Source: Streptomyces mutomycini (GTDB lineage: Bacteria; Actinomycetota; Actinomycetes; Streptomycetales; Streptomycetaceae). From it: 64,000 bases of DNA. Each line of letters begins with the position of its first letter. Position 1 is the stretch's first letter. Below, in pieces: positions 1 through 64,000 of the stretch. The notes under the pieces were generated by a model that was not told where the DNA came from, did not search any database, and worked only from the letters and a program-made list of their open reading frames with translations. Where the stretch lies: contig NZ_MAPV01000040.1 of assembly GCF_001700505.1 (NCBI RefSeq), positions 1 to 64,000 on the forward strand, in the 5' to 3' direction. The translations under genes and the position numbers were made by a program.

Positions 1-524
1 GGTCTTCACCACGCAGGCCGGACCGGCCTGCGAGTAAACGGAGTTGAACATGACGCGCTCGGCGGACCGCATCGTCGAGCCGTCGGCCTTGACGCAGTCG
101 GGCCGGGTCACCAGGGTGTCGCGCGGGATGGACACGGCGACGGCCTCGGTGCGGCCCTCGGGTATGTGCACCACCAGTGCGGTGTCGGACCGCGCCCCAC
201 TGACACCGCCACCCCCGCCCAGCTCCTTGTTCTCCGCCCCGGCGCGCGAGTCGGAGCCGAGGACGAGCAGGTTCTGACCGGTGGTGGGGAGCTTCTCGGG
301 CCGGTCTTCGCCGAGTGCCTTGTTGATGTCGACGCCCTTGATGTTGCCGTCGAGATCCTTGAACATCCAGTACGCCGTGCCGCCGCCCGCGAGCAGGAGA
401 ACGAGGAGGACCCCGAGCGTGATCTTGAGGCCGCGGCGGCGCTTGTGTTCTTTCTTGCGGCCCCGCTTCGGTGCTTCCGCCCGTCGAGAGGCGCGCGGGC
501 CCGGGGGTACGGCGTCGTGGCTCA
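1..524 (-). CDS. LCP (LytR-CpsA-Psr) family protein, N-terminal part
   Basis: Only the first 174 codons are inside the window; the gene continues beyond the left edge. LCP enzymes are membrane-anchored phosphotransferases that move undecaprenyl-linked wall glycopolymers onto peptidoglycan outside the membrane. Visible are a basic cytoplasmic head (residues 1-32, with RGRKKEHKRRRG), one transmembrane helix (about 33-54), a linker, and the start of the LCP domain with NLLVLGSDSR (85-94), ARSDTALVVHI and the IPRDT segment that carries conserved Arg/Asp of the family. The ATG at 524 is the only sensible start ahead of the helix. It is divergent from the next gene. Its position beside a Stealth/glycosyltransferase locus suggests it could attach that locus's polymer; this is inference. 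Confidence 0.85.
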
Positions 525-857
525 TCCTGCACGAGTCCCTTGGTCTGTGGCCCGTGAGGGCTGGGTGCGGAGTTGGGGACTCGGGTGGGGCCGGTCCACG
601 CATGTGGGGGGGCTGGCCGAGAAGTATAGACAAACTTTCGATTCGCGTGTAAATCTTCGCGGACTCTTCGTGTCCCGCACACCGCCACCGCCGGTCGGCG
701 ATGTCCGAGGCGAACACCGGGCGGCAAGTCGGTGTCGATCGAACGGAGATTCTATGATGACCGGTGCCGGACCCCTGGCGCGTCCCTGACGCAGATGACC
801 GTGCAGCAGCCGGTGCCGGGTCCGGGCGGGGAATCATGGGAAGGACGACCTCACATC
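525..857. other. Divergent intergenic region
   Basis: This 333-base gap separates the LCP gene from the rightward gene at 858. It holds the leftward promoter at 623-653. On the plus strand a good -10 hexamer, TATGAT (753-758), has no convincing -35; it could start the 858 transcript near 766. Short reading frames here have no codon-usage support and I see no RNA gene. Confidence 0.5.
623..653 (-). promoter_or_regulatory. Candidate promoter of the LCP gene
   Basis: On the minus strand TTTACA (653-648) and TATACT (628-623) are separated by 19 bases, a little wider than usual for an HrdB-type promoter. The segment is AT-rich compared with its surroundings. Transcription would start near 616, leaving a leader of about 90 bases before the LCP start. 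Confidence 0.45.
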
Positions 858-1979
858 ATGCGGGCCAAGTCTGGGCGTACAGACCGCGGGGCCACCCCGG
901 CGCGAGCTGTTCGGGAGCACCGGAGCGACGGACGTCAGGCGGTGGCCGCCGTCGGCGGGCAGTGGCTGGTGCGGGGCAAGGACCGAAGGCTCACCGCGTA
1001 CGCGCGGCACCCCGACGGGGTCCTCCGCTGGACGGAGTCGCGGCCGGGAGGACCGGAATGGTCCGGCCCCGACCTCCTCGAGATCCCCCACCTGACGCAC
1101 CTTTCGCTCGCGCAGGGCGCCGACGGCTATGTGCACTTCCTGGCGCGCCGCTCCGTTCCGAAGAAGGACGGACCGCCCGTGGTCGATGTGATGCACGCCA
1201 TGCAGTACCAGAGCGGCCGCGCTCTCAGCGCATGGCATTCCCTGGGTAATCCGCGTAAGAACACCGACCAGGCGTCCGGCATGGGCGCGCCCGCCGGAGT
1301 CGTGAGTCCGTCGGGGCTGGTGCATTTCTTCGTGCGGACCGCGGCCGGTGGCGTGATGCTGCGGCGCGACGACAAGGCCGGCAAATGGGAGTCGTGGCAC
1401 AACATGAACGCCCGCGGCGCGGAGGAGGGGATGGCCGTCACCCTGGGTGTGTCCGGCGCCGTCGATCTCCTCGTGCAGGGCCCGGGCGCCGCGATGCACT
1501 GGCGTCAGACGTCCCCGGACGGGGGCTTTTCGCGGGAGCAGGACATACCCGTCCAGATGGCGCCCGGCAGTGTCACGGCACTGGAGACCGCTCCGGGACG
1601 GTGCACGTACTACTGGACCGATCCGGCCACGGGGGGAGTGGTGGCCTATCGCATCGGGGGCTGGGTGACCCCGCTGGGCGGCAACCCGGCCGACGGGCCG
1701 GTCGCGGTTCTGCGGGCCGAGCTGGACGGTTACGACTGCACGGTCCTTGCGCACCGCGATCCCGACGGCCAGGTCGTGGTCGCCGCGTGCGGTACCGAGA
1801 ACGAGGGCGGCGGTCTGTGGTGGTCTCCGACCGGTGAACGGACGAGCGAGCCCCCGGCCCTGGCGGTGGACGGCGCGGGGCGGGTGGTGCTGGGGATGAT
1901 CGGTGCCGACGGGTCGCTGTGCATCGCTCGGCAGAATCCCGAGCCGGGGCTCGCCATGGGGCCCGCCGAGCGCGTCTGA
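858..1979 (+). CDS. Uncharacterised beta-rich protein, possibly a propeller-like repeat protein
   Basis: A 373-aa protein that I cannot assign to a named family. It consists of short beta-strand-like blocks that repeat the pattern of a Trp or Tyr followed by Gly-Asp/Asn turns: GGQWLVRGKDRRLTAYARHP, then FFVRTAAGGVMLRRD, TYYWTDPATGGVVAYRI and GLWWSPTGE. This resembles sialidase-like or lectin-type propellers that bind sugars, but no catalytic motif is visible. There is no signal peptide or membrane segment, so it looks cytoplasmic. Start choice: ATG at 858 follows GGGAAGGA (838-845); in-frame ATG codons at 732 and 795 lack a good ribosome site. It precedes the Stealth genes on the same strand but a 316-base gap suggests separate transcription. 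Confidence 0.7.
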   Translation: MRAKSGRTDRGATPARAVREHRSDGRQAVAAVGGQWLVRGKDRRLTAYARHPDGVLRWTESRPGGPEWSGPDLLEIPHLTHLSLAQGADGYVHFLARRSVPKKDGPPVVDVMHAMQYQSGRALSAWHSLGNPRKNTDQASGMGAPAGVVSPSGLVHFFVRTAAGGVMLRRDDKAGKWESWHNMNARGAEEGMAVTLGVSGAVDLLVQGPGAAMHWRQTSPDGGFSREQDIPVQMAPGSVTALETAPGRCTYYWTDPATGGVVAYRIGGWVTPLGGNPADGPVAVLRAELDGYDCTVLAHRDPDGQVVVAACGTENEGGGLWWSPTGERTSEPPALAVDGAGRVVLGMIGADGSLCIARQNPEPGLAMGPAERV

Positions 1980-2295
1980 ACATTCGAACCCACGCACGAG
2001 ACCTGTCGGTCATCGACTCCATGGTCGCTATATGTCCGGTATCGCTATTTTTTGCATTTTATGGCTTTTGGGTCTGACATTGACACGGAGCGTACAACTG
2101 ATGAAGATGTGACCGCTCTGTGAAAGTTGAAACTTCTTTCAGTTGCCATCAATGACTGCTTGTGGCGAATAAAGCTCGCAGAGTAGCGGCATCCACGGGG
2201 GATCCGCGAGGACTCTGCCGGTCGTCGACCGCAGGTAGATCAAGGAGTGATGGCGTGCGGCGGCGACTTTCCGGCCCCGGTGGGGGGTGGCTGGG
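1980..2295. other. AT-rich leader ahead of the Stealth operon
   Basis: The gap of 316 bases contains the most AT-rich stretch of this part of the window (about 2030-2175). It probably carries the promoter of the Stealth operon. TTGCCA (2143-2148) with GAATAA (2167-2172), 18 bases apart, is a weak promoter match. An inverted repeat lies just upstream at 2122-2140. I see no gene in it. Confidence 0.5.
2122..2140. promoter_or_regulatory. Inverted repeat, possible operator
   Basis: GAAAGTT and AACTTcTTTC face each other across two bases with one bulged base. The element sits in the AT-rich leader of the Stealth operon, directly upstream of the weak TTGCCA promoter match, where an activator or repressor could bind. 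It is too AT-rich and short to act as a terminator. The regulator is unknown. Confidence 0.35.
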
Positions 2296-3924
2296 GTGAC
2301 GATCATTCCCGGGCCTGCGGTGAGGCCTGTCGCGGACAGGATTCCCGGCCCTTCGCCGGTGCCCCCGGCACCGGCGCCCTCGTCCCCTCGGCAGCCGGAC
2401 ACGTCCGGCGGCGCGACGGACGACGTCTACGTCGAGCCGGGGCTCACGCCCCTCGGTGCCAGAGAGGCGAATCGCTCCGCCGTCGCCGATCTGCTCCAGT
2501 CCGCCGGCGTCTCCTTCTTCGCCGTGCGTGGAACCTCCGACCACGGGACTGTCGTCGCCGTCGCCGAGGAGGACCGGGAGGTCGCCCTGGGCGCCCTCTT
2601 CAGGGGCATGGGACAGTACGCGGGCCACCTCAGCGTGATCGACCCGCAGGCACCCGTGCCCTCCCCTCCGCGCTCGTCGCGGGACCCCAAGGCATGGCGT
2701 GGTGTCCGTTCGGCGTCCGCCGTGCAGGTCAGCTGGTATCGCACCGACGTCGGCAGGCACCTGGTCATGGGCCACGAGTACGGCTGCACGGTGGAGTTCT
2801 GGAGGTGGCACGGTACGCATCTCGTCGCGCCCCGGGCCAACAGGGTCACCTGGGCGGTGTCGGGTGAGGGTGGAAACGTCCTCGGGGCTCCGCGGCTGTT
2901 CAGCCGCTTCGTGTCCGACCACACGTCGCGGCACGACGCGCCCCCGCTCGCCACCAGGCCGGAGTTCCTGGTGAGTTGCGTCGAGGACATCGCCTTCCCC
3001 GTCGATGCCGTGTACACGTGGGTGGACGGGAACGATCCCGCCTGGCAGCAGCGCAAGGCCGCGGCGAAGGGTGAGGTCTACCACGCCGAGTCCGCGAGTG
3101 ACGCCCGCTTCATCAGCCGCGACGAACTGCGCTACTCGGTCAGGTCGCTGCACATGTTCGCCCCGTGGATCCGCAACATCTACATCGCCACGGACGACCA
3201 GGTTCCGGCCTGGCTCCGCGAGGACCTGCCCGGGATCCGGGTGGTGAGCCACCGGGAGATCTTCCGGAACACGGCCGACCTGCCGACGTTCAACTCGCAC
3301 TCCATCGAGAGTCAGCTGCATCACATCGAAGGGCTCTCCGAGCATTTCCTGTACTTCAACGACGACATGTTCATCGGCCGCCCAGTGGCCCCTCACGCCT
3401 TCTTCACACCGAGCGGAACAGCGCGGTACTTCCCCTCGCGCAACCGCATACCGCAGGGACCGGTCGTCGAGACGGACACCCCGGTCGACGCGGCCTGCAA
3501 GAACAACCGCGCCCTCCTGAAGGAACGTTTCGGCCGGGTGATCACCCAGCCCATGGAGCACATCCCGTACGCGCTGCGCCGCAGCGCGATGGAGGAAGCC
3601 GAAAGGGACTTCCCGCAGGCATGGGCCCGTACGGCCGCCAGCCGCTTCCGGGCGATGACGGATCTGTCCACGACCTCGTCGTTCGGGCTCTACTACGCGG
3701 CGCTGACCGGCCGGGCCCAGCCGGGAACCATGCCGTTCACCTACCTCCAGCTGGCGGTTCCCGACCTGGCGGACAGGCTGCAGCGCCTCCTCGACGGCCG
3801 GAGCCAGGACTCCTTCTGTCTGAACGACGCATTCTCCACGCCGGAGGACATCGAGGCGCAGCAGGAGCTGCTCGACGGTTTCCTCAACGCCTACTTCCCT
3901 GTTCCCAGTCCCTACGAGCGATGA
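2296..3924 (+). CDS. Stealth family sugar-phosphate transferase (first paralogue)
   Basis: Stealth proteins are hexose-1-phosphate transferases that make phosphodiester-linked polysaccharides, as in GlcNAc-1-P capsules and the eukaryotic GlcNAc-phosphotransferase. All four conserved regions are present: CR1 with VYTWVDG (about residue 239), CR2 with ISRDELRYS (about 273), CR3 with LPTFNSHSIESQ and YFNDDMF (about 329-360), and CR4 with CLND (about 507). The first 230 residues form an extra domain (GAREANRSAVADLL, FAVRGTSD, CTVEFWR, RANRV) shared with the next two proteins. GTG at 2296 is chosen because GGTGGGGGG lies 8 bases upstream; GTG at 2287 has no spacing for a ribosome site. There is no signal peptide, as expected for a cytoplasmic transferase. 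Confidence 0.85.
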   Translation: MTIIPGPAVRPVADRIPGPSPVPPAPAPSSPRQPDTSGGATDDVYVEPGLTPLGAREANRSAVADLLQSAGVSFFAVRGTSDHGTVVAVAEEDREVALGALFRGMGQYAGHLSVIDPQAPVPSPPRSSRDPKAWRGVRSASAVQVSWYRTDVGRHLVMGHEYGCTVEFWRWHGTHLVAPRANRVTWAVSGEGGNVLGAPRLFSRFVSDHTSRHDAPPLATRPEFLVSCVEDIAFPVDAVYTWVDGNDPAWQQRKAAAKGEVYHAESASDARFISRDELRYSVRSLHMFAPWIRNIYIATDDQVPAWLREDLPGIRVVSHREIFRNTADLPTFNSHSIESQLHHIEGLSEHFLYFNDDMFIGRPVAPHAFFTPSGTARYFPSRNRIPQGPVVETDTPVDAACKNNRALLKERFGRVITQPMEHIPYALRRSAMEEAERDFPQAWARTAASRFRAMTDLSTTSSFGLYYAALTGRAQPGTMPFTYLQLAVPDLADRLQRLLDGRSQDSFCLNDAFSTPEDIEAQQELLDGFLNAYFPVPSPYER

Positions 3925-3939
3925 GTCGGGGTTCATGAC

Positions 3940-5553
3940 ATGACCGATTCGAGTTCCGCTGCCAGGGTCTACAAGCGCATCGTGCCCCAGCCGGTGCGTG
4001 CCGTCGCGGGCAGCCGCGTGCCGCCCAAGGTCCGGCGCAAGGTCAAGGGCGGGCTCGTACGCACCCTGAACCGCCGTGAGGCGCGCCTGCACCGACGCGC
4101 GCTGCGGCTGGTCAGGAAGGGGGATTTCGCCAGTGCGTCCGAACGCAGGACGCGCACACCCGACGGCCGTGTCGGGCATGTGCACCAGGGCCTGACGGTC
4201 GACCTGGCGCGCCGCCTCGACCACGATCTCGTGACCTCGGCCCTGGATGCCGCCGACATCCCCTGGTTCGCGGTGCCAGCACTCGACGACCGGCGTATCT
4301 GCCTCGCCGTCGAACAGCAGGACAAGGGGCAGGTCCGCAGGGTTCTCCGCGCGCTGCTGGAGGAGCACACCGGGTACGTCGTGTCGGCTTCCCCCGTCAA
4401 CAACGACACCCGTACGGTGCCGGGCAGCCACCTCAAGGCATGGAAGAACTACGGCAGGTCCAAGGCCATCCGGATCACCTGGCTGCGCACCGAACCCACC
4501 GAGAACCTGTGGGTGGGTGAGGACCAGGGCATCGAGATCGAGTTCTGGACGGTCAACACCGACCTGCCGAACGAGCGCCTGGTCGGCCCTCGCCCCAATC
4601 GGGTCCAGCGGGTCGTTTCCAGGGACGCCGTAGGGATCGAGATCGGCTTCGACCGGCTCTCCGGCTACTGCGACATCGACGGTGACATGGACCCCTCGGT
4701 CACCGTCGAACAGTTCGACATCGCCCGCCTCGAGGAGATCTCCTTCCCCGTCGACGCCGTGCTGCTGTGGCAGCACCCCGGTGCCTGGGGCGAGGAGCTG
4801 CTGCGGGCGTCGCTGCGCTCCCTCCACCAGTACGCCCCCTGGGTCGACGTCGTCCACGTCGTGGCCCAGGCGCCGGCCCCCGAGTGGCTGAGGGGCGACG
4901 ACGGCAGGCTCGCCGTGGTCTCCGGCGGCCGGCACGGGGCCGACGGCTACCTCCACCTGCTTCCCGACCTCGCGGAACACTTCCTTCTGTTCCGGCCGGG
5001 CGCACTGCTCGGGCGGCCCACGCGTCCGTTCGACTACTTCACTCCCAACGGCACGACCCGGCCGCGGCGGGGACTGTGGACGGCCGAGGAGTCGTTCGCA
5101 CCCTGGACCGTGCACGCGTATTCCGCGACCGGTCGCGCCGTGACGCAGTCCTTCGCACCGGGACCGCAGCCGTTCACCTGCTCGGGTCTGGGCCGGCTGG
5201 CGGAGGGTGAAGCGGTGGTGGAGCCCCCGCCCGACGGGCAGGTAGAGCCCAGGCTCACCGGAACGCACCCGGTCGACGGGCTGGCCCACCACTTCGCGTA
5301 CGCCCATGGGCTCGCCGATCCGTCGGGCGAGACGACCGCCGTCGTGCATGCGGCCCTTCCCGGCCTCGCTCTGCAACTCGAGCGGCTCCTCGTGCGCCGT
5401 GACCTGCAACAGCTTCAGTTCTTCGGGCTCGGGAGCGACGAGGCTCTCAGCCGTGGCGGCAGCCAGGCGGTCATCGGTTTCCTGCACCGCTACTTCCCCG
5501 TGGCGAGCCCGTTCGAGCACGGCAATCCAGAGGACCCGGAAACGTACACGTGA
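3940..5553 (+). CDS. Degenerate Stealth paralogue without catalytic motifs
   Basis: A 537-aa open gene that aligns along its whole length with its two neighbours: the same N-terminal domain (WFAVPALDD, IEIEFW, RPNRVQRVVS), FPVDAV at the CR1 position (about 269), SLRSLHQYAPW at the end of CR2, and a C-terminal FLHRYFPVASPFE like theirs. The catalytic core is gone: YTWVDG reads LLWQHPG, the RDELRY segment is deleted, YFNDDMF reads LLFRPGALL (about 349), and CxND in CR4 is FFGLGSDE. No frameshift or stop is present, so it is a maintained pseudo-enzyme rather than a decaying gene. A regulatory or scaffolding role for the active paralogues is my inference. ATG at 3940 is 15 bases after the upstream stop with GGGG as ribosome site. 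Confidence 0.8.
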   Translation: MTDSSSAARVYKRIVPQPVRAVAGSRVPPKVRRKVKGGLVRTLNRREARLHRRALRLVRKGDFASASERRTRTPDGRVGHVHQGLTVDLARRLDHDLVTSALDAADIPWFAVPALDDRRICLAVEQQDKGQVRRVLRALLEEHTGYVVSASPVNNDTRTVPGSHLKAWKNYGRSKAIRITWLRTEPTENLWVGEDQGIEIEFWTVNTDLPNERLVGPRPNRVQRVVSRDAVGIEIGFDRLSGYCDIDGDMDPSVTVEQFDIARLEEISFPVDAVLLWQHPGAWGEELLRASLRSLHQYAPWVDVVHVVAQAPAPEWLRGDDGRLAVVSGGRHGADGYLHLLPDLAEHFLLFRPGALLGRPTRPFDYFTPNGTTRPRRGLWTAEESFAPWTVHAYSATGRAVTQSFAPGPQPFTCSGLGRLAEGEAVVEPPPDGQVEPRLTGTHPVDGLAHHFAYAHGLADPSGETTAVVHAALPGLALQLERLLVRRDLQQLQFFGLGSDEALSRGGSQAVIGFLHRYFPVASPFEHGNPEDPETYT

Positions 5554-7313
5554 GCACAAGTAATCCGGAGGCATCCGCTGTCGTCGGGGTGTACCGCACT
5601 TTCGTTCCCCGCTCCCTGAGACGCCGCGTCGCCCGACGCGTTCCCGTGCGCCTTCGCGCCGGTCTCAAGGGGCTGCTGCGGCGCCTGCACGTCCTCACCC
5701 TCGCCGCACGGTTCGTCCGGGGGCGCAGGGCGCGTCGACGCTGGCCCCACCTCTTCCGCGCCTCCGACCGCCTCGCGGTCCTCTCGGGCCGGGGAGGGAT
5801 GATCGCGCTCGTGCGTGCCACCGCGTCCCCGCTGGGCCTGAGGGAGGCGAACCTGGAGCTGATCGTCTCGCTGCTCGAGGACGCGGGCATCGACTACTTC
5901 GCGGTACGGGGCAACTCCGACTTCAGGTCCGTCCTCGGAGTCTCGGAGGCGGACCGGGAGCGTGTGGTGGCCGCTCTCGCCACGACTCGCGTCACCGCGC
6001 CCGTCTACGTCTCCGCCTGCTCCGGCGAGCGGCTCGTCGGGAGATCGGCCCTGTGCGGATCCTCCCGGGCGCGGCGTACCGGCAGGCAGGCGCGTGCGCT
6101 GCGTACCGGCATGGTGTGGGCCGATCCCGGCAACTCCCTCGTGCTCGGGCTTCGTTACGGCTGCGATATCGAGTTCTGGCGCCCCGAGGGCGGCCGGCTG
6201 GTCGCCCCCCGCCCCAACCGCATCACCGAGGACGTCGCCCTGGACGAACCGCGGATCAGGGTCCCCGTGAGCCGGCTGACCGGGTTCGCCGCCCTGCACA
6301 CCCGCCGCACCGGGTCGGTGCGCACGATCGAGGCCTGTGCCGACGTGCTCCCCGAGGACGTGCGTTTCCCCGTCGACGTCGTCTACACCTGGGTGGACGG
6401 GTCCGCCCCGGAATGGCAGCAGCGTCGTTCCCGGTTCGGCGAAGGCGGCTACCACGCAGAGTCGGCGAACGCGGCCCGCTACATCAGTCGCGACGAACTC
6501 CGTTACTCTCTGCGCGCGTTGGAGCAGAACGCGCCCTGGGTCCGCCACGTCTACCTGGTGACCGACCGGCAGAAACCGGACTGGCTCAACCTTCGCAGTT
6601 CCCGTCTCACGGTGGTCGACCACACGGAGATATTCCAGGATCAGGCCGCTCTGCCGACGTACAACTCGCACGCCATCGAGAGCCAGCTGCACCACATAGA
6701 CGGCCTGTCCGAGCACTTTCTCTACTTCAACGACGACATGTTCCTGGGCTGCCCCACCACACCCAAGGACTTCTTCCTGTCGAACGGGATGACCCGCACC
6801 TTCTTCTCCCCCTCACAGGTGCCCAGATGGGGCCTCACCGACGGCGACCGGCCCGTCGACGCCGCCGGGAAGAACAACCGGAAGATCATCCTCGACAGCT
6901 TCGGCTCCGCCATCGTGCAGAAGCTCCGGCACGCGCCCTACGCATTGCGCCGCAGTGTCCTGTACGAGATGGAGAACGAGTTCGCCGAGGCGCACCACAG
7001 CACCTCGCACAGCAGATTCCGCAGCGCGACAGACATCTCCATCCCGTCCTCGCTCTACCACTACTACGCGTACTTCACAGGACGAGCCGTGCCCTCCGAC
7101 ATCAGTTTCGCCTACCTCGATCTGGCGAAGCCCGAAATATCCAGAAGGCTCGGCATCCTGCTGGCCCGGCGTGACCGGCAGGCGTTCTGCATCAACGACA
7201 CGGTCTCGGACACGTTCGAGGTGAACAGACAGACCCTCATGCTGAACACGTTCCTCGAGTCCTACTTCCCGGTGCCGAGCCCGTTCGAGCGGAAGGGACA
7301 CGAGGCCCGGTGA
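5550..7313 (+). CDS. Stealth family sugar-phosphate transferase (third paralogue)
   Basis: A 587-aa protein with intact Stealth regions: VYTWVDG (about residue 279), ISRDELRYSLR (312-322), LPTYNSHAIESQLHHIDGLS followed by YFNDDMF (about 368-398), and CINDT (about 547). A basic Arg-rich N-terminus (residues 10-70) that the first paralogue lacks may bind membrane or polymer. The domain at 85-260 (GLREANLELIVSLL, FAVRGNSD, CDIEFWRPEG) is shared with the two genes upstream. GTG at 5550 overlaps the preceding stop by four bases, so translation is probably coupled. It presumably transfers a hexose phosphate during polymer synthesis in the cytoplasm; donor and acceptor cannot be read from sequence. 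Confidence 0.85.
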   Translation: MSTSNPEASAVVGVYRTFVPRSLRRRVARRVPVRLRAGLKGLLRRLHVLTLAARFVRGRRARRRWPHLFRASDRLAVLSGRGGMIALVRATASPLGLREANLELIVSLLEDAGIDYFAVRGNSDFRSVLGVSEADRERVVAALATTRVTAPVYVSACSGERLVGRSALCGSSRARRTGRQARALRTGMVWADPGNSLVLGLRYGCDIEFWRPEGGRLVAPRPNRITEDVALDEPRIRVPVSRLTGFAALHTRRTGSVRTIEACADVLPEDVRFPVDVVYTWVDGSAPEWQQRRSRFGEGGYHAESANAARYISRDELRYSLRALEQNAPWVRHVYLVTDRQKPDWLNLRSSRLTVVDHTEIFQDQAALPTYNSHAIESQLHHIDGLSEHFLYFNDDMFLGCPTTPKDFFLSNGMTRTFFSPSQVPRWGLTDGDRPVDAAGKNNRKIILDSFGSAIVQKLRHAPYALRRSVLYEMENEFAEAHHSTSHSRFRSATDISIPSSLYHYYAYFTGRAVPSDISFAYLDLAKPEISRRLGILLARRDRQAFCINDTVSDTFEVNRQTLMLNTFLESYFPVPSPFERKGHEAR

Positions 7314-9409
7314 AGATCTCGTTCCTGATCAACAACATCTACGGCATCGGCGGCACCAACCGTACGGTGATCAATCTCGCCGAAGCGCTGGCGGTCCGCC
7401 ACGAGGTCGAGATCGTCTCGGTCTTCAGACGCGCCACCGCGACGAAGTTCGAGATCTCCCCGCGCATCGCGGTGCGGGCCCTGGTGGACCTGCGCTCCGG
7501 ATCGGCGGACGTGAAGGCCGCGGGCGGCGACGAGCCGAGCGCGGTCGTCCCGCGCCAGGAGGAGTTCTACGCCCAGTACAGCAAGTTCACCGACGCGCGG
7601 ATCATCCAGGAGCTCAGCCGGACCACCGCGGATGTGGTGGTGGGCACCAGGCCCAGCCTGAATCTCTTCGTCGCGCAGTACACCCGTGACTCCGCCCTGC
7701 GTATCGCGCAGGAGCACATGACGCATCTGGCGATCCCGCCCGCCGTCCGGGCCGAGATGGCCCGCGTCTATCCGCGGCTCGACGCCGTGACGACGGTCAC
7801 GGAAGCCGACGCGCGCTCGTTCCTGGAGAACACCCCGGTGCCGGGTATCCCCGTCACCGGCATTCCCAACAGTGTGCCGCGCCCCGTGGTCGAGCCCGCA
7901 GACGGCTCCCACAAGGTGATCGTGAGCGCCGGCCGCATGCACCACGTAAAGCGCTACGACCTGCTGATCCGCGCCTTCGGCATGCTCGCCGACGAGTTCC
8001 CCGACTGGCAGCTGCGGATCTACGGCGACGGGGGCGAGGCGGCGAAGCTGCGAGCACTCGCCACCGAACTCGGGCTCGCCGGGCGCGCGCTGCTCATGGG
8101 CGGCTTCTCACCGATCGAGTCGGAGTGGGCCAAGGGATCGATCGCCGCCGTCACCTCCAGCGCCGAGTCCTTCGGTATGACCCTGGTGGAGGCCATGCGC
8201 TGCGGACTGCCCGTCGTGTCCACCGACTGCCCCGTGGGGCCACGCGAGATCCTTCGCCACGGCGAGGACGGCCTGCTGGTCAGAACCGAGGACGCGGAGG
8301 CCGTCGCGCAGGGCCTGCGACTGCTGATGGCCGATGACAGGCTCCGGCGGGACATGGGACTGGCCGCCCTGCGGAACTCCGCCCGCTACGACCCCGAGGC
8401 GGTCGCGGCACGTTACGTCGAGCTGTTCGAGGACGCGATACGCCGGCGGTCCGCCTCGGACCGCGGCTACCGGCCCCCTGCCACGACCACGGCCGCCGCC
8501 GTCGCGGCGCAGCCCACCGTGCCTCCCGTCTCGATCGCGGCGGCCACGGTGGATGTGGCGGCCGACGACGCCTGCTGGCTGAGGTTCTCGGCCATCGGGC
8601 CGCTCGACGGCAAACACCGCTGGCAGTTCGTCCTCAAACACAGCCCGTCCGACGGGAACCGGCTGCCGGACATGCCTCTGCGTACCACTCGCAAACCGCT
8701 CGGCAACGGTGGCACGCGCTACACGGCCGCGCTGACCCCCTCCGCACTGGAGGACCTCGGCGACGGCAGGTGGCGGGTCACCATGACCTCGGCCAAGTCG
8801 GTCAACGTCCACATGAAAGCCGGGATCCGGGACACCCGGAAGCTGATCGGGGCGAGAGCTGCCGTCCTGGCGGCCGCCGGGCCGGCGCCGGTCGGATGGA
8901 ACCTCCCCTACGCACAGCCGAACGGAAAGCTGATGCTCCGTACGGTTCTGCGGCAGGACCACGTCGAGTCGACCGCCGTCGACGTCGATGAGCACGGGAT
9001 CACGCTGACCGGCGTTCTCTGCGGTGCGAGCCGGATCGAGCCCGGTGCGCTCCTCGTGGTCAGCAGGCGAGGGCCGTACCCGGCCAATTTCACCGTCCCG
9101 GTCCAGGTGCTCGCGGACAACGCCTTCCGAGCCGAAGTGCCGGTCCGCAAGGTGGTGGACCACCGCCTCGACCGCTGGGAGGACTGGGACTGGTGGCTCC
9201 AGCCCTCTCCTGACAACTGGCGCAAAATACGCGTGTGTCACCTCCTGGAGGACTTCCCGGACGTCAAGGGTGCGTTCGTGTACCCCGGTGTACGGGTCGT
9301 GGGGGACGAGACATCCGACTTCGTCTGCGTCCACCCGGCCAAGCCCGTTCAGGTGCGCCCGTACTGCTCGGCGTCCGGGGCCATGGCCATGAACGTCGTC
9401 GACCGCTAG
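7310..9409 (+). CDS. GT4 glycosyltransferase with long C-terminal beta domains
   Basis: The first 375 residues or so are a GT-B fold family-4 glycosyltransferase: the Gly-rich N-terminal loop (GIGGTNRTVINLA, about 12-24), SAGRMHHVKRYDLLIRAF (about 205) opening the nucleotide-sugar domain, and an EX7E-type motif around ESFGMTLVEA with PVVSTD (about 286-305). Residues 405-699 are an unusual extension made of two beta-rich halves (for example WLRFSAIGPLDG, WRVTMTSAKSVNVHMKAGIRD, GITLTGVLCG, DWDWWLQPS). Similar appendages occur on wall-polymer transferases, but I cannot name this one. GTG at 7310 overlaps the previous stop by four bases, which ties it to the Stealth genes. Likely role: adding the sugar that the Stealth enzymes phosphorylate or bridge. 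Confidence 0.85.
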   Translation: MKISFLINNIYGIGGTNRTVINLAEALAVRHEVEIVSVFRRATATKFEISPRIAVRALVDLRSGSADVKAAGGDEPSAVVPRQEEFYAQYSKFTDARIIQELSRTTADVVVGTRPSLNLFVAQYTRDSALRIAQEHMTHLAIPPAVRAEMARVYPRLDAVTTVTEADARSFLENTPVPGIPVTGIPNSVPRPVVEPADGSHKVIVSAGRMHHVKRYDLLIRAFGMLADEFPDWQLRIYGDGGEAAKLRALATELGLAGRALLMGGFSPIESEWAKGSIAAVTSSAESFGMTLVEAMRCGLPVVSTDCPVGPREILRHGEDGLLVRTEDAEAVAQGLRLLMADDRLRRDMGLAALRNSARYDPEAVAARYVELFEDAIRRRSASDRGYRPPATTTAAAVAAQPTVPPVSIAAATVDVAADDACWLRFSAIGPLDGKHRWQFVLKHSPSDGNRLPDMPLRTTRKPLGNGGTRYTAALTPSALEDLGDGRWRVTMTSAKSVNVHMKAGIRDTRKLIGARAAVLAAAGPAPVGWNLPYAQPNGKLMLRTVLRQDHVESTAVDVDEHGITLTGVLCGASRIEPGALLVVSRRGPYPANFTVPVQVLADNAFRAEVPVRKVVDHRLDRWEDWDWWLQPSPDNWRKIRVCHLLEDFPDVKGAFVYPGVRVVGDETSDFVCVHPAKPVQVRPYCSASGAMAMNVVDR

Positions 9410-9429
9410 AACTCCTTGAATGGGATGAA

Positions 9430-10824
9430 ATGAACCGCACGATATTTGTCCTCGGGGATTCCGTTCCGGCGCCGCGCACGGACGAGGAAGCCCCCATGGC
9501 CGGCTGGGGGCAGAAGATCCAGGAGCTGCTCGTCGGCCCGCTCGAAGTCGCGAACTACGCGCGCAGCGCGATGACCACGCGCAAGTACTACACCGAACGA
9601 TTCGCGGGGCTCCTCAACCGGATGAAGCCCGGGGACATCGTCCTCCTCGGGTTCGGCGGTGTCGACCACATGATCCACAACGGCATGCGGTACGTCCCGG
9701 TGCCGGAGTACCAGGAACTCCTCGGGCTCTTCACCGACTACATCCGGAGCGAGGGCGGAGTGCCGGTCATGGTCACTCCCACGGCGCGCTACGCCTTCTC
9801 CGCGACCGGCGAGGTGAAGAACACCAGGGGCGAGTACCCGCGAGCCATGGCGGAAGCCGCCGCCGAGCGAAACGTCCCTCTGATAGACCTCGCCGGCATC
9901 ACGATGAGTCTGTGGTCCAGGATCGGCCCGACCCGGCTGCGCCAGTACTTCTGCTGGGTCGACGCGGGTGAACACTCCCTGCACCCGGACGGCAACATCG
10001 ACTCCAGCCATCTGAACCACCCCGGCGCCTACGAGGTCGCCAGGCTGGTCGTCGCCGGGCTGGTCGAGCGGTCCGTCCTCACCCGGGCCGACGTGGACAT
10101 GGCGGCGCTCATGGAACCCGAGGGGCTGCCCCCGGTCTCTCACGAGTTCACGGTCCAGTCGCCCGAATCGGCCCTGAACTACGGGATGCGCAACGGAGGC
10201 GCGCCGGCCTTCGCCCGCCCGGTCGCGGGCGCCGTGGTGGGCCCCATGACCAAGTTCTCGGGCACCGCCGCGCCCGGCACCGACTACCTGCTCTTCTTCG
10301 AACACGGGCAGTACATCGGAGGAACCGGTGTGGGCGGCGCGGGCCAGTGGCTGTGGCGCCGCGCGGTCGAGTGGACCCCGGGGGAACACGTCATCCAGTG
10401 CGTCGGGCTCCGGGCGGACGGGTGTTCACCGACGGCCGAGCAGCACTTCCAGGTGATCGCGGGGGTGGAGCCCGCCGTCATCACCGCGCCGAAGGAGAAC
10501 AAGTTCGCGGCGCCGAAGGTGCGTTTCGCCGGACGAACCCAGCCGGGCGCGACCAAGGTCGTGCTGATGGAGGGCGGGCGGCTGATCGGCGCGACCGCCG
10601 TCGACGAGAAGGGCGAGTGGCACTTCACCCACGCCCACCGCTGGCGGGCCGGGCACCACGTCGTCGACGTCATCGCGCTGTTCGGCGCCCAGGAGTCAGC
10701 TCCTGCGACCGTACGGTTCAAGGTCGTCGGCATCCCGGAGAACAGCGGTATCCGCGCGGCGGGCAGTTCCCGTGAGGAGTGCGGCGAGGCGTGCAACCAC
10801 AGGCCGTTCACCGGCACGTGGTGA
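9430..10824 (+). CDS. SGNH hydrolase, rhamnogalacturonan-acetylesterase-like, with Ig-like domains
   Basis: A 464-aa protein. Residues 1-220 are an SGNH/GDSL esterase: GDS with the nucleophile Ser11, a block II region around NYARSAMTTRKYY, and DSSHLNHPGAYE, where Asp191 and His194 match the spacing of fungal rhamnogalacturonan acetylesterase. The block III Asn is absent (FGGVDH where GHND is usual). Residues 235-440 look like two beta-sandwich modules (TAAPGTDYLLFFE, TQPGATKVVLMEGG). There is no signal peptide, although substrates of this family are usually outside the cell. ATG at 9430 is 20 bases behind the GT4 stop; upstream in-frame codons lie inside that gene. It probably removes or sets acetyl groups on the polymer made by the locus. 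Confidence 0.8.
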   Translation: MNRTIFVLGDSVPAPRTDEEAPMAGWGQKIQELLVGPLEVANYARSAMTTRKYYTERFAGLLNRMKPGDIVLLGFGGVDHMIHNGMRYVPVPEYQELLGLFTDYIRSEGGVPVMVTPTARYAFSATGEVKNTRGEYPRAMAEAAAERNVPLIDLAGITMSLWSRIGPTRLRQYFCWVDAGEHSLHPDGNIDSSHLNHPGAYEVARLVVAGLVERSVLTRADVDMAALMEPEGLPPVSHEFTVQSPESALNYGMRNGGAPAFARPVAGAVVGPMTKFSGTAAPGTDYLLFFEHGQYIGGTGVGGAGQWLWRRAVEWTPGEHVIQCVGLRADGCSPTAEQHFQVIAGVEPAVITAPKENKFAAPKVRFAGRTQPGATKVVLMEGGRLIGATAVDEKGEWHFTHAHRWRAGHHVVDVIALFGAQESAPATVRFKVVGIPENSGIRAAGSSREECGEACNHRPFTGTW

Positions 10825-10864
10825 CCGGTACGCGGGAGCTTGCCGCCCGCCGGCCGTCGTGAAC

Positions 10865-10906
10865 GAGGCCGGGCCGCACGGAACGGATTCCGTACGGCCC
10901 GGCCTC
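10865..10906. terminator. Bidirectional terminator after the Stealth operon
   Basis: A 12-bp outer stem (GAGGCCGGGCCG with its complement), one C/A mismatch, then a 6-bp inner stem ACGGAA/TTCCGT around a 4-base loop. It lies between two converging genes and has no T-run, like most Streptomyces terminators. Confidence 0.8.
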
Positions 10907-10919
10907 GGTGCGTGCGCGG

Positions 10920-13049
10920 TTACGCAGGGACGCTCGCCACGCCCTGCTCCAGGAACCGCTTCCCGTTGACCCGCTCCGAGACGCCCTCGCGGTCCAGGTA
11001 CGGCGTGATGCCGCCCAGGTGGAAGGGCCAGCCCGCGCCGGTGATCAGGCAGAGGTCGATGTCCTGGGCCTCGGCGACGACGCCCTCGGCCAGCATCAGG
11101 CCGATCTCCTGCGCCACCGCGTCCAGGACGCGGTCGCGGACCTGGTCCTCGGTCAGGACGGTGTCGCCCTGCTTGAGGAGAGCCGCGACCTCCGGGTCCA
11201 GCTCCGGCTTGCCGGAGTCGTAGACGTAGAAGCCGCGCTTGCCGGCCTTCACCACGGCCGCGAGGTTCTCGGAGACCGTGAAGCGCTCCGGGAAGGCGCG
11301 GTTCAGGGTCTCGGAGACGTGCAGGCCGATGGCGGGGCCGACCAGCTCCAGCAGGACCAGCGGGGACATCGGCAGGCCGAGCGGCTCGATGGCCTTCTCC
11401 GCCGTCTCGACCGGGGTGCCCTCGTCGATGATGTTCTGGATCTCGCCCATGAAGCGGGTGAGGATGCGGTTGACGACGAACGCCGGGGCGTCCTTCACCA
11501 GCACCGCGGTCTTCTTCAGCTTGCGGGCGACACCGAAGGCCGTGGCCAGCGAGGCGTCGTCGGTCTGCTCGCCGCGGACGATCTCCAGGAGCGGGAGGAC
11601 CGCGACCGGGTTGAAGAAGTGGAAGCCGACGACCCGCTCGGGGTTCTTCAGCTTCGACGCCATCTCGGTCACCGAGAGGGACGAGGTGTTCGTGGCGAGG
11701 ATCGCGTGCGCCGGGGCGACCGCCTCGACCTCCGCGAACACCTGCTGCTTGACGCCGATCTCCTCGAAGACGGCCTCGATGATGAAGTCGGCGTCGGAGA
11801 AGCCCTCCGCCTTGTCCAGCACACCGGAGACCAGGGCCTTCAGGCGGTTGGCCTTGTCCTGGTTGATCCGGCCCTTGCCGAGCAGCTTGTCGATCTCGGC
11901 CTGGACATAGCCCACACCCTTGTCGACGCGCGCCTGGTCGATGTCCGTGAGGACGACCGGCACCTCGAGGCGGCGCAGGAAGAGGAGCGCGAGCTGGCTG
12001 GCCATCAGGCCCGCGCCCACCACGCCGACCTTGGTGACCGGACGGGCCAGGGCCTTGTCCGGAGCACCGGCCGGGCGCTTGGCGCGCTTCTGGACCAGGT
12101 TGAAGGAGTAGATCCCGGAGCGCAGCTCGCCGCCCATGATCAGGTCCGCGAGGGCCTGGTCCTCGGCGTCGAAGCCGGCGCCCAGGTCACCGCTCTTGGC
12201 CGCGGCGATGATCTCCAGCGCGCGGTACGCCGCCGGGGCCGCGCCGTGCACCTTGGAGTCGGCGATGGCCCTGCCGCGGGCGACGGCCTGGTCCCACGCG
12301 TCACCGCGGTCGACCTCGGGACGCTCCACCGCGATCTCGCCCTTGAGGACGGAGGCGGTCCAGATCAGCGACTGCTCCAGGAAGTCCGCGCCCTCGAAGA
12401 TCGCGTCGGCGATCCCGAGTTCGAAGACCTGCTTGCCCTTGAGCTGGCGGTTCTGGTTCAGCGAGTTCTCGATGATCACCGAGACGGCACGGTCGGCGCC
12501 GATCAGGTTGGGAAGCAGCGCGCAGCCGCCCCAGCCGGGGACCAGGCCGAGGAAGACCTCGGGCAGCGAGAACGCCGGCAGCGCACTGGAGACGGTGCGG
12601 TACGAGCAGTGCAGCCCGATCTCGACGCCGCCGCCCATGGCCGCGCCGTTGTAGTACGCGAACGTCGGGACCGCGAGGCCGGAGAGGCGGCGGAAGACGT
12701 CGTGGCCGCCCTTGCCGATGGCCAGCGCGTCCTTGTGGTCCTTGAGGAGCTCGACGCCCTTGAGGTCGGCGCCGACGGCGAAGATGAACGGCTTGCCGGT
12801 CACACCGACGCCGACGATCGTGCCCTCGGCCGCCTCCTTCTCGACCTGGTCGACGGCGGCGTTCAGGTTCGCCAGCGACTGCGGGCCGACGGTGGTCGGC
12901 TTGGTGTGGTCGAAGCCGTTGTCCAGCGTGATGAGGGCGAAACGGCCCGCGCCGCCGGGAAGGTCGAGGTGGCGTACGTGCGCCTGCGTGACGACCTCAC
13001 CGGGGAACAGCTCGGCCGCACCCTTCAGAAGCTCGGTGGTGGAGCTCAC
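10920..13049 (-). CDS. fadB: 3-hydroxyacyl-CoA dehydrogenase/enoyl-CoA hydratase (FadB-like)
   Basis: A 709-aa bifunctional beta-oxidation enzyme. The N-terminal third is a crotonase-fold hydratase with the oxyanion region AAMGGGVEIG and LPEVFLGLVPGWGG, so both glutamates of the FadB active site are present. The second part begins with the NAD-binding VGVVGAGLMASQLALLF (about residue 345) and contains the dehydrogenase signature VVGFHFFNPVAVLPLLEIVRG with the catalytic His, followed by the C-terminal dimerisation domain. It hydrates trans-2-enoyl-CoA and oxidises the L-3-hydroxyacyl product. GTG at 13049 overlaps the thiolase stop by four bases, giving a coupled fadAB operon and presumably a complex with the thiolase. 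Confidence 0.9.
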   Translation of the reverse strand: MSSTTELLKGAAELFPGEVVTQAHVRHLDLPGGAGRFALITLDNGFDHTKPTTVGPQSLANLNAAVDQVEKEAAEGTIVGVGVTGKPFIFAVGADLKGVELLKDHKDALAIGKGGHDVFRRLSGLAVPTFAYYNGAAMGGGVEIGLHCSYRTVSSALPAFSLPEVFLGLVPGWGGCALLPNLIGADRAVSVIIENSLNQNRQLKGKQVFELGIADAIFEGADFLEQSLIWTASVLKGEIAVERPEVDRGDAWDQAVARGRAIADSKVHGAAPAAYRALEIIAAAKSGDLGAGFDAEDQALADLIMGGELRSGIYSFNLVQKRAKRPAGAPDKALARPVTKVGVVGAGLMASQLALLFLRRLEVPVVLTDIDQARVDKGVGYVQAEIDKLLGKGRINQDKANRLKALVSGVLDKAEGFSDADFIIEAVFEEIGVKQQVFAEVEAVAPAHAILATNTSSLSVTEMASKLKNPERVVGFHFFNPVAVLPLLEIVRGEQTDDASLATAFGVARKLKKTAVLVKDAPAFVVNRILTRFMGEIQNIIDEGTPVETAEKAIEPLGLPMSPLVLLELVGPAIGLHVSETLNRAFPERFTVSENLAAVVKAGKRGFYVYDSGKPELDPEVAALLKQGDTVLTEDQVRDRVLDAVAQEIGLMLAEGVVAEAQDIDLCLITGAGWPFHLGGITPYLDREGVSERVNGKRFLEQGVASVPA

Positions 13050-14275
13050 TTGCTGCCTCCGGCTGCGTTGTCGAAGTTCGGGTTCTCCCAGACGACCGTG
13101 GCGCCCATGCCGAAGCCGACGCACATCGTCGTCAGGCCGTAGCGGACCTCCGGCTGCTCCTCGAACTGGCGGGCCAGTTGAGTCATCAGGCGGACGCCGG
13201 AGGAGGCCAGCGGGTGGCCGTAGGCGATAGCGCCGCCGTACTGGTTGACGCGCGCGTCGTCGTCGGCGATGCCGTAGTGCTCCAGGAAGGCGAGCACCTG
13301 CACGGCGAACGCCTCGTTGATCTCGAAGAGACCGATGTCGCCGATGGAGAGGCCGGCCTTGGCCAGGGCCTTCTCCGTCGCCGGGATCGGGCCGTAGCCC
13401 ATGACCTCGGGCTCGACACCCGCGAAGGCGTACGACACGAGGCGCATCTTGACCGGGAGGCCCAGCTCGCGGGCGGTCTCCTCGGACGCGAGCAGCGAGG
13501 CGGTGGCGCCGTCGTTGAGGCCCGCGGCGTTGCCGGCCGTCACGCGCCCGTGGGCGCGGAACGGGGTCTTCAGGCCCGCCAGGGACTCCAGCGTGGTGCC
13601 GGGGCGCATCGGCTCGTCGGCGGTGACCAGGCCCCAGCCCGTCTCGCCGGCCTCGGCGTTGGTGCGGCGCACGGAGACCGGCACCAGGTCCTGCTGGATC
13701 TTGCCGTTGGCGTACGCCTTGGCGGCCTTCTCCTGCGAACGGACCGCGTACTCGTCGGCGCGCTGCTTGGTGATCGAGGGGTACCTGTCGTGCAGGTTCT
13801 CCGCGGTCATGCCCATGAAGAGGGCGGACTCGTCGACCAGCTTCTCCGACACGAGACGCGGGTTCGGGTCCACGCTCTCGCCCATCGGGTGGCGGCCCAT
13901 GTGCTCGACACCGCCGGCGATGACGACGTCGTACGCGCCGAAGGCGATGGAGCCGGCCGTCGCGGTGACGGCGGTCAGGGCGCCGGCGCACATGCGGTCG
14001 ATGGAGTAACCGGGAACCGACTGCGGCAGACCGGCCAGGATTCCGGCGGTACGGCCGAGGGTGAGGCCCTGGTCGCCGATCTGCGTGGTCGCGGCGATGG
14101 CGACCTCGTCGATCTTCGCGGGGTCCAGGTCCGGGTTGCGGCGCAGCAGCTCCCGGATGGCCTTCACGACGAGATCGTCGGCGCGGGTCTCGTGGTAGAT
14201 GCCCTTCGGGCCCGCTTTGCCGAACGGGGTGCGGACGCCGTCGACGAAGACGACGTCCCGGATGGTACGAGGCAC
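13046..14275 (-). CDS. fadA: Acetyl-CoA C-acyltransferase (thiolase, FadA-like)
   Basis: A 409-aa thiolase that cleaves 3-ketoacyl-CoA in the last step of beta-oxidation. Visible active-site blocks are the nucleophile Cys in SIDRMCAGALTA (about residue 90), NEAFAVQ, AYGHPLASSG with the catalytic His, and MCVGFGMG with the second Cys near the C-terminus. GTG at 14275 is preceded by a strong ribosome site GGAGGAG, which rules out the longer reading frame upstream. It is the first gene of the fadAB operon and ends inside the fadB start. Confidence 0.92.
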   Translation of the reverse strand: MPRTIRDVVFVDGVRTPFGKAGPKGIYHETRADDLVVKAIRELLRRNPDLDPAKIDEVAIAATTQIGDQGLTLGRTAGILAGLPQSVPGYSIDRMCAGALTAVTATAGSIAFGAYDVVIAGGVEHMGRHPMGESVDPNPRLVSEKLVDESALFMGMTAENLHDRYPSITKQRADEYAVRSQEKAAKAYANGKIQQDLVPVSVRRTNAEAGETGWGLVTADEPMRPGTTLESLAGLKTPFRAHGRVTAGNAAGLNDGATASLLASEETARELGLPVKMRLVSYAFAGVEPEVMGYGPIPATEKALAKAGLSIGDIGLFEINEAFAVQVLAFLEHYGIADDDARVNQYGGAIAYGHPLASSGVRLMTQLARQFEEQPEVRYGLTTMCVGFGMGATVVWENPNFDNAAGGSK

Positions 14276-14346
14276 GGTGGCTCTCCTCCAGGGTGCGGGA
14301 TGGCACTGCTGCGGGCGCACGCATCGGCACGCCACGCCCCTCATGC

Positions 14347-14358
14347 TACTTGCGGGTA
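14347..14358. promoter_or_regulatory. Possible operator ahead of fadAB
   Basis: TACTTGCGGGTA fits a palindromic TACnnGCnnGTA pattern, 72 bases upstream of the thiolase start. Dyads of this size are typical for TetR-family regulators, several of which control fatty-acid genes in actinobacteria. The regulator cannot be identified and the dyad is imperfect. Confidence 0.3.
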
Positions 14359-14494
14359 ACCAGACTGCCCACCCCCCATCACCGGAGCGGTGAACGTCAC
14401 ACACCCAGGGGGCGTCGCCGGTGGCCAGGGAAGGCCGGGTAACTGGCGTGAAATCGATCCTCCTGGATGGGGCCGGCTCCGGGGTGGTCCCGAC

Positions 14495-14544
14495 ACGCGT
14501 GCGCCCCCGTCCCGGATCCTTCGTCCGGCAGGGGGCGCACGCGT
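14495..14544. terminator. Strong terminator after rnd
   Basis: Perfect 14-bp arms, ACGCGTGCGCCCCC and its complement, around a 22-base loop that can itself pair partly (CGGATCC with GTCCG). It lies 19 bases beyond the stop of the leftward ribonuclease D gene. Confidence 0.8.
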
Positions 14545-14562
14545 ACCGGGACGCGGGACGTG

Positions 14563-15837
14563 TCAGGCGTTCGTGTCCAGGGCCCGCAGCAGCAGGGGGC
14601 CGACCTGCTCGATCTGCCAGTGGCGCGCGCCGTGTCCCGCGAGCGCGGTCTCCACCGCGTCCGGGGTCAGGGTCTTGGGCGGTTCCCAGCAGATCCGGCG
14701 CACGGTGTCCGGGGTGATCAGATTCTCCTGCGGCATGTGGAGCCGCTCGGCGAGCTCCGACACGGCGGTGCGCGCGGACGACAGCCGTGCCGCGGCGGCC
14801 GGGTCCTTGTCCGCCCAGGAGCGGGGCGGCGGCGGGCCCGCCGGCTGCTGGCCGGGCTGCGGCAGCTCCGACTCGGGCAGCTCCCTGGCCCGGTCGACGG
14901 CCGCCTGCCACTGTTCCAGCTGACGGCGCCCCATCCGGTGCCCGAAGCCGGGCAGCGCGGTGAGTGCCTGGACGTTCGCAGGAAGGGCCAGGGCGGCCTC
15001 GATGATCGCGGCGTCACCGAGCACCTTGCCGGGCGACACGTCACGGCGCTGCGCCACCTGGTCACGAGCGGTCCACAACTCCCGTACGACCGCGATCTGA
15101 CGGCGGCGGCGCACCTTGTGCATGCCGGACGTGCGGCGCCAGGGGTCCTTGCGCGGGGGAGCGGGCGGTGCCGAGGCGATCGCGGCGAACTCCTCCAGCG
15201 CCCATCCCAGCTTGCCCTGCCGGTCCAGCTCCTCCTCCAGGGCGTCGCGCAGGTCCACCAGCAGCTCCACGTCGAGCGCGGCGTAGCGCAGCCAGGGCTC
15301 GGGCAGCGGGCGGGTGGACCAGTCGACCGCGGAGTGGCCCTTCTCCAGGGCGTAGCCGAGGACGTTCTCGACTATGGCGCCGAGGCCGACGCGGGGGAAC
15401 CCCGCCAGCCGCCCGGCGAGTTCCGTGTCGAAGAGCGAGGTCGGGGTCATGCCTATGTCGCGCAGACAGGGCAGGTCCTGGGACGCGGCGTGCAGAATCC
15501 ACTCGGCTCCGGTGAGCGCCTCGCCGAGCCCCGACAGGTCGGGGCAGCCGACCGGGTCGATCAGGGCGCTCCCCGCGCCCTCACGGCGCAGCTGCACGAG
15601 GTAGGCGCGCTGCCCGTAGCGATAGCCCGAGGCGCGCTCGGCGTCGACGGCCACGGGGCCGGTGCCGGCGGCGAAATCCGCGATCACCCGCGCGAGCGCG
15701 TCATCGGTCTCCACCACCGGTGGGATGCCCTCGCGCGGTTCGAGCAAGGGGATCGGCGCCGGGGCGACGTCGTCCGGGGGAGCGCCCCCGGTGGTTCGCA
15801 GTGATGTGTCTGCTGCGGTCTCTTGGGCGTCGGTCAC
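14563..15837 (-). CDS. rnd: Ribonuclease D (DEDD 3'-5' exonuclease with HRDC domain)
   Basis: A 424-aa exoribonuclease that trims the 3' ends of tRNAs and other stable RNAs. Exo motifs: VAVDAERA (Asp65, Glu67), LHAASQDLPCL with the second Asp, and YAALDVELL, the DEDDy-type Tyr/Asp motif. The stretch ALPANVQALTALPGFGHRMGRRQLEQWQ at about 282-309 is the HRDC nucleic-acid-binding domain, and the last 100 residues after a Pro-rich linker form a second helical region. The start is GTG at 15837. No clear ribosome site precedes it, and AGATACC sits 8-12 bases upstream, so a leaderless transcript is possible. It lies downstream of whiI with a strong hairpin between them. Confidence 0.88.
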   Translation of the reverse strand: MTDAQETAADTSLRTTGGAPPDDVAPAPIPLLEPREGIPPVVETDDALARVIADFAAGTGPVAVDAERASGYRYGQRAYLVQLRREGAGSALIDPVGCPDLSGLGEALTGAEWILHAASQDLPCLRDIGMTPTSLFDTELAGRLAGFPRVGLGAIVENVLGYALEKGHSAVDWSTRPLPEPWLRYAALDVELLVDLRDALEEELDRQGKLGWALEEFAAIASAPPAPPRKDPWRRTSGMHKVRRRRQIAVVRELWTARDQVAQRRDVSPGKVLGDAAIIEAALALPANVQALTALPGFGHRMGRRQLEQWQAAVDRARELPESELPQPGQQPAGPPPPRSWADKDPAAAARLSSARTAVSELAERLHMPQENLITPDTVRRICWEPPKTLTPDAVETALAGHGARHWQIEQVGPLLLRALDTNA

Positions 15838-15865
15838 ATGCCAAGGGTATCTGTGTATGCGCGTC

Positions 15866-15895
15866 GCCCGTCGACGGAACGTTCCGTCGACGGGC
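15866..15895. terminator. Perfect palindromic terminator after whiI
   Basis: A perfect 30-bp palindrome with 15-bp arms (GCCCGTCGACGGAAC), 58 bases beyond the whiI stop and 28 bases before the rnd start. It should end the whiI transcript and separate it from rnd. Confidence 0.75.
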
Positions 15896-15953
15896 GGCCA
15901 TGCACGTAAACCGGCCGGATACGCATCCGCGCAGGTGCCGGCAGGAGGAGGGG

Positions 15954-16616
15954 TCAGTGGATGATGCCCGTGCGCAGGGCCACGGCGACCATTCCGGCGC
16001 GGTCTCCGGTGCCGAGCTTGCGGGCGATGCGGGCGAGGTGGCTCTTGACGGTGAGGGCGGAGAGGCCCATCGAGACGCCGATGGCCTTGTTGGACTGGCC
16101 TTCGGCGACCAGGCGGAGCACCTCCACCTCACGGCCGGAGAGCTCCCGGTAGCCGCCCGGGTGGCTCGGGGAGCCGGGCGGCCTGCGGTGCATGCGGGCG
16201 GCGTTGGCGCCGATCGGCGCCATGCCGGGACGGGTGGGGTGACCGATGTTGGTGCGGGTGCCGGTGACGACATAGCCCTTCACCCCGCCCGCGAGGGCGT
16301 TGCGTACGGCGCCGATGTCGTCGGCGGCGGAGAGGGCGAGGCCGTTCGGCCAGCCGGCGGCTCGGGTCTCGGACAGCAGGGTCAGCCCGGAACCGTCGGG
16401 CAGGTGGACGTCGGCAACGCAGATGTCGCGCGGGTTGCTGACGCGGGGGCGGGCCTCCGCGATGGACGACGCCTCGATGACGTCACGAACTCCGAGGGCC
16501 CACAGATGGCGGGTGACGGTGGAACGGACGCGCGGGTCGGCCACGACGACCATGGCCGTCGGCTTGTTCGGGCGGTAGGCGACCAGGCTTGCGGGCTGCT
16601 CGAGGAGAACGGACAC
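15954..16616 (-). CDS. whiI: WhiI, atypical LuxR-type response regulator of sporulation
   Basis: A 220-aa regulator with an N-terminal receiver domain and a C-terminal LuxR helix-turn-helix (LSGREVEVLRLVAEGQSNKA, about 159-178, then LSALTVKSHLARIARKLG). The receiver is atypical: the acidic pair has one member (VVVADPR, Asp27), the phospho-acceptor Asp69 (VADVHLPDG) and Ser96 remain, and the conserved Lys is Thr118 (GYVVTGT). This matches WhiI of S. coelicolor, which works without phosphorylation and pairs with BldM to switch on late sporulation genes. The location beside DUF3000 and hemE and the WhiG-type promoter upstream support the name. GTG at 16616 follows AGGAGG with a 4-base spacer. 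Confidence 0.85.
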   Translation of the reverse strand: MSVLLEQPASLVAYRPNKPTAMVVVADPRVRSTVTRHLWALGVRDVIEASSIAEARPRVSNPRDICVADVHLPDGSGLTLLSETRAAGWPNGLALSAADDIGAVRNALAGGVKGYVVTGTRTNIGHPTRPGMAPIGANAARMHRRPPGSPSHPGGYRELSGREVEVLRLVAEGQSNKAIGVSMGLSALTVKSHLARIARKLGTGDRAGMVAVALRTGIIH

Positions 16617-16694
16617 CAGGCCTCCTGGGGAGTGGCGGGACGGGCCGACTCGGGGATGAAGCCGGGGCGAACCGTGCTTGAAGGGTCATTGACC

Positions 16695-16722
16695 TCTTCG
16701 GCAGCAGATGCGTCCTCCTTTA
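16695..16722 (-). promoter_or_regulatory. Sigma-WhiG-type promoter of whiI
   Basis: On the minus strand TAAA (16722-16719) is followed after exactly 16 bases by GCCGAAGA (16702-16695). The WhiG/FliA consensus is TAAA-N15/16-GCCGATAA, so the -35 is perfect and the -10 matches 6 of 8. Transcription would start near 16688, about 70 bases ahead of the whiI start. WhiG dependence of whiI is established in S. coelicolor. Confidence 0.8.
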
Positions 16723-16787
16723 GAGGAAGATCACGATTTTGTGAGTAACAATTCGGGCAAATAGGACGCGCGATCGATTGTACGAAA

Positions 16788-16818
16788 AGAGAGCCGGTCC
16801 CTGTGCGACCGGCTCTCT
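16788..16818. terminator. Terminator after the DUF3000 gene
   Basis: Perfect 12-bp arms AGAGAGCCGGTC and GACCGGCTCTCT around a 7-base loop, 18 bases beyond the stop of the leftward DUF3000 gene and just upstream of the whiI promoter region. Confidence 0.8.
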
Positions 16819-16835
16819 CCGAAGGTGACGCAGCG

Positions 16836-17495
16836 TTATGAGACCTGCGGGCCCCGGCGCTGGGGCAGTGTCACCACCGCCGCTTCGGCCGCGCCCGACG
16901 GCGGCAGCCCGGCGAGCTGGCAGAGCAGATCGCCCCACGCGGTCAGATGCGCCGCCATGTCCGGCACCCCGCCGCGCCCCTCGCGCGGCGTCCACGAGGC
17001 CCGGATCTCGATCTGCGTGGCCGGGCGGCGCGCGGAGAGGGCGCCGAAGTAGTGCGAACCGGCGCGCGTCACCGTGCCACCGGCCTCCCCGTACGAGAGC
17101 CCCCGGGCGTCCAGCGCCCCGGTGAGCCAGGACCAGCACACCTCCGGCAGCAGCGGGTCCGCCGCCATCTCCGGCTCCAGCTCGGCCCGCACGAGCGTCA
17201 CCAGGCGGAACGTGCCCTGCCAGGCGTCGTGCCCGGACGGTTCGTGCAGGAGGACCAGGCGGCCGTCGGCCAGATCCTCCTCGCCGTCCACGACGGCTGC
17301 CTCCAGCGCGTACGCGTACGGGGCGAGCCGCTTCGGCGGCCGGGAGGGCTCCACCTCCAGTTCGGGGCGCAGCCGGGCGGTACGCAGCGCGTCTACCGCC
17401 GACCGGAACGCGAGCGGGACGGTTTCGCCGTCCGCACCCTCCTCGCTGTCAGTGTCATCGGAATGATCGGAAAATTGTCCCTGAGCCCGAGCCAT
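16836..17495 (-). CDS. DUF3000 family protein
   Basis: A 219-aa soluble protein of the actinobacterial DUF3000 family; its function is unknown. It has an acidic N-terminus (SDHSDDTDSEEGADGE), then the conserved FRSAVDALRTARLRPELEVEPSRPP and LAPYAYALEA segments and CWSWLTGALDARG near residue 120. No membrane segment or catalytic motif can be seen. It is divergent from hemE with 92 bases between the starts, and the same order beside hemE and whiI is, to my knowledge, typical of Streptomyces. Confidence 0.8.
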   Translation of the reverse strand: MARAQGQFSDHSDDTDSEEGADGETVPLAFRSAVDALRTARLRPELEVEPSRPPKRLAPYAYALEAAVVDGEEDLADGRLVLLHEPSGHDAWQGTFRLVTLVRAELEPEMAADPLLPEVCWSWLTGALDARGLSYGEAGGTVTRAGSHYFGALSARRPATQIEIRASWTPREGRGGVPDMAAHLTAWGDLLCQLAGLPPSGAAEAAVVTLPQRRGPQVS

Positions 17496-17587
17496 GCGGG
17501 GAAGCGTAGGCGGAACCGGAGCGCCGTGCAGGGAGGGACACCCATGCGGCGTCCGGCTGATGGCCGCTCCATGCGAAGATTCTGTGC

Positions 17588-18697
17588 GTGAGTGCCAACG
17601 ACCTTCCCCAAGAGTTCAGCTCCGTCCGATCAGGGGAGGGCCCGTCATCGGGCCTGCGGACCACCCCCGCCACCCATGAATCGGCGTTCCTCAAGGCCTG
17701 CCGCCGTGAGCCGGTGCCGCACACCCCGGTCTGGTTCATGCGTCAGGCGGGGCGCTCGCTGCCGGAGTACCTCAAGGCCCGCGAGGGCATCGCGATGCTC
17801 GACTCCTGCATGATGCCGGAGCTGGTCACCGAGATCACGCTGCAGCCCGTACGCCGTCACAAGGTCGACGCCGCGATCTACTTCAGCGACATCGTCGTGC
17901 CGCTCAAGGCCATCGGCATCGACCTCGACATCAAGCCCGGCGTCGGCCCGGTGATCGCCGAGCCGATCCGAACCCGCGCCGACCTGGCCCGGCTGCGCGA
18001 CCTCACGCCCGAGGACGTCCTGTACGTCACCGAGGCCATCGGGATGCTCACCGCCGAGCTCGGCGCCACGCCGCTGATCGGATTCGCCGGTGCGCCGTTC
18101 ACGCTGGCGAGCTACCTCGTGGAGGGCGGCCCGTCCCGCAACCACGAGCGCACCAAGGCCATGATGTACGGCGACCCGGAGCTCTGGGCCGAGCTGCTCG
18201 ACCGGCTCGCGGAGATCACCGGCGCCTTCCTCAAGGTCCAGATCGAGGCCGGCGCCTCCGCGGTCCAGCTCTTCGACTCCTGGGTCGGCGCCCTGGCCCC
18301 GGCCGACTACCGCCGCTCGGTGATGCCTGCCTCGGCGAAGGTCTTCGACGCGGTCGCGTCCTACGGCGTCCCGCGCATCCACTTCGGCGTGGGCACCGGC
18401 GAGCTGCTCGGCCTGATGGGCGAGGCGGGCGCTGACGTCGTCGGCGTCGACTGGCGCGTCCCGATGGACGAGGGCGCCCGCCGGGTCGGACCCGGCAAGG
18501 CGCTCCAGGGCAACCTCGACCCGGCGGTGCTCTTCGCGCCGACCGAGGCGGTGGAGGCGAAGACCCGCGACGTGCTCGACGCCGCCGCCGGTCTCGAGGG
18601 CCACATCTTCAACCTCGGGCACGGCGTCATGCCGACCACCGACCCGGACGCCCTGACGCGCCTGGTGGAGTACGTCCACCAGCAGACGGCCGTCTGA
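17588..18697 (+). CDS. hemE: Uroporphyrinogen decarboxylase
   Basis: A 369-aa HemE that removes four carboxyl groups from uroporphyrinogen III to give coproporphyrinogen III, a cytoplasmic heme-pathway step. Signature motifs are [16 protein letters not shown] (about residues 45-60), [11 protein letters not shown] with the substrate-binding Asp, [17 protein letters not shown], and [13 protein letters not shown] near the C-terminus. GTG at 17588 is the start; about 30 residues precede the family core, as in other actinobacteria. Its stop codon abuts the stop of the converging flavoprotein gene. hemY and hemQ follow 2.5 kb downstream on the same strand. Confidence 0.96.
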
Positions 18698-18704
18698 TCA
18701 GACG
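18691..18704. terminator. Palindrome across two abutting stop codons
   Basis: CGTCTGATCAGACG is a perfect palindrome whose central TGATCA contains the hemE stop (18695-18697) and, on the other strand, the stop of the convergent flavoprotein gene (18700-18698). There is no intergenic DNA, so this 5-bp stem with a 4-base loop is the only visible candidate for termination; it is weak. Confidence 0.4.
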
Positions 18705-20086
18705 CCCTCCCGGAGGCTCGCCCGCACCGCCGACACGGCCTTGCGGGCGGCCACCAGGACCGGGTCCCATACCGGGGAGAACGGCGGGGCGTAGCCGAGG
18801 TCGAGGGCCGTCATGGCCTCCACCGTCATCCCGGCCGTGAGCGCCACAGCCGCGACGTCCACGCGCTTGGCAGCCCCCTCGCGGCCGACGATCTGTACGC
18901 CCAGGAGCCGGCCGGTGCGGTACTCCGCGAGCATCTTCACCGTCATCGGCATCGCTCCCGGGTAGTAGCCGGCACGGCCGGTCGACTCGATCGTCGCCGT
19001 GACGTAGCGCAGGCCGACCGCCTTCGCGTCCTTCTCCCGCAGCCCGGTCCTGGCGATCTCCAGGTCGCAGACCTTGCTCACCGCGGTACCGACCACGCCG
19101 GGGAACGTGCCGTAGCCGCCCCCGACGTTGGATCCGATGATCTGGCCGTGCTTGTTCGCGTGGGTGCCGAGCGCGATGTGCCGGGTGCGGTGCGCGACGA
19201 GGTCCATGACCTCGACGCAGTCCCCGCCCGCCCAGATGTCGTCCCGCCCCGTCACCCGCATCGACAGGTCCGTCAGGAGACCGCCGTGCGGCCCCAGCGG
19301 CAGACCGGCCTCGCGGGCCAGGGAGGTCTCCGGCTCGACGCCGATGCCGAGCACGACGACGTCCGCGGGATAGACGTCGGCATCCGTGGCCACCGCCGTG
19401 ACACGGCCGTCCCGTCCGGTGTCGATCCGGGTGACCGAGGCACCGTTGACCGTGGTGATGCCCAGCCCGTCCATCGCGTCGTGGACCAGCCGTCCCATGT
19501 CCGGATCGAGCGTCGCCATCGGCTGCGCACCCCGGTTGAGCACCGTCACCTCGAAGCCGCGCTTGAGCATCGCCTCGGCCATCTCGACGCCGATGTAGCC
19601 CGCCCCGACGACGACCGCCCGCCGTCCCGGTGCCCGGTCCAGCGAGTCCAGCAGCGCCTGGCCGTCGCCCAGGGTCTGCACGCCGTGGACGCCCGGGGCG
19701 TCGATCCCCGGCAGGCCGGGTCGCACGGCCCGGGCGCCGGTGGCGATCACCAGCTTGTCGTAGCCCGTCCAGTACGTCTCACCGTTGCCTCGGTCCAGCG
19801 CCTTTACGCGGTGCCCGGCGACGTCGATCTCCGTCACCTCGGTGCGGGTGCGCAGATCGATGGAACGGGACCGGTGCTCCTCGGGCGTTCGCGCGATGAG
19901 CTCGTCCGGTCCCTCGACGTCCCCGCTCACCCAGTACGGGATGCCGCAGGCGGAGTACGAGGTGAACTCGCCGCGTTCGAAGGCGACGATGCTCATCTCG
20001 TCCGGTCCCTTGAGCCTGCGGGCCTGCGACGCGGCGGACATGCCCGCCGCGTCGCCTCCGACGACCACCAGTCGCTCCGCCGCCAT
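18698..20086 (-). CDS. FAD-dependent disulfide reductase of the CoA-disulfide reductase/NADH oxidase group
   Basis: A 462-aa flavoprotein: FAD-binding VVVGGDAAGMSAA (residues 6-18), NAD(P)H-binding VVVGAGYIGVEMAEAML (about 158), second FAD motif IWAGGDCVEV (about 282) and a C-terminal dimerisation domain. The single redox Cys lies in YSACGIPYWVSG (about residue 47), the arrangement of CoA-disulfide reductases and NADH oxidases rather than CxxxxC reductases. It could reduce CoA disulfide or persulfide, or oxidise NADH; the substrate is not readable. ATG at 20086 follows GAAGGGA. It converges on hemE with no gap and shares its strand with the DUF4349 gene 42 bases upstream. Confidence 0.8.
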   Translation of the reverse strand: MAAERLVVVGGDAAGMSAASQARRLKGPDEMSIVAFERGEFTSYSACGIPYWVSGDVEGPDELIARTPEEHRSRSIDLRTRTEVTEIDVAGHRVKALDRGNGETYWTGYDKLVIATGARAVRPGLPGIDAPGVHGVQTLGDGQALLDSLDRAPGRRAVVVGAGYIGVEMAEAMLKRGFEVTVLNRGAQPMATLDPDMGRLVHDAMDGLGITTVNGASVTRIDTGRDGRVTAVATDADVYPADVVVLGIGVEPETSLAREAGLPLGPHGGLLTDLSMRVTGRDDIWAGGDCVEVMDLVAHRTRHIALGTHANKHGQIIGSNVGGGYGTFPGVVGTAVSKVCDLEIARTGLREKDAKAVGLRYVTATIESTGRAGYYPGAMPMTVKMLAEYRTGRLLGVQIVGREGAAKRVDVAAVALTAGMTVEAMTALDLGYAPPFSPVWDPVLVAARKAVSAVRASLREGV

Positions 20087-20128
20087 GCCGGGTCCCTTCG
20101 CCGTCGTATGCCGGGTCAGGGGCCCACG

Positions 20129-21112
20129 CTACGGCGCCTGAGGGGCCGGTGGGGCCTCGGAGGGCTCCGTGGCCGGCCGGGGCGCCGCCGTACGGCGCCG
20201 GGACAGGCGGCCGCGCAGCAGCCGCCACAGGAGCACCAGGACGGCCGCGGCGGCCAGGAACGGAGCCGTGGCACCGATCGCCACCGCGATCCAGCGCAGC
20301 ATCGTCACGAACGCGTCCCAGCCGGCGGACAGCGCGTCCACGAAGTCGGTGCCCTCCTCCTCGGGATCCTCGGTGTTCCCCTCCGGTTCGCTGAGGTCGA
20401 GGGTGATCGTCGCCAGCGAGGTGCGGTCCTTGAGCGACGCCTGCTGCGAGAGCAGGGACTCCAGGTCGGCCTGGCGGCTGCTCAGTTCACCTTCCAGCGT
20501 CACCACGTCGGTGAGCTTCTCTGCCTTGTCCATCAGGTCGCGGACCCGCGCCACGCTCGCCCGCTGGGTGGCGATCCGGCTCTCCACGTCGACGACCTGC
20601 CCGGTCACGTCCTTCGCGTTCGACGTACGGGACAGCAGCTTCCCGGTCCCTGCGAGGCTGCTCAGCACCTCGTCGTAGCGGGCCTGGGGCACGCGCAGGA
20701 CGAGGTGGGACGCGTCGTGGGTGTCGTCGACGCGCTCGGTGCTCTCCTCGGCGACGAGCCCGCCGGCGCCCTCGGCGACGCCGCGGGCCGCGGCGACCGC
20801 CTTCGGCACGCTCTTCACCTCGACGTAGAGCGTGGCTGTCCGGATGACGTGGACCGCGACCGCGGATCCCGGCTTCGGCGCCGAGGAGGCGCCGTCGGCG
20901 GACTTGGCACCGGACTCCGCACCGGCGCCCTCGGCACCCGGAGCGGCCTGCTTGCTGTCGGACGCGGAGTTCAGCCCCTGCCCACCGCTGTCGGAGGCAC
21001 CGCACGCACCGGTGGCCAGGAGGACCGCCAGCACTCCGGCCGCGGCGAGCGCACTCGGGCGGCGGTTCGGTCGTGCGGGTGGATAACTGTCCGTGTGGCG
21101 TTCGTATGACAT
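20129..21112 (-). CDS. DUF4349 lipoprotein
   Basis: A 327-aa lipoprotein with a lipobox (LLATGACG, Cys at about 37) after a hydrophobic signal segment, an Ala/Gly/Ser-rich linker, then the DUF4349 domain: VIRTATLYVEVKSVPKAV, a coiled-coil segment rich in Glu and Arg (about 165-230, GQVVDVESRIATQRASVARV), and a C-terminal transmembrane helix (about 272-295) followed by a basic tail. It is thus tethered outside the cell by lipid and crosses the membrane once. Function is unknown. GGGGGGA precedes ATG 21112. It is divergent from hemY with 127 bases between. Confidence 0.8.
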   Translation of the reverse strand: MSYERHTDSYPPARPNRRPSALAAAGVLAVLLATGACGASDSGGQGLNSASDSKQAAPGAEGAGAESGAKSADGASSAPKPGSAVAVHVIRTATLYVEVKSVPKAVAAARGVAEGAGGLVAEESTERVDDTHDASHLVLRVPQARYDEVLSSLAGTGKLLSRTSNAKDVTGQVVDVESRIATQRASVARVRDLMDKAEKLTDVVTLEGELSSRQADLESLLSQQASLKDRTSLATITLDLSEPEGNTEDPEEEGTDFVDALSAGWDAFVTMLRWIAVAIGATAPFLAAAAVLVLLWRLLRGRLSRRRTAAPRPATEPSEAPPAPQAP

Positions 21113-21239
21113 AACGCGTCCCCCCAGGGCCGTTGTCGATGGTGCCGGTTCGACGTGCGGGACCCGTCCGTGGGTTGCCTTCCAGCGGTTTCGAAGTGGT
21201 CACGTTCAGGACTCGGGACGGGTTTGAGAGAGTGGACCC

Positions 21240-22727
21240 ATGCAGCGTCCTCTTCAGCGCGACACCACACCGACGGGCCATGCCGTCGTCATCGGCGGCG
21301 GCATCGCCGGACTCGCCGCCGCCCACCGGCTGTTGGACTCCGGTCTCCGGGTCACCGTCCTGGAGGCCACCGCGCGGCTCGGCGGCAAGCTGATGACCGG
21401 CCCGGTCGCGGGCACCCGGGTCGACCTCGGTGCAGAGTCGATGCTGGCGCGGCGGCCCGAGGCGGTCGCGCTGGCCACCGCGGTGGGACTCGGCGACCGG
21501 CTCCGGCCGCCCGCCACCGCCACCGCGTCGGTCTGGACCCGCGACGCCCTGCGCCCCATGCCGAAGGGGCACGTGATGGGTGTGCCGGGGGACCCGTCCG
21601 CGCTCAGCGGTGTGCTCTCGCCCGAGGGCCTGGCCAGGATCGCCGAGGAGCGTGAACTCACCCCGACCGCCGTCGGTGACGACGTCGCGGTCGGCAGTTA
21701 CGTCGCCGACCGGCTCGGCCGTGAGGTCGTCGACAGGCTCGTGGAGCCGCTGCTCGGCGGGGTGTACGCGGGCGACGCCTACCGGATCTCGATGCGCGCG
21801 GCCGTGCCGCAGCTCTTCGAGGCCGTGAAGGAGGGCGGCCCGCTCCTCGACGGCGTGCTCCGCATCCAGGAGAGGGCCGCCGCCCGGCAGCAGACGGGTC
21901 CGGTCTTCCAGGGCATCGAGGGGGGCATCGGCACCCTGCCGGGCGCCGTGGCCGACGCCGTGCGGGCCGGGGGCGGGGAGATCCTCACGGAGACCCCGGT
22001 GCTCGGCCTGACCCGGACCGGCGAGGGCTGGGACGTGCGCACCGACAGCCGGGTGATCACCGCCGACGCACTCGTCCTGGCCACCCCCGCCTGGTCCGCG
22101 TCCACGCTGCTCGCCGCGGAGTGCCCGGCCGCCTCGGTCGAGCTCGCCGCCGTCGAATACGCCTCGATGGCCCTCGTCACCATGGCCTTCCGGCGCACCG
22201 ACATCGAGGGGAACGACGCACTCCGCGGCCGCTCCGGATTCCTCGTACCACCCGTCGACGGGCGCACGATCAAGGCCGCGACCTTCTCCAGCAACAAGTG
22301 GCAGTGGGTCGCGGACGCGGCCCCCGACCTCTTCGTGCTGCGCACCTCCGTCGGACGCTACGGCGAGGAGGAGCACCTGCACCGTGAGGACTCCGAGCTC
22401 GTCGCCGCGTCCCTCGGCGATCTCGCCTCCGCGACCGGACTGACGGCCAGGCCCGTGGACACCGAGGTCACCCGGTGGATCGGCGGGCTGCCCCAGTACC
22501 CCGTGGGCCACCTCACCCGGGTCGCCCGGATCCGCGACGAGGTCGCCAAGCTGCCCGGTCTGCGGGTGTGCGGAGCGGTGTACGACGGCGTCGGGATCCC
22601 GGCCTGCGTCGCGAGCGCGCACCGCGCCGCGGACGAGATCGTCCAGGACCTCGGGGGCGCGGCCGCGGGGGAGATCGAGAACACGCCGACCCGGGTTCGG
22701 GGCACCGGGAGCGAGGCGGGACAATAG
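21240..22727 (+). CDS. hemY: Coproporphyrinogen III oxidase (HemY/CgoX-type flavoprotein)
   Basis: A 495-aa FAD enzyme with the dinucleotide motif [16 protein letters not shown] (about residues 16-31), ARLGGKLMT, and C-terminal [22 protein letters not shown]. It belongs to the protoporphyrinogen oxidase family. In actinobacteria this enzyme acts on coproporphyrinogen III to give coproporphyrin III, and the adjacent hemQ supports that. No ribosome site is obvious beyond GAGAGAGTGGA ahead of ATG 21240. hemQ starts four bases after its stop, so the two form an operon. Confidence 0.93.
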
Positions 22728-22731
22728 CCGT

Positions 22732-23445
22732 ATGAGTGCGCCAGAAAAGCTTCCGAACGCAGGCAAGAAGGCCAAGGACCTCAACGAGGTCATCCGCTAC
22801 ACCCTGTGGTCCGTCTTCAGGCTGAAGGACGTCCTTCCGCTCGACCGCGCCGGTTACGCCGACGAGGTCCAGGAGCTGTTCGACCAGCTCGCGGCCAAGG
22901 ACATCACGGTCCGTGGCACCTACGACGTGTCCGGTCTGCGGGCCGACGCCGACCTGATGATCTGGTGGCACGCGGAGACCTCCGACGAGCTCCAGGAGGC
23001 GTACAACCTCTTCCGGCGCACGAAGCTGGGCCGTGCTCTGGAGCCGGTCTGGTCGAACATGGCACTGCACCGGCCCGCCGAGTTCAACAAGTCGCACGTG
23101 CCGGCCTTCCTGGCCGACGAGACCCCGCGCGACTACATCAGCGTGTACCCCTTCGTGCGCAGTTACGACTGGTACCTGCTGCCCGACGAGGACCGACGCC
23201 GTATGCTCTCGGACCACGGCAAGATGGCCCGTGGATACCCCGACGTGCGCGCCAACACCGTCGCCTCGTTCTCGCTGGGCGACTACGAGTGGGTCCTGGC
23301 CTTCGAGGCCGACGAGCTGTACCGCATCGTCGACCTCATGCGTCATCTGCGGGCCTCCGAGGCGCGGCTGCACGTCCGCGAGGAGGTCCCCTTCTACACG
23401 GGCCGCAGGAAGTCCGTCGCAGAATTGGTGTCCGGACTCGCATAG
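22732..23445 (+). CDS. hemQ: Coproheme decarboxylase (HemQ/ChdC)
   Basis: A 237-aa protein of the chlorite-dismutase-like family that performs the last heme step: hydrogen-peroxide-dependent decarboxylation of coproheme to heme b. Key residues by spacing against the actinobacterial enzyme are Tyr139 ([11 protein letters not shown]), whose radical starts decarboxylation, distal His122 (NKSHVPAF) and proximal His162 ([10 protein letters not shown]). It directly follows hemY. The ferrochelatase gene of this route is not in the window. Confidence 0.95.
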
Positions 23446-23670
23446 CCAGCGTTTCCGGTCATCCCGACCCGGAAGATCAGTGGGCGGGCAACGGCGTTTG
23501 TGACGCCGCCCGTCGTTCCAGCGACACCGGGTCCGGTGCCGGGTACACATCGGCCGATGGCCGGCGAACTGCCGCGGCCCGCGGGGGAGTCAGCCATTCC
23601 TCCCCGCGGACCGTCTCTCCTCGCCGGGTCCGGCCGATGTGTCCCGGGCCGCACAACTGGACATGACGTC

Positions 23671-23704
23671 ACAAGGGCCGCTCCCGTACGGGAGCGGCCC
23701 TTGT
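23671..23704. terminator. Perfect 34-bp palindrome between hemQ and the TIGR04222 gene
   Basis: Arms of 17 bases (ACAAGGGCCGCTCCCGT) with no spacer, 22 bases beyond the stop of the converging TIGR04222 gene. It should stop transcripts from both sides. A second hairpin at 23579-23609 (CCGCGGGG stems, 10-base loop) may end hemQ alone. The remaining 225 bases of this gap show nothing else. Confidence 0.8.
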
Positions 23705-23726
23705 GGCATCCGCTCTGTCCCGAGGG

Positions 23727-24506
23727 TCATCCGCCGGACGTGCGGGCCCGGTTCAGAAGGGCCGCGCGCAGCGCCGGATCCTCCAGGGCTCCCACGCCCC
23801 GTACCGCCACCGCCGCCAGCAGGTCGCGGTCCGCGCCGTGCACCGGCGCCGGCAGCGAGTCCAGCCAGCGCTGCCCGGACGGGGAGGCCCACGGGCTGTA
23901 CGGGTGGTTCTCCACCCGTGCGATGGCCAGACAGCCCAGTGTCAGCACGAGCGGCAGCCCGAACCAGGCGACCACCGGGCCCGCCGCACCCGTCCCCTGA
24001 CCCGGCATCAGCATGGCGATGGCCGCCAGGGCCACCACCAGCACCGCCGCGCCCCGTACCGCGCGTACGGCCGATTCCAGGCTCGTCCGGGTGCCGTGCG
24101 GTACGGCGAGCCCCGCCGCGACGAGGCGGTCGGCGAGGGCGCGCACGGCGTCGGCAGCCGCGGCGGCGGCCCGTAGTGGGGCTATCCGGGACTGCCCTTC
24201 CGGGCCGATCGCGCGGATCACGGTGCGTTCCACCTCGTCCCGTCCCTCCGGGTCGACGACCGTCGCCCAGCCCGTGTGGGCGAGCAGCAGCCGGCGCCGC
24301 AGGTGCATGGAGACGAGCGCCAGATCGGCCACCCGCTGCGGTCCGCCGGCCAGGAACGCGGTCTCGTACAGGTTGAGTTCGGGGGAGGCGGCGGCCTGTG
24401 CGGTGCCGGGCGGCCGCTGGGCCGCACCCGCGGTGACGAGGCACAGCCGGATGCAGGAGACGGCGGCCGCACCCCACGCGACCAGAAGGAGCATGACCCA
24501 GAGCAT
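23727..24506 (-). CDS. TIGR04222 membrane protein without Cys tail
   Basis: A 259-aa protein of the TIGR04222 family. It has an N-terminal transmembrane helix (about 3-24), the conserved LYETAFLAGGPQRVADLALVSMHLRRRL region (about 47-74), RDEVERTVIRAI (about 87-98), and two further helices (about 152-170 and 178-196). The C-terminal part RWLDSLPAPVHGADRDLLAAVAVRGV carries the second conserved block. It stops at RTSGG and lacks the Cys-Gly-Ser tail of its upstream neighbour. Being the third gene of the DUF692 set, it may assist export, anchoring or modification of that neighbour; this is inference. Confidence 0.75.
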   Translation of the reverse strand: MLWVMLLLVAWGAAAVSCIRLCLVTAGAAQRPPGTAQAAASPELNLYETAFLAGGPQRVADLALVSMHLRRRLLLAHTGWATVVDPEGRDEVERTVIRAIGPEGQSRIAPLRAAAAAADAVRALADRLVAAGLAVPHGTRTSLESAVRAVRGAAVLVVALAAIAMLMPGQGTGAAGPVVAWFGLPLVLTLGCLAIARVENHPYSPWASPSGQRWLDSLPAPVHGADRDLLAAVAVRGVGALEDPALRAALLNRARTSGG

Positions 24507-24624
24507 GGCCGAGTTCTATGCGAAACCGGCAGAGAAGCGCCATGCCCTGTTCACCATATGGACGTAACTCGGTCACAGGTGGTCGCCGGTGGCTGGATCC
24601 ATGCGCCTGCCGGCGACGCGCTGC

Positions 24625-25650
24625 TCAGGAGCTGCTGCCGCAACTGGAACCGCCGCCGCAGCTCGATCCGCCGCCGCAACTGGACCCGCTGCTACTGCCG
24701 CAGCTCGATCCGCTGCTGCCGCAGCCCGACCCCGAGCCGCAGGTGGAACCCGTTCCCGAGTCGCCGCCCCCGCCGCTGGAGCCCCCGCAGCTTCCGCCGC
24801 CGGGACTCGCCCCGGCGCACCAGACAACCGGTACGAGCGCGGCGCCGGCGGTGGACGACGCGGAGGACGGGGAGACCGGCCGGCGCCGCCCTGCGGGCCG
24901 TTGCCGGGCGGCAGCCGCCAACTGCCCCTGCAGCTCCGGGTCGGGCAGTGCGCGCAGCCCCAGGGTGGCCACCAGATGGGCCGGGTCGGTCAGATGGGCG
25001 TGGGCCGCACGGTAGTCGTCGGCGGCTCTGCGCCCGGCCTTGGTGAGCCGTGCCCTGGCCGCCGCCGCCGTGACCGGACCGACCACGGCCCCGGTCAGGA
25101 GCGCCGGCAGCACCTTCACGAAAAAGGGGAACGGGGTGTCCGTGTAACCGTCGTGCAGGACGAACTCCGAGATGGTCAGGGCGATGCTGACCGGGAAGCC
25201 CAGCAGACATCCGATGCCCAGGGTGAGCGCCCAGGTCCGGCGCCGCCGGTTCTCCCCAGGTGGGACCAGGAGACCCCGGGCGGCGAGACCGTCGCCGATC
25301 TCCTGCACCGCCGGGTGCCGCATCACGCTCTCCCGCAGGGTGTGCAGGGCGCCGTTCGGCGCCGCTGCCAGCTCCTGGAGCACGGCGCGCTCCACCGCGT
25401 CACGGGCCTCGCCCCGCCGGACCGCGACGATGCCGGGCCCACCGACGGCCAGCCGCCCGTCCGCGTGCATGCGGGTGAGCGCGGTGTCCACCACCCTGGC
25501 GGGGCCGCCGCTGAGGAACGCCTCCTCGGAGAGGTCGTGCACATACGCCGCCGTGCCGCTGCCCCGACGGCCGGAGCGGCGGGTCGCGACGACCAGGAGC
25601 GTCGAGGAGACGGCCACGACGAGAGTCAGCAGAAGAGCGAGGGCGTTCAT
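24625..25650 (-). CDS. TIGR04222 membrane protein with Cys-Gly-Ser tail, probable modification substrate
   Basis: A 341-aa protein. Residues 3-22 form a transmembrane helix. DLSEEAFLSGGPARVVDTALTRMHADGRL is the TIGR04222 core, followed by RDAVERAVLQEL, two more helices (about 138-162 and 175-197) and LGLRALPDPELQGQLAA. The last 58 residues (284-341) are almost only Gly, Ser and Cys, with seven Cys, each followed by Gly; one more Cys sits just before the tail. Such tails look like RiPP-type or metal-binding segments. The adjacent DUF692 enzyme belongs to a family that oxidises Cys residues in peptides, so I infer the tail is its substrate. ATG at 25650 follows GGAAGGTGA and is five bases behind the DUF692 stop. 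The longer frame upstream has no ribosome site. Confidence 0.75.
   Translation of the reverse strand: MNALALLLTLVVAVSSTLLVVATRRSGRRGSGTAAYVHDLSEEAFLSGGPARVVDTALTRMHADGRLAVGGPGIVAVRRGEARDAVERAVLQELAAAPNGALHTLRESVMRHPAVQEIGDGLAARGLLVPPGENRRRRTWALTLGIGCLLGFPVSIALTISEFVLHDGYTDTPFPFFVKVLPALLTGAVVGPVTAAAARARLTKAGRRAADDYRAAHAHLTDPAHLVATLGLRALPDPELQGQLAAAARQRPAGRRRPVSPSSASSTAGAALVPVVWCAGASPGGGSCGGSSGGGGDSGTGSTCGSGSGCGSSGSSCGSSSGSSCGGGSSCGGGSSCGSSS
24628..24801 (-). repeat. Coding low-complexity repeat for the Cys-Gly-Ser tail
   Basis: Irregular tandem units encode S/G-C-G-S/G steps at spacings of 5 to 14 residues. The opposite strand reads as a Pro/Gln/Leu-rich open frame, which is a shadow. The repeats favour slippage, so tail length probably varies between strains. 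Confidence 0.7.
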
Positions 25651-25655
25651 CGCGG

Positions 25656-26945
25656 TCACCTTCCCAGGAGGGCGGTACGGGCGGCGTGGACCAGGCGGGA
25701 GCCGCGCCGGGGCGGACGCGGCGCGGCCCGGTCCTGCCACCAGCGGGTCAGCCTCCGCCTGGCGGCGTCGTCGGCCGGGTGGCCCACGACGAGCAGATGC
25801 TCGGCGAAGCCGAGGGCGTCGCGGCGGTAACCGGCGGACATCGGCTTGTTCTCGGCGTAAGCGAGGAACGCCTTCCGGTAGCCGTCGCCGAGGATCTCGG
25901 GCAGTTCCGGCGCGACCTTGGCGACGACGTCGGCCCGTTTCGCTGCCAGGGCACGGCTCTGCACCTTGAGGCGCCGGGGGTCGAAACCGTCCGGCACCGG
26001 GGTGCCGGCCACCAGGGACGAGAGCAGCGCGGTCTGCGCCACGGCGGTCCGGTCGCGGGCTCCCGCAGGCCGGGTGCCGGGCTCCTCCGGCGGCGCGGGC
26101 CGCTGCCGGCCCTTCTGCGGAGCGGCGGCCGCCGCCAGCGTGGCCCGGATCGAGGTCAGTTCACCTGCCAGTTCTTCGGCCGGAGGGAAGTCGTCGTCGC
26201 GCTCCAGCAGGACCCCCGGCGGGTCGACGCGGGAGCGCAGCTCGCTCAGGACGTCCAGGACGGGGCGTGTCACGGGGTGGGCGTGCGTGTCGTGCCAGAC
26301 GCCGTCCTTCTCGACGCCGCCCGCCACATGGACGTACGCGATGGCCTCCACCGGCAGTTCGTCGAGTGCGGTCGCGGGGTCCTCGCCGCGGTTGACGTGG
26401 TTGGTGTGCAGATTGGCGACGTCGATCAGCAGCCGCACACCGGTGCGCTCGACCAGCTCAGCGAGGAACTGCCCCTCGGTCAGCTCCTCGCCCGGCCAGG
26501 AGATCAGTGCGGCGATGTTCTCCAGGGCAAGCGGGACGGGCAGCGAGTCCTGTGCGATCCGCACGTTCTCGCACAGCACGTCCAGCGCGTCCCACGTCCG
26601 GGGCACCGGCAGCAGATGGCCCGCTTCGAGTGCGGGGGACGAGGTGAGCGGCCCTCCCGCGCGTACGAAGGCGATGTGCTCCGTCACCAGAGGGGTGCCG
26701 AGCAGCTCGGCCCGCGCGGCCAGGCCGGCGAGACGTCCGGGGTCGGGGCGTTCGGCGCCGCCCAGGCCGAGCGAGACCCCGTGCGGGACGACCGTGACCC
26801 CGCGTCCCCGCAGGCGCGCGAGGGACTCGGGGAGATGGTCCGTGCAGAGGTTCTCCGCGACCGCCTCGACCCAGTCGATCCCCGGCAGTGCCTCGACGGC
26901 GTCAGCGATCTCGGGCCGCCATCCGATTCCGATTCCCAGCCTCAT
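25656..26945 (-). CDS. DUF692 multinuclear iron enzyme fused to a DUF2063-like domain
   Basis: A 429-aa protein. Residues 1-275 are the TIM-barrel DUF692 domain of MbnB, TglH and the bufferin HvfB enzymes, which use two or three iron ions to oxidise Cys residues in peptides. Candidate ligands are all present: His55 (PHGVSLGL), His90 (TEHIAF), Glu142 (LENIAAL), Asp175 and His180 ([11 protein letters not shown]), His206, Asp219 with His221 (HDTHAHP) and Glu249 (LLERDDDFP). After a Pro-rich linker (282-300), residues 301-395 ([39 protein letters not shown]) resemble the DUF2063/HvfC-type partner that is normally a separate protein. GGGGAGGGG precedes ATG 26945. It is the first gene of a set with two TIGR04222 genes. 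Confidence 0.85.
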
Positions 26946-27272
26946 GGTGTCCCCTCCCCGTTGTGTGCAGGGGTGATGGCCCCGTCAGGCTCCGGTGAAC
27001 CCGAAAGGGGGGACGTTCAGAGCTTTATCTGAGGTTCCCGGACGGGTCCAGTCCGGGACGCCGTTCGATCGCGATGTTCCGGGGGTGCCGGGCGGCGCAA
27101 GGTCCGAGCGGCGGCGACGGCACCGGAGAGCGGCGGTTCCTCGGGCTCCCCGAACGAACGAAGGGGAGCATGACTGATGACCAGCACCGGGAACAGGCCA
27201 TGGAGCGGCCCCGAGGGCAACCGCCTCCGTCCGGCGCTGGGACTGAGGACCGTCCCGTAGCCGGAACAACCC
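26946..27272. other. Intergenic region upstream of the DUF692 gene
   Basis: This gap of 327 bases holds the ECF-like promoter at 27012-27038 and a G-rich ribosome site. The rest, up to the DUF4142 stop, has several short frames on both strands with no ribosome site or family resemblance. CCTCAgggcTGAGG at its right edge could be a weak terminator of the DUF4142 gene. Confidence 0.4.
27012..27038 (-). promoter_or_regulatory. ECF-sigma-like promoter of the DUF692 set
   Basis: On the minus strand GGAACC (27038-27033) and CGTC (27015-27012) are 17 bases apart, the pattern of extracytoplasmic-function sigma promoters in Streptomyces. Transcription would start near 27003, about 58 bases ahead of the DUF692 start. 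If right, the set answers to envelope or redox stress. Confidence 0.45.
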
Positions 27273-28028
27273 TCAGGGCTGAGGCAGCGGAGCCATGCTC
27301 GGTGGCACCGGGCGCGAGGTGAAGGACTGGTCGCCGCGCGGTGTCACCGGCACGGGAACCTGGGGGACGCCGTCGCCCGACGGCACGGGTGGCCCCGAGG
27401 GACTGGCCGTCGAAGCGCCGGCCGCTTCGCGCGCCAGGCCGTCGAAGTCCACGAACCCTGTGCGTTCCAGCATCGTGATGTGGTCGAGCACCGTCTGGTT
27501 GGCGTCGGAAGCCAGCTGCCGGATCAGGGAGTTGCGCGTGGTGTGCCGGACCTGCGCGATCAGCGAGAACACCTTGCCGTGCGCGGCGCGCAGGAGGTTG
27601 GCGAACTTCTGCTCGTACTCCTGGCCCCCGGCGGCGGTGAGTTCCGTGAGCCAGCCCTGCTGCTGCGCGGTCGGCTGGTTCGGGAGCTCCACGCCGAGCT
27701 TGGCCGCCACGTCGCGGGCCCGCCGGTCCAGATCCGTGTGGCCGACCACCAGATGGTCGCCGGCGAGCTTCACCCCCTCGCTCGGCGCACGCTCGATCGC
27801 CTGCTGGCCCGCGGGCAGCTCCCACAGCCCGGCGAGGCGCACCTTGATGAGGAAATCCCGGTCGGTCGCGGAGAGCGGGCCCCACTGGGTGGCGACGCTG
27901 GACGCGTTCAGGTTGGCCTCGCCGGTGCCGGAGCGGTCGGCATAGGACCACACGGGAAAGGCGAGCGCGCCGAGCGTGGCGACCAGCGCGGCGATGATGA
28001 GGGCCGTTCCGTTGATGCGTCGCAGCAA
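27273..28028 (-). CDS. DUF4142 family exported protein
   Basis: About 251 aa. A hydrophobic segment (TALIIAALVATLGALAFPVWSYA) acts as signal or anchor. The DUF4142 helical domain follows: LSATDRDFLIKVRLAGLWELPAGQQAI, LVVGHTDLDRRARDVAAKLGVELP and ANLLRAAHGKVFSLIAQVRHTTRN, all in the four-helix, ferritin-like layout of the family. A Pro/Ser-rich tail (about 205-251) ends the protein, consistent with an extracytoplasmic location. TTG at 28028 is preferred because GGGAGA lies six bases upstream; TTG at 28040 would lie upstream of that site. The function of DUF4142 is unknown. Confidence 0.75.
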   Translation of the reverse strand: MLRRINGTALIIAALVATLGALAFPVWSYADRSGTGEANLNASSVATQWGPLSATDRDFLIKVRLAGLWELPAGQQAIERAPSEGVKLAGDHLVVGHTDLDRRARDVAAKLGVELPNQPTAQQQGWLTELTAAGGQEYEQKFANLLRAAHGKVFSLIAQVRHTTRNSLIRQLASDANQTVLDHITMLERTGFVDFDGLAREAAGASTASPSGPPVPSGDGVPQVPVPVTPRGDQSFTSRPVPPSMAPLPQP

Positions 28029-28200
28029 GATGTCTCCCAAGCCGTTACGTGACAGCGTCGGGTCAGCCGCCGGCTGACTCGTCGTGCAACCTGCTTGGCG
28101 GAGATGCCGACGTGGAGGTACGGGGAGATACGTATCGCGGCGCGGGGATGTTCAGCGGGGCGGGAGACGGCTGCGCGCGCTACCGTCGCCCGCCCGCCGG

Positions 28201-28971
28201 TCAGCGGCGCAGGGCCGGGTGGTCGGCGACGACCGTGCAGGAGCCCGGAGCCACCTCCGTGAATCCGGCGTCCCGCACCACCGGCAGACCGCTCGCGGTG
28301 AGTACGCTCCAGTGGGCGGCGTCCGGGGTGGAGACGGAGAGCGGGAACCCCGCCTCACGCCATGCCTTGCGCTCCGTGTCCGACAGCTCCCACCAGGCGA
28401 GCTGCGCGCCGTGACCGGCCTGCGCCATCGCCTTGCCCGCCGACATGCCGACGTCCGGGTTCATCCAGAGCACCGGACCGGCCGGATCCGGCATGGCCGG
28501 GGCCTCCGGGTCGTCCAGGTCCGTGCCCGACACCTGGAGCTTGGCCAGCTCCTTGGGCCAGCCGTCCAGGGGAACCGGCGGGAACACCCGGACCTCGGCG
28601 TGCTCGCCCGTGACCGTGATCCCGGGCAGCGCGGACGCCTTGCGCCACTCCGCGCCGCGTGCCCGCCGCACCACCTTGCGGATCCGCGCGTCCTGCCAGT
28701 CGCGCACGGCCTGCGCCCACTCGCCCTCGCCCTCGCTGCCGACCTCCTCCTCGCCGAGCGAACGGGGGTCGGAGAGGAGCGTGAGCACCGCGCGGGCGGC
28801 GGTCACCAGGGCGTCGTTCCGCGCCGGGGGGTCGGTCTTCTCGATGTGCACCACCAGCGGCAGAACGAACTGCGGAGCCTCGTCACGAGGTGTCGGCTCC
28901 GTGCGGAACGGGCTGTCGCCGGAGGCCTCCGGCGCTGCGGGAAGGGGCTCTGGAATGCTGTCGCTGCTCAC
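28201..28971 (-). CDS. Peptidyl-tRNA hydrolase of the Pth2 type
   Basis: A 256-aa protein whose C-terminal part (about 166-256) resembles archaeal/eukaryotic Pth2: VLWMNPDVGMSAGKAMAQAGHGAQLAWWEL, with the Gly-Lys and Gln-x-x-His pattern of the active site, and a late SCTVVADHPAL strand. Residues 34-150 form an actinobacterial N-terminal domain (FVLPLVVHIEKTDPPARNDALVTAA). The enzyme would recycle tRNA by cleaving peptidyl-tRNA or a related ester. The start is GTG 28971; a longer frame reaching 29130 runs into the opposite gene and has no support. It is divergent from the AIM24 gene. Confidence 0.75.
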   Translation of the reverse strand: MSSDSIPEPLPAAPEASGDSPFRTEPTPRDEAPQFVLPLVVHIEKTDPPARNDALVTAARAVLTLLSDPRSLGEEEVGSEGEGEWAQAVRDWQDARIRKVVRRARGAEWRKASALPGITVTGEHAEVRVFPPVPLDGWPKELAKLQVSGTDLDDPEAPAMPDPAGPVLWMNPDVGMSAGKAMAQAGHGAQLAWWELSDTERKAWREAGFPLSVSTPDAAHWSVLTASGLPVVRDAGFTEVAPGSCTVVADHPALRR

Positions 28972-29044
28972 GCACCCAGTCTGCCAGGCCCCCGCGGCAA
29001 CCCGTTCTTGGCGGAACGAAGGGCTCCGGGTGAGGATGCACGTC

Positions 29045-29722
29045 ATGAAGAGCGACCTCTTTTCCAGCGAGCACATGGCGCAGCCGGCCACCGCCCCCGG
29101 CATGACCCTGCAGAACGCCAAGTCCATCAAGTACGCCGTGAACGGTGAGATGCACGCGCGTCAGGGCTCGATGATCGCCTTCCGGGGCAATCTCCAGTTC
29201 GAGCGCAAGGGCCAGGGCATCGGCGGCATGCTCAAGCGCGCGGTGACCGGTGAGGGGCTGGCCCTGATGGCGGTCACGGGCCAGGGCGAGGCGTGGTTCG
29301 CCCACGAGGCGGCCAACTGCTTCATCGTGGACATGGAGCAGGGCGACGTCCTGACCGTCAACGGCCGCAACGTCCTGTGTTTCGACGCGAGCCTGTCCTA
29401 CGAGATCAAGACCGTGAAGGGCGCCGGAATGACCGGCGGCGGACTCTTCAACAGCGTCTTCAGCGGATACGGCAAGCTCGGCCTGATCTGCGACGGCCAC
29501 CCCATAGTCATCCCCGTCACCGCGCAGCAGCCGGTGTACGTGGACACGGACGCGGTCGTCGGCTGGAGCGCCCAGCTCTCCACCTCGCTGCACCGCTCGC
29601 AGAGCATCGGCTCGATGGTCCGCGGCGGCTCCGGCGAGGCGGTCCAGCTGATGCTCCAGGGCGAGGGGTTCGTGATCGTGCGCCCCAGTGAGCTCAAGCC
29701 GGAGAAGCCGTCGGCCAAGTGA
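29045..29722 (+). CDS. AIM24 family protein
   Basis: A 225-aa beta-rich protein of the AIM24 (TRAP-like) family, named after a mitochondrial protein needed for cristae structure; bacterial roles are unclear. Conserved features are LQNAKSIKYAVNGEMHARQGSMIAF cut into two short strands, GEAWFAHEAANCFIVDM, GDVLTVNGRNVLCFDASLSYEIKTVKG, and a Gly-rich segment (GGLFNSVFSGYGKLG) typical of the family. No signal peptide is present. ATG at 29045 follows GGTGAGG; ATG 29036 and GTG 29030 in the same frame are alternatives. A 59-aa Cys-rich protein follows. Confidence 0.85.
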   Translation: MKSDLFSSEHMAQPATAPGMTLQNAKSIKYAVNGEMHARQGSMIAFRGNLQFERKGQGIGGMLKRAVTGEGLALMAVTGQGEAWFAHEAANCFIVDMEQGDVLTVNGRNVLCFDASLSYEIKTVKGAGMTGGGLFNSVFSGYGKLGLICDGHPIVIPVTAQQPVYVDTDAVVGWSAQLSTSLHRSQSIGSMVRGGSGEAVQLMLQGEGFVIVRPSELKPEKPSAK

Positions 29723-29757
29723 TCCGCCGCCCGGCGCGAGTGAGTACGCTCGTACGT

Positions 29758-29937
29758 ATGGACGATGCGTACTGCGAGACGCCCGCGCCGGCCCCGGCAC
29801 CCGTGGACGCGGGCCCGCCGTACGCCGAGTGCGTGCTGTGCCAAAAGCCGACCGAGTACCCGGAGTCGACGAAGGGCAGCACCCTCTGCCCGGTCTGCGC
29901 CTGGCAGGAGGCGGGGCGCACCGCCTGCTCCGGCTGA
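29758..29937 (+). CDS. Small CxxC zinc-ribbon-like protein (59 aa)
   Basis: A 59-aa protein with two CxxC knuckles, ECVLCQKPTEYPES and LCPVCAWQEAGR, spaced as in a zinc ribbon, plus a Cys near each end. Function is unknown. It begins 35 bases behind the AIM24 stop and may be cotranscribed with it. ATG 29758 is chosen over an upstream in-frame ATG because the Cys-rich core begins there, and because the extra residues would overlap the AIM24 stop. It is short, but codon usage fits its neighbours. Confidence 0.7.
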   Translation: MDDAYCETPAPAPAPVDAGPPYAECVLCQKPTEYPESTKGSTLCPVCAWQEAGRTACSG

Positions 29938-29955
29938 CGTGCGGACGGGGCGTGG

Positions 29956-30840
29956 TCAGCCGCGCATCAGCTCGGAGACCTTGACGAAGCGGTAGCCGCG
30001 CTCGCGCAGCTCCGGGACGATCCGGCGTACGGCCTCGTCGGTGACGGGGGCCGCGCTGCGGGTGCAGTGCATGACCACCAGCGACCCGGGCTCCACCCCG
30101 TCCAGCACCTGCTCGGCCACCGCGTCCGCATCCGTGGCGAAGGCGTCACCGCTGACCACGTCCCACTGGACCGCCGTCACCCCGGTCGGTGCCAGCGCCT
30201 TCAGCGACGCGTCGTCGTAGCAGCCGCCGGGGAAGCGGAAGTAGGGCACGAGATTGCGCGCACCCGTCTTCCGGATCGCGGTGAAGGCTCGCTCCACATC
30301 CCCCCGCATGCCGGCCTCCGCGACGGTCGGCAGTCCGTAGCAGGGGGAGGAGAAGGCGTAGTGGCTGTACGAGTGGTTGGCGATCTCGAACAGGGGGTCG
30401 GTCCCGATCGAGCGGGCCTGGGCCGGGTACTCCTGCGCCCACCTGCCGGTCATGAAGACCGTCGACGGGACCTTCATCCGGCGGAGCGACGCGATCAGCC
30501 CCGGGTTGTCGAAGCGCTCGCCGGCGGCGGCACGTGGCCCCTGATCCGCCGTCATGTCCGCGTCGAAGGTGAGCGCCACGACCTTGTTCCGTGAGCCGGA
30601 GGCATCCGCCCGCCTCTCGAAGACCGGCGTGAGACCGCCGGGGCCCGGGGCCAGTACGGGCGGACCGCTCTCCGATGCCCGCGACGGGGACGCGGGTCCC
30701 GTCGCTGGTCCCGTCGCTGGTCCACCGGAAACCGTCGGAAGCGCGGTGTTCCCGGCACGGGTGGCCTCCGAGCCGGCGCAGCCGGCCAGAACCCCACTCA
30801 GAACAGTCAGCGCGATCATCGTACGTACGGATTGGATCAC
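29956..30840 (-). CDS. Polysaccharide deacetylase lipoprotein (NodB domain)
   Basis: A 294-aa exported lipoprotein: signal peptide with lipobox LAGC (Cys at about 21), a linker with three GPA(T/S) repeats, then a NodB domain. Metal and catalytic motifs are ALTFDADM (the Asp pair), NHSYSH (HxxxH metal ligands), RFPGGCYD, WDVVSGD and VVMHC with the late His. It is a candidate CE4 deacetylase of peptidoglycan or another GlcNAc polymer at the cell surface. The start is GTG 30840. It converges with the small zinc-ribbon gene, 18 bases away. Confidence 0.87.
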   Translation of the reverse strand: MIQSVRTMIALTVLSGVLAGCAGSEATRAGNTALPTVSGGPATGPATGPASPSRASESGPPVLAPGPGGLTPVFERRADASGSRNKVVALTFDADMTADQGPRAAAGERFDNPGLIASLRRMKVPSTVFMTGRWAQEYPAQARSIGTDPLFEIANHSYSHYAFSSPCYGLPTVAEAGMRGDVERAFTAIRKTGARNLVPYFRFPGGCYDDASLKALAPTGVTAVQWDVVSGDAFATDADAVAEQVLDGVEPGSLVVMHCTRSAAPVTDEAVRRIVPELRERGYRFVKVSELMRG

Positions 30841-30868
30841 TGCAGGACGTTAGCTGATGACTAATCGG

Positions 30869-30898
30869 ATAATACGTACGGCGCTCCGACCGTGTCGC
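30869..30898 (-). promoter_or_regulatory. Candidate promoter of the deacetylase gene
   Basis: GCGACA (30898-30893) and TATTAT (30874-30869) on the minus strand, 18 bases apart, with a predicted start near 30862. The -35 lies in the loop of the terminator hairpin of the upstream gene. Confidence 0.35.
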
Positions 30899-30910
30899 GG
30901 CCGGAGCGCC
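30880..30910. terminator. Terminator after the PhoX-like gene
   Basis: Arms GGCGCTCCGACC and GGCCGGAGCGCC pair over 12 positions with one mismatch and a 7-base loop, 26 bases beyond the stop of the leftward phosphatase gene. Confidence 0.7.
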
Positions 30911-30936
30911 GGATCACCTGCCTGCTCGTGCCCCGG

Positions 30937-32313
30937 TCAGCGCCAGGGGCCCGTCACCGCGAACGTCGTCCCCGGCGTGTAGCAGTTCACGAACATCGTC
31001 CCGCCGTCCGGTGAGAACGTGACTCCCGCGAACTCGCCCCACTCCGGCTCATCGGCCGTCCCGATGTTCTGCCGCCCGCGTGCCATCGGGTAGACCTCAC
31101 CCCGGCGCGTGACCCCGAGCACGTGCTGTGCGCCGCCCCCGTCCTCACAGACCATCAGCCCGCCCCCGGCGGCGAGGCAGATGTTGTCCGGGGACTCGCC
31201 CGGCAGCTGGATGTCGGTGTCCGGGCCGAAGACGATCACCAGGGTGAGCCTGCGCTTCTTCGGTTCGTAGCGCCACACCTGGCCGAAGTGGTCGGCGGCC
31301 GACCCCTCGTCGCTGTGCGCGAAGCTGGAGACGAAGTAGACCGACGAACCGCCCCAGTAGCAGCCCTCCAGCTTCTGGGCGTGCGTGATGCCCCTGGGGC
31401 CGAAGTCCTGCAGCCGGATCGGCGTTCCGGCAGCCTGCGGATCCGGTACGGGGACCCATTCGATCCGGTCGAAGCTCGCACCCGTCTCCTGGATCGCGGA
31501 GAGGTCGGGTACGCCGGGGACCCGCATGGCCTCGAGCGCACCGCCGGCCCGCAGCGAGCCCGTCCCGCCGAGCGGCTTCTCGGGGAGGAAGCGGTAGAAG
31601 AGCCCGAACGGCCTCTCGAAGGCGTCCTCCGTCTCGTACACGACGCCGTTGCCCGGGTCGACCGCGATGGCCTCGTGCTGGAAGCGGCCCATCGCGGTCA
31701 GGGGGACCGCCCCGGTGCGGCGCGGATCCGCGCCGTCCACCTCGAAGATGAAGCCGTGGTCCTTCGTGTAGCCGTTGGTCCCGGCCTTGTCCTCGGTCTC
31801 CTCGCAGGTCAGCCACGTGTTCCAGGGGGTGGGGCCGCCGGCGCAGTTGACGGCCGTGCCCGCGATGGCGACGCGCTCGCCGCGGACATTGCCGCGGCCG
31901 TCGATCTCGAGTGACGTACAGCCGCCCTTGCCCATGGGGTCGTAGGTCAGGCCCTCGACCGTGGGTACACCGATCTTTCCGGTGACGCGGTTCTCGTGGT
32001 TGCGCACGAGGTGGACCCGGCCGTTGCGCCCGGCGAAGGCGGCCATGCCGTCGTGGTTGCTGGGGACCAGGCCCTCGCCGGAGAGGAGCGGGTCGCCCTC
32101 CCGGGAGAGCACCCGGTAGCGGAAACCTTTCGGCAGATCGAGCAGGCCGTCCGGGTCCGGTACGAGGGGGCCGTAGCCGCTGTGGCCACGGGCCTCGGCG
32201 GTGCCGGAGAAGAGCTCGGTGAAGGCCCCGGTGAAAGCGACCGAGGCGGCGGTCGCGGCGCTCCCGGCCAGGATCTGCCGTCGTGTTGCGAGTCGTCGAG
32301 GTGCGGATGACAT
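30937..32313 (-). CDS. PhoX-like (DUF839) phosphatase with Tat signal
   Basis: A 458-aa exported protein. The twin-arginine signal is in the first 40 residues (ATRRQILAG followed by a hydrophobic stretch). The body is the PhoX-type beta-propeller, which in known members is an Fe/Ca alkaline phosphatase. Family marks are FRYRVLSREGDPL, VPSNHDGMAAF, LVRNHENR, AVNCAGGPTPWNTWLTCEE, IAVDPGNGVVYETED and SPDNICLAAGGGLMVCEDG. ATG at 32313 follows AGGGAG with 7 bases spacing. A single GGTCACTTCACC upstream resembles half of a PHO box but is not enough to claim PhoP control. Confidence 0.85.
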   Translation of the reverse strand: MSSAPRRLATRRQILAGSAATAASVAFTGAFTELFSGTAEARGHSGYGPLVPDPDGLLDLPKGFRYRVLSREGDPLLSGEGLVPSNHDGMAAFAGRNGRVHLVRNHENRVTGKIGVPTVEGLTYDPMGKGGCTSLEIDGRGNVRGERVAIAGTAVNCAGGPTPWNTWLTCEETEDKAGTNGYTKDHGFIFEVDGADPRRTGAVPLTAMGRFQHEAIAVDPGNGVVYETEDAFERPFGLFYRFLPEKPLGGTGSLRAGGALEAMRVPGVPDLSAIQETGASFDRIEWVPVPDPQAAGTPIRLQDFGPRGITHAQKLEGCYWGGSSVYFVSSFAHSDEGSAADHFGQVWRYEPKKRRLTLVIVFGPDTDIQLPGESPDNICLAAGGGLMVCEDGGGAQHVLGVTRRGEVYPMARGRQNIGTADEPEWGEFAGVTFSPDGGTMFVNCYTPGTTFAVTGPWR

Positions 32314-32456
32314 GAGGTAACTCCCTGTTGGCGGACAGGTGAAGTGACCCGCATGTGTGTAGCACGCGACGCGCCGCGCGGGAACCATGCGAGCCACGAT
32401 GCCCCTGTGTCCCCGCTGTGTCCCCGGGGCGGAAGAGGCCCCGGGGACGGCCGGCA

Positions 32457-32882
32457 TCAGGCCAGCGACGCGGTGAGCGTGATGGTCGTGCCCGAGAGCG
32501 CCTGGCTGACCGGGCAGTTCGCCTTGGCGTCCTCCGCGGCCTTCACGAAGCCGGCCTCGTCGAGACCCGGTACCTCGCCCTCCACCGTGAGGTGGATGCC
32601 GGTGATACCCGTGCCGGGCTGGAAGGTGACCTCGGCCTGCGTGTTCAGCCGGGTGGGCGGGGTGCCCGCCGAGGCCAGGCCGTTGGACAGGGCCATCGAG
32701 AAGCAACTGGAGTGCGCTGCCGCGATGAGCTCCTCGGGGCTGGTCTTGCCGTTCGCCTTCTCCGCGCGGGACGGCCAGGAGACCGGGTACTCCCCGATTC
32801 CGGAGGAGTCGAGGGTGACAACGCCGTTGCCCTCGAGCAGGTTGCCTTCCCAGACCGTGTGCGCCTGACGCGTGGTAGCCAT
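32457..32882 (-). CDS. OsmC family peroxiredoxin
   Basis: A 141-aa OsmC/Ohr-fold protein that reduces organic hydroperoxides with two Cys residues. The redox pair sits in AAHSSCFSMALS (about residue 55) and NCPVSQAL (about 120), the standard OsmC positions. The N-terminal VWEGNLLEGNGVVTLDSSG strand region suits the dimer fold. ATG at 32882 follows GAAGGGA. It is flanked by ZapE and the PhoX-like gene on the same strand with gaps of 83 and 143 bases. Confidence 0.88.
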   Translation of the reverse strand: MATTRQAHTVWEGNLLEGNGVVTLDSSGIGEYPVSWPSRAEKANGKTSPEELIAAAHSSCFSMALSNGLASAGTPPTRLNTQAEVTFQPGTGITGIHLTVEGEVPGLDEAGFVKAAEDAKANCPVSQALSGTTITLTASLA

Positions 32883-32965
32883 GCTGGATCCCTTCAAACG
32901 GTGTGCGCGGTCATCCGGACGTACGCGGCACCCGGAGGCACCCGCACGTCCTTCAACCCCCGAAC

Positions 32966-34057
32966 CTACTGCGCCACCAGTCCCTTTGCGTCACGTGCCA
33001 GTGCCGTCAGCCGCGAGATGGCCCGGAAGTACTTCTTCCGGTACCCGCCGTTCAGCATCTCGTCACTGAACAGCCGGTCGAAGGGGAGGCCGGAGGTGAG
33101 CACCGGGACCTCTCGGTCGTACAGCCGGTCCGCGAGTACCACCAGGCGCAGCGCCGTCGACTGGTCGGGCACCGGCTGCACGTCGGTGAGGCACACCGCC
33201 GTGATCCCGTCCGTCAGTGCGCCGTACCGGCTCGGGTGGACCCGGGCGAGGTGGCCGAGGAGGGCCGGGAAATCATCGAGCGCGGCTCCGGGAGTCGCGT
33301 ACGCGGCCCTGGTGACCTCGTCGTCGGAGTACGGCGGCGGCGCCTCGGGCAGTCCCCTGTGGCGGTAGTCCTCACCGTCGATCCGCAGCGGCCTGAAGTG
33401 CGAGGACAGCCCCTGGATCTCGCGCAGGAAGTCGGCTGACGCGAAACGGCCCTCACCGAGCTTTCCGGGCAGCGTGTTCGACGTGGCGGCCAGCGCGACT
33501 CCCGCTTCGACGAGCCTGCTGAGCAGCGACGACACCAGGACGGTGTCGCCCGGGTCGTCCAGCTCGAATTCGTCGATGCAGAGCAGCCGGTGCCCGCTCA
33601 GGGTCTGCACGGTCTGCTGGAAGCCCAGCGCACCGACCAGGTTCGTCAGCTCGACGAAGGTGCCGAAGGCCTTGAGCGAGCTGTCCGCGGGGGTGGCGTG
33701 CCAGAGCGAGGCGAGCAGGTGGGTCTTGCCGACGCCGTACCCGCCGTCGAGATAGACGCCGCGGGGCCCGGCGGGCGCGGCCCGCTTCTTCGTGAACCAT
33801 CTGCGCTTCCCCGACCCCGTCGCGTGAGCCCCGCCGAGCCCCGCCGCGAACGAGCTGAGGACCTCGACCGCCTCGGTCTGACTCGGCTGGTTCGGGTCGG
33901 GTACGTACGTATCGAAGCGCACCGAGTCGAAGCGCGGCGGCGGCACCATCTCGGCGACCAGGCGGTCGGCGGGGACGCGCGGCTCGAGGGCGCACAGTGA
34001 CTGCGGGGCCGTTTCGGCTATGGGGCTATGCCCCGGCACGGCTGTGGAGGACGACAC
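32966..34057 (-). CDS. zapE: ZapE/AFG1-like ATPase
   Basis: A 363-aa AAA-type ATPase. Walker A is YLDGGYGVGKTHLLASLW (about 107-124), Walker B is LLCIDEFELDDP (about 158), with the arginine-rich TSNTLPGKLGEGRF following as in ZapE. In E. coli ZapE modulates the Z-ring and binds respiratory-complex assembly factors; the actinobacterial role is less clear. The start is GTG 34057 with AAGGTGG six bases upstream. Its start and that of the divergent reductase are only 37 bases apart. Confidence 0.85.
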   Translation of the reverse strand: MSSSTAVPGHSPIAETAPQSLCALEPRVPADRLVAEMVPPPRFDSVRFDTYVPDPNQPSQTEAVEVLSSFAAGLGGAHATGSGKRRWFTKKRAAPAGPRGVYLDGGYGVGKTHLLASLWHATPADSSLKAFGTFVELTNLVGALGFQQTVQTLSGHRLLCIDEFELDDPGDTVLVSSLLSRLVEAGVALAATSNTLPGKLGEGRFASADFLREIQGLSSHFRPLRIDGEDYRHRGLPEAPPPYSDDEVTRAAYATPGAALDDFPALLGHLARVHPSRYGALTDGITAVCLTDVQPVPDQSTALRLVVLADRLYDREVPVLTSGLPFDRLFSDEMLNGGYRKKYFRAISRLTALARDAKGLVAQ

Positions 34058-34094
34058 AACTCTCCACCTTAAGGGCCGTGCCAGACTGCTGGGC

Positions 34095-34871
34095 ATGCGA
34101 CGCCTGCTCCCTGTGACGGACCTGACAACCCCGGCCGCCGCCGCCGACCGCGAGTGGACACTCGACGAGCTGGCGGACGCCTACGCGTATCCCGACGGGG
34201 GGCGTCCCTGGCTCCGCGCCAACATGGTCTCCACCCTGGACGGCGCCGCCCAGCACGACGGCCGCTCCCAGGGCATCTCGTGCCCCGCCGACATGCGGAT
34301 CTTCGGGACCCTGCGAGGCCTGGCCGACGCGGTCGTCGTCGGCGCCGAGACGGTCCGCCAGGAGGGCTACCGGCCCGCGCGGGCCCGCGAGGCCTTCGCC
34401 GCCCGGCGAGAGGCGGCCGGGCAGGGACCGGCCGCGGCCATCGCGGTGGTCAGCGCGAGCCTGGACCTGGACTTCTCCCTCCCGCTCTTCGTCTCGCCGC
34501 TGGTCCCGACGTTCGTGCTCACCGGAGCGGCGGCGCCCCCGGACCGGGTCCGCGAAGCCCGGGAGGCGGGAGCGGAGGTGCTGTTCGCCGGGGACGGTGC
34601 CGCCGTCGACCCGGCGCGAGCGGTGGGTGAACTTGCCGCGCGGGGCCTCACCCGGCTCCTCACCGAGGGCGGGCCTCGTCTGCTCGGCCAGTTCGTGGCG
34701 GGCGGGGTGCTGGACGAGCTCTGCCTGACGCTGTCCCCGCTGCTCACCGCCGGAGACGCGCAGCGCATCGCGGGCGGACCCGCCGTCGCCGTGCCGGAAC
34801 GTTTCTCCCTTGTCTCGCTCCTGGAGGAGACGGGATTCCTCTTCACTCGTTACGGGAAGATCCGACACTGA
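34095..34871 (+). CDS. RibD-type pyrimidine reductase family protein
   Basis: A 258-aa member of the RibD C-terminal/DHFR-like reductase family: WLRANMVSTLDGAAQHDGRS (about 33-52), FGTLRGLADAVVVGAETVRQEGY (about 70-92), and LTEGGPRLLGQFVAGGVLDELCLTLSPLL (about 192-220) with the Glu-Gly-Gly that binds NADPH. It may reduce a pyrimidine intermediate of riboflavin or deazaflavin metabolism; a standalone reductase without the deaminase domain could also have another substrate. ATG at 34095 has no good ribosome site. CAGACT lies 7 bases before it, so the transcript may be leaderless. Confidence 0.8.
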   Translation: MRRLLPVTDLTTPAAAADREWTLDELADAYAYPDGGRPWLRANMVSTLDGAAQHDGRSQGISCPADMRIFGTLRGLADAVVVGAETVRQEGYRPARAREAFAARREAAGQGPAAAIAVVSASLDLDFSLPLFVSPLVPTFVLTGAAAPPDRVREAREAGAEVLFAGDGAAVDPARAVGELAARGLTRLLTEGGPRLLGQFVAGGVLDELCLTLSPLLTAGDAQRIAGGPAVAVPERFSLVSLLEETGFLFTRYGKIRH

Positions 34872-35004
34872 GCGGAATGACTCGTTCCGGTTGACCTCGG
34901 GTGGGCACACTTAGTCCTGCTACCCCGTGCAATTGCGGGGAAGGATGGTTTCAGCAACAACGGCCGTCCCGCGGCCGACGAGATGAAGCGGAAGGGCGCC
35001 TGCC

Positions 35005-35475
35005 GTGTTCACAAGCGTTTTGATGATCGAGAAGCCCCTCACCCCCGAGGACGTGGAGTTCGTCACCACCCTCCACGGTGAGGAGCGGATCTCGTTCGTC
35101 GTACTGATGCAGCCCCGCAGCGACCAGGCCGACGTACTGCTGCGCGCGATCGACGACGTCGCGATCGGTGAGCTCCGGGAAGCGGTCCGTGAGGGGGACC
35201 GGCCGGAGGGCGATGAGGCCCGCGAGCCTGCCGAGATGGCGCTGGAGTACTCGCTCCGGGAGCTGCGCGAGGCGGGCTCCGAGGCCGTCGGACAGGTGGT
35301 CGAGGACCACCCCCTGGACAAGCTGAAGACCGTGGTCGACGCCTCCGGGGCCGATGAGGTCATCGTGCTGACGGCGCCGCATTACGTCGAGGAGTTCTTC
35401 CACCGCGACTGGGCCTCCCGGGCCCGCCACAAGGTCGGCGTACCGGTGCTCAAGCTCTTCGCGCACAGCGAATAG
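35005..35475 (+). CDS. Conserved Streptomyces protein of unknown function
   Basis: A 156-aa protein, mostly helical and acidic, with MIEKPLTPEDVEFVTTLHGEERISFVVLM broken by a turn at the N-terminus and ADEVIVLTAPHYVEEFFHRDWASRARHKVGVPVLKLF at the C-terminus, cut here into shorter pieces for description. The alternating beta-alpha pattern and the late VxVLKLFAHS strand recall universal-stress-like nucleotide folds, but no ATP motif is visible. The start is GTG 35005 with GGAAGGG upstream. It lies 45 bases before murC on the same strand and is probably cotranscribed with it. Confidence 0.7.
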   Translation: MFTSVLMIEKPLTPEDVEFVTTLHGEERISFVVLMQPRSDQADVLLRAIDDVAIGELREAVREGDRPEGDEAREPAEMALEYSLRELREAGSEAVGQVVEDHPLDKLKTVVDASGADEVIVLTAPHYVEEFFHRDWASRARHKVGVPVLKLFAHSE

Positions 35476-35520
35476 GCTGTGACGGACCCAGAACCACCTC
35501 ACAGCTCGGGAGAGAGACGT

Positions 35521-36915
35521 ATGGCACCCGGTATTCCTGCCGCCCTGGAACGGCCGCACTTCATCGGCATCGGCGGCGCCGGAATGTCGGGCATCGCGAA
35601 GATCCTCGCCCAGCGCGGCGCGAAAGTGGCGGGCAGCGACGCCAGGGAGTCCGCCACCGCCGAGGCCCTGCGCGCCCTGGGAGCCACCGTCCACATCGGG
35701 CACGCCGCCGGACACCTGGCCGACGACGCGACCTCGGTGGTCGTCTCCAGCGCCATCCGCGCGGACAACCCCGAGCTGGTCCGCGCCGCGGAGCTGGACA
35801 TCCCCGTCGTGCACCGCTCCGACGCGCTCGCCTCCCTGATGGAGGGCCTGCGCGCCATCGCGGTCGCCGGCACGCACGGCAAGACCACCACCACGTCGAT
35901 GCTCGCCGTCGCCCTGTCCGAGCTGGCGCTCGACCCCTCGTACGCCATCGGCGGCGACCTGGAGGGTCCCGGCACCAACGCCACGCACGGCGACGGCGAC
36001 ATCTTCGTCGCCGAGGCCGACGAGAGCGACCGGAGCTTCCAGAAGTACGCCCCCGAGGTCGCGATCGTCCTCAACGTCGAGCTGGACCACCACGCGAACT
36101 ATGCGTCGATGGACGAGATCTACGAGTCCTTCGAGACCTTCGTCGGCAAGGTCGTCCCCGGCGGCACCCTGGTCATCGCCGCCGACCAGTCCGGGGCCGC
36201 CGAGCTGACCCGCCGGGTCCGCGAGCTCTCCTCGCTCACCGTCGTCACCTACGGCGAGTCCGAGGGCGCCGACGTCCGCGTGCACAAGGTCACCCCGCGC
36301 GGGCTGACCAGCGAGGTCACGGTCGTCCTCAACGGGAAGTACCTCACCTTCACGGTGTCCGTGCCCGGCCGCCACTACGCGCACAACGCGGTCGCCGCGC
36401 TCGCGGCCGGTGTCGCCCTCGGCATCCCGGCGCACAACCTGGCCTCCGCCATCGGGAAGTACACCGGGGTCAAGCGCCGCCTCCAGCTCAAGGGCGAGGC
36501 GGCCGGCGTCCAGGTCATCGACTCGTACGCGCACCACCCCACGGAGATGACCGCCGACCTGGAGGCCATGCGCGGGGCGGCGACCGGGTCCCGCATCCTG
36601 GTGGTCTTCCAGCCCCACCTCTTCTCCCGCACCCAGGAGCTCGGCACGGAGATGGGCCAGGCCCTCGCTCTCGCCGACGCCTCGCTGGTCCTGGACATCT
36701 ATCCGGCCAGGGAGGACCCGCTCCCCGGCATCACGAGCGCCCTGATCATCGACGCCGCGAAGACCGCGGGCGCCGACGTCACGGCCGTCCACGACAAGGC
36801 GGACATTCCCGCCGCCGTCGCGGGAATGGCGAAGCCCGGCGATCTGGTTCTCACCATGGGAGCGGGCGATGTCACCGACCTCGGCCCGCAGATCCTGGAC
36901 CACCTGTCGAGCTGA
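35521..36915 (+). CDS. murC: UDP-N-acetylmuramate--L-alanine ligase
   Basis: A 464-aa MurC that adds L-Ala to UDP-MurNAc, the first peptide step of peptidoglycan synthesis. Domains: UDP-binding IGIGGAGMSGIAKIL (about 13-27), ATP-binding AVAGTHGKTTTTSML (about 112-126), the central YASMDEIYESF and ELDHHANY segments with catalytic residues, and a C-terminal domain with DSYAHHPTEM (about 332). ATG 35521 follows GGGAGAGAG. The location outside the dcw cluster is normal for Streptomyces. msrB begins 11 bases after its stop. Confidence 0.95.
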   Translation: MAPGIPAALERPHFIGIGGAGMSGIAKILAQRGAKVAGSDARESATAEALRALGATVHIGHAAGHLADDATSVVVSSAIRADNPELVRAAELDIPVVHRSDALASLMEGLRAIAVAGTHGKTTTTSMLAVALSELALDPSYAIGGDLEGPGTNATHGDGDIFVAEADESDRSFQKYAPEVAIVLNVELDHHANYASMDEIYESFETFVGKVVPGGTLVIAADQSGAAELTRRVRELSSLTVVTYGESEGADVRVHKVTPRGLTSEVTVVLNGKYLTFTVSVPGRHYAHNAVAALAAGVALGIPAHNLASAIGKYTGVKRRLQLKGEAAGVQVIDSYAHHPTEMTADLEAMRGAATGSRILVVFQPHLFSRTQELGTEMGQALALADASLVLDIYPAREDPLPGITSALIIDAAKTAGADVTAVHDKADIPAAVAGMAKPGDLVLTMGAGDVTDLGPQILDHLSS

Positions 36916-36925
36916 GGGAGCCACC

Positions 36926-37333
36926 GTGCCGTACGACGTCGAGAAACCGGACGAGCAGTGGCGGGCGGAGCTGTCGCCCGCCGAGTACGCGGTGTTGCGC
37001 AAGGCCGGCACCGAGCCCGCTTTCGTGGGTGAGTACACCGACACCAGGACAGCGGGCGTGTACTCCTGCCGTGGCTGCGGCGAGGAGCTGTTCCGCTCCG
37101 ACACCAAATTCGAGTCGCACTGCGGCTGGCCGTCCTTCTACGACCCGAAGGACACGGACGCGGTCGAGCTGATCGTGGACAACAGCCTCGGTATGACCCG
37201 GACCGAGGTGCGCTGCGCGCGCTGCGGCTCGCACCTGGGGCACGTCTTCGAGGGCGAGGGCTATCCCACGCCCACGGACCAGCGCTACTGCATCAACTCG
37301 ATCTCGCTGACGCTCGCGCCGGACGAGAGCTGA
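36926..37333 (+). CDS. msrB: Peptide methionine-(R)-S-oxide reductase
   Basis: A 135-aa MsrB that repairs methionine-R-sulfoxide in proteins. Zinc ligands are Cys48 and Cys51 (CRGC) and Cys97 and Cys100 (CARC); the catalytic Cys122 is in QRYCINS, and Cys66 in SHCGWPSF is placed for the recycling disulfide. GTG at 36926 follows AGGGAG and sits 11 bases behind murC, so the two are cotranscribed. Confidence 0.95.
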   Translation: MPYDVEKPDEQWRAELSPAEYAVLRKAGTEPAFVGEYTDTRTAGVYSCRGCGEELFRSDTKFESHCGWPSFYDPKDTDAVELIVDNSLGMTRTEVRCARCGSHLGHVFEGEGYPTPTDQRYCINSISLTLAPDES

Positions 37334-37377
37334 GAGCCCGGTCCGGTCGTCCGCCGGGCCCGGCCCTCACAGACGGC

Positions 37378-37408
37378 CGCCCGTCAGGAGACCTGCTCCT
37401 GACGGGCG
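37378..37408 (+). terminator. Terminator after msrB
   Basis: A perfect 13-bp stem starting CGCCCGTCAGGAG with a 5-base loop, 45 bases beyond the msrB stop. Confidence 0.8.
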
Positions 37409-37419
37409 TTCCGCGTGGT

Positions 37420-37463
37420 GTGGTCCGGTGCCGCCTGCCCGAGGGCCCGCGGCACCGGACCAC
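37420..37463 (-). terminator. Terminator after the MMPL gene
   Basis: Perfect 15-bp arms (GTGGTCCGGTGCCGC) around a 14-base loop, 9 bases beyond the stop of the leftward transporter gene. With the msrB hairpin 12 bases away it forms a double barrier between convergent genes. Confidence 0.8.
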
Positions 37464-37471
37464 CGGCGCAC

Positions 37472-39643
37472 TCAGGTCTTGACGAGTTCGACCGGCTCCC
37501 GCTCCACCGGGATCTCCCGTTGCAGCCGCTCGCCCTCGATGTCGAGGTCGGGCAGCACCCGGTCGAGCGGGCGCGGCAGCCACCAGGCGGCGCGTCCCAG
37601 AAGGTGCATGACCGCCGGGACGAGGGCCATACGGACCACGAAGGCGTCGACGAGCACGCCGATCGCCAGGGCGAACCCGATGGACTTGATGATCGGGTCG
37701 GGCATGAACACGAATCCGCCGAACACGGCAGTCATGATCACCGCCGCGGCCGTGACCACGCGTGCGTTGTGGCCGACCCCGCTGATGACGGACTCACGGG
37801 CGTCGGCGCCGTGGACGAAGTCCTCCCGCATCCGCGAGACGAGGAAGACCTCGTAGTCCATGGCCAGCCCGAAGAGGATGCCGATCAGGAGGATGGGCAG
37901 GAAGCTGACCAGCGGCCCGGGCGTGTCGAGGCCGACCAGATCCGCCAGGTGGCCCTCCTGGAAGATCGCGACGGTGATCCCGAAGGTGGCACCGATGGTC
38001 AGCAGGAAGCCCAGCGCCGCCTTGACGGGCACCAGGATCGACCGGAAGACGAGCATAAGCAGCAGGACGGACAGCCCGACCACCAGCAGGAGATAGACCG
38101 GCAGCGCGCCGGCGAGCTTCTCGGAGACGTCGATACCGACCGCGGTGGCACCTGTCAGCGCGATGTCGGCGCCCCCGACGACCTCCACCCGGTCACGGAT
38201 CTCGTTGACGGTGTCCTCGGTCGCGGCCGCGGTCGGCCCCGTCTCGGGGATCACGGCCAGGAGGGCGGTGGTGCCCTTCTCGTTCAGCTGAGGGGCGGCG
38301 ACGGCCAGCACTCCGTCGGTGTCCATGATGAGCGCGGCCGTCTCCTTGGCCGCCGCACCGGTCGCCTGCGCGGTGTCGCCGGACACGACGGCGACCAGAC
38401 GGCCGTTGAAGCCCTCACCGAATCCCTCGGTGGTCAGGTCGTAGGCCTCGCGGTTGGGTGACCCGACCGCCTCGGTGCTCGCGTCGGGCAGCGCCAGACG
38501 CATGTCCTGCAGGGGCAGGGCCAGAGCGCCGAGGCCGGCCACTCCGAGAATCAGGACGGGGACGCGCAGCCGTGCCACGATCCGGCCCCATCGGAAGCCG
38601 AATCCCGCCTCGGACCCGGCGGGGGCGGCGGCGGGTTCCCGGTCCTTCGTCCGCTGCTTCCTGGGCAGGACACGGATGCCCGCGAATCCGAGGACGGCCG
38701 GCAGGAGTGTGAGGGACACCAGCACCGCGAGAGCGACCGTGGCCGCGGCGGCCAGACCCATGACCGTGAGGAAGGGGACACCGGCGACAGCGAGCCCGGC
38801 CAGTGCGATGACGACGGTCGCGCCCGCGAAGACGACGGCCGAACCGGCGGTCCCCGCCGCCCGGCCGGCGGCCTCCTCCCCGTCCATGCCTTCCGAAAGG
38901 TAGTGGCGGTAGCGGGAAGTGATGAACAGTGCGTAGTCGATGCCGACGGCCAGGCCCAGCATGAGCGCCAGGATGGGCGCGGTGCTGGTCAGCTCGACGG
39001 TGCTGCTGAGGGCGAACAGCCCGGCCATGCCGGCACCCACGCCGACCAGGGCGTTCAGCAGGGTCATGCCCGCCGCCACCAGGGAACCGAAGGTGAGGAC
39101 CAGTACGAGGGCGGCGACAGCGACACCGATGATCTCGGTCGAACCGATCTCCGGTACGCCCCGCATGATCTCGCCGCCGTGCTCGACGCGCAGATCCGCG
39201 ACAGACGCGCCCGCCTCCGAGAACGCCTCCCGCTGGGCATCGGTGATGCCGTCGACGCCCGACGTGAACTGCACCTGGATCAGGGCGTACCGGCCGTCCT
39301 GCGACACCGCCTTGGACACGAAGGGGTCCAAGGCCGCGAGGACACCGGGAACCTCCCCGGCCTCCGCGGTCACGGGGGCCACATCCGCGGGCGTGAGCTT
39401 CCCGCCCTCGGGTGCGGCGACGACTATGGTCCCCGTCGCGCCGCTCGCCTGCGGGAACTCCCGGGCCAGCGAGTCCAGGGCCTTCTGGGACTCGGTGCCC
39501 GGGATCGAGAACTTGCTGGTGGTGGGCCCGCTGAAGGCTGCCGCGCCCCCTCCGAGCAGGGCGAGCAGCAGGAGCCAGAGGGCAAGGACGCGCCCTCGGC
39601 GGCGGAAGGACAGCCGGCCTAGCCGGTACAGCAGGATTGCCAT
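37472..39643 (-). CDS. MMPL-family RND-type transporter
   Basis: A 723-aa membrane protein of the MmpL/RND superfamily: a first helix (about 15-38), a large periplasm-side loop (about 40-170), a block of six helices with GLAVGIDYALFITSRYRHYL (GxxxDY motif, about 232-251), a second loop (about 370-500) and a second six-helix block with GLAMDYEVFLVSRMREDF (about 590). The two Asp-Tyr pairs are the proton-relay sites. It exports lipids or drugs; the substrate is unknown. It lies 53 bases downstream of a TetR gene on the same strand, so it is probably repressed by that regulator. Confidence 0.9.
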   Translation of the reverse strand: MAILLYRLGRLSFRRRGRVLALWLLLLALLGGGAAAFSGPTTSKFSIPGTESQKALDSLAREFPQASGATGTIVVAAPEGGKLTPADVAPVTAEAGEVPGVLAALDPFVSKAVSQDGRYALIQVQFTSGVDGITDAQREAFSEAGASVADLRVEHGGEIMRGVPEIGSTEIIGVAVAALVLVLTFGSLVAAGMTLLNALVGVGAGMAGLFALSSTVELTSTAPILALMLGLAVGIDYALFITSRYRHYLSEGMDGEEAAGRAAGTAGSAVVFAGATVVIALAGLAVAGVPFLTVMGLAAAATVALAVLVSLTLLPAVLGFAGIRVLPRKQRTKDREPAAAPAGSEAGFGFRWGRIVARLRVPVLILGVAGLGALALPLQDMRLALPDASTEAVGSPNREAYDLTTEGFGEGFNGRLVAVVSGDTAQATGAAAKETAALIMDTDGVLAVAAPQLNEKGTTALLAVIPETGPTAAATEDTVNEIRDRVEVVGGADIALTGATAVGIDVSEKLAGALPVYLLLVVGLSVLLLMLVFRSILVPVKAALGFLLTIGATFGITVAIFQEGHLADLVGLDTPGPLVSFLPILLIGILFGLAMDYEVFLVSRMREDFVHGADARESVISGVGHNARVVTAAAVIMTAVFGGFVFMPDPIIKSIGFALAIGVLVDAFVVRMALVPAVMHLLGRAAWWLPRPLDRVLPDLDIEGERLQREIPVEREPVELVKT

Positions 39644-39696
39644 GCGAAAGAGGCGTCTTTCTCTTGGGACTGGCTCTTGGGACCGGACGACTTCTG

Positions 39697-40245
39697 TCAG
39701 CCGGTCGGTCGGCCGAGGGTTCTCAGCGCTCCCTGGACCATTTCGGTACGCATCGTGCCGGGGTCGGCATCCACGTCGGCGGCGACCGTCACAGCCACGC
39801 CGCCGATCACCATCTGCGCCGTGATCCGCGCCCGCGGTTCCCGCGAACGGCCGGCCAGGGCGTCCGCGAGCTGGTCGACCGCCCGGGGGATGACGGCCAG
39901 TACCGGGTGGCCGAGCATGTCGGGCAGCTCGGCGAAGATGATCTTCACCTCCAGGTGGAAGCGCATCGCCAGGCCGACGTAGCCCGTCACGGCCGGCTCG
40001 ACGGCCTGCTCGCCGCGCAGTGCCGTCAGCTCCTCGCTCATGGCGGTGAGGCTCTCGGCCGGCGGGGTCAGCAGTTCGGTGAGGATCGCGTCCTTGCCGG
40101 CGAAGTGGTACAGCAGGGACGCCTTGGAGCAGTGGGCCTCGACCGCGATGTCGTGCAGTGAGGTCCCTTTGAAGCCGTGCTCGGCGAAGAGGCGCAGTGC
40201 GGCGTCGAGGATCTGACGGCGCATCGCGGAGGGCGGACGGGGCAT
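39697..40245 (-). CDS. TetR-family repressor of the MMPL transporter
   Basis: A 182-aa regulator. The N-terminal HTH is RRQILDAALRLFAEHGFKGTS followed by LHDIAVEAHCSKASLLYHFAGKDAIL, cut here at the turn; the rest is the helical ligand-binding domain with FHLEVKIIFAEL. ATG 40245 is immediately downstream of two tandem palindromes at 40259-40292. With MMPL next on the same strand, the likely circuit is autorepression plus control of export. Confidence 0.88.
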   Translation of the reverse strand: MPRPPSAMRRQILDAALRLFAEHGFKGTSLHDIAVEAHCSKASLLYHFAGKDAILTELLTPPAESLTAMSEELTALRGEQAVEPAVTGYVGLAMRFHLEVKIIFAELPDMLGHPVLAVIPRAVDQLADALAGRSREPRARITAQMVIGGVAVTVAADVDADPGTMRTEMVQGALRTLGRPTG

Positions 40246-40258
40246 GAGGTCACCGTAG

Positions 40259-40292
40259 CTGGCCGATCGGTCAGTTCTGACCGATCGGTCAG
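40259..40292. promoter_or_regulatory. Two tandem TetR operators
   Basis: CTGACCGATCGGTCAG (40277-40292) is a perfect 16-bp palindrome. CTGGCCGATCGGTCAG (40259-40274) differs by one base and is 18 bases away centre to centre. The core TGACCGATCGGTCA is typical of a large TetR subgroup. The pair sits 14 bases upstream of the TetR start. Confidence 0.8.
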
Positions 40293-40401
40293 GGTGATTC
40301 CTGTGATGCGCGCCACGTCGAGGTCGCAGCACCCTCGGGGGCTGCGAGGAAGGAGTGCGGCCGTGGTCCGCATGGCCGCGCCGACGGCGTCCAGGAACGG
40401 A

Positions 40402-40434
40402 AGATGGCCCTCCCCTGGGGCTGGAGGGCCATCT
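40402..40434. terminator. Terminator after the Cys-rich protein gene
   Basis: Perfect 12-bp arms AGATGGCCCTCC and GGAGGGCCATCT with a 9-base loop, 56 bases beyond the stop of the leftward gene at 40490. Confidence 0.75.
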
Positions 40435-40489
40435 GTGAACTCGGTTTCGACTTTGTCGCGCCCCGGCCGGCGAGGTCCGGACGGAGGGC

Positions 40490-40972
40490 CTAGTCCTCGT
40501 CGGACCCGGACCCGGACTCCGCCGTCGCCTCGGCCCGGAGCAAGGGGTGCACGACTCCGGGGAACACCCGGGCCCGCACGATCTCCTCGGCCGCACCGCC
40601 CTGTACGACGGTCTCCGCCACGCCCCACGGGCGTCCTGCCAGGTGGATGGTGAGCGTGTACGAGGACGGGCAGCCCATGCACTCGTAGCGGTCCGCCCAG
40701 ACCTCCACGTCCGTGACGCTGCCCGGGTAGCGCTTCACATGCCGGTGCCGGGCATGGCAGTGGTCGCACGTCTCGCCCGGCTCACACGTACCACCGCAGG
40801 GACACGGCACGTCCAGGGAGTCGGCGGGCTGCCACCGCTGGACGAGCCGGGCGTCGCGGGTCGCGCCCATGTCCTTCATCGCCTTCAGGTTCCGGGCGGC
40901 GACGTTGTACGACTCGCCGGTCGCGGCCATCCGGTCCCGGATCACGTCCTTGCGCCCGCGGTTCGTCGTCAT
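40490..40972 (-). CDS. Cys-rich protein of unknown function with DNA-binding-like N-terminus
   Basis: A 160-aa protein that I cannot name. The N-terminus KDVIRDRMAATGESYNVAARNL (residues 8-29, a motif common to several Streptomyces hypotheticals) suggests a small helical module. Next comes a Cys cluster, PCPCGGTCEPGETCDHCHARH (about 56-76, cut here as PCPCGGTC and ETCDHCHARH), which looks like a metal site, and then CMGCPSSY. The C-terminus is acidic. No signal peptide is present. It is divergent from the amidase gene with 160 bases between. Confidence 0.65.
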   Translation of the reverse strand: MTTNRGRKDVIRDRMAATGESYNVAARNLKAMKDMGATRDARLVQRWQPADSLDVPCPCGGTCEPGETCDHCHARHRHVKRYPGSVTDVEVWADRYECMGCPSSYTLTIHLAGRPWGVAETVVQGGAAEEIVRARVFPGVVHPLLRAEATAESGSGSDED

Positions 40973-41033
40973 GTGTTCCTCCTGGGTATACGCAGCCCGT
41001 CAGGAGGCCCACGAAATCGTCCTCCCTACGGTA

Positions 41034-41075
41034 CCTGCCCCGCCGCCGGTTCGGACGGCCGGACGGCGGGGCAGG
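41034..41075 (+). other. Hairpin in the amidase leader
   Basis: Perfect 12-bp arms CCTGCCCCGCCG and CGGCGGGGCAGG around an 18-base loop that can pair partly with itself. It stands 57 bases upstream of the amidase start in a divergent gap, so it is not at a gene end; a leader attenuator or protein-binding site is possible. Confidence 0.5.
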
Positions 41076-41132
41076 ACGACGGGGACAGCCCCCGAGAGCT
41101 GACACGCACAACCCGGGTAAAGGAGCACCACG

Positions 41133-42008
41133 ATGGCAACACCCCTGTCTGCCGACAGACTGCTCAAGGCCCTGCGTGACGAGGGTCTGCACGTCGTCGA
41201 GCACCGGAGCTGGCGCACGCACAACCGCAACCACAAGGGTTCGTGGGGGCCCGTGCACGGTGTGATGATCCATCACACCGTGACCTCGGGCACCCAGAGC
41301 ACCGTGAACCTCTGCTACGACGGCCATTCGAGCCTGCCCGGCCCGTTGTGCCACGGGGTGATCGCCAAGGACGGCTCGGTCCACATGGTCGGCCACGGCC
41401 GGGCCAACCACGCCGGACTCGGCGACGACGACGTACTGCGCGCGGTGATCAACGAGACGTCGCTGCCCGCCGACAACGAGGCCAACACCGACGGCAACCG
41501 CTCCTTCTACGGCTTCGAGTGCATCAATCTCGGGGACGGCAAGGACCCGTGGCCGGCCGCGCAGCTGGAGGCCATCGAGAAGGCGGCGGCAGCGATCTGC
41601 CGGGCCCACGGCTGGAACCAGCGCTCGGTGATCGGCCACAAGGAGTGGCAGCCGGGCAAGATCGACCCGCGCGGTTTCACGATGGACTCGATGCGCGGCA
41701 GGGTCGGGACACGCCTCGGAGGGGATCCGGACGGCCCGCCCGCGCCCCCGCCCCCGGCAAAGTACGAGCCGTTCCCCGGAGCCTCGTTCTTCCGGGTGGG
41801 GCGGCGCAGTGCCGTCATCACGGCGATGGGGAAGAGACTGGTGGCCGAGGGCTGCGGAAGGTACCAGGTCGGACCCGGTCCCGACTGGTCGGACGCGGAC
41901 CGCGCGTCGTACGCCGCCTGGCAGCGCAAACTCGGCTACTCGGGGAGCGGCGCGGACGGCATCCCGGGGAAGGCCAGCTGGGACAAGCTCAAGGTGCCCA
42001 ACGTCTGA
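41133..42008 (+). CDS. N-acetylmuramoyl-L-alanine amidase with C-terminal binding domain, no signal peptide
   Basis: A 291-aa zinc amidase (PGRP/amidase-2 fold) that would cleave the MurNAc-L-Ala bond. Visible are GVMIHHTVTSG (zinc His at about 47), LCHGVIAKDGSVHMVGHGRANHAG, and SVIGHKEWQPGKIDPRGF (second zinc His and catalytic region, about 169). After a Pro-rich linker (PPAPPPP, about 206) the last 80 residues (SFFRVGRRSAVITAMGKRL, YAAWQRKLGYSGSGADGIPG) form a peptidoglycan-binding module as in phage lysins. There is no signal peptide, which is odd for a host autolysin. AAAGGAG precedes ATG 41133. Confidence 0.87.
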   Translation: MATPLSADRLLKALRDEGLHVVEHRSWRTHNRNHKGSWGPVHGVMIHHTVTSGTQSTVNLCYDGHSSLPGPLCHGVIAKDGSVHMVGHGRANHAGLGDDDVLRAVINETSLPADNEANTDGNRSFYGFECINLGDGKDPWPAAQLEAIEKAAAAICRAHGWNQRSVIGHKEWQPGKIDPRGFTMDSMRGRVGTRLGGDPDGPPAPPPPAKYEPFPGASFFRVGRRSAVITAMGKRLVAEGCGRYQVGPGPDWSDADRASYAAWQRKLGYSGSGADGIPGKASWDKLKVPNV

Positions 42009-42119
42009 GCCCGCCGCGTGACGCCGGCGTGGCGGCCCCTCCCCGTCGAGGGCCGCCGCGCCCTGCGGCCCGCCGGGGCGGGAACAGCCGGCCGTCCGTA
42101 CCCGCGGTGCCGCCTGCGG

Positions 42120-44534
42120 TCACCCGCGGCGCACCCGCCCCACGATCCTTCTGCCGAGGCGCCCGATCGAGCGCGAAGGCCGGTTCCACGCGCGGAACGC
42201 TTCGAGGGTGCGACTGCTCCCCTCACGCTCCACGGCCTCCTCCACGGCGGCGAGCTCCTCGGCGGAGAGGGCGCGCACCGCGGGGCGCAGCACCTCCTCC
42301 AGCAGGGCGGTCCGGGTCGCGGTCCAGTCGTCGCCCGCGTGTGGGTGCGCGTTCCAGACGGTGAAGCAGTCCGCCGCGTACGCGGGATCCGCCCGCAGCA
42401 GCGCCGGGACCCCGTCGCCCCGGGCGGCCCGGCCGTACGCCGCGATCAGGTCCGCGTCCCCGCTGTGCACGAAGGCGTACAGCTCCTCCCCGGGCCGGCC
42501 GGGAGCGAGCAGCCGCTCGGCCAGGGCTGCGAAGGCGTGCTCCAGGGACTGGGGCCCGGCCGGTTCGGCGCGGCTGCGCAGTGTCCTGGCACGGTCCGCC
42601 CAGCCGGGTCCGGCCGTCCCGGAGCGCATCTCGCGCGCGAAGTCCAGCAGCATCAGGCAGGCGCGCGCCCGGGACCCGAGCTCCTGGGGGAAGCCCTGCA
42701 GCAGCTCGTGGGCGAGCTCGGGGGCGTCCTCGTCGCCGGACGGGGCGGCGAGCGCGGCGTCGACCAGGTGCGCCCAGGTACCGGCCGTGCGGTGGGCGTC
42801 GGACGTGGTCTCGCCCAGCAGCAGCCGGGCCTCGCCCGCCGTCAGGGTGTCCTCGCCCCACACCAGGCCGACGGCGGTCCGCAGTACCAGGGGCTCGGCG
42901 AACGGGGACATGCCCGCCGCGCGCAGCACCGTGTGCAGGATGCCCACCCTGTCAGCACCCCGAGCCTTGGCGCCGGGTGCCTCGGCGCACATCCGCAGAT
43001 GAGGCAGCAACTGCGTCCCGGTGAACGGCAGAGGCACCCGGATCAGCAGCCGTTCCGTGTCCGCCGGGTGGTCCGGGGCGAGCCGGTCCAGCTCACCGAG
43101 GAGCGCCGTACGGACGTCGAACTGCTCGTCCAGCAGATGCGGCAGCGCGGGGCAGGCACCCGCCTCCGGGTCGTCGAGCAGCGCGCGGGCCAGCCGGCCC
43201 ACGACGTCGGGCAGCAGCTCCGCGCGGTCGACGCCCAGGAGCCGGACGATCCGCAGCAGCTGCACGGTCCGCGCGACGCCCCGGGGCACCCCGGCGGCGA
43301 GCTCGGCCAGCAACTCGTCGCCGAGTTCCTCGACCAGCCCGGCGAGCGCGAGTTCCCCGTCGGCCTCCTCGAACGCCGAACGCGCGGGCGGCTCCAGGGC
43401 CACGTCGCCGCCGCGCACGGCCTCCGTCACCAGCAGCGCGGCCAGCGGTGCGGTGACGGAGGCGGGGCAGCGGCCGTCGAGGGCGGTCAGCAGCCGGAGC
43501 GCCGCGGCGCATTCAGCGGCCGTACGGTCGTCGGCGGGCGCGGTCAGCGCGTCGGTCAGCTGCCGGGTGCGCTTCTCGTCCAGCGCGTAGGGCCGCTCGG
43601 CCGCCCAGTCGGCCGCCGCGGCCCGCCCGTCGGACCCGAGGGCGATGCCGGCGCCGAGCGCCGTGACGGCGAGGGGCCCCGCGGCGAACGGCTCGCCCGG
43701 CAGTTCCGCCGCCTCCCGGAAGAGCTCGGGGGAGCGGCTGCGCCAGATCCGGGCGGCGGTCCCCGCCCAGGCGTCGTCCGCCGTCCCGGAGGGGCGCGGG
43801 CCGGAGGCGGCGTGCACGCGGAACCGCGGATCGCGGGCGTCGGGCGCGTCCTCCGGAAGAACGCCGATGACCTGGTGCGTGGTGCGTCCGGGATGCCGGG
43901 TGTACGTGGTGAAGGTCAGACGCTCGGCGTGCTCCCGAGGCAGTACGGCGACGGCCAGCGCGACCCAGCGGGCCACGTCCGCGCTCTGCCGCTCCACGAG
44001 CACGACCGGCGGCGCTGCGGGGTCCTCGCTCACGCGGCGCAGATCGCTGAGGACGGCGGCGAGCCACGGGCTGCGGGACACGGCGAAGTCCCCGAGCCCT
44101 TCACGGGTGAGTCCGCGTGAGGGGCCGTGCGAGGTGGACATCGCGGTCAGGGGATCGGGCAGCGTGCGGTCCGGCGCGGAGGAGAGCCACTCCGGGGCAC
44201 CCCACGCGGCGACCGGCAGCACCCGGCCGGGTATCGGTGTACCCGGCAGGAGGTGTATGGCGTGGGCGTGGAATCCGCCCGCACCCGTGGCCACCGTACG
44301 GCTGAGCAGATGGCTGCCGTCGGAGAGCGCCGCGAAGCCGAACGCCACGGGCAGCGACCGGAGCCGGGCGTCGCTGAGCCCGTCGGCCGTACCCTCCGGG
44401 GCCTCGTAGGCCAGAAGCGGTGCGGCCTCCGCGCGCACCGGCCCGGCGATCGTGGGGTCCACGGCGGTGAACCGGCCGGCGGGCGCCCCGTCCCCGGACG
44501 TGACGGAGGTGTAGTGCAACTGCGGGAGGCTCAT
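42120..44534 (-). CDS. GTPase-associated protein 1 (GAP1)-related protein
   Basis: An 804-aa cytoplasmic protein. The N-terminus SLPQLHYTSVTSGDGAPAG and RAEAAPLLAYEAPEG, then LPVAFGFAALSDGSHLLSRTV, matches the GAP1-N type domain; AERLTFTTYTRHPGRTTHQVIG and helical Ala/Leu-rich middle and C-terminal regions follow as GAP1-M and GAP1-C. GAP1 proteins accompany GTPases in predicted biological-conflict systems of multicellular bacteria, where they act as effector-associated regulators. No GTPase lies next to this gene, so it is an orphan or acts in trans. ATG 44534 is divergent from the alpha/beta hydrolase by 196 bases. Confidence 0.75.
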   Translation of the reverse strand: MSLPQLHYTSVTSGDGAPAGRFTAVDPTIAGPVRAEAAPLLAYEAPEGTADGLSDARLRSLPVAFGFAALSDGSHLLSRTVATGAGGFHAHAIHLLPGTPIPGRVLPVAAWGAPEWLSSAPDRTLPDPLTAMSTSHGPSRGLTREGLGDFAVSRSPWLAAVLSDLRRVSEDPAAPPVVLVERQSADVARWVALAVAVLPREHAERLTFTTYTRHPGRTTHQVIGVLPEDAPDARDPRFRVHAASGPRPSGTADDAWAGTAARIWRSRSPELFREAAELPGEPFAAGPLAVTALGAGIALGSDGRAAAADWAAERPYALDEKRTRQLTDALTAPADDRTAAECAAALRLLTALDGRCPASVTAPLAALLVTEAVRGGDVALEPPARSAFEEADGELALAGLVEELGDELLAELAAGVPRGVARTVQLLRIVRLLGVDRAELLPDVVGRLARALLDDPEAGACPALPHLLDEQFDVRTALLGELDRLAPDHPADTERLLIRVPLPFTGTQLLPHLRMCAEAPGAKARGADRVGILHTVLRAAGMSPFAEPLVLRTAVGLVWGEDTLTAGEARLLLGETTSDAHRTAGTWAHLVDAALAAPSGDEDAPELAHELLQGFPQELGSRARACLMLLDFAREMRSGTAGPGWADRARTLRSRAEPAGPQSLEHAFAALAERLLAPGRPGEELYAFVHSGDADLIAAYGRAARGDGVPALLRADPAYAADCFTVWNAHPHAGDDWTATRTALLEEVLRPAVRALSAEELAAVEEAVEREGSSRTLEAFRAWNRPSRSIGRLGRRIVGRVRRG

Positions 44535-44730
44535 GCGTAGGCCCTCATCGTCCCTGCCACGTGCGTCCCCGTCACACGCACCGGCCGCCGCTCGCCGCCC
44601 TGTCGGTGCGGCCCGGCCCGGCGGAGCGACGACCCCGGCGGGGAGCTTTCCGTAGTCGTGCGGGCGACGCTATCAAGCCCTGACGCACTGTTGGGCCGCA
44701 CAGCGTCCGAGGACGTTCTAGGTTGGCCGT

Positions 44731-45567
44731 ATGACCGAAGTGACGCTTTCCGCAGGCGTGGTTGAGTACGAGGACACGGGCGGCGACGGGCCCGTCGTGG
44801 TCCTCCTCCACGGGGTGGCGATGAACGGTTCGCTCTGGCGCCATGTCGTCGCCGGGCTGCACTCCGATTTCCGGTGCGTCGTACCCACGCTCCCACTGGG
44901 CGGCCACCGCAGGCCGATGCGACCCGACGCCGATCTGACGGTGCTCGGAGTCGCCCACCTGGTGGCGGAGTTCCTGGACGAGCTGGACCTCCATGACGTC
45001 ACCCTGGTGATGAGCGACTGGGGCGGGGCGCAGGCACTCGTATCGGAAGGCAGGGACCGGCGGATCGGCAGGCTGGTGATCACGTCCTGCGAGGCGTTCG
45101 ACAACTTCCCGCCCGGCCTGCCCGGCCGCAGTCTGCACGCCGCGGCCAGGGCCCCTGGAGGGCTGCGGCTCGCCTTCGCCCTGCTGAAGCTGAAGCCGAT
45201 GCGCAGACTCCCCGTGACCTGGGGGTGGATGAGCAGGAGGCCGGTCCCGCACGACGTGATGGACGACTGGTTCCGGCCGCTGTGGACCTCCGCCTCGATC
45301 CGGAGGGATCTGCGGGCGTACGTGCTCGGGGTGCCGCCCCGGGACGAGCTCCTGGCATGGGCGGAGGCGCTGCGTACGTTCGACCGGCCCGCGCTCGTCG
45401 TCTGGGCGGCCGAGGACAGGGTCATGCCGCCCGCCCACGGCCGGCGGCTGGCGGATCTGCTGCCCGAGGGCGAACTCGTGGAGATCGCCGACAGTTACAC
45501 CCTCATCCCCGAGGACCAGCCGCAGCGGCTGACCGAGGCGATCAGGACGTTCGTACCGCTGCCTTGA
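44731..45567 (+). CDS. Alpha/beta hydrolase with Asp nucleophile position
   Basis: A 278-aa alpha/beta-hydrolase. The oxyanion motif is LLHGVAMNG (about 25-33). The nucleophile elbow reads MSDWGGAQ with Asp96, the residue of haloalkane dehalogenases and epoxide hydrolases rather than Ser esterases. The C-terminal segment where the catalytic His is expected reads ADSYTLIPEDQP (253-264), with no His. Either another residue serves or the protein is not a standard hydrolase. ATG 44731 lacks a ribosome site, and TAGGTT ends six bases before it, so it may be leaderless. Confidence 0.8.
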   Translation: MTEVTLSAGVVEYEDTGGDGPVVVLLHGVAMNGSLWRHVVAGLHSDFRCVVPTLPLGGHRRPMRPDADLTVLGVAHLVAEFLDELDLHDVTLVMSDWGGAQALVSEGRDRRIGRLVITSCEAFDNFPPGLPGRSLHAAARAPGGLRLAFALLKLKPMRRLPVTWGWMSRRPVPHDVMDDWFRPLWTSASIRRDLRAYVLGVPPRDELLAWAEALRTFDRPALVVWAAEDRVMPPAHGRRLADLLPEGELVEIADSYTLIPEDQPQRLTEAIRTFVPLP

Positions 45568-45573
45568 CGCAGC

Positions 45574-45620
45574 CCGGCCGGGCACGGGAAGCGCACTCAC
45601 GCGCACCCGTGCCCGGCCGG
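45574..45620. terminator. Bidirectional terminator between the hydrolase and the exporter
   Basis: Perfect 15-bp arms CCGGCCGGGCACGGG and complement with a 17-base loop, 6 bases beyond the hydrolase stop and 17 beyond the stop of the converging exporter gene. Confidence 0.8.
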
Positions 45621-45637
45621 CGGGACCGGACGGGCCC

Positions 45638-47230
45638 TCAGACCTCCGCTGTCTCCGGCGGGGTGGAACGCCGCATGCCGAACCCGGCCAGCAGCGCGCC
45701 GACGACACACAGGACCGCGGTGACGATCACGGCGGAGTGCACACCGTTCATGAACGCGTTCCCGCTGCCCTCGATCACTGCGGCCCTCAGCTGCGCGGGC
45801 ATGTCGGCCGACGCGGGGGAGACCCCCATGGACACCGCGTCCTTGGCCTCTTCGAAGCCGGCCGCCGCGTTCGCCGGGACACCGGCCGCGGTCAGCTCAC
45901 CGGTGAGGGTCGAGCCCACCTTGCCGCTGATCAGCGACACCAGCACGGACGTGCCGAGCGCCCCGCCGATCTGCAGCGAGGTGGCCTGCAGACCTCCGGC
46001 GACACCGCCGTCCTTCTTCGGCGCGTTCCCGACGATGGCGTCGGACGACGCGGACATCACCATGCCGACGCCCAGACCGATGGCGAGGAAGGGCGGCCAC
46101 ATCGCGGCGTACGAGGAGCCGGCGTCCCAGGTCAGGATCCAGAGGGAGGCCGCGGCCTGGAGCAGCATGCCGAGGGGCATGGTCAGCCGCGGGCCGAAGC
46201 GCTGGGTCAGTGCGGCACCGAGCGGGGACGCGACCACCGTGGCCAGGCTGAGCGGCAGGGTGCGGACACCGGCCTCGACCGGGGAGAAGCCGCGCACGTT
46301 CTGCAGGTACAGCATCAGGAAGAAGATGACACCGAGCAGGACGAAGAAGTTGATCGCGGTGACGGCCGTGCCGATGGTGAGTGACCGGTTGCGGAAGAGA
46401 CGCATCGGCAGCAGCGGGTGCTCCTGGCGCGTCTCGTACCAGCAGAAGACGGCCAGCAGGACCAGGCCCGCGGCCATCGACCCCAGCGTTCCGCCGGAGG
46501 TCCAGCCCCAGGTCTCGCCCTTGACCACGCCGAAGACCAGGGCGACCAGGCCGACCGCGAGCAGGATCACGCCGGGCACGTCGAAGCGGTGGTGCCCGGT
46601 GGAGTCCTTGCTCTTCGGGAGCACGAGCAGACTGATGACCAGTGCGACGACGCCGATGGGCGCGTTGATGTAGAAGACCGACTCCCAGTTGACGTGCTCG
46701 ATGAGCAGGCCGCCGACGATCGGTCCGAGCGCGGTGGAGCAGGACGCCACCATGGCCCACAGACCCACGGCCATACCGAACTTCCGGGGCGGGAAGACCG
46801 CCCGCAGCAGGCCGAGGGTGTTGGGGATCAGCAGGGCGGCGAAGAGCCCCTGTGCCGCGCGGAAGGCGATCACACCCCCGATCGACCCCGACAGGCCGAT
46901 CGCGACCGAGGCCAGGGTGAAGCCCACGGTGCCGACCATGTAGACCGTGTGCCGCCCGAGGCGGTCACCGAGCTTGCCGCCCAGGATCAGCAGGGCGGCC
47001 ATGGCGATCAGATAGGCGTTGGTGACCCACTGCAGGTCGGCGGTGGACGCGTCGAGGTCCCGGCCTATCTCCGGGTTGGCGATCGCCACGACGGAGCCGT
47101 CGAGGTTGACCATGAACAGTCCGATGGCCACGGCGATCAGCGTCAGCCAGGGGTTGCTGCGCCTGCTCCGGGGCACGTCGGGTGGACTGCTTTCGGGCAG
47201 GGAGGAGGTGTCCACGGTGGTGGAGGACAT
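45638..47230 (-). CDS. DHA2-family (EmrB/QacA) MFS drug exporter
   Basis: A 530-aa 14-helix major facilitator. Family motifs are LFMVNLDGSVVAIANPEI (motif D1 in helix 1), GGKLGDRLGRHTVYM (motif A, about 83-97), AAQGLFAALLIPNTLGLL (motif B region) and the motif C stretch LGPIVGGLLIEHVNWESVFYIN, cut here for length. It exports drugs or natural products by proton antiport. ATG 47230 lies 132 bases downstream of the MarR gene on the same strand, so MarR probably controls it. Confidence 0.9.
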   Translation of the reverse strand: MSSTTVDTSSLPESSPPDVPRSRRSNPWLTLIAVAIGLFMVNLDGSVVAIANPEIGRDLDASTADLQWVTNAYLIAMAALLILGGKLGDRLGRHTVYMVGTVGFTLASVAIGLSGSIGGVIAFRAAQGLFAALLIPNTLGLLRAVFPPRKFGMAVGLWAMVASCSTALGPIVGGLLIEHVNWESVFYINAPIGVVALVISLLVLPKSKDSTGHHRFDVPGVILLAVGLVALVFGVVKGETWGWTSGGTLGSMAAGLVLLAVFCWYETRQEHPLLPMRLFRNRSLTIGTAVTAINFFVLLGVIFFLMLYLQNVRGFSPVEAGVRTLPLSLATVVASPLGAALTQRFGPRLTMPLGMLLQAAASLWILTWDAGSSYAAMWPPFLAIGLGVGMVMSASSDAIVGNAPKKDGGVAGGLQATSLQIGGALGTSVLVSLISGKVGSTLTGELTAAGVPANAAAGFEEAKDAVSMGVSPASADMPAQLRAAVIEGSGNAFMNGVHSAVIVTAVLCVVGALLAGFGMRRSTPPETAEV

Positions 47231-47362
47231 GCGGAAGCCTTGTCTGTGAAACTTCGGGATGGCGAGAGACGTGCCCGGGCCACGACGGCCGCGCCGCGGC
47301 CACGGTCGGAGCAGCGGCCACCGGCAGCGGCCGGCCTTGCGGGGGAACGGTCGGTGCGGGAG

Positions 47363-47836
47363 TCAGACGGTGGGGGAGTGGAGGTGCCCGCTCAGTGATG
47401 CCAGCGCGCCCAGGGCCGCGCCGAGAGCGTCGAGCTCTCCCTCGGTGAGGGTGTGCAGCGCGCGCGCCATGTGCGCTTCCTTGAGCGCCCGCGCCTCGGC
47501 GAGCCGCTCCCGGGCCGTGGCCGTCGGGTGCAGATGTGCGATCCGCTTGTCGGCAGTGTCCTGCCTGCGCTCCAGCAGCCCCAGGTCGGTGAGCTGGGAG
47601 ACGAGGACGCTGACGTTGTTGGGCTTCATCAGCAGGGCCTCGGCCGCTTCACGGACGGTGATCCCTTCGCGCTCCTCGACGAGGAAGAGCAGCGCCAGCT
47701 GGCCGTCAGGAAGCCGGGGATGCGGGAACTCGTGCGCGACCTTCCGCTCCATACCCCGGTGCAGCGCGGGCAGGGACACCACGAGCGCGGACGCTACGTG
47801 GTGGATGTCCTGGCCGGGCGCGGTGGGGTCGGGCAT
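47363..47836 (-). CDS. MarR-family regulator
   Basis: A 157-aa winged-helix repressor: DGQLALLFLVEEREGITVREAA, then LLMKPNNVSVLVSQLTDLGLLERRQDTADKRI with the recognition helix and the wing Asp-x-Arg motif, cut into two here, and a C-terminal dimerisation helix. ATG 47836 is chosen over 47893 because a promoter with TTGACA and TATGCT ends seven bases before it; the longer frame would start upstream of that promoter. It is translated from a leaderless transcript if so. It precedes the DHA2 exporter and likely responds to its substrate. Confidence 0.87.
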   Translation of the reverse strand: MPDPTAPGQDIHHVASALVVSLPALHRGMERKVAHEFPHPRLPDGQLALLFLVEEREGITVREAAEALLMKPNNVSVLVSQLTDLGLLERRQDTADKRIAHLHPTATARERLAEARALKEAHMARALHTLTEGELDALGAALGALASLSGHLHSPTV

Positions 47837-47842
47837 GACCAC

Positions 47843-47872
47843 AGCATAGGTACCGAATAATAGGTATGTCAA
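47843..47872 (-). promoter_or_regulatory. Promoter of the MarR gene, leaderless
   Basis: Consensus TTGACA (47872-47867) and TATGCT (47848-47843) with an 18-base spacer. The predicted start falls on the A of the ATG at 47836. TACCTAT occurs twice, 14 bases apart, within the promoter, once in the spacer and once over the -10, and could be the MarR binding element. Confidence 0.7.
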
Positions 47873-48137
47873 AATACTTAAATTGGGTGTCATACCGCCA
47901 GGGGCCCGCGGTCAGGAGCGGGTCATGGCCTGAAGCTGATCTACGGCCGTGCTTAAGAAATCCTCGATGGACCTGAAGCCCCGGGTGCGGCACATTTCTC
48001 GGTGACGGCGAAGAGCGGTGACAGGCGGTCCGCCTGGTCCCGTCCGCCGTGTCCCCCGCCACCCCGGGCCAGCAGGCCGTCCTCGGCATGCCCGGGAACG
48101 GGGCGTCCGCCACGTACCAGGTACAGGAGCCGCAGCC
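47873..48137. other. Leader region of tdh-kbl
   Basis: The 265 bases between the MarR promoter and tdh begin AT-rich (to about 47895). CAGGCGGtCCGCCTG (near 48030) is a short dyad that a regulator could use. I looked for glycine or T-box riboswitch elements and saw none. No open frame here has a convincing ribosome site apart from tdh itself. Confidence 0.4.
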
Positions 48138-49166
48138 GTGAAGGCACTCGTGAAGCACAAGGCCGAGCCGGGACTGTGGCTGATGGACGTACCGGAGCCG
48201 GAGACCGGCCCCGGGGACGTGCTGATCAAGGTCCTGCGTACCGGGATCTGCGGCACCGACCTGCACATCCGCGACTACGACGGCTGGGCCCAGCAGGCCG
48301 TGCGCACGCCGCTCGTCCTGGGCCACGAGTTCGTCGGCGAGGTCGCCGGGATCGGCGCGGACGTCGTCGACATCAAGATCGGCGACCTGGTCAGCGGCGA
48401 GGGGCACCTGGTCTGCGGCAAGTGCCGCAACTGCCTCGCCGGCCGCCGGCACCTGTGCCGTTCCACCCTCGGGCTGGGCGTCGGCCGGGACGGGGCGTTC
48501 GCCGAGTACCTGGCGCTGCCCGCCTCCAACGTCTGGGTGCACCGGGACAAGGTCGACCTCGACATCGCCGCGATCTTCGACCCGTTCGGCAACGCCGTGC
48601 ACACCGCGCTGTCCTTCCCGCTGGTCGGCGAGGACGTGCTGATCACCGGCGCCGGCCCCATCGGCATCATGGCCGCCGCCGTCGCCCGCCACGCGGGCGC
48701 CCGCAACGTCGTCATCACCGACGTCAGCGAGGCGCGGCTGGACCTGGCCCGCAAGGTCGGTGTGGACCTGGCCCTGAACGTCGGCGGCGGCACCATCGCG
48801 GACGGCCAGCGCCGGCTCGGCCTGCGCGAGGGCTTCGACATCGGCCTCGAGATGTCGGGGCGCCCCGAGGCCATGCGGGACATGATCGCCAACATGACGC
48901 ACGGCGGCCGGATCGCGATGCTCGGACTGCCAGCGGCCGAGTTCCCCGTCGACTGGTCCAGGGTCGTCACCTCGATGCTCACCATCAAGGGCATCTACGG
49001 CCGCGAGATGTACGAGACCTGGTACGCGATGTCCGTACTCCTGGAGGGCGGTCTCGACCTCGCCCCCGTCATCACCGGCCGGTACGACTACCGCGACTTC
49101 GAAGCCGCCTTCGACGACGCCGCGAGCGGTCTCGGCGGCAAGGTACTGCTCGACTGGGCCGCCTGA
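48138..49166 (+). CDS. tdh: L-threonine 3-dehydrogenase
   Basis: A 342-aa zinc medium-chain dehydrogenase that oxidises L-threonine to 2-amino-3-ketobutyrate with NAD. Catalytic zinc ligands are Cys38 (TGICGTDLH, with Thr40 and His43 as relay) and His63-Glu64 (LGHEFVGEV); structural zinc ligands are Cys93, Cys96, Cys99 and Cys107. The nucleotide motif is [20 protein letters not shown] (about 171-190). GTG 48138 is chosen because AGGAG lies 8 bases upstream; longer frames have no such site. kbl follows 42 bases downstream. Confidence 0.93.
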
Positions 49167-49208
49167 AGCTCCTCGTACGCACCCGTATCCACCTGGGAGA
49201 CATCCTTC

Positions 49209-50402
<1,194 letters not shown>

Positions 50403-50432
50403 AAGCACCCAGCGAGCTGGGACAATGAGCGC

Positions 50433-51338
50433 ATGATCGATGCACGGCGGCTGCGCATCCTCCGTGCGGTGGCCGGCCACCGCACGGTGACCGCTGCGGC
50501 CGCCGCGCTGTATCTGACCCCGTCCGCGGTCTCCCAGCAGCTCGCCGCGCTGGAGCAGGAGACCGGGCACCGGCTGGTCGAGCGCGGGGCTCGCGGTGCC
50601 CGGCTGACCGCCGCCGGAGAGATCCTGCTGACGCACGCCAACGCCGTCCTCGCCCAGCTGGAGCGGGCGGAGGCGGAGCTCGCCGCCTACAGCGCGGGCG
50701 TCGCGGGGACGGTCACCGTCGCCGCGTTCGCCACGGGCATCGGGCTCGTTCTCGCCCCCGCGATCGCCGAGCTCACCCGCACCGCACCGGGCATCCGGGT
50801 CCGGGTGCAGGACGCCGAGGGTGACGCGAGCGTGCCGATGGTGCTGGACCGGCAGGTCGACGTCGCGGTCGCCGTCGAATACCGGGGCGCGCCCGGCGAC
50901 GACGACCGCCGGCTGACCCGGGTGCCGCTGTACTCCGAGCCCTTCGACGCGGTGCTGCCGGTCGGTCACCGTCTGGCGGGCCAGGACCACGTCGCCGTCG
51001 CCGATCTCGCCAAGGACACGTGGATCGGCCCGTACCCCGGCAACCCCTGCCACGACGTGGTGGTCCTGGCCTGCGAGTACGCCGGTTTCGAGCCCCTGCT
51101 GGAGCACTCCTCCGACGACTTCCACGCCGTGGTCGCCCTGGCCGGGGCGGGTGCCGGGGTGGCACTGGTGCCCCGCTCGGCGCTGCGCGGCACGGAGCTC
51201 GGCGGTGTGGTCGTACGGCCGGTGGAGGGAGTGGCCCCGACCCGGCGGGTCTTCGCCGCCGTACGGCAGGGGGCCGAGGGGCATCCGCTGATCAAGCCGG
51301 TCCTGGAAGCGCTGTGCGCGGCGGCGGGGCCGGCCTAG
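50433..51338 (+). CDS. LysR-family regulator
   Basis: A 301-aa regulator. The HTH is in residues 1-60 (RRLRILRAVAGHRTVTAAAAAL, TPSAVSQQLAALEQETG) and the periplasmic-binding-like effector domain follows (VTVAAFATGIGLVLAP, then two lobes). It begins 30 bases behind kbl on the same strand, so it may control threonine use, though LysR regulators usually lie divergent to their targets. GACAAT six bases before ATG 50433 allows its own leaderless start. Confidence 0.85.
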   Translation: MIDARRLRILRAVAGHRTVTAAAAALYLTPSAVSQQLAALEQETGHRLVERGARGARLTAAGEILLTHANAVLAQLERAEAELAAYSAGVAGTVTVAAFATGIGLVLAPAIAELTRTAPGIRVRVQDAEGDASVPMVLDRQVDVAVAVEYRGAPGDDDRRLTRVPLYSEPFDAVLPVGHRLAGQDHVAVADLAKDTWIGPYPGNPCHDVVVLACEYAGFEPLLEHSSDDFHAVVALAGAGAGVALVPRSALRGTELGGVVVRPVEGVAPTRRVFAAVRQGAEGHPLIKPVLEALCAAAGPA

Positions 51339-51437
51339 ACCCGCTCGGGGTGTCTTCCGATGTCATGCGCTGATCATGCCAAGGGGGCGATCCGTCGGGG
51401 AAGGGGATGCTTCGCGCCGCTGGGGAGCAATGATGCT

Positions 51438-51824
51438 TCACGCCGGCTGCAGCAGGTCCCACCGGTTGCCGTAGAGGTCCTCGAACACCGCGACGGAACC
51501 GTACGTCTCGTGCCGCGGCTCCTCCAGGAAGCGGACCCCGGCGGCCCGCATCCGCTCGTGGTCACCCGCGAAGTCCTCCGTGTGCAGGAAGAAGCCGACC
51601 CGGCCGCCCGTCTGTGCCCCGACGCTCGCCCGTTGGGCCCCGTTCCCGGCACGCGCCAGCAGCAGTCCGGCGCCGGTGGTGCCGCGCGGCCGCACGACCA
51701 CCCAGCGGGAGCCGTCCCCCCGGTCGGTGTCCTCCACCAGCTCGAACCCGAGGGCGCCGGTGTAGAAGGAGAGGGCTTCGTCGTAGTCGCGGACGACCAG
51801 CGTGACCAGGGCGATGTGGGACAT
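51438..51824 (-). CDS. VOC (glyoxalase/bleomycin-resistance) family protein
   Basis: A 128-aa protein with two beta-alpha-beta-beta-beta modules: VTLVVRDYDEALSFYTGALGF at the N-terminus and GVRFLEEPRHETYGSVAVFEDLYGNRW at the C-terminus, here cut for length. Metal-ligand candidates are Glu and His at the usual strand positions (FELVED, FFLHTED). The substrate is unknown. GAGGAT precedes ATG 51824. It is divergent from the kinase gene, and a small palindrome lies between them. Confidence 0.85.
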   Translation of the reverse strand: MSHIALVTLVVRDYDEALSFYTGALGFELVEDTDRGDGSRWVVVRPRGTTGAGLLLARAGNGAQRASVGAQTGGRVGFFLHTEDFAGDHERMRAAGVRFLEEPRHETYGSVAVFEDLYGNRWDLLQPA

Positions 51825-51857
51825 GGGAATCCTCGTGCTCGATGTACGGACAGTGCG

Positions 51858-51870
51858 TACGTTATACGTA
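51858..51870. promoter_or_regulatory. Palindrome between the VOC and kinase genes
   Basis: TACGT and ACGTA flank TAT, in an AT-richer patch between two divergent genes. GTAC occurs again at both ends of 51844-51860. The site could serve a shared regulator, but arms of five bases may be chance. Confidence 0.25.
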
Positions 51871-51911
51871 ACACCGACGCGTGGCCGGCACCTCCGGGGA
51901 GAATGCGCGTC

Positions 51912-52538
51912 ATGGACACGAGCGACCTCGCCGCGCTGACGGAGCGCGCCCGCAGCCTCGCCGCCCAGGGCGACCGCCGCATCCTCGGTATCGCGGAAGC
52001 CCCCGGCGCCGGGAAGTCGACGCTGGCCGCCGGGCTCGTCGAAGCCCTCGAGGGACGCGCGGTGCTCGTCCCGATGGACGGCTTCCACCTCGCCGGGGCG
52101 GAGCTGGAACGCCTCGGCCGGGCGGAGCGCAAGGGCGCGCCCGACACCTTCGACGCCGCCGGATACGCGGCCCTGCTCAGGCGGCTGCGCCGGCCCGAAG
52201 GCCCCGGCCCGGTGTACGCGCCCGCCTTCGACCGGGCGCTGGAGGAGCCGGTCGCCGGTTCGTTGTGCGTCCCCGTGGACATCCCGCTCGTCGTGACCGA
52301 GGGCAACTACCTGCTGCTGGACGACGGGCCCTGGGCGCCGGTGCGCGGCCTGCTGGACGAGGTGTGGTTCCTGGACGCCGACCCCGGACTGCGGGTGAGC
52401 AGGCTGGTGGACCGGCACGTGCGGTTCGGCAAGTCCCGCCCGTATGCAGAGCGCTGGGTCGCCGGGTCCGACGAGCGCAACGCCCGGCTGGTCGACCGGC
52501 ACCGCGACCGCGCCGACCTCGTCGTACGGCTCGGCTGA
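51912..52538 (+). CDS. Nucleoside/nucleotide kinase family P-loop protein
   Basis: A 208-aa kinase of the uridine kinase/pantothenate kinase fold: P-loop EAPGAGKST (29-37), PMDGFHLAGAELERLGRAERKGAPDTFD (the Asp-Gly-Phe-His and Lys-Gly-Ala-Pro-x-Thr-Phe-Asp signatures, cut here), VTEGNYLLLDDGPW (about 119) and the lid Arg/Lys motif RHVRFGKSRPYAERWVAGSD, as in the YggC/FrcK-like group that often phosphorylates sugars or nucleosides. ATG 51912 is chosen because GGGGAG lies 10 bases upstream; ATG 51903 is too close to it. Confidence 0.87.
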   Translation: MDTSDLAALTERARSLAAQGDRRILGIAEAPGAGKSTLAAGLVEALEGRAVLVPMDGFHLAGAELERLGRAERKGAPDTFDAAGYAALLRRLRRPEGPGPVYAPAFDRALEEPVAGSLCVPVDIPLVVTEGNYLLLDDGPWAPVRGLLDEVWFLDADPGLRVSRLVDRHVRFGKSRPYAERWVAGSDERNARLVDRHRDRADLVVRLG

Positions 52539-52631
52539 GCCGGTCGCGGCACGCGTGGAAGCACGCTGGTGCCCGCCCCGGCGGCCGGGCAGGATGCTGT
52601 GTGCCGCGTCGCGTCCAGCCAGGAGGTACCC

Positions 52632-53762
52632 ATGCCCAGCACCGACCACCCCGCGCCCTTCACCGCCGACGACTACCGGGCCAGGATGACCCGCGCCGCC
52701 GAGTCCGCCGACGCCGCGGGTCTGGCCGGCGTACTCGTGGCACCGGGCCCGGACATGGTCCACCTCACCGGCTACCGGCCGACCGCCGACACCGAGCGCC
52801 TCACCCTGCTCGTACTCAGGGCGGGGCACGACCCGGTCCTCGTAGTCCCGGCCCTGGAGGCGGCGGACGCGGAACGGGCGGCAGGTTCCCCCGCCCTGAC
52901 GCTGCGGGACTGGACCGACGCCGCGAACCCCTACACCCTGACCGCCGGACTGCTCGACGCCAAGGGCCGTTTCGGCATCAGTGACAACGCCTGGGCGCTG
53001 CATCTGCTGGCCCTGCACAAGCTCCTCCCCGACACTTCATACGCCTCGCTCACCGATGCCCTGCCGATGCTGCGCGCGGTCAAGGACGCGGCCGAGCTGG
53101 AGCGGCTCGCCGCGGCGGGGGCCGCGGCCGACGCCACGTACGAGCGGATCCTGAAGGTCCGCTTCTCCGGCCGGCGGGAGAGCGACGTGGCCGCCGACCT
53201 GGCGACGCTCCTCATGGAGCACGGGCACTCGCAGGTCGACTTCACCGTGGTCGGATCGGGCCCGAACGGCGCCAACCCGCACCACGAGGCGGGAGAGCGC
53301 ACCATCGAGCAGGGCGACATGGTCGTCCTGGACTTCGGCGGGCTGAAGCACGGCTACGGCTCCGACACCTCCCGCACGGTCCACGTCGGTGAACCCACCG
53401 CCGAGGAGCAGCGGGTCCACGACGTCGTACGGGAGGCGCAGGAGGCCGGCTGCAACGCCGTGCGGCCGGGGGCGGCCTGCCAGGACGTCGACCGGGCGGC
53501 CCGTGCGGTCATCACCGAATTCGGTTACGGCGAACGGTTCATCCACCGCACGGGCCACGGCATCGGCGTCACCACCCACGAGCCGCCGTACATGATCGAG
53601 GGCGAGGAGCAGCCGCTCGTACCCGGGATGTGCTTCTCCGTGGAGCCGGGCATCTACCTCCCCGGCCGCTTCGGTGTCCGCATCGAGGACATCGTGACGG
53701 TCACGGAGACCGGGGGCAGGCGGCTGAACACCACCGCGCGCGAGATGGCGGTCGTCGAGTAG
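52632..53762 (+). CDS. M24 metallopeptidase (Xaa-Pro aminopeptidase/dipeptidase type)
   Basis: A 376-aa pita-bread peptidase with an N-terminal creatinase-like domain (residues 1-140) and a catalytic M24 domain. Dinuclear metal ligands are the Asp of VVLDFGG, the Asp of GSDTSRTV, the His of HRTGHGIGVTTHE, the Glu of FSVEPGIYLPG and the Glu of VRIEDIVTV. It removes N-terminal residues before proline or cleaves X-Pro dipeptides. AGGAGG lies 5 bases before ATG 52632. There is no signal peptide. It follows the kinase by 93 bases. Confidence 0.9.
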   Translation: MPSTDHPAPFTADDYRARMTRAAESADAAGLAGVLVAPGPDMVHLTGYRPTADTERLTLLVLRAGHDPVLVVPALEAADAERAAGSPALTLRDWTDAANPYTLTAGLLDAKGRFGISDNAWALHLLALHKLLPDTSYASLTDALPMLRAVKDAAELERLAAAGAAADATYERILKVRFSGRRESDVAADLATLLMEHGHSQVDFTVVGSGPNGANPHHEAGERTIEQGDMVVLDFGGLKHGYGSDTSRTVHVGEPTAEEQRVHDVVREAQEAGCNAVRPGAACQDVDRAARAVITEFGYGERFIHRTGHGIGVTTHEPPYMIEGEEQPLVPGMCFSVEPGIYLPGRFGVRIEDIVTVTETGGRRLNTTAREMAVVE

Positions 53763-53840
53763 GCCCGCCGAAGAGGAGGGCCTCTGCCGGACCGGGCGCC
53801 CGCCGGTCGCAACCCGCGCTGAGCGCGGTGCTCGCGGCAC

Positions 53841-55601
53841 TCACTCGTCGGCCAGCACCACGCACGACTCCGGGGGCAGGTGCAGCAGCCCGTCCGCACC
53901 CGGGGCCCCGGCCGGTTCCCAGGCGGCCAGCACCCTGCCCCCGCCGGCCCGGTGCCGGCCGGCGCCCAGCGGGATGGCCGCGGGCTTCCCCGAGAGGTTG
54001 ACCGCGATCCGCAGGTCACCCCTGCGGTAGGCGATCCAGCGGGCCTCCTCGTCGTACGCCGTCCGCACCGACGCCAGGTCCGGATCGGAGAGGTCCGGCA
54101 GGGTGCGGCGCAGGGCGATCAGCTCGCGGTACCAGGCGTACAGCCGGGTGTGCGGCTCACGCTCCGGTTCGCTCCAGTCGAGGCAGGAGCGGGCCCTGGT
54201 GGCCGGGTCCTGCGGATCGGGGATGTCCTCCTCGGCCCAGCCGTGCGCCGCGAACTCCCGCCGCCTGCCGTCGCGTACGGCGCGGGCGAGATCCGGATCG
54301 GTGTGGTCGGTGAAGAACTGCCAGGGGGTGCGGGCGCCCCACTCCTCGCCCATGAAGAGCATCGGGGTGAACGGCCCGGTCAGCACGAGCGCCGCCGCAC
54401 ACGCCTGGAGCCCCGGGGAGAGCCCGGCGGCGAGCCGGTCACCGAGGGCACGGTTGCCGACCTGGTCGTGGGTCTGGGCGTAGCCGACGAAACGGTGGGC
54501 GGGCGTCCGGGCCGCGTCGACGGGGCGGCCGTGCGCGCGGCCCCGGAAGCTGGAGTACGTACCGTCGTGGAAGAACGCCTTCGTCACGGTCTTGGCGAGG
54601 GCGGCCAGCGGGGCGGTCGCGAAGTCGGCGTAGTAGCCCTGGGACTCGCCGGTGAGCGCGGTGTGCAGGGCGTGGTGGAAGTCGTCGTTCCACTGGGCGT
54701 GCAGCCCGATGCCGCCCTCCGTGCGCGGAGTCGTCGTACGAGGGTCGCAGAGGTCGGACTCCGCGATCAGCCCGAGCGGCCGGCCGAGCTCCGAGGCGAG
54801 GGCGTCGACGGACGTGGAGAGCTCCTCCAGGAAGGTGAGCGCCCTGCCGTCGGCCAGTGCGTGGACGGCGTCCAGGCGCAGGCCGTCCAGGCGGTAGTCC
54901 CGCAGCCAGGCGAGTGCGCTGCCCAGCAGGTAGGCGCGCACCTCGTCCGACCCCGGGGCGTCGAGATTGACCGCCGAACCCCAGGGGGTGTGGTGGGTGT
55001 CCGTGAAGTACGGGCCGAAGGCCGGGAGGTGGTTGCCCGAGGGGCCCAGGTGGTTGTGGACCACGTCCAGGACGACCGCGAGACCCAGACCGTGGGCCGT
55101 GTCGACAAAGCGCTTCAGTCCCTCCGGGCCGCCGTAGGGCTCGTGCACCGCCCAGAGGGACACCCCCTCGTAACCCCATCCGTGCGCGCCCGGAAACGGA
55201 CAGACGGGCATCAGCTCCACATGGGTGATGCCGAGGTCCACGAGCTGGCCGAGCCGCTCGGCCGCGGCGTCGAAGGTGCCCGCTCCGGTGAACGTGCCGA
55301 CGTGCAGCTCGTACAGGACCGCGCCGGGCAGCCCGCGGCCGGCCCACGTGGTGCGCCATGCGTACGCGTCATGGTCGACGACCGCGCTCTCGCCGTCGGG
55401 CCCGTCCGGCTGGCGGCGGGAGCGCGGGTCGGGCAGCACGGGCCCCTCGTCCAGCGAGAAGCCGTAACGGTCACCGTCCGCCGCCTCGGCCTCCGCCGTC
55501 CACCAGCCCGCACGCAGCGGGTCGTGGTCCATCGGCAGGCGGCCGCCCGCCGTGCACAGCACGGCCGACCCGGCCTCGGGGGCCCACACCTCGAACTGCA
55601 T
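53841..55601 (-). CDS. treZ: Malto-oligosyltrehalose trehalohydrolase
   Basis: A 586-aa GH13 enzyme that releases trehalose from maltooligosyltrehalose made by TreY. An N-terminal beta domain (FEVWAPEAGSAVLC) precedes the barrel: VVLDVVHNHLGP (region I), DGLRLDAVHAL (nucleophile Asp), LIAESDLCDPR (acid/base Glu) and YAQTHDQVGNRALGDRL (stabilising Asp), ending with a C-terminal beta domain. ATG 55601 follows GAGGAG; the longer frame upstream has no such site. It is divergent from the GH1 gene and lies 2.4 kb from treY, so the pathway genes are split. Confidence 0.93.
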   Translation of the reverse strand: MQFEVWAPEAGSAVLCTAGGRLPMDHDPLRAGWWTAEAEAADGDRYGFSLDEGPVLPDPRSRRQPDGPDGESAVVDHDAYAWRTTWAGRGLPGAVLYELHVGTFTGAGTFDAAAERLGQLVDLGITHVELMPVCPFPGAHGWGYEGVSLWAVHEPYGGPEGLKRFVDTAHGLGLAVVLDVVHNHLGPSGNHLPAFGPYFTDTHHTPWGSAVNLDAPGSDEVRAYLLGSALAWLRDYRLDGLRLDAVHALADGRALTFLEELSTSVDALASELGRPLGLIAESDLCDPRTTTPRTEGGIGLHAQWNDDFHHALHTALTGESQGYYADFATAPLAALAKTVTKAFFHDGTYSSFRGRAHGRPVDAARTPAHRFVGYAQTHDQVGNRALGDRLAAGLSPGLQACAAALVLTGPFTPMLFMGEEWGARTPWQFFTDHTDPDLARAVRDGRRREFAAHGWAEEDIPDPQDPATRARSCLDWSEPEREPHTRLYAWYRELIALRRTLPDLSDPDLASVRTAYDEEARWIAYRRGDLRIAVNLSGKPAAIPLGAGRHRAGGGRVLAAWEPAGAPGADGLLHLPPESCVVLADE

Positions 55602-55801
55602 CCACCACTCCTCGTCCGTGCACCCGGTGCCTCGCCGGAGGCCCCATGATCGACGGAATTCTCGACGCCGGCCCCGGGACACTGGAGCGAGCCCGTAACT
55701 GGCCGTTAGGGTCTGGTCCTGATCATTGCCCTACCGGGTTCTGCTCATTCGCTAGCCCGGGCAGTAATACGAGGTCCCTCCCACGGCTGCTGGAGGCCGA
55801 G

Positions 55802-57196
55802 ATGACCGTGCCGAGCTTCCCACCCGGTTTCCTGTGGGGCGCCTCCGCTTCCGCTTTCCAGACGGAGGGGGCCTACGACACCGACGGCAAGGGGCCCTCC
55901 GGCTGGGACGCCTTCGCCGCCCAGCCCGGCCGGATCAAGGACGGCACCGACACCACCCGAGGCACCGGCTTCCACGAGCACTACCGCGAGGACGTCGCCC
56001 TGCTCGCCGGACTCGGCGCGGACGCCTTCCGCTTCTCCATCAGCTGGCCCCGGGTCGTGCCCGGCGGCAGCGGCTCGCTCAACCCCGCCGGACTCGACTT
56101 CTACGACCGGCTCGTCGACGAACTCTGCGCCCACGGCATCACCCCCGCCCCGACTCTCTACCACTGGGACACCCCGCTCCCGCTGGACGAGGCGGGCGGC
56201 TGGCTCAACCGGGACACCGCCTACCGCTTCGCCGAGTACGCGGGAATCGTCGCCGAACGCCTCGCCGACCGGGTCCCCATGTGGATCACCATCAACGAAC
56301 CGGCCGAGGTGACGCTGCTCGGCTACGCGCTGGGCGAGCACGCCCCCGGCCGCACACTCCTCTTCGACGCGCTGCCGGCGGCCCACCACCAACTGCTCGC
56401 GCACGGGCTGGCCGTACGGGCGCTGCGCGCCGCCGGCGCCGGGAACATCGGCATCGCGCTCTCGCACACCCCCGTCTGGACGGCCGGGGACACCGACGAG
56501 GACCGTACGGGAGCGGAGCTCTACGACACCCTGACCAACTGGCTGTTCGCCGACCCGGTCCTCACCGGCCGCTACCCCGGCGAAGGCTTCGACGCCCTGA
56601 TGCCGGGACCGGTCGAGGACGATCTCAAGGTCATCTCCGCACCCCTGGACTGGTACGGCGTCAACTACTACAACCCCACCCTGGTGGGCGCGCCGAGGCC
56701 AGGGGCGCTCGACTCCTTCTCGGGCTACCCGATGCCCGCCGGGCTCCCCTTCGGCATCCGCGAGATCGAGGGGTACGACACCACCGACTTCGGCTGGCCC
56801 GTCGTCCCCCAGGGGCTGGCCGACACACTCGGCCGGCTGCGGGACCGCTTCGGTGACCGGCTGCCGCCCGTCTACATCACGGAGAACGGCTGCGCGGTCG
56901 ACGAGCCCGTCGCCGACGGACGCCGCATCGCCTTCCTGGAAGGGCATCTGGAAGCACTGCGTACGGCCATCGACGCGGGCGTCGACGTGCGCGGCTACTT
57001 CACCTGGTCGCTGACCGACAACGTCGAGTGGACCGAGGGCGCGAGCAAGCGGTTCGGCCTGGTCCACATCGACTACGAGACCCTGCGCAGGACCCCCAAG
57101 GAGTCCTATGCCTGGTACCGCGACGTGATCCGCGCGCAGCGCACGGGCGGCACCCCCGGTCCGGCGCTCACACCGGGTGAACGCGCTCCCGGATGA
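55802..57196 (+). CDS. GH1 beta-glucosidase
   Basis: A 464-aa family-1 glycosidase: FLWGASASAFQTEGAY (N-terminal signature, 10-25), acid/base Glu166 in TINEP, nucleophile Glu361 in YITENGC, and VRGYFTWSLTDNVEW near the C-terminus. It has no signal peptide and would hydrolyse beta-glucosides such as cellobiose taken into the cell. GGAGG precedes ATG 55802 and sets the start; the frame further upstream overlaps treZ. It is inserted between treZ and glgX-treY and no binding-protein genes accompany it here. Confidence 0.93.
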   Translation: MTVPSFPPGFLWGASASAFQTEGAYDTDGKGPSGWDAFAAQPGRIKDGTDTTRGTGFHEHYREDVALLAGLGADAFRFSISWPRVVPGGSGSLNPAGLDFYDRLVDELCAHGITPAPTLYHWDTPLPLDEAGGWLNRDTAYRFAEYAGIVAERLADRVPMWITINEPAEVTLLGYALGEHAPGRTLLFDALPAAHHQLLAHGLAVRALRAAGAGNIGIALSHTPVWTAGDTDEDRTGAELYDTLTNWLFADPVLTGRYPGEGFDALMPGPVEDDLKVISAPLDWYGVNYYNPTLVGAPRPGALDSFSGYPMPAGLPFGIREIEGYDTTDFGWPVVPQGLADTLGRLRDRFGDRLPPVYITENGCAVDEPVADGRRIAFLEGHLEALRTAIDAGVDVRGYFTWSLTDNVEWTEGASKRFGLVHIDYETLRRTPKESYAWYRDVIRAQRTGGTPGPALTPGERAPG

Positions 57197-57394
57197 CGCG
57201 GTGGCAGGTCCGGGCGAACGCGGCGGCCACCGGGAGCCGACCCCGGCCCGTCGGGCCCGCGACGGACCGCCGGACCGGGCGCCGGACCGGCGGTCACGGC
57301 GCGGGCAGCCGGTGAAACAGCGGCCTCCCGGCGGGCGGCGGGCCGTATCCGTCCGCTGCCACGCAGGTCAGGTAGGCCGGAAACGGGCATCGTC

Positions 57395-57424
57395 TGGACA
57401 CCTCGGGCCTGTCGGCCCGACAAT
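57395..57424 (+). promoter_or_regulatory. Promoter of the DUF1707-FHA gene, leaderless
   Basis: TGGACA (57395-57400) and GACAAT (57419-57424), 18 bases apart; the predicted start is the G of the GTG at 57432. Confidence 0.5.
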
Positions 57425-57431
57425 CGGTACC

Positions 57432-57998
57432 GTGACGTCCTCCTTCGAGCCCTACACGTATCCCGCGCGGCTGTCGGACGCCCAGCGCGACCGTGTTCTC
57501 GATGTGCTCAGAGACGGCGCCGCGCAGGGGAAGCTCTCCCACGACACCTTCCTGCGGCGCATGGAACTGGTCCTGACGGCCCGGCGGCCCGAAGAGCTGG
57601 CGGCGCTCACCTCCGATCTGGACTCCGGCGGTCGCTGGTCCCGCGGTCTGTTCCGCGCCGTGGGCGGCGTCTCCGCCTTTCCGGCCCGGGTCCGCAGGGC
57701 GTGGCAGTCCGAGCGGCTGCCCAGACTGCTCCTGCCGGTGCCCGGCCCCCACCCGCTGCGTATCGGCCGTGATCCCGGCAACGGACTCCGGCTCAGCCAC
57801 GAGACGGTGTCACGGCTGCACGCCGAACTGACCGCGCACGGCAGCCGGTGGATCCTGCGCGACCTGGGCTCGACGAACGGCACGTGCGTCAACGGACAGC
57901 GGGTCGTCGGGTCCGTCGTGGTGAGCGACGGCGACCAGGTGAGCTTCGGCCGGATGACGTTCCGGCTCAGCGCTTCGCCGCCCGTGCCCCCGGCCTGA
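57432..57998 (+). CDS. DUF1707-FHA domain protein
   Basis: A 188-aa protein. Residues 8-60 are the SHOCT-like DUF1707 domain (RLSDAQRDRVLDVLRDGAAQGKLS, DTFLRRMELVLTARRPEEL). Residues 97-175 are an FHA domain with the phosphothreonine-binding RIGRDPGNGLRL, SRLHAEL and LGSTNGTCVNGQ motifs. Such proteins read Ser/Thr-kinase signals in actinobacteria. There is no membrane segment. GTG 57432 is chosen because a promoter ends seven bases before it; there is no ribosome site, so the transcript is likely leaderless. It converges with treY. Confidence 0.88.
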   Translation: MTSSFEPYTYPARLSDAQRDRVLDVLRDGAAQGKLSHDTFLRRMELVLTARRPEELAALTSDLDSGGRWSRGLFRAVGGVSAFPARVRRAWQSERLPRLLLPVPGPHPLRIGRDPGNGLRLSHETVSRLHAELTAHGSRWILRDLGSTNGTCVNGQRVVGSVVVSDGDQVSFGRMTFRLSASPPVPPA

Positions 57999-58042
57999 AT
58001 CCCTCCCACGGACAGGAAGCCCCGCGGCCGTGCCCGGGATTC

Positions 58043-60436
58043 TCACTGCTGTCCCGGCGCCGCCCTGACGAGAAGCGCCACCGGCCGGTCCGCGAAGAGC
58101 CGCGCCACGGTGACCACAGGTCCCGTGAACTCCCCTCCGGGCGAGAGGAGATCGGTCCACGGGCCCTCGTCGGGCAGCGCCAGCTCCGTGTCGCGCCAGC
58201 CGCCCTCCTCGTCGAGCCGCAGCGACAGCCGGGTCACCGCGGTCACCACCTCACCGGACCGGCAGAAGGCCAGGCAGTGCGCGGCCGCGGGTCCCCGGGC
58301 CGCCAGCGGTGTGTAGACGCCCGACTCGCCGAAGAGCCCCGGGCGCTCACGGCGCAGACGCAGCGCGGTCGTGGTCAGCGCGGCCTTCTCGCTTTCGCCC
58401 CCGGAGGGTTTGGTGAACGGACGCCGGTTGTCCGGGTCGACCAGTGCGATGTACTCCCGCTCCGTGCCCTGGTACAGATCGGGCACGCCGGGCATCGTCA
58501 GGTGCACCAGGGCGGCACCGAGCACGTTGGCCCGTGCGAAGGGGGCGAGGGCGTCCGCGAACCTGGTCATCATCGACCGCGCCTCACCCGCGTCGCTGCC
58601 CGGGCCGGCCGCCACGAAGTCGGTCACCGCCCGCTCGTAGACCGGATCAGGCTCGGTCCAGCTGGTGAACAGGCCCGCCTCGCGCACGGACTTCAGCAGA
58701 GCAGGCTCCAGCCTGCCCGTCATCTCACCGGCGGGCAGGCCCGCGCAGCCGTACGCCGACTGCCAGGCCTGCCAGGCCAGCTGGGGATCGGGAGCCGGCA
58801 CGGGCGCGGACCTGGACAGCTGCGCCACCAGCGAGGACCACCGCTCCGGGCACTCGGACAGGACCGCGATCCGGGCCCGTACGTCTCCGCTGCGCTTGGT
58901 GTCGTGGGTGGTCAGCACCGTGCCGGTCGCCGGCCAGTCCCGAGCGATACGGGCGCAGAAGGCGTGGAACTCCTCCGGGCTCACCGCCGGCCGGCCGGGG
59001 TCGCCGCCCACCTCGGTCGCCGAGATCAGCGGGACGTACCGGTAGAACGCGGTGTCCTCCACCGACTTGGCGTGCAGCGCGGACGCCGTCTGTGCGAACC
59101 GGGCGCAGAACGCCGCGTGCTCCGGCCCGTCGCCGAGGCGGCCCAGCGCCAGATCCCGCACCACGTCGACTGCCTCCGCCTCCCGGGGGACCGAGAACAC
59201 GGCCTTGGCGTCCCGCACCGCCTCGGCCGGCAGCGTCGACTCCGCGATCTCCGTGAGCGGACCGCCCGCCGTCACGTACGGCCGGTAGACGGGAACCCGC
59301 ACCAGCAGCTCGCGCACCGCCGTGCGGAGGGCCCACGGTGCGTGGTCGTGCAGTGCGGTGTCCCCCGCGCACACCTCGAGGGCCAGGCGGGTCAGCCACT
59401 CCGTCTCGGCGGCCAGCTCATGGGTGACCACGCGGTACGCCGCACGCCGCACCGTCGCGGTCCAGTAGCCGCCGCGGTCCCCGGGCGGTCCCGCGAAGTC
59501 CCGGTAGCGGCCGAGCAGGTCCGCCGCGCCCATGGGGTCGGTGAACAGACCGTCGATCCGGTGGAGCGCGTCGTAACCGGTCGTCCCCGCCACGGCCCAC
59601 CCGGCCGGCAGGGACTCGGAACCGGTGAGGATCTTCTCCACCACCGTCCACCGGCCCCCGCTCCCGTCGCCGAGCCGCCCGAGATACGCGGCCGGGTCGG
59701 CCAGCCCGTCCGGATGGTCGATGCGCAGCCCGTCGACGACTCCGTCGCGGACCAGCTCCAGGATCTTGCCGTGGGTGGCGGCGAAGACCTCCGGGTGCTC
59801 CACCCGGACGCCGATCAGATCGGAGATGGTGAAGAACCGCCGGTAGTTCAGCTCGGTCCTGGCCAGCCGCCACCAGGCGAGCCGGTAGTGCTGGGCGGCC
59901 AGCAGCTCCGGCAGCGGAAGGTCCGCCGTCCCCTCGCGCAGGGGGAACTCCAGGTCGCCGTAGCGGAGCACGGGGGTCCCGTCGCCGCGGGTGCCCGGCT
60001 CGAAGCTGCCGCTCTCCTCGCCGACGCGCCCCGCCAGCACGGGCAGCAGCACCTTCCCGCCGCCCGCCGCCCAGTCGATGTCGAACCAGCGGGCGTACGG
60101 GGACTCCGGGCCCTCGCGCAGCACCTCCCACAGCGGCAGGTTGTGCCGGGGCGCGGCGGCCATGTGGTTCGGCACGATGTCCAGGATGATCCCGAGGCCG
60201 TGGGCGCGTGCCGCACCGGCCAGCTCCCGCAGGCCCTCCTCGCCCCCGAACTCGGCCCGCACGGTGCTGTGGTCGACGACGTCGTAGCCGTGCCCGGAAC
60301 CGGGTACGGCCTCAAGGACGGGGGACAGATGCAGATGGGAGACGCCGAGCCCGGCGAGATACGGCACGGCGTCGGCGGCGGCGGCGAACGGGAAGTCCGG
60401 TTGGAGCTGGAGCCGGTACGTGGCGGTGGGCGTCAT
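58043..60436 (-). CDS. treY: Malto-oligosyltrehalose synthase
   Basis: A 797-aa GH13 enzyme that turns the reducing-end alpha-1,4 bond of maltodextrin into an alpha,alpha-1,1 bond. Motifs are TATYRLQLQPDFPF at the N-terminus, GIILDIVPNHMA (region I), DGLRIDHPDGL (nucleophile Asp), TVVEKIL (Glu) and TTHDTKRSGDVRARI (region IV), where the family usually has Ser-Glu-Asp after Arg. It acts after GlgX, whose gene lies 97 bases upstream on the same strand, and before TreZ. Length is normal for the family. Confidence 0.93.
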   Translation of the reverse strand: MTPTATYRLQLQPDFPFAAAADAVPYLAGLGVSHLHLSPVLEAVPGSGHGYDVVDHSTVRAEFGGEEGLRELAGAARAHGLGIILDIVPNHMAAAPRHNLPLWEVLREGPESPYARWFDIDWAAGGGKVLLPVLAGRVGEESGSFEPGTRGDGTPVLRYGDLEFPLREGTADLPLPELLAAQHYRLAWWRLARTELNYRRFFTISDLIGVRVEHPEVFAATHGKILELVRDGVVDGLRIDHPDGLADPAAYLGRLGDGSGGRWTVVEKILTGSESLPAGWAVAGTTGYDALHRIDGLFTDPMGAADLLGRYRDFAGPPGDRGGYWTATVRRAAYRVVTHELAAETEWLTRLALEVCAGDTALHDHAPWALRTAVRELLVRVPVYRPYVTAGGPLTEIAESTLPAEAVRDAKAVFSVPREAEAVDVVRDLALGRLGDGPEHAAFCARFAQTASALHAKSVEDTAFYRYVPLISATEVGGDPGRPAVSPEEFHAFCARIARDWPATGTVLTTHDTKRSGDVRARIAVLSECPERWSSLVAQLSRSAPVPAPDPQLAWQAWQSAYGCAGLPAGEMTGRLEPALLKSVREAGLFTSWTEPDPVYERAVTDFVAAGPGSDAGEARSMMTRFADALAPFARANVLGAALVHLTMPGVPDLYQGTEREYIALVDPDNRRPFTKPSGGESEKAALTTTALRLRRERPGLFGESGVYTPLAARGPAAAHCLAFCRSGEVVTAVTRLSLRLDEEGGWRDTELALPDEGPWTDLLSPGGEFTGPVVTVARLFADRPVALLVRAAPGQQ

Positions 60437-60485
60437 GGACTCGTACGTACCCAGCCCGGCGCCGCTCTCCCACCTTCCGGGCCAC

Positions 60486-60520
60486 CGGGCACCGACCGGG
60501 TGGCGCCCGCCCGGTGCCCG
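60486..60520 (-). other. Hairpin between glgX and treY
   Basis: Arms CGGGCACCG and CGGTGCCCG with a 17-base loop, in the 97-base gap inside the glgX-treY transcript. It may stop part of the transcription or stabilise the glgX message. Confidence 0.5.
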
Positions 60521-60533
60521 TCACCCCTTCGGC

Positions 60534-62687
60534 CTAGGCCGGACGCTTGAGCACCGTCAGACTCCGCCCGATCAGCGTGACCCGCTCGCCCGCCGACACC
60601 TTGGGCCCCGCACCCGGCGGCACCCCGTCCGGCACGGCCGTGTCCACCACGACCTGCCACCGCTTGCCGTGGTTCGTCGGCACGGTGAACTCCAGGGTCT
60701 CCGCGCCCGCGTTGAACATGAGCAGGAAGGAGTCGTCGGCGATCCGCTCACCGCGCGGGCCCGGCTCGGAGATGGCGTGGCCGTTCAGGAAGACCGTCAT
60801 GGCCTTGGCGTGTGCCGCCTGCCAGTCCCGCTGGGTCATCTCCTCACCCCGGGGGGTGAACCACGCGATGTCGGACAGCTCGTCGTGCGTGCCCTCCACC
60901 GGACGGCCGTGGAAGAAGCGCCTGCGGCGGAAGACCGGATGGTCGCGGCGCAGCCAGACCATGGCCCGGGTGAACTCCAGCAGGCTGGTGTCCGTACCGC
61001 CCGCGTCGTCGTCGTCCTCGGCGCGCGAGGCGGCGGCGGGGTCGGGCCAGTGGACCCAGGAGAGCTCGTTGTCCTGGCAGTAGCCGTTGTTGTTGCCCCG
61101 CTGCGTCCGGGCGAACTCGTCGCCGTGACTCAGCATGGGCACGCCCTGGGAGAGCATCAGGGTGGCGATGAAGTTGCGCATCTGACGGCTGCGCAGCTCC
61201 AGGACCTCCTTGTCCTCGGTGTCGCCCTCGGCGCCGCAGTTCCACGAGCGGTTGTGGCTCTCGCCGTCCCGGTTGCCCTCACCGTTGGCGTCGTTGCGCT
61301 TGTCGTTGTACGAGACCAGGTCGTGCAGCGTGAAACCGTCGTGGCAGGTGGTGAAGTTGATCGAGGCCAGCGGGCGCCTGCCGTCGTCCTGGTAGAGGTC
61401 GGAGGAGCCCGTGAGGCGCCCGGCGAACTCCGCGAGGGTCCGGGGCTCGCCCCGCCACAGGTCGCGCACCGTGTCCCGGTACTTGCCGTTCCACTCGGTC
61501 CACAGCGGCGGGAAGTTGCCCACCTGGTAGCCGCCCTCGCCCACGTCCCAGGGCTCGGCGATCAGCTTCACCTGACTGACCACCGGGTCCTGCTGGACGA
61601 GGTCGAAGAAGGAGGACAGCCGGTCCACCTCGTGGAACTGGCGTGCCAGTGTCGCGGCCAGATCGAAGCGGAAGCCGTCCACGTGCATCTCGGTCACCCA
61701 GTACCGCAGGGAGTCCATGATCAGCTGCAGGACGTGCGGCGACCGCATCAGCAGCGAGTTCCCCGTGCCCGTGGTGTCCATGTAGTACTTCTGGTCGTCG
61801 GCCAGGCGGTAGTACGAGGCGTTGTCCAGGCCCCGGAAGGAGAGCGTCGGGCCCAGGTGGTTGCCCTCGGCCGTGTGGTTGTAGACCACGTCGAGGATCA
61901 CCTCGATGCCCGCCTGGTGCAGCGCCTTCACCGCCTGCTTGAACTCCAGCACCTGTTCGCCGCGGTCGCCCCAGGAGGCGTAGGCGTTGTGCGGGGCGAA
62001 GAAGCCGATGGTGTTGTAGCCCCAGTAGTTGGCCAGACCGGCGTCGGCGAGACGGTGGTCCTGGACGAACTGGTGCACCGGCATCAGCTCGATCGCGGTG
62101 ACACCGAGCTCCGTCAGATGGGCGATGATCTCCGGATGCGCGAGCCCCGCGTAGGTGCCGCGCAGTTCCTCGGGCAGTCCCGGGTGGAGCATCGTGAGGC
62201 CCTTCACATGGGCCTCGTAGATCACCGTGCGGTGGTAGTCCGTGCGCGGGCGGCGGTCGTCGCCCCAGTCGAAGTACGGATTGACCACGACCGAACTCAT
62301 CATGTGCGGGGCCGAGTCGAGGTCGTTGCGCTCGTCCGGCTTGCCGAACGGATAGCCGTACACCGCCTCGCCCCACTGGATCTGCCCCGAGATCGCACGT
62401 GCGTACGGATCGAGGAGAAGTTTTGCCGAATTGCAGCGCTGCCCGTGCTGGGGCTCGTAGGGCCCGTGCACCCGGAAGCCGTAGCGCTGCCCCGGCATCA
62501 CCCCGGGCAGATATGCATGACGGACGAACGCGTCGGTCTCGCGGAGCTCCACCGCCGTTTCTGAACCGTCGTCGTGCAGCAGACACAACTCGATTCGGTC
62601 GGCGGCCTCCGAGAAGACCGCGAAGTTGGTTCCGGCGCCGTCGTACGTGGCGCCGAGCGGATACGCGTGTCCCGGCCAGACCTGCAT
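60534..62687 (-). CDS. glgX: Glycogen debranching enzyme GlgX/TreX
   Basis: A 717-aa isoamylase-type GH13 enzyme that cuts alpha-1,6 branches of glycogen. An N-terminal CBM48-like domain (YPLGATYDGAGTNFAVFSEAA) is followed by the barrel motifs VILDVVYNHTAEG, DGFRFDLAATLAR (nucleophile Asp), LIAEPWDVG (acid/base Glu) and FTTCHDGFTLHDLVSYN (stabilising Asp). In Streptomyces it feeds linear glucans to TreY. ATG 62687 follows GGAAGAG by 8 bases; the longer frame upstream lacks a site. It is divergent from the HEPN gene. Confidence 0.92.
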   Translation of the reverse strand: MQVWPGHAYPLGATYDGAGTNFAVFSEAADRIELCLLHDDGSETAVELRETDAFVRHAYLPGVMPGQRYGFRVHGPYEPQHGQRCNSAKLLLDPYARAISGQIQWGEAVYGYPFGKPDERNDLDSAPHMMSSVVVNPYFDWGDDRRPRTDYHRTVIYEAHVKGLTMLHPGLPEELRGTYAGLAHPEIIAHLTELGVTAIELMPVHQFVQDHRLADAGLANYWGYNTIGFFAPHNAYASWGDRGEQVLEFKQAVKALHQAGIEVILDVVYNHTAEGNHLGPTLSFRGLDNASYYRLADDQKYYMDTTGTGNSLLMRSPHVLQLIMDSLRYWVTEMHVDGFRFDLAATLARQFHEVDRLSSFFDLVQQDPVVSQVKLIAEPWDVGEGGYQVGNFPPLWTEWNGKYRDTVRDLWRGEPRTLAEFAGRLTGSSDLYQDDGRRPLASINFTTCHDGFTLHDLVSYNDKRNDANGEGNRDGESHNRSWNCGAEGDTEDKEVLELRSRQMRNFIATLMLSQGVPMLSHGDEFARTQRGNNNGYCQDNELSWVHWPDPAAASRAEDDDDAGGTDTSLLEFTRAMVWLRRDHPVFRRRRFFHGRPVEGTHDELSDIAWFTPRGEEMTQRDWQAAHAKAMTVFLNGHAISEPGPRGERIADDSFLLMFNAGAETLEFTVPTNHGKRWQVVVDTAVPDGVPPGAGPKVSAGERVTLIGRSLTVLKRPA

Positions 62688-63068
62688 AGATAGGACTCTT
62701 CCACTTCTGATCCGGGTGCTGGGGGGTTTTCGCCCCGATACTCCCCGAAAGACGGCCCTGTACCTAGTACGTCGGCCGGTGCGGCCGGGTCCCGTCGACG
62801 CGATCCCGCCGCGCCGGTCAACCTGGGACACCTCGGTGTCGCCCGGACAGGGGGCCCGGGCGGCCGGGCGGCTCCTCCGTCCGGTTCACGGCAGGCGAGG
62901 GGGTGCGTAATCGCTATGAACCATCTCACTCCACCTGATCTCGCCGCAAGGAACGGGCCTGCGACATAGGGGAGTTGAGTAAGGACCCTGTGCATCCGGC
63001 TGCACCGGCTCCCGCTACCGGAGTACCCTTCCTTGATCGTTGGTGGGGGACTGGAAGGCGGTACACGG
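62688..63068. other. Intergenic region between glgX and the HEPN gene
   Basis: This gap of 381 bases must hold two divergent promoters. I see GGGGttttcgCCCC (about 62727-62740), a near palindrome GTACCTAGTAC (62761-62771), and a G/C-rich repetitive stretch at 62845-62875. TACCCT (about 63024) could be a weak -10 of the rightward gene. No open frame in it has a ribosome site and codon bias. Confidence 0.4.
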
Positions 63069-64000
63069 GTGAGCTCGGGAGGGTTCGAGCTGCCCCCAGG
63101 TGACGCAGGTCACGAGGGGGAATCGACCGATGCCCCGCCGGGGGCCGTCTCCCTCGCGCAGCCCATGGAGATCGGTGCTGAGCTGGACTGGGGAGCGGAT
63201 TCCTGGAACGAGGTGCGCACACGGGCCCAGCGGGCGGGTCGTGCGTACATCTGGCTGAATCTGGTGGAACAGCGGCTGCGCGCCGTGGTCTCCGCCGTGA
63301 TCCGGCCGATCTACGAGCCGGTGCACGGCGAGGACTGGGTGGTGGCCGCCGCCGGGCCCGCGGGGCAGGAGTGGGTGCAGCGTGCCGTCGCGGTCCGTGA
63401 GGTCTCGCGCCGCAAGGGCTATCTGCTCGATCCGGCCGACGACAACGTCCTCAGCTTCCTCACGCTGCCGCAGCTGCGTGAGCTGATGGTCCAGCACTGG
63501 CCCTGCTTCGAGCCGTACTTCGACGACCGCCGCGAGGTGGAACTCGCACTGGACGAGCTGGAGGTGGCGCGCAACGTCGTCTCCCGCAACCGTGCGCTGA
63601 ACGAAGCGGTCCTGGCCCAGGCGGAGAGAGCCTCCGCGCGGCTCCTGGAGATCCTCGGCAGCGGGGCCGCCGTCCCGTCCGCCGACCGGCTGCCCGTGGA
63701 CGCCGTGGAGGAGCTGGTCGGCGACCGCTACGCCGACGTGGTCTCCGTCCACCCGGACCGGGTGCGGCTGCAGCGTCAGCTGCCCGCGGAGGACCTGTTC
63801 GGCGGCGCGCGCCGGCTGGACGCGATCGGGATAGGGCTCAATCTCCTCACGCAGAACTTCTCGGGACGCCGGCTCGTGCGGCTCGCCGAGTCGGGCTGCC
63901 GGGTCCGGCTGCTGTTCATCAACCCGGCGAGCAGCGCGGTCAAACGCCGGGAGCGTGAACTGGGGCTCAAGAAGGGCGAGCTGAGCCGCTCGGTGGAGAT
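63069..64000 (+). CDS. SAV2148-type HEPN domain protein, N-terminal part
   Basis: The first 310 codons of a gene that runs past the right edge. After a disordered acidic N-terminus (1-40), residues 45-95 (WNEVRTRAQRAGRAYIWLNL, VEQRLRAVVSAVIRPIYEPVH) look like a HEPN helical pair; RPIYEPVH (79-86) fits the R-x(4-6)-H motif of HEPN RNases. A long helical region follows (VELALDELEVARNVVSRN). Residues 248-300 (LDAIGIGLNLLTQNFSG, LVRLAESGCRVRLLFINP) resemble the N-terminal half of PLD-like domains. No signal peptide. The start is GTG 63069 with GGAAGG upstream. The biochemical role is unknown. Confidence 0.75.
   Translation, partial: MSSGGFELPPGDAGHEGESTDAPPGAVSLAQPMEIGAELDWGADSWNEVRTRAQRAGRAYIWLNLVEQRLRAVVSAVIRPIYEPVHGEDWVVAAAGPAGQEWVQRAVAVREVSRRKGYLLDPADDNVLSFLTLPQLRELMVQHWPCFEPYFDDRREVELALDELEVARNVVSRNRALNEAVLAQAERASARLLEILGSGAAVPSADRLPVDAVEELVGDRYADVVSVHPDRVRLQRQLPAEDLFGGARRLDAIGIGLNLLTQNFSGRRLVRLAESGCRVRLLFINPASSAVKRRERELGLKKGELSRSVE

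Follow-up and report, generated by a model that had tools for sequence, protein, structure and literature searches.

A DUF692 (MNIO) enzyme with a candidate built-in partner domain beside a Cys-Gly-tailed TIGR04222 membrane protein in Streptomyces mutomycini

The 64,000-nucleotide stretch of Streptomyces mutomycini DNA analysed here (the window) contains a gene for an MNIO (DUF692) enzyme, an iron enzyme whose known relatives modify cysteines, followed by one for a TIGR04222 membrane protein with a cysteine-rich Gly/Ser tail. This locus raises the question of whether the tail is the target of the enzyme and, if so, on which side of the membrane a modified tail would reside. The pairing itself is known. 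Cys-bearing TIGR04222 proteins are often encoded beside MNIO genes and subsets of them were suggested as substrates (Antoine et al. 2025, PMC12452194); both the association of MNIO with the tail and the substrate proposal are, therefore, already published. According to the same source, many TIGR04222-MNIO clusters appear without a partner gene, and 490 of 1372 TIGR04222 genomes, a third, are without MNIO. The fused domain, the other tail carriers, the cytoplasmic-side charges and the scarcity of tails without MNIO reported below go beyond the available text of that study.

The locus and its enzyme

The first, sequence-only reading of this DNA named a set of three genes, coding for a DUF692 enzyme, a Cys-Gly-tailed TIGR04222 protein and a tail-less paralogue. 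Profile matches and coordinates bear out this set, which comprises the following features (start codons were picked by script or by eye):

26945-25656, minus strand: MNIO (DUF692) gene, 429 aa; PF05114, E 1.9e-76
26130..26945, minus strand: MNIO catalytic barrel, residues 1-272; PF05114, fold match to MbnB, TglH and 3bww
25656..26078, minus strand: helical domain at the MNIO C-terminus, residues about 290-429, presumed built-in partner; AF2 model, homologous separate ORFs
25650-24625, minus strand: tailed TIGR04222 membrane protein, 341 aa; 164.1 bits, three predicted transmembrane (TM) segments (4-22, 142-160, 180-198)
24628..24822, minus strand: Cys-Gly/Ser tail with the WC motif ahead of it, residues 277-341; 61 residues after WCAG
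24506-23727, minus strand: tail-less TIGR04222 paralogue, 259 aa; 164.5 bits

The MNIO stop codon and the tailed TIGR04222 gene are separated by 5 bases. A DUF4142 gene (28040-27273) is located upstream of the trio; its product is devoid of Cys and was ruled out as an MNIO substrate. A flavin oxidoreductase gene and a chlorite-dismutase-family gene converge on the trio and correspond, by product name, to SCO6041/SCO6042 of S. coelicolor (PMC5069765). A check for phage families gave no match.

The MNIO scores well over the curated PF05114 cut-off (257 vs 25 bits). Comparison with the ligand list of TglH (PMC10880893) placed all nine iron ligands in the alignment: H55, H90, E142, D175, N178, H206, D219, H221 and E248, with H55 and H90 placed solely via the alignment to 3bww. 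The earlier statement that the expected metal ligands are present thus holds. The nine residues are invariant across 37 aligned sequences and intact in 78 of 80 MNIOs, window included in both sets, with one of the remaining two being a partial match. These 80 MNIO matches, window included, were taken from a class sample of 296 genomes, with 8 weaker rows left out. The barrel has the TIM fold, with VIA Z values of 22-26 to MbnB, TglH and 3bww and of 16 for the next rows. The nearest NCBIfam enzyme model is MNIO_BufB (E 1e-50), whose equivalog cut-off is missed (172.5 vs 310 bits). An apparent fusion of MNIO with a further protein in one relative (L057) was discarded; the ORF crosses an X stretch, that is, an assembly gap.

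What the sequence-only reading overlooked, while being right about family and ligands, is that the window MNIO extends about 150 residues past the barrel. The AlphaFold model of this extra domain is all-helical and mostly confident (AF2 pLDDT 77-96 for blocks of ten residues, falling to about 50 in the last 20); an RRE fold with beta strands is not seen in it. A profile built from the Streptomyces domain matches a separate ORF after MNIO in other actinobacterial families (E 5e-62 to 7e-3). Over 79 loci, window excluded, and with calls reaching down to 15 bits, the domain is fused to MNIO in 36, has its own ORF no more than 1.5 kb away in 35, and was not found in 8.

Structure and profile comparisons gave weaker signals. 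Among the 245 chains realigned with VIA, which were Foldseek's best for the domain folded alone, the two top-ranking matches were TglI (rank 1; Z 6.6, 124 residues, rmsd 7.7) and MbnC (rank 2; Z 5.4, 81 residues, rmsd 4.3); both are weak, and such Z values alone can reflect a common arrangement. TglI and MbnC are partner subunits in solved MNIO complexes. Foldseek with the domain alone returned nothing significant (E above 1), nor did a PDB sequence search with the domain. The Pfam DUF2063 signature remained under its cut-off (14.1 vs 27.2 bits, E 0.059). Comparison of the domain with DUF2063 in hhalign yielded E 0.008 and a score of 23.7, which exceeds all 150 column shuffles (best 20.6), but a probability of 4.9%. 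Because DUF2063 is absent from the 118 genomes of the class, this comparison relied on seven DUF2063-position proteins taken from plasmid records; a canonical DUF2063 partner occurred in 0 of these 118. Taken from sequence and model, the 'missing' MNIO partner seems to be fused to the enzyme here: the extra helical domain is likely, though not proven, to be the partner domain. No mention of a fusion between MNIO and a partner-like domain was found in the available text of PMC12452194.

The Cys-Gly tail and its occurrence with the enzyme

Both TIGR04222 proteins of the window exceed the curated cut-off of 43 bits. In the tailed one, WCAG is followed by 61 residues with 7 Cys, each followed by Gly; the WC motif contributes one further Cys. 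The seven Cys-Gly steps described earlier are therefore confirmed, and the tail length, given as 58 residues, is corrected. The WC motif is invariant in 36 aligned sequences, window included. Chance low complexity was rejected as an explanation of the tail, since the tail rule is rarely met and the context of Cys is biased. In the window, the rule matches 1 of 425 stop-to-stop ORFs of at least 80 aa; in some 318 kb of flanking DNA lying more than 2.5 kb from MNIO it matches 2 ORFs. The 254 Cys of 36 tails have Gly as the next residue in 180 cases (background 48% Gly) and Ser as the preceding one in 189 (background 42% Ser). A gene of the tailed family adjoins MNIO in 76 of 80 named relatives, and 72 of the 77 ORFs from these relatives and the window possess 6-11 Cys in their last 90 residues. 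As for the remaining five, L040, L043, L052 and L062 run off the contig end, and L041 seems to be read out of frame.

Of the 71 MNIO loci with the partner-like domain, 46 have a tail passing the strict rule no more than 2.5 kb away, as against 0 of the 8 loci without it (Fisher p 5e-4, kinship ignored). Three further loci (L114, L118 and L145) have short tails that fail this rule although CGG repeats are visible. The sequence-only reading held that frequent tailed TIGR04222 proteins in genomes without DUF692 would speak against a substrate role, and this is not what was found. Twenty-two MNIO-negative TIGR04222 genomes, all over the cut-off, were sampled; among the 21 that could be scored (G055 was left out), one encodes a Cys tail, and in this genome (G067) the contig ends inside an MNIO-like ORF adjoining the gene. 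The corresponding figure for MNIO-positive TIGR04222 genomes is 37 of 62. One tail detected by a looser rule (G162) lacks a Gly/Ser repeat, fails the stricter rule and was dismissed. The TIGR04222 search scored 9 first-look candidates per genome; for this reason some tailed genes were missed by it and found by reading the loci. As judged from sequence, the genome comparison strengthens the published pairing of enzyme and tail.

The tail also occurs on other proteins. Ten tail carriers encoded beside such MNIOs have no match to the TIGR04222 profile. Eight of these are single-TM mini-proteins of 83-119 aa (L135, L140, L141, L149, L152, L154, L158 and L160), and two are soluble proteins of about 440 aa with no TM segment (L139 and L147). 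An NCBIfam scan of seven of the ten and a Pfam scan of one of the two soluble carriers gave no match. The one-TM carriers could be shortened TIGR04222 proteins, and they may be among the very small 'adjamnio-V' proteins mentioned in PMC12452194. One more rule hit without a TIGR04222 match (L110) is located beside TIGR04222 ORFs; it may be a frame-shifted TIGR04222 tail and was not counted as a carrier. The recurrence of the tail on different carriers beside such enzymes suggests that the tail is the target. With MNIO-negative genomes being nearly free of tails, this is also the best reading of the genome comparison, and we hold with good confidence that the tail is the MNIO substrate.

Proposed mechanism and the alternatives

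We propose a two-part system that modifies Cys residues and leaves its product anchored. In it, the MNIO and its fused partner-like domain would bind the Gly/Ser-rich C-terminal tail of the neighbouring TIGR04222 protein and, within the cytoplasm, oxidise several of the cysteines in its Cys-Gly steps. The product would most likely be a 5-thiooxazole or a related ring, like in bufferins and captophorins; formation of a thiooxazole lowers the mass by about 4 Da per Cys. Still part of its protein and facing the inner side of the membrane, the modified tail would probably serve to bind a soft metal, Cu(I) for example, or to buffer redox stress. A role in assembly or as a scaffold is presumed for the tail-less paralogue. 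For this explanation as a whole we estimate a probability of roughly 0.55. Captophorin and bufferin enzymes make 5-thiooxazole, copper is bound, and induction by copper, gold or oxidative stress is frequent (PMC13097082). For bufferins, absorbance near 305 nm is reported (PMC12452194). Thiooxazole and copper are the leading guess here because the closest named model is MNIO_BufB, though far below its cut-off. By this analogy, 5-thiooxazole-type chemistry on the tail cysteines has close to an even chance of being correct, and a role of the tail in metal binding is more doubtful. A general version can be put forward somewhat tentatively: an MNIO might, together with a small helical partner in fused or separate form, act on a portable Cys-Gly/Ser tail of varied carriers (three-TM, one-TM or soluble), giving a permanent cytoplasm-facing array of modified Cys and no released peptide.

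The alternatives concern the location of the tail and the identity of the substrate. The sequence-only reading took the tail for a surface metal trap, and models of selected proteins in PMC12452194 likewise predict a periplasmic location. The charge pattern of the Streptomyces proteins runs against display outside the membrane. Of the 36 tailed Streptomyces proteins aligned, window included, 35 have three TM segments, among them the 341-aa protein of the window, whose first TM segment is followed by Arg. The mean numbers of K+R in these 35 are 0.0 before TM1, 3.2 after TM1, 3.6 before TM2, 0.3 between TM2 and TM3, and 4.5 after TM3. These mean loop charges, from a scripted hydropathy and charge estimate and not a trained predictor, indicate an N-out/C-in orientation with a cytoplasmic tail, which would place the tail where the enzyme is. 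A fourth TM segment before the WC motif was rejected: over 19 residues, the best hydropathy in the 36 Streptomyces proteins was 0.18-1.24, under the threshold of 1.6. A wider set of 40 tailed-protein rows gave 28 C-in, 11 C-out and 1 tie; the C-out rows, which agree with an outside trap, include one G227 gene read twice, and 9 of the 11 carry an extra hydrophobic stretch after TM3. The eight single-TM carriers, with 4-7 K+R after the TM segment and 0-1 before it, and the two carriers without any TM segment also disagree with an outside location. We thus regard a cytoplasmic tail as probable from sequence, and modification followed by display outside the membrane as rather improbable.

The second alternative leaves the tail unmodified, as a Cys-rich linker or a metal binder via its thiols, and has MNIO act on something different, for instance on a Cys pair of the paralogue or on a substrate encoded at another place in the genome. 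It draws on a group of Streptomyces without the tail. Among 27 sampled Streptomyces genomes with such an MNIO, window included, 10 have the tail and 17 have none nearby; three close named relatives of the window (L044, L056 and L069) are also without it. Sixteen of the 17 belong to a single clade (support 100/98); the tree requires two changes of the tail label. A search with the tailed family revealed no full relative elsewhere in the tail-less Streptomyces genomes (best 71 bits vs at least 216 in the ten tailed ones). The MNIO ligands are intact in all 16 clade members. The paralogue is encoded beside MNIO in 13 of the 16 and on another contig in G187, where MNIO is near a contig end and tail loss is less sure; G016 and G096 have none. 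TM1 of the tail-less paralogue ends in a conserved Cys-x-x-(mostly Leu)-Cys motif; of 55 paralogues, counting that of the window, 55 have the one Cys and 54 the other. Since the clade retains MNIO and its ligands without the tail, the enzyme probably serves another substrate there, and the tail cannot be the only MNIO target everywhere. S. coelicolor may belong to this clade; SCO6045, third after SCO6042 in gene order, is presumed to be its MNIO. SCO6045 is up-regulated 3.0-fold by H2O2 in the wild type, not in an hsr mutant, and is induced alongside cysteine biosynthesis genes (PMC4991794). If the assignment is right, this induction speaks for the system proposed above. An unmodified tail is nevertheless difficult to reconcile with the situation outside Streptomyces, where 37 of 45 domain-bearing loci are tailed by the strict rule and 3 have an untailed TIGR04222 ORF, with the rarity of tails in the absence of MNIO, or with tails on further carriers next to enzymes of the same type. 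We consider this alternative unlikely. Release of the modified tail as a peptide, as in a usual RiPP, would agree with the listed MNIO reactions, which act on RiPP precursor peptides (PMC13174530). In the window, no protease was found among the four neighbouring genes scanned, and the WC motif is all that is fixed ahead of the tail in the 36 aligned sequences; such release is very improbable. Modification of a tail that remains membrane-anchored is the reading that we retain.

Comparison with known systems

PMC12452194 leaves open if and how TIGR04222 proteins become modified without a partner gene, and both the built-in domain and the other carriers bear on this question. If our explanation is true, MNIO chemistry reaches from released peptides to membrane-fixed protein appendages in Streptomyces and other actinobacteria, where such modified tails would possibly serve in metal or oxidative stress.

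The TIGR04222-MNIO clusters of Actinomycetota described in PMC12452194 are the closest counterpart: there, too, MNIO adjoins a TIGR04222 protein with a Cys/Gly/Ser C-terminal segment. The clusters of that study are often partnerless and their tail is placed in the periplasm, whereas in the present locus the enzyme includes a fused partner-like domain and the charges put the tail inside. Bufferins and captophorins (BufB-BufC = HvfB-HvfC) share with the present locus the Cys-Gly steps, a Cys-rich substrate and the nearest enzyme model, MNIO_BufB. They differ from it in that the enzyme here is under the equivalog cut-off, the presumed substrate has three TM segments, and a canonical DUF2063 partner is lacking. 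Small size and a Sec signal peptide further characterise bufferin substrates; the protein here has 341 aa, and Arg follows its first TM segment. TglHI and MbnBC are similar in their barrel fold and nine ligands; there is also a weak likeness between the N-terminal regions of TglI and MbnC and the second, helical part of the enzyme described here. In our case this second part is fused, no RRE is seen, and several internal tail Cys take the place of a short peptide. In contrast to a usual RiPP, the tail is the C-terminal part of a membrane protein. Finally, the PME-type 2 partners, defined in PMC12452194 as being without the DUF2063 sequence signature, resemble the extra domain in being helical, in a likeness to DUF2063 that is weak in our case, in having short versions without a full RRE, and in being encoded beside MNIO. 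The domain described here, whose membership in this group is not proven, differs from them in being fused to MNIO in Streptomyces and some other actinobacteria.

Cysteine sites of the two TIGR04222 proteins

23727-24506, minus strand: tail-less TIGR04222 paralogue with a conserved Cys-x-x-(mostly Leu)-Cys
24817-24822, minus strand: Trp-Cys, residues 277-278 of the tailed protein

In the tail-less paralogues, the two cysteines of the Cys-x-x-(mostly Leu)-Cys motif at the end of TM1 were present in 55/55 and 54/55 sequences (window included), while a third cysteine was found in 51 of the 55. This motif and the third cysteine are a possible redox or metal site. The site is retained in the Streptomyces clade that lacks the tail.

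The Trp-Cys pair, which closes the hydrophobic stretch ahead of the tail, is invariant in an alignment of 36 Streptomyces tailed proteins, including that of the window. Together, the stretch and the pair could be the recognition element.

The window's own genome also possesses a third TIGR04222 gene without a tail:

contig C44, 56-787: third, tail-less TIGR04222 gene (loci L084 and L184; 47.8 bits)

Neighbouring DUF4142 gene

27273-28040, minus strand: DUF4142 gene upstream of the MNIO (DUF692) gene; its product is cysteine-free

DUF4142 relatives occur at 42 of the 80 named loci and at 16/26 sampled Streptomyces loci. Locus L125, from the tail-less clade, has two copies, one upstream and the other between the MNIO gene and the paralogue.

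A distinct MNIO type

The MNIO enzymes of loci L086, L087, and L088 represent a distinct type (366-370 bits against PF05114); neither the partner-like domain nor a tail was found at these loci. All three contain a downstream ORF of about 420-445 amino acids (stop to stop).
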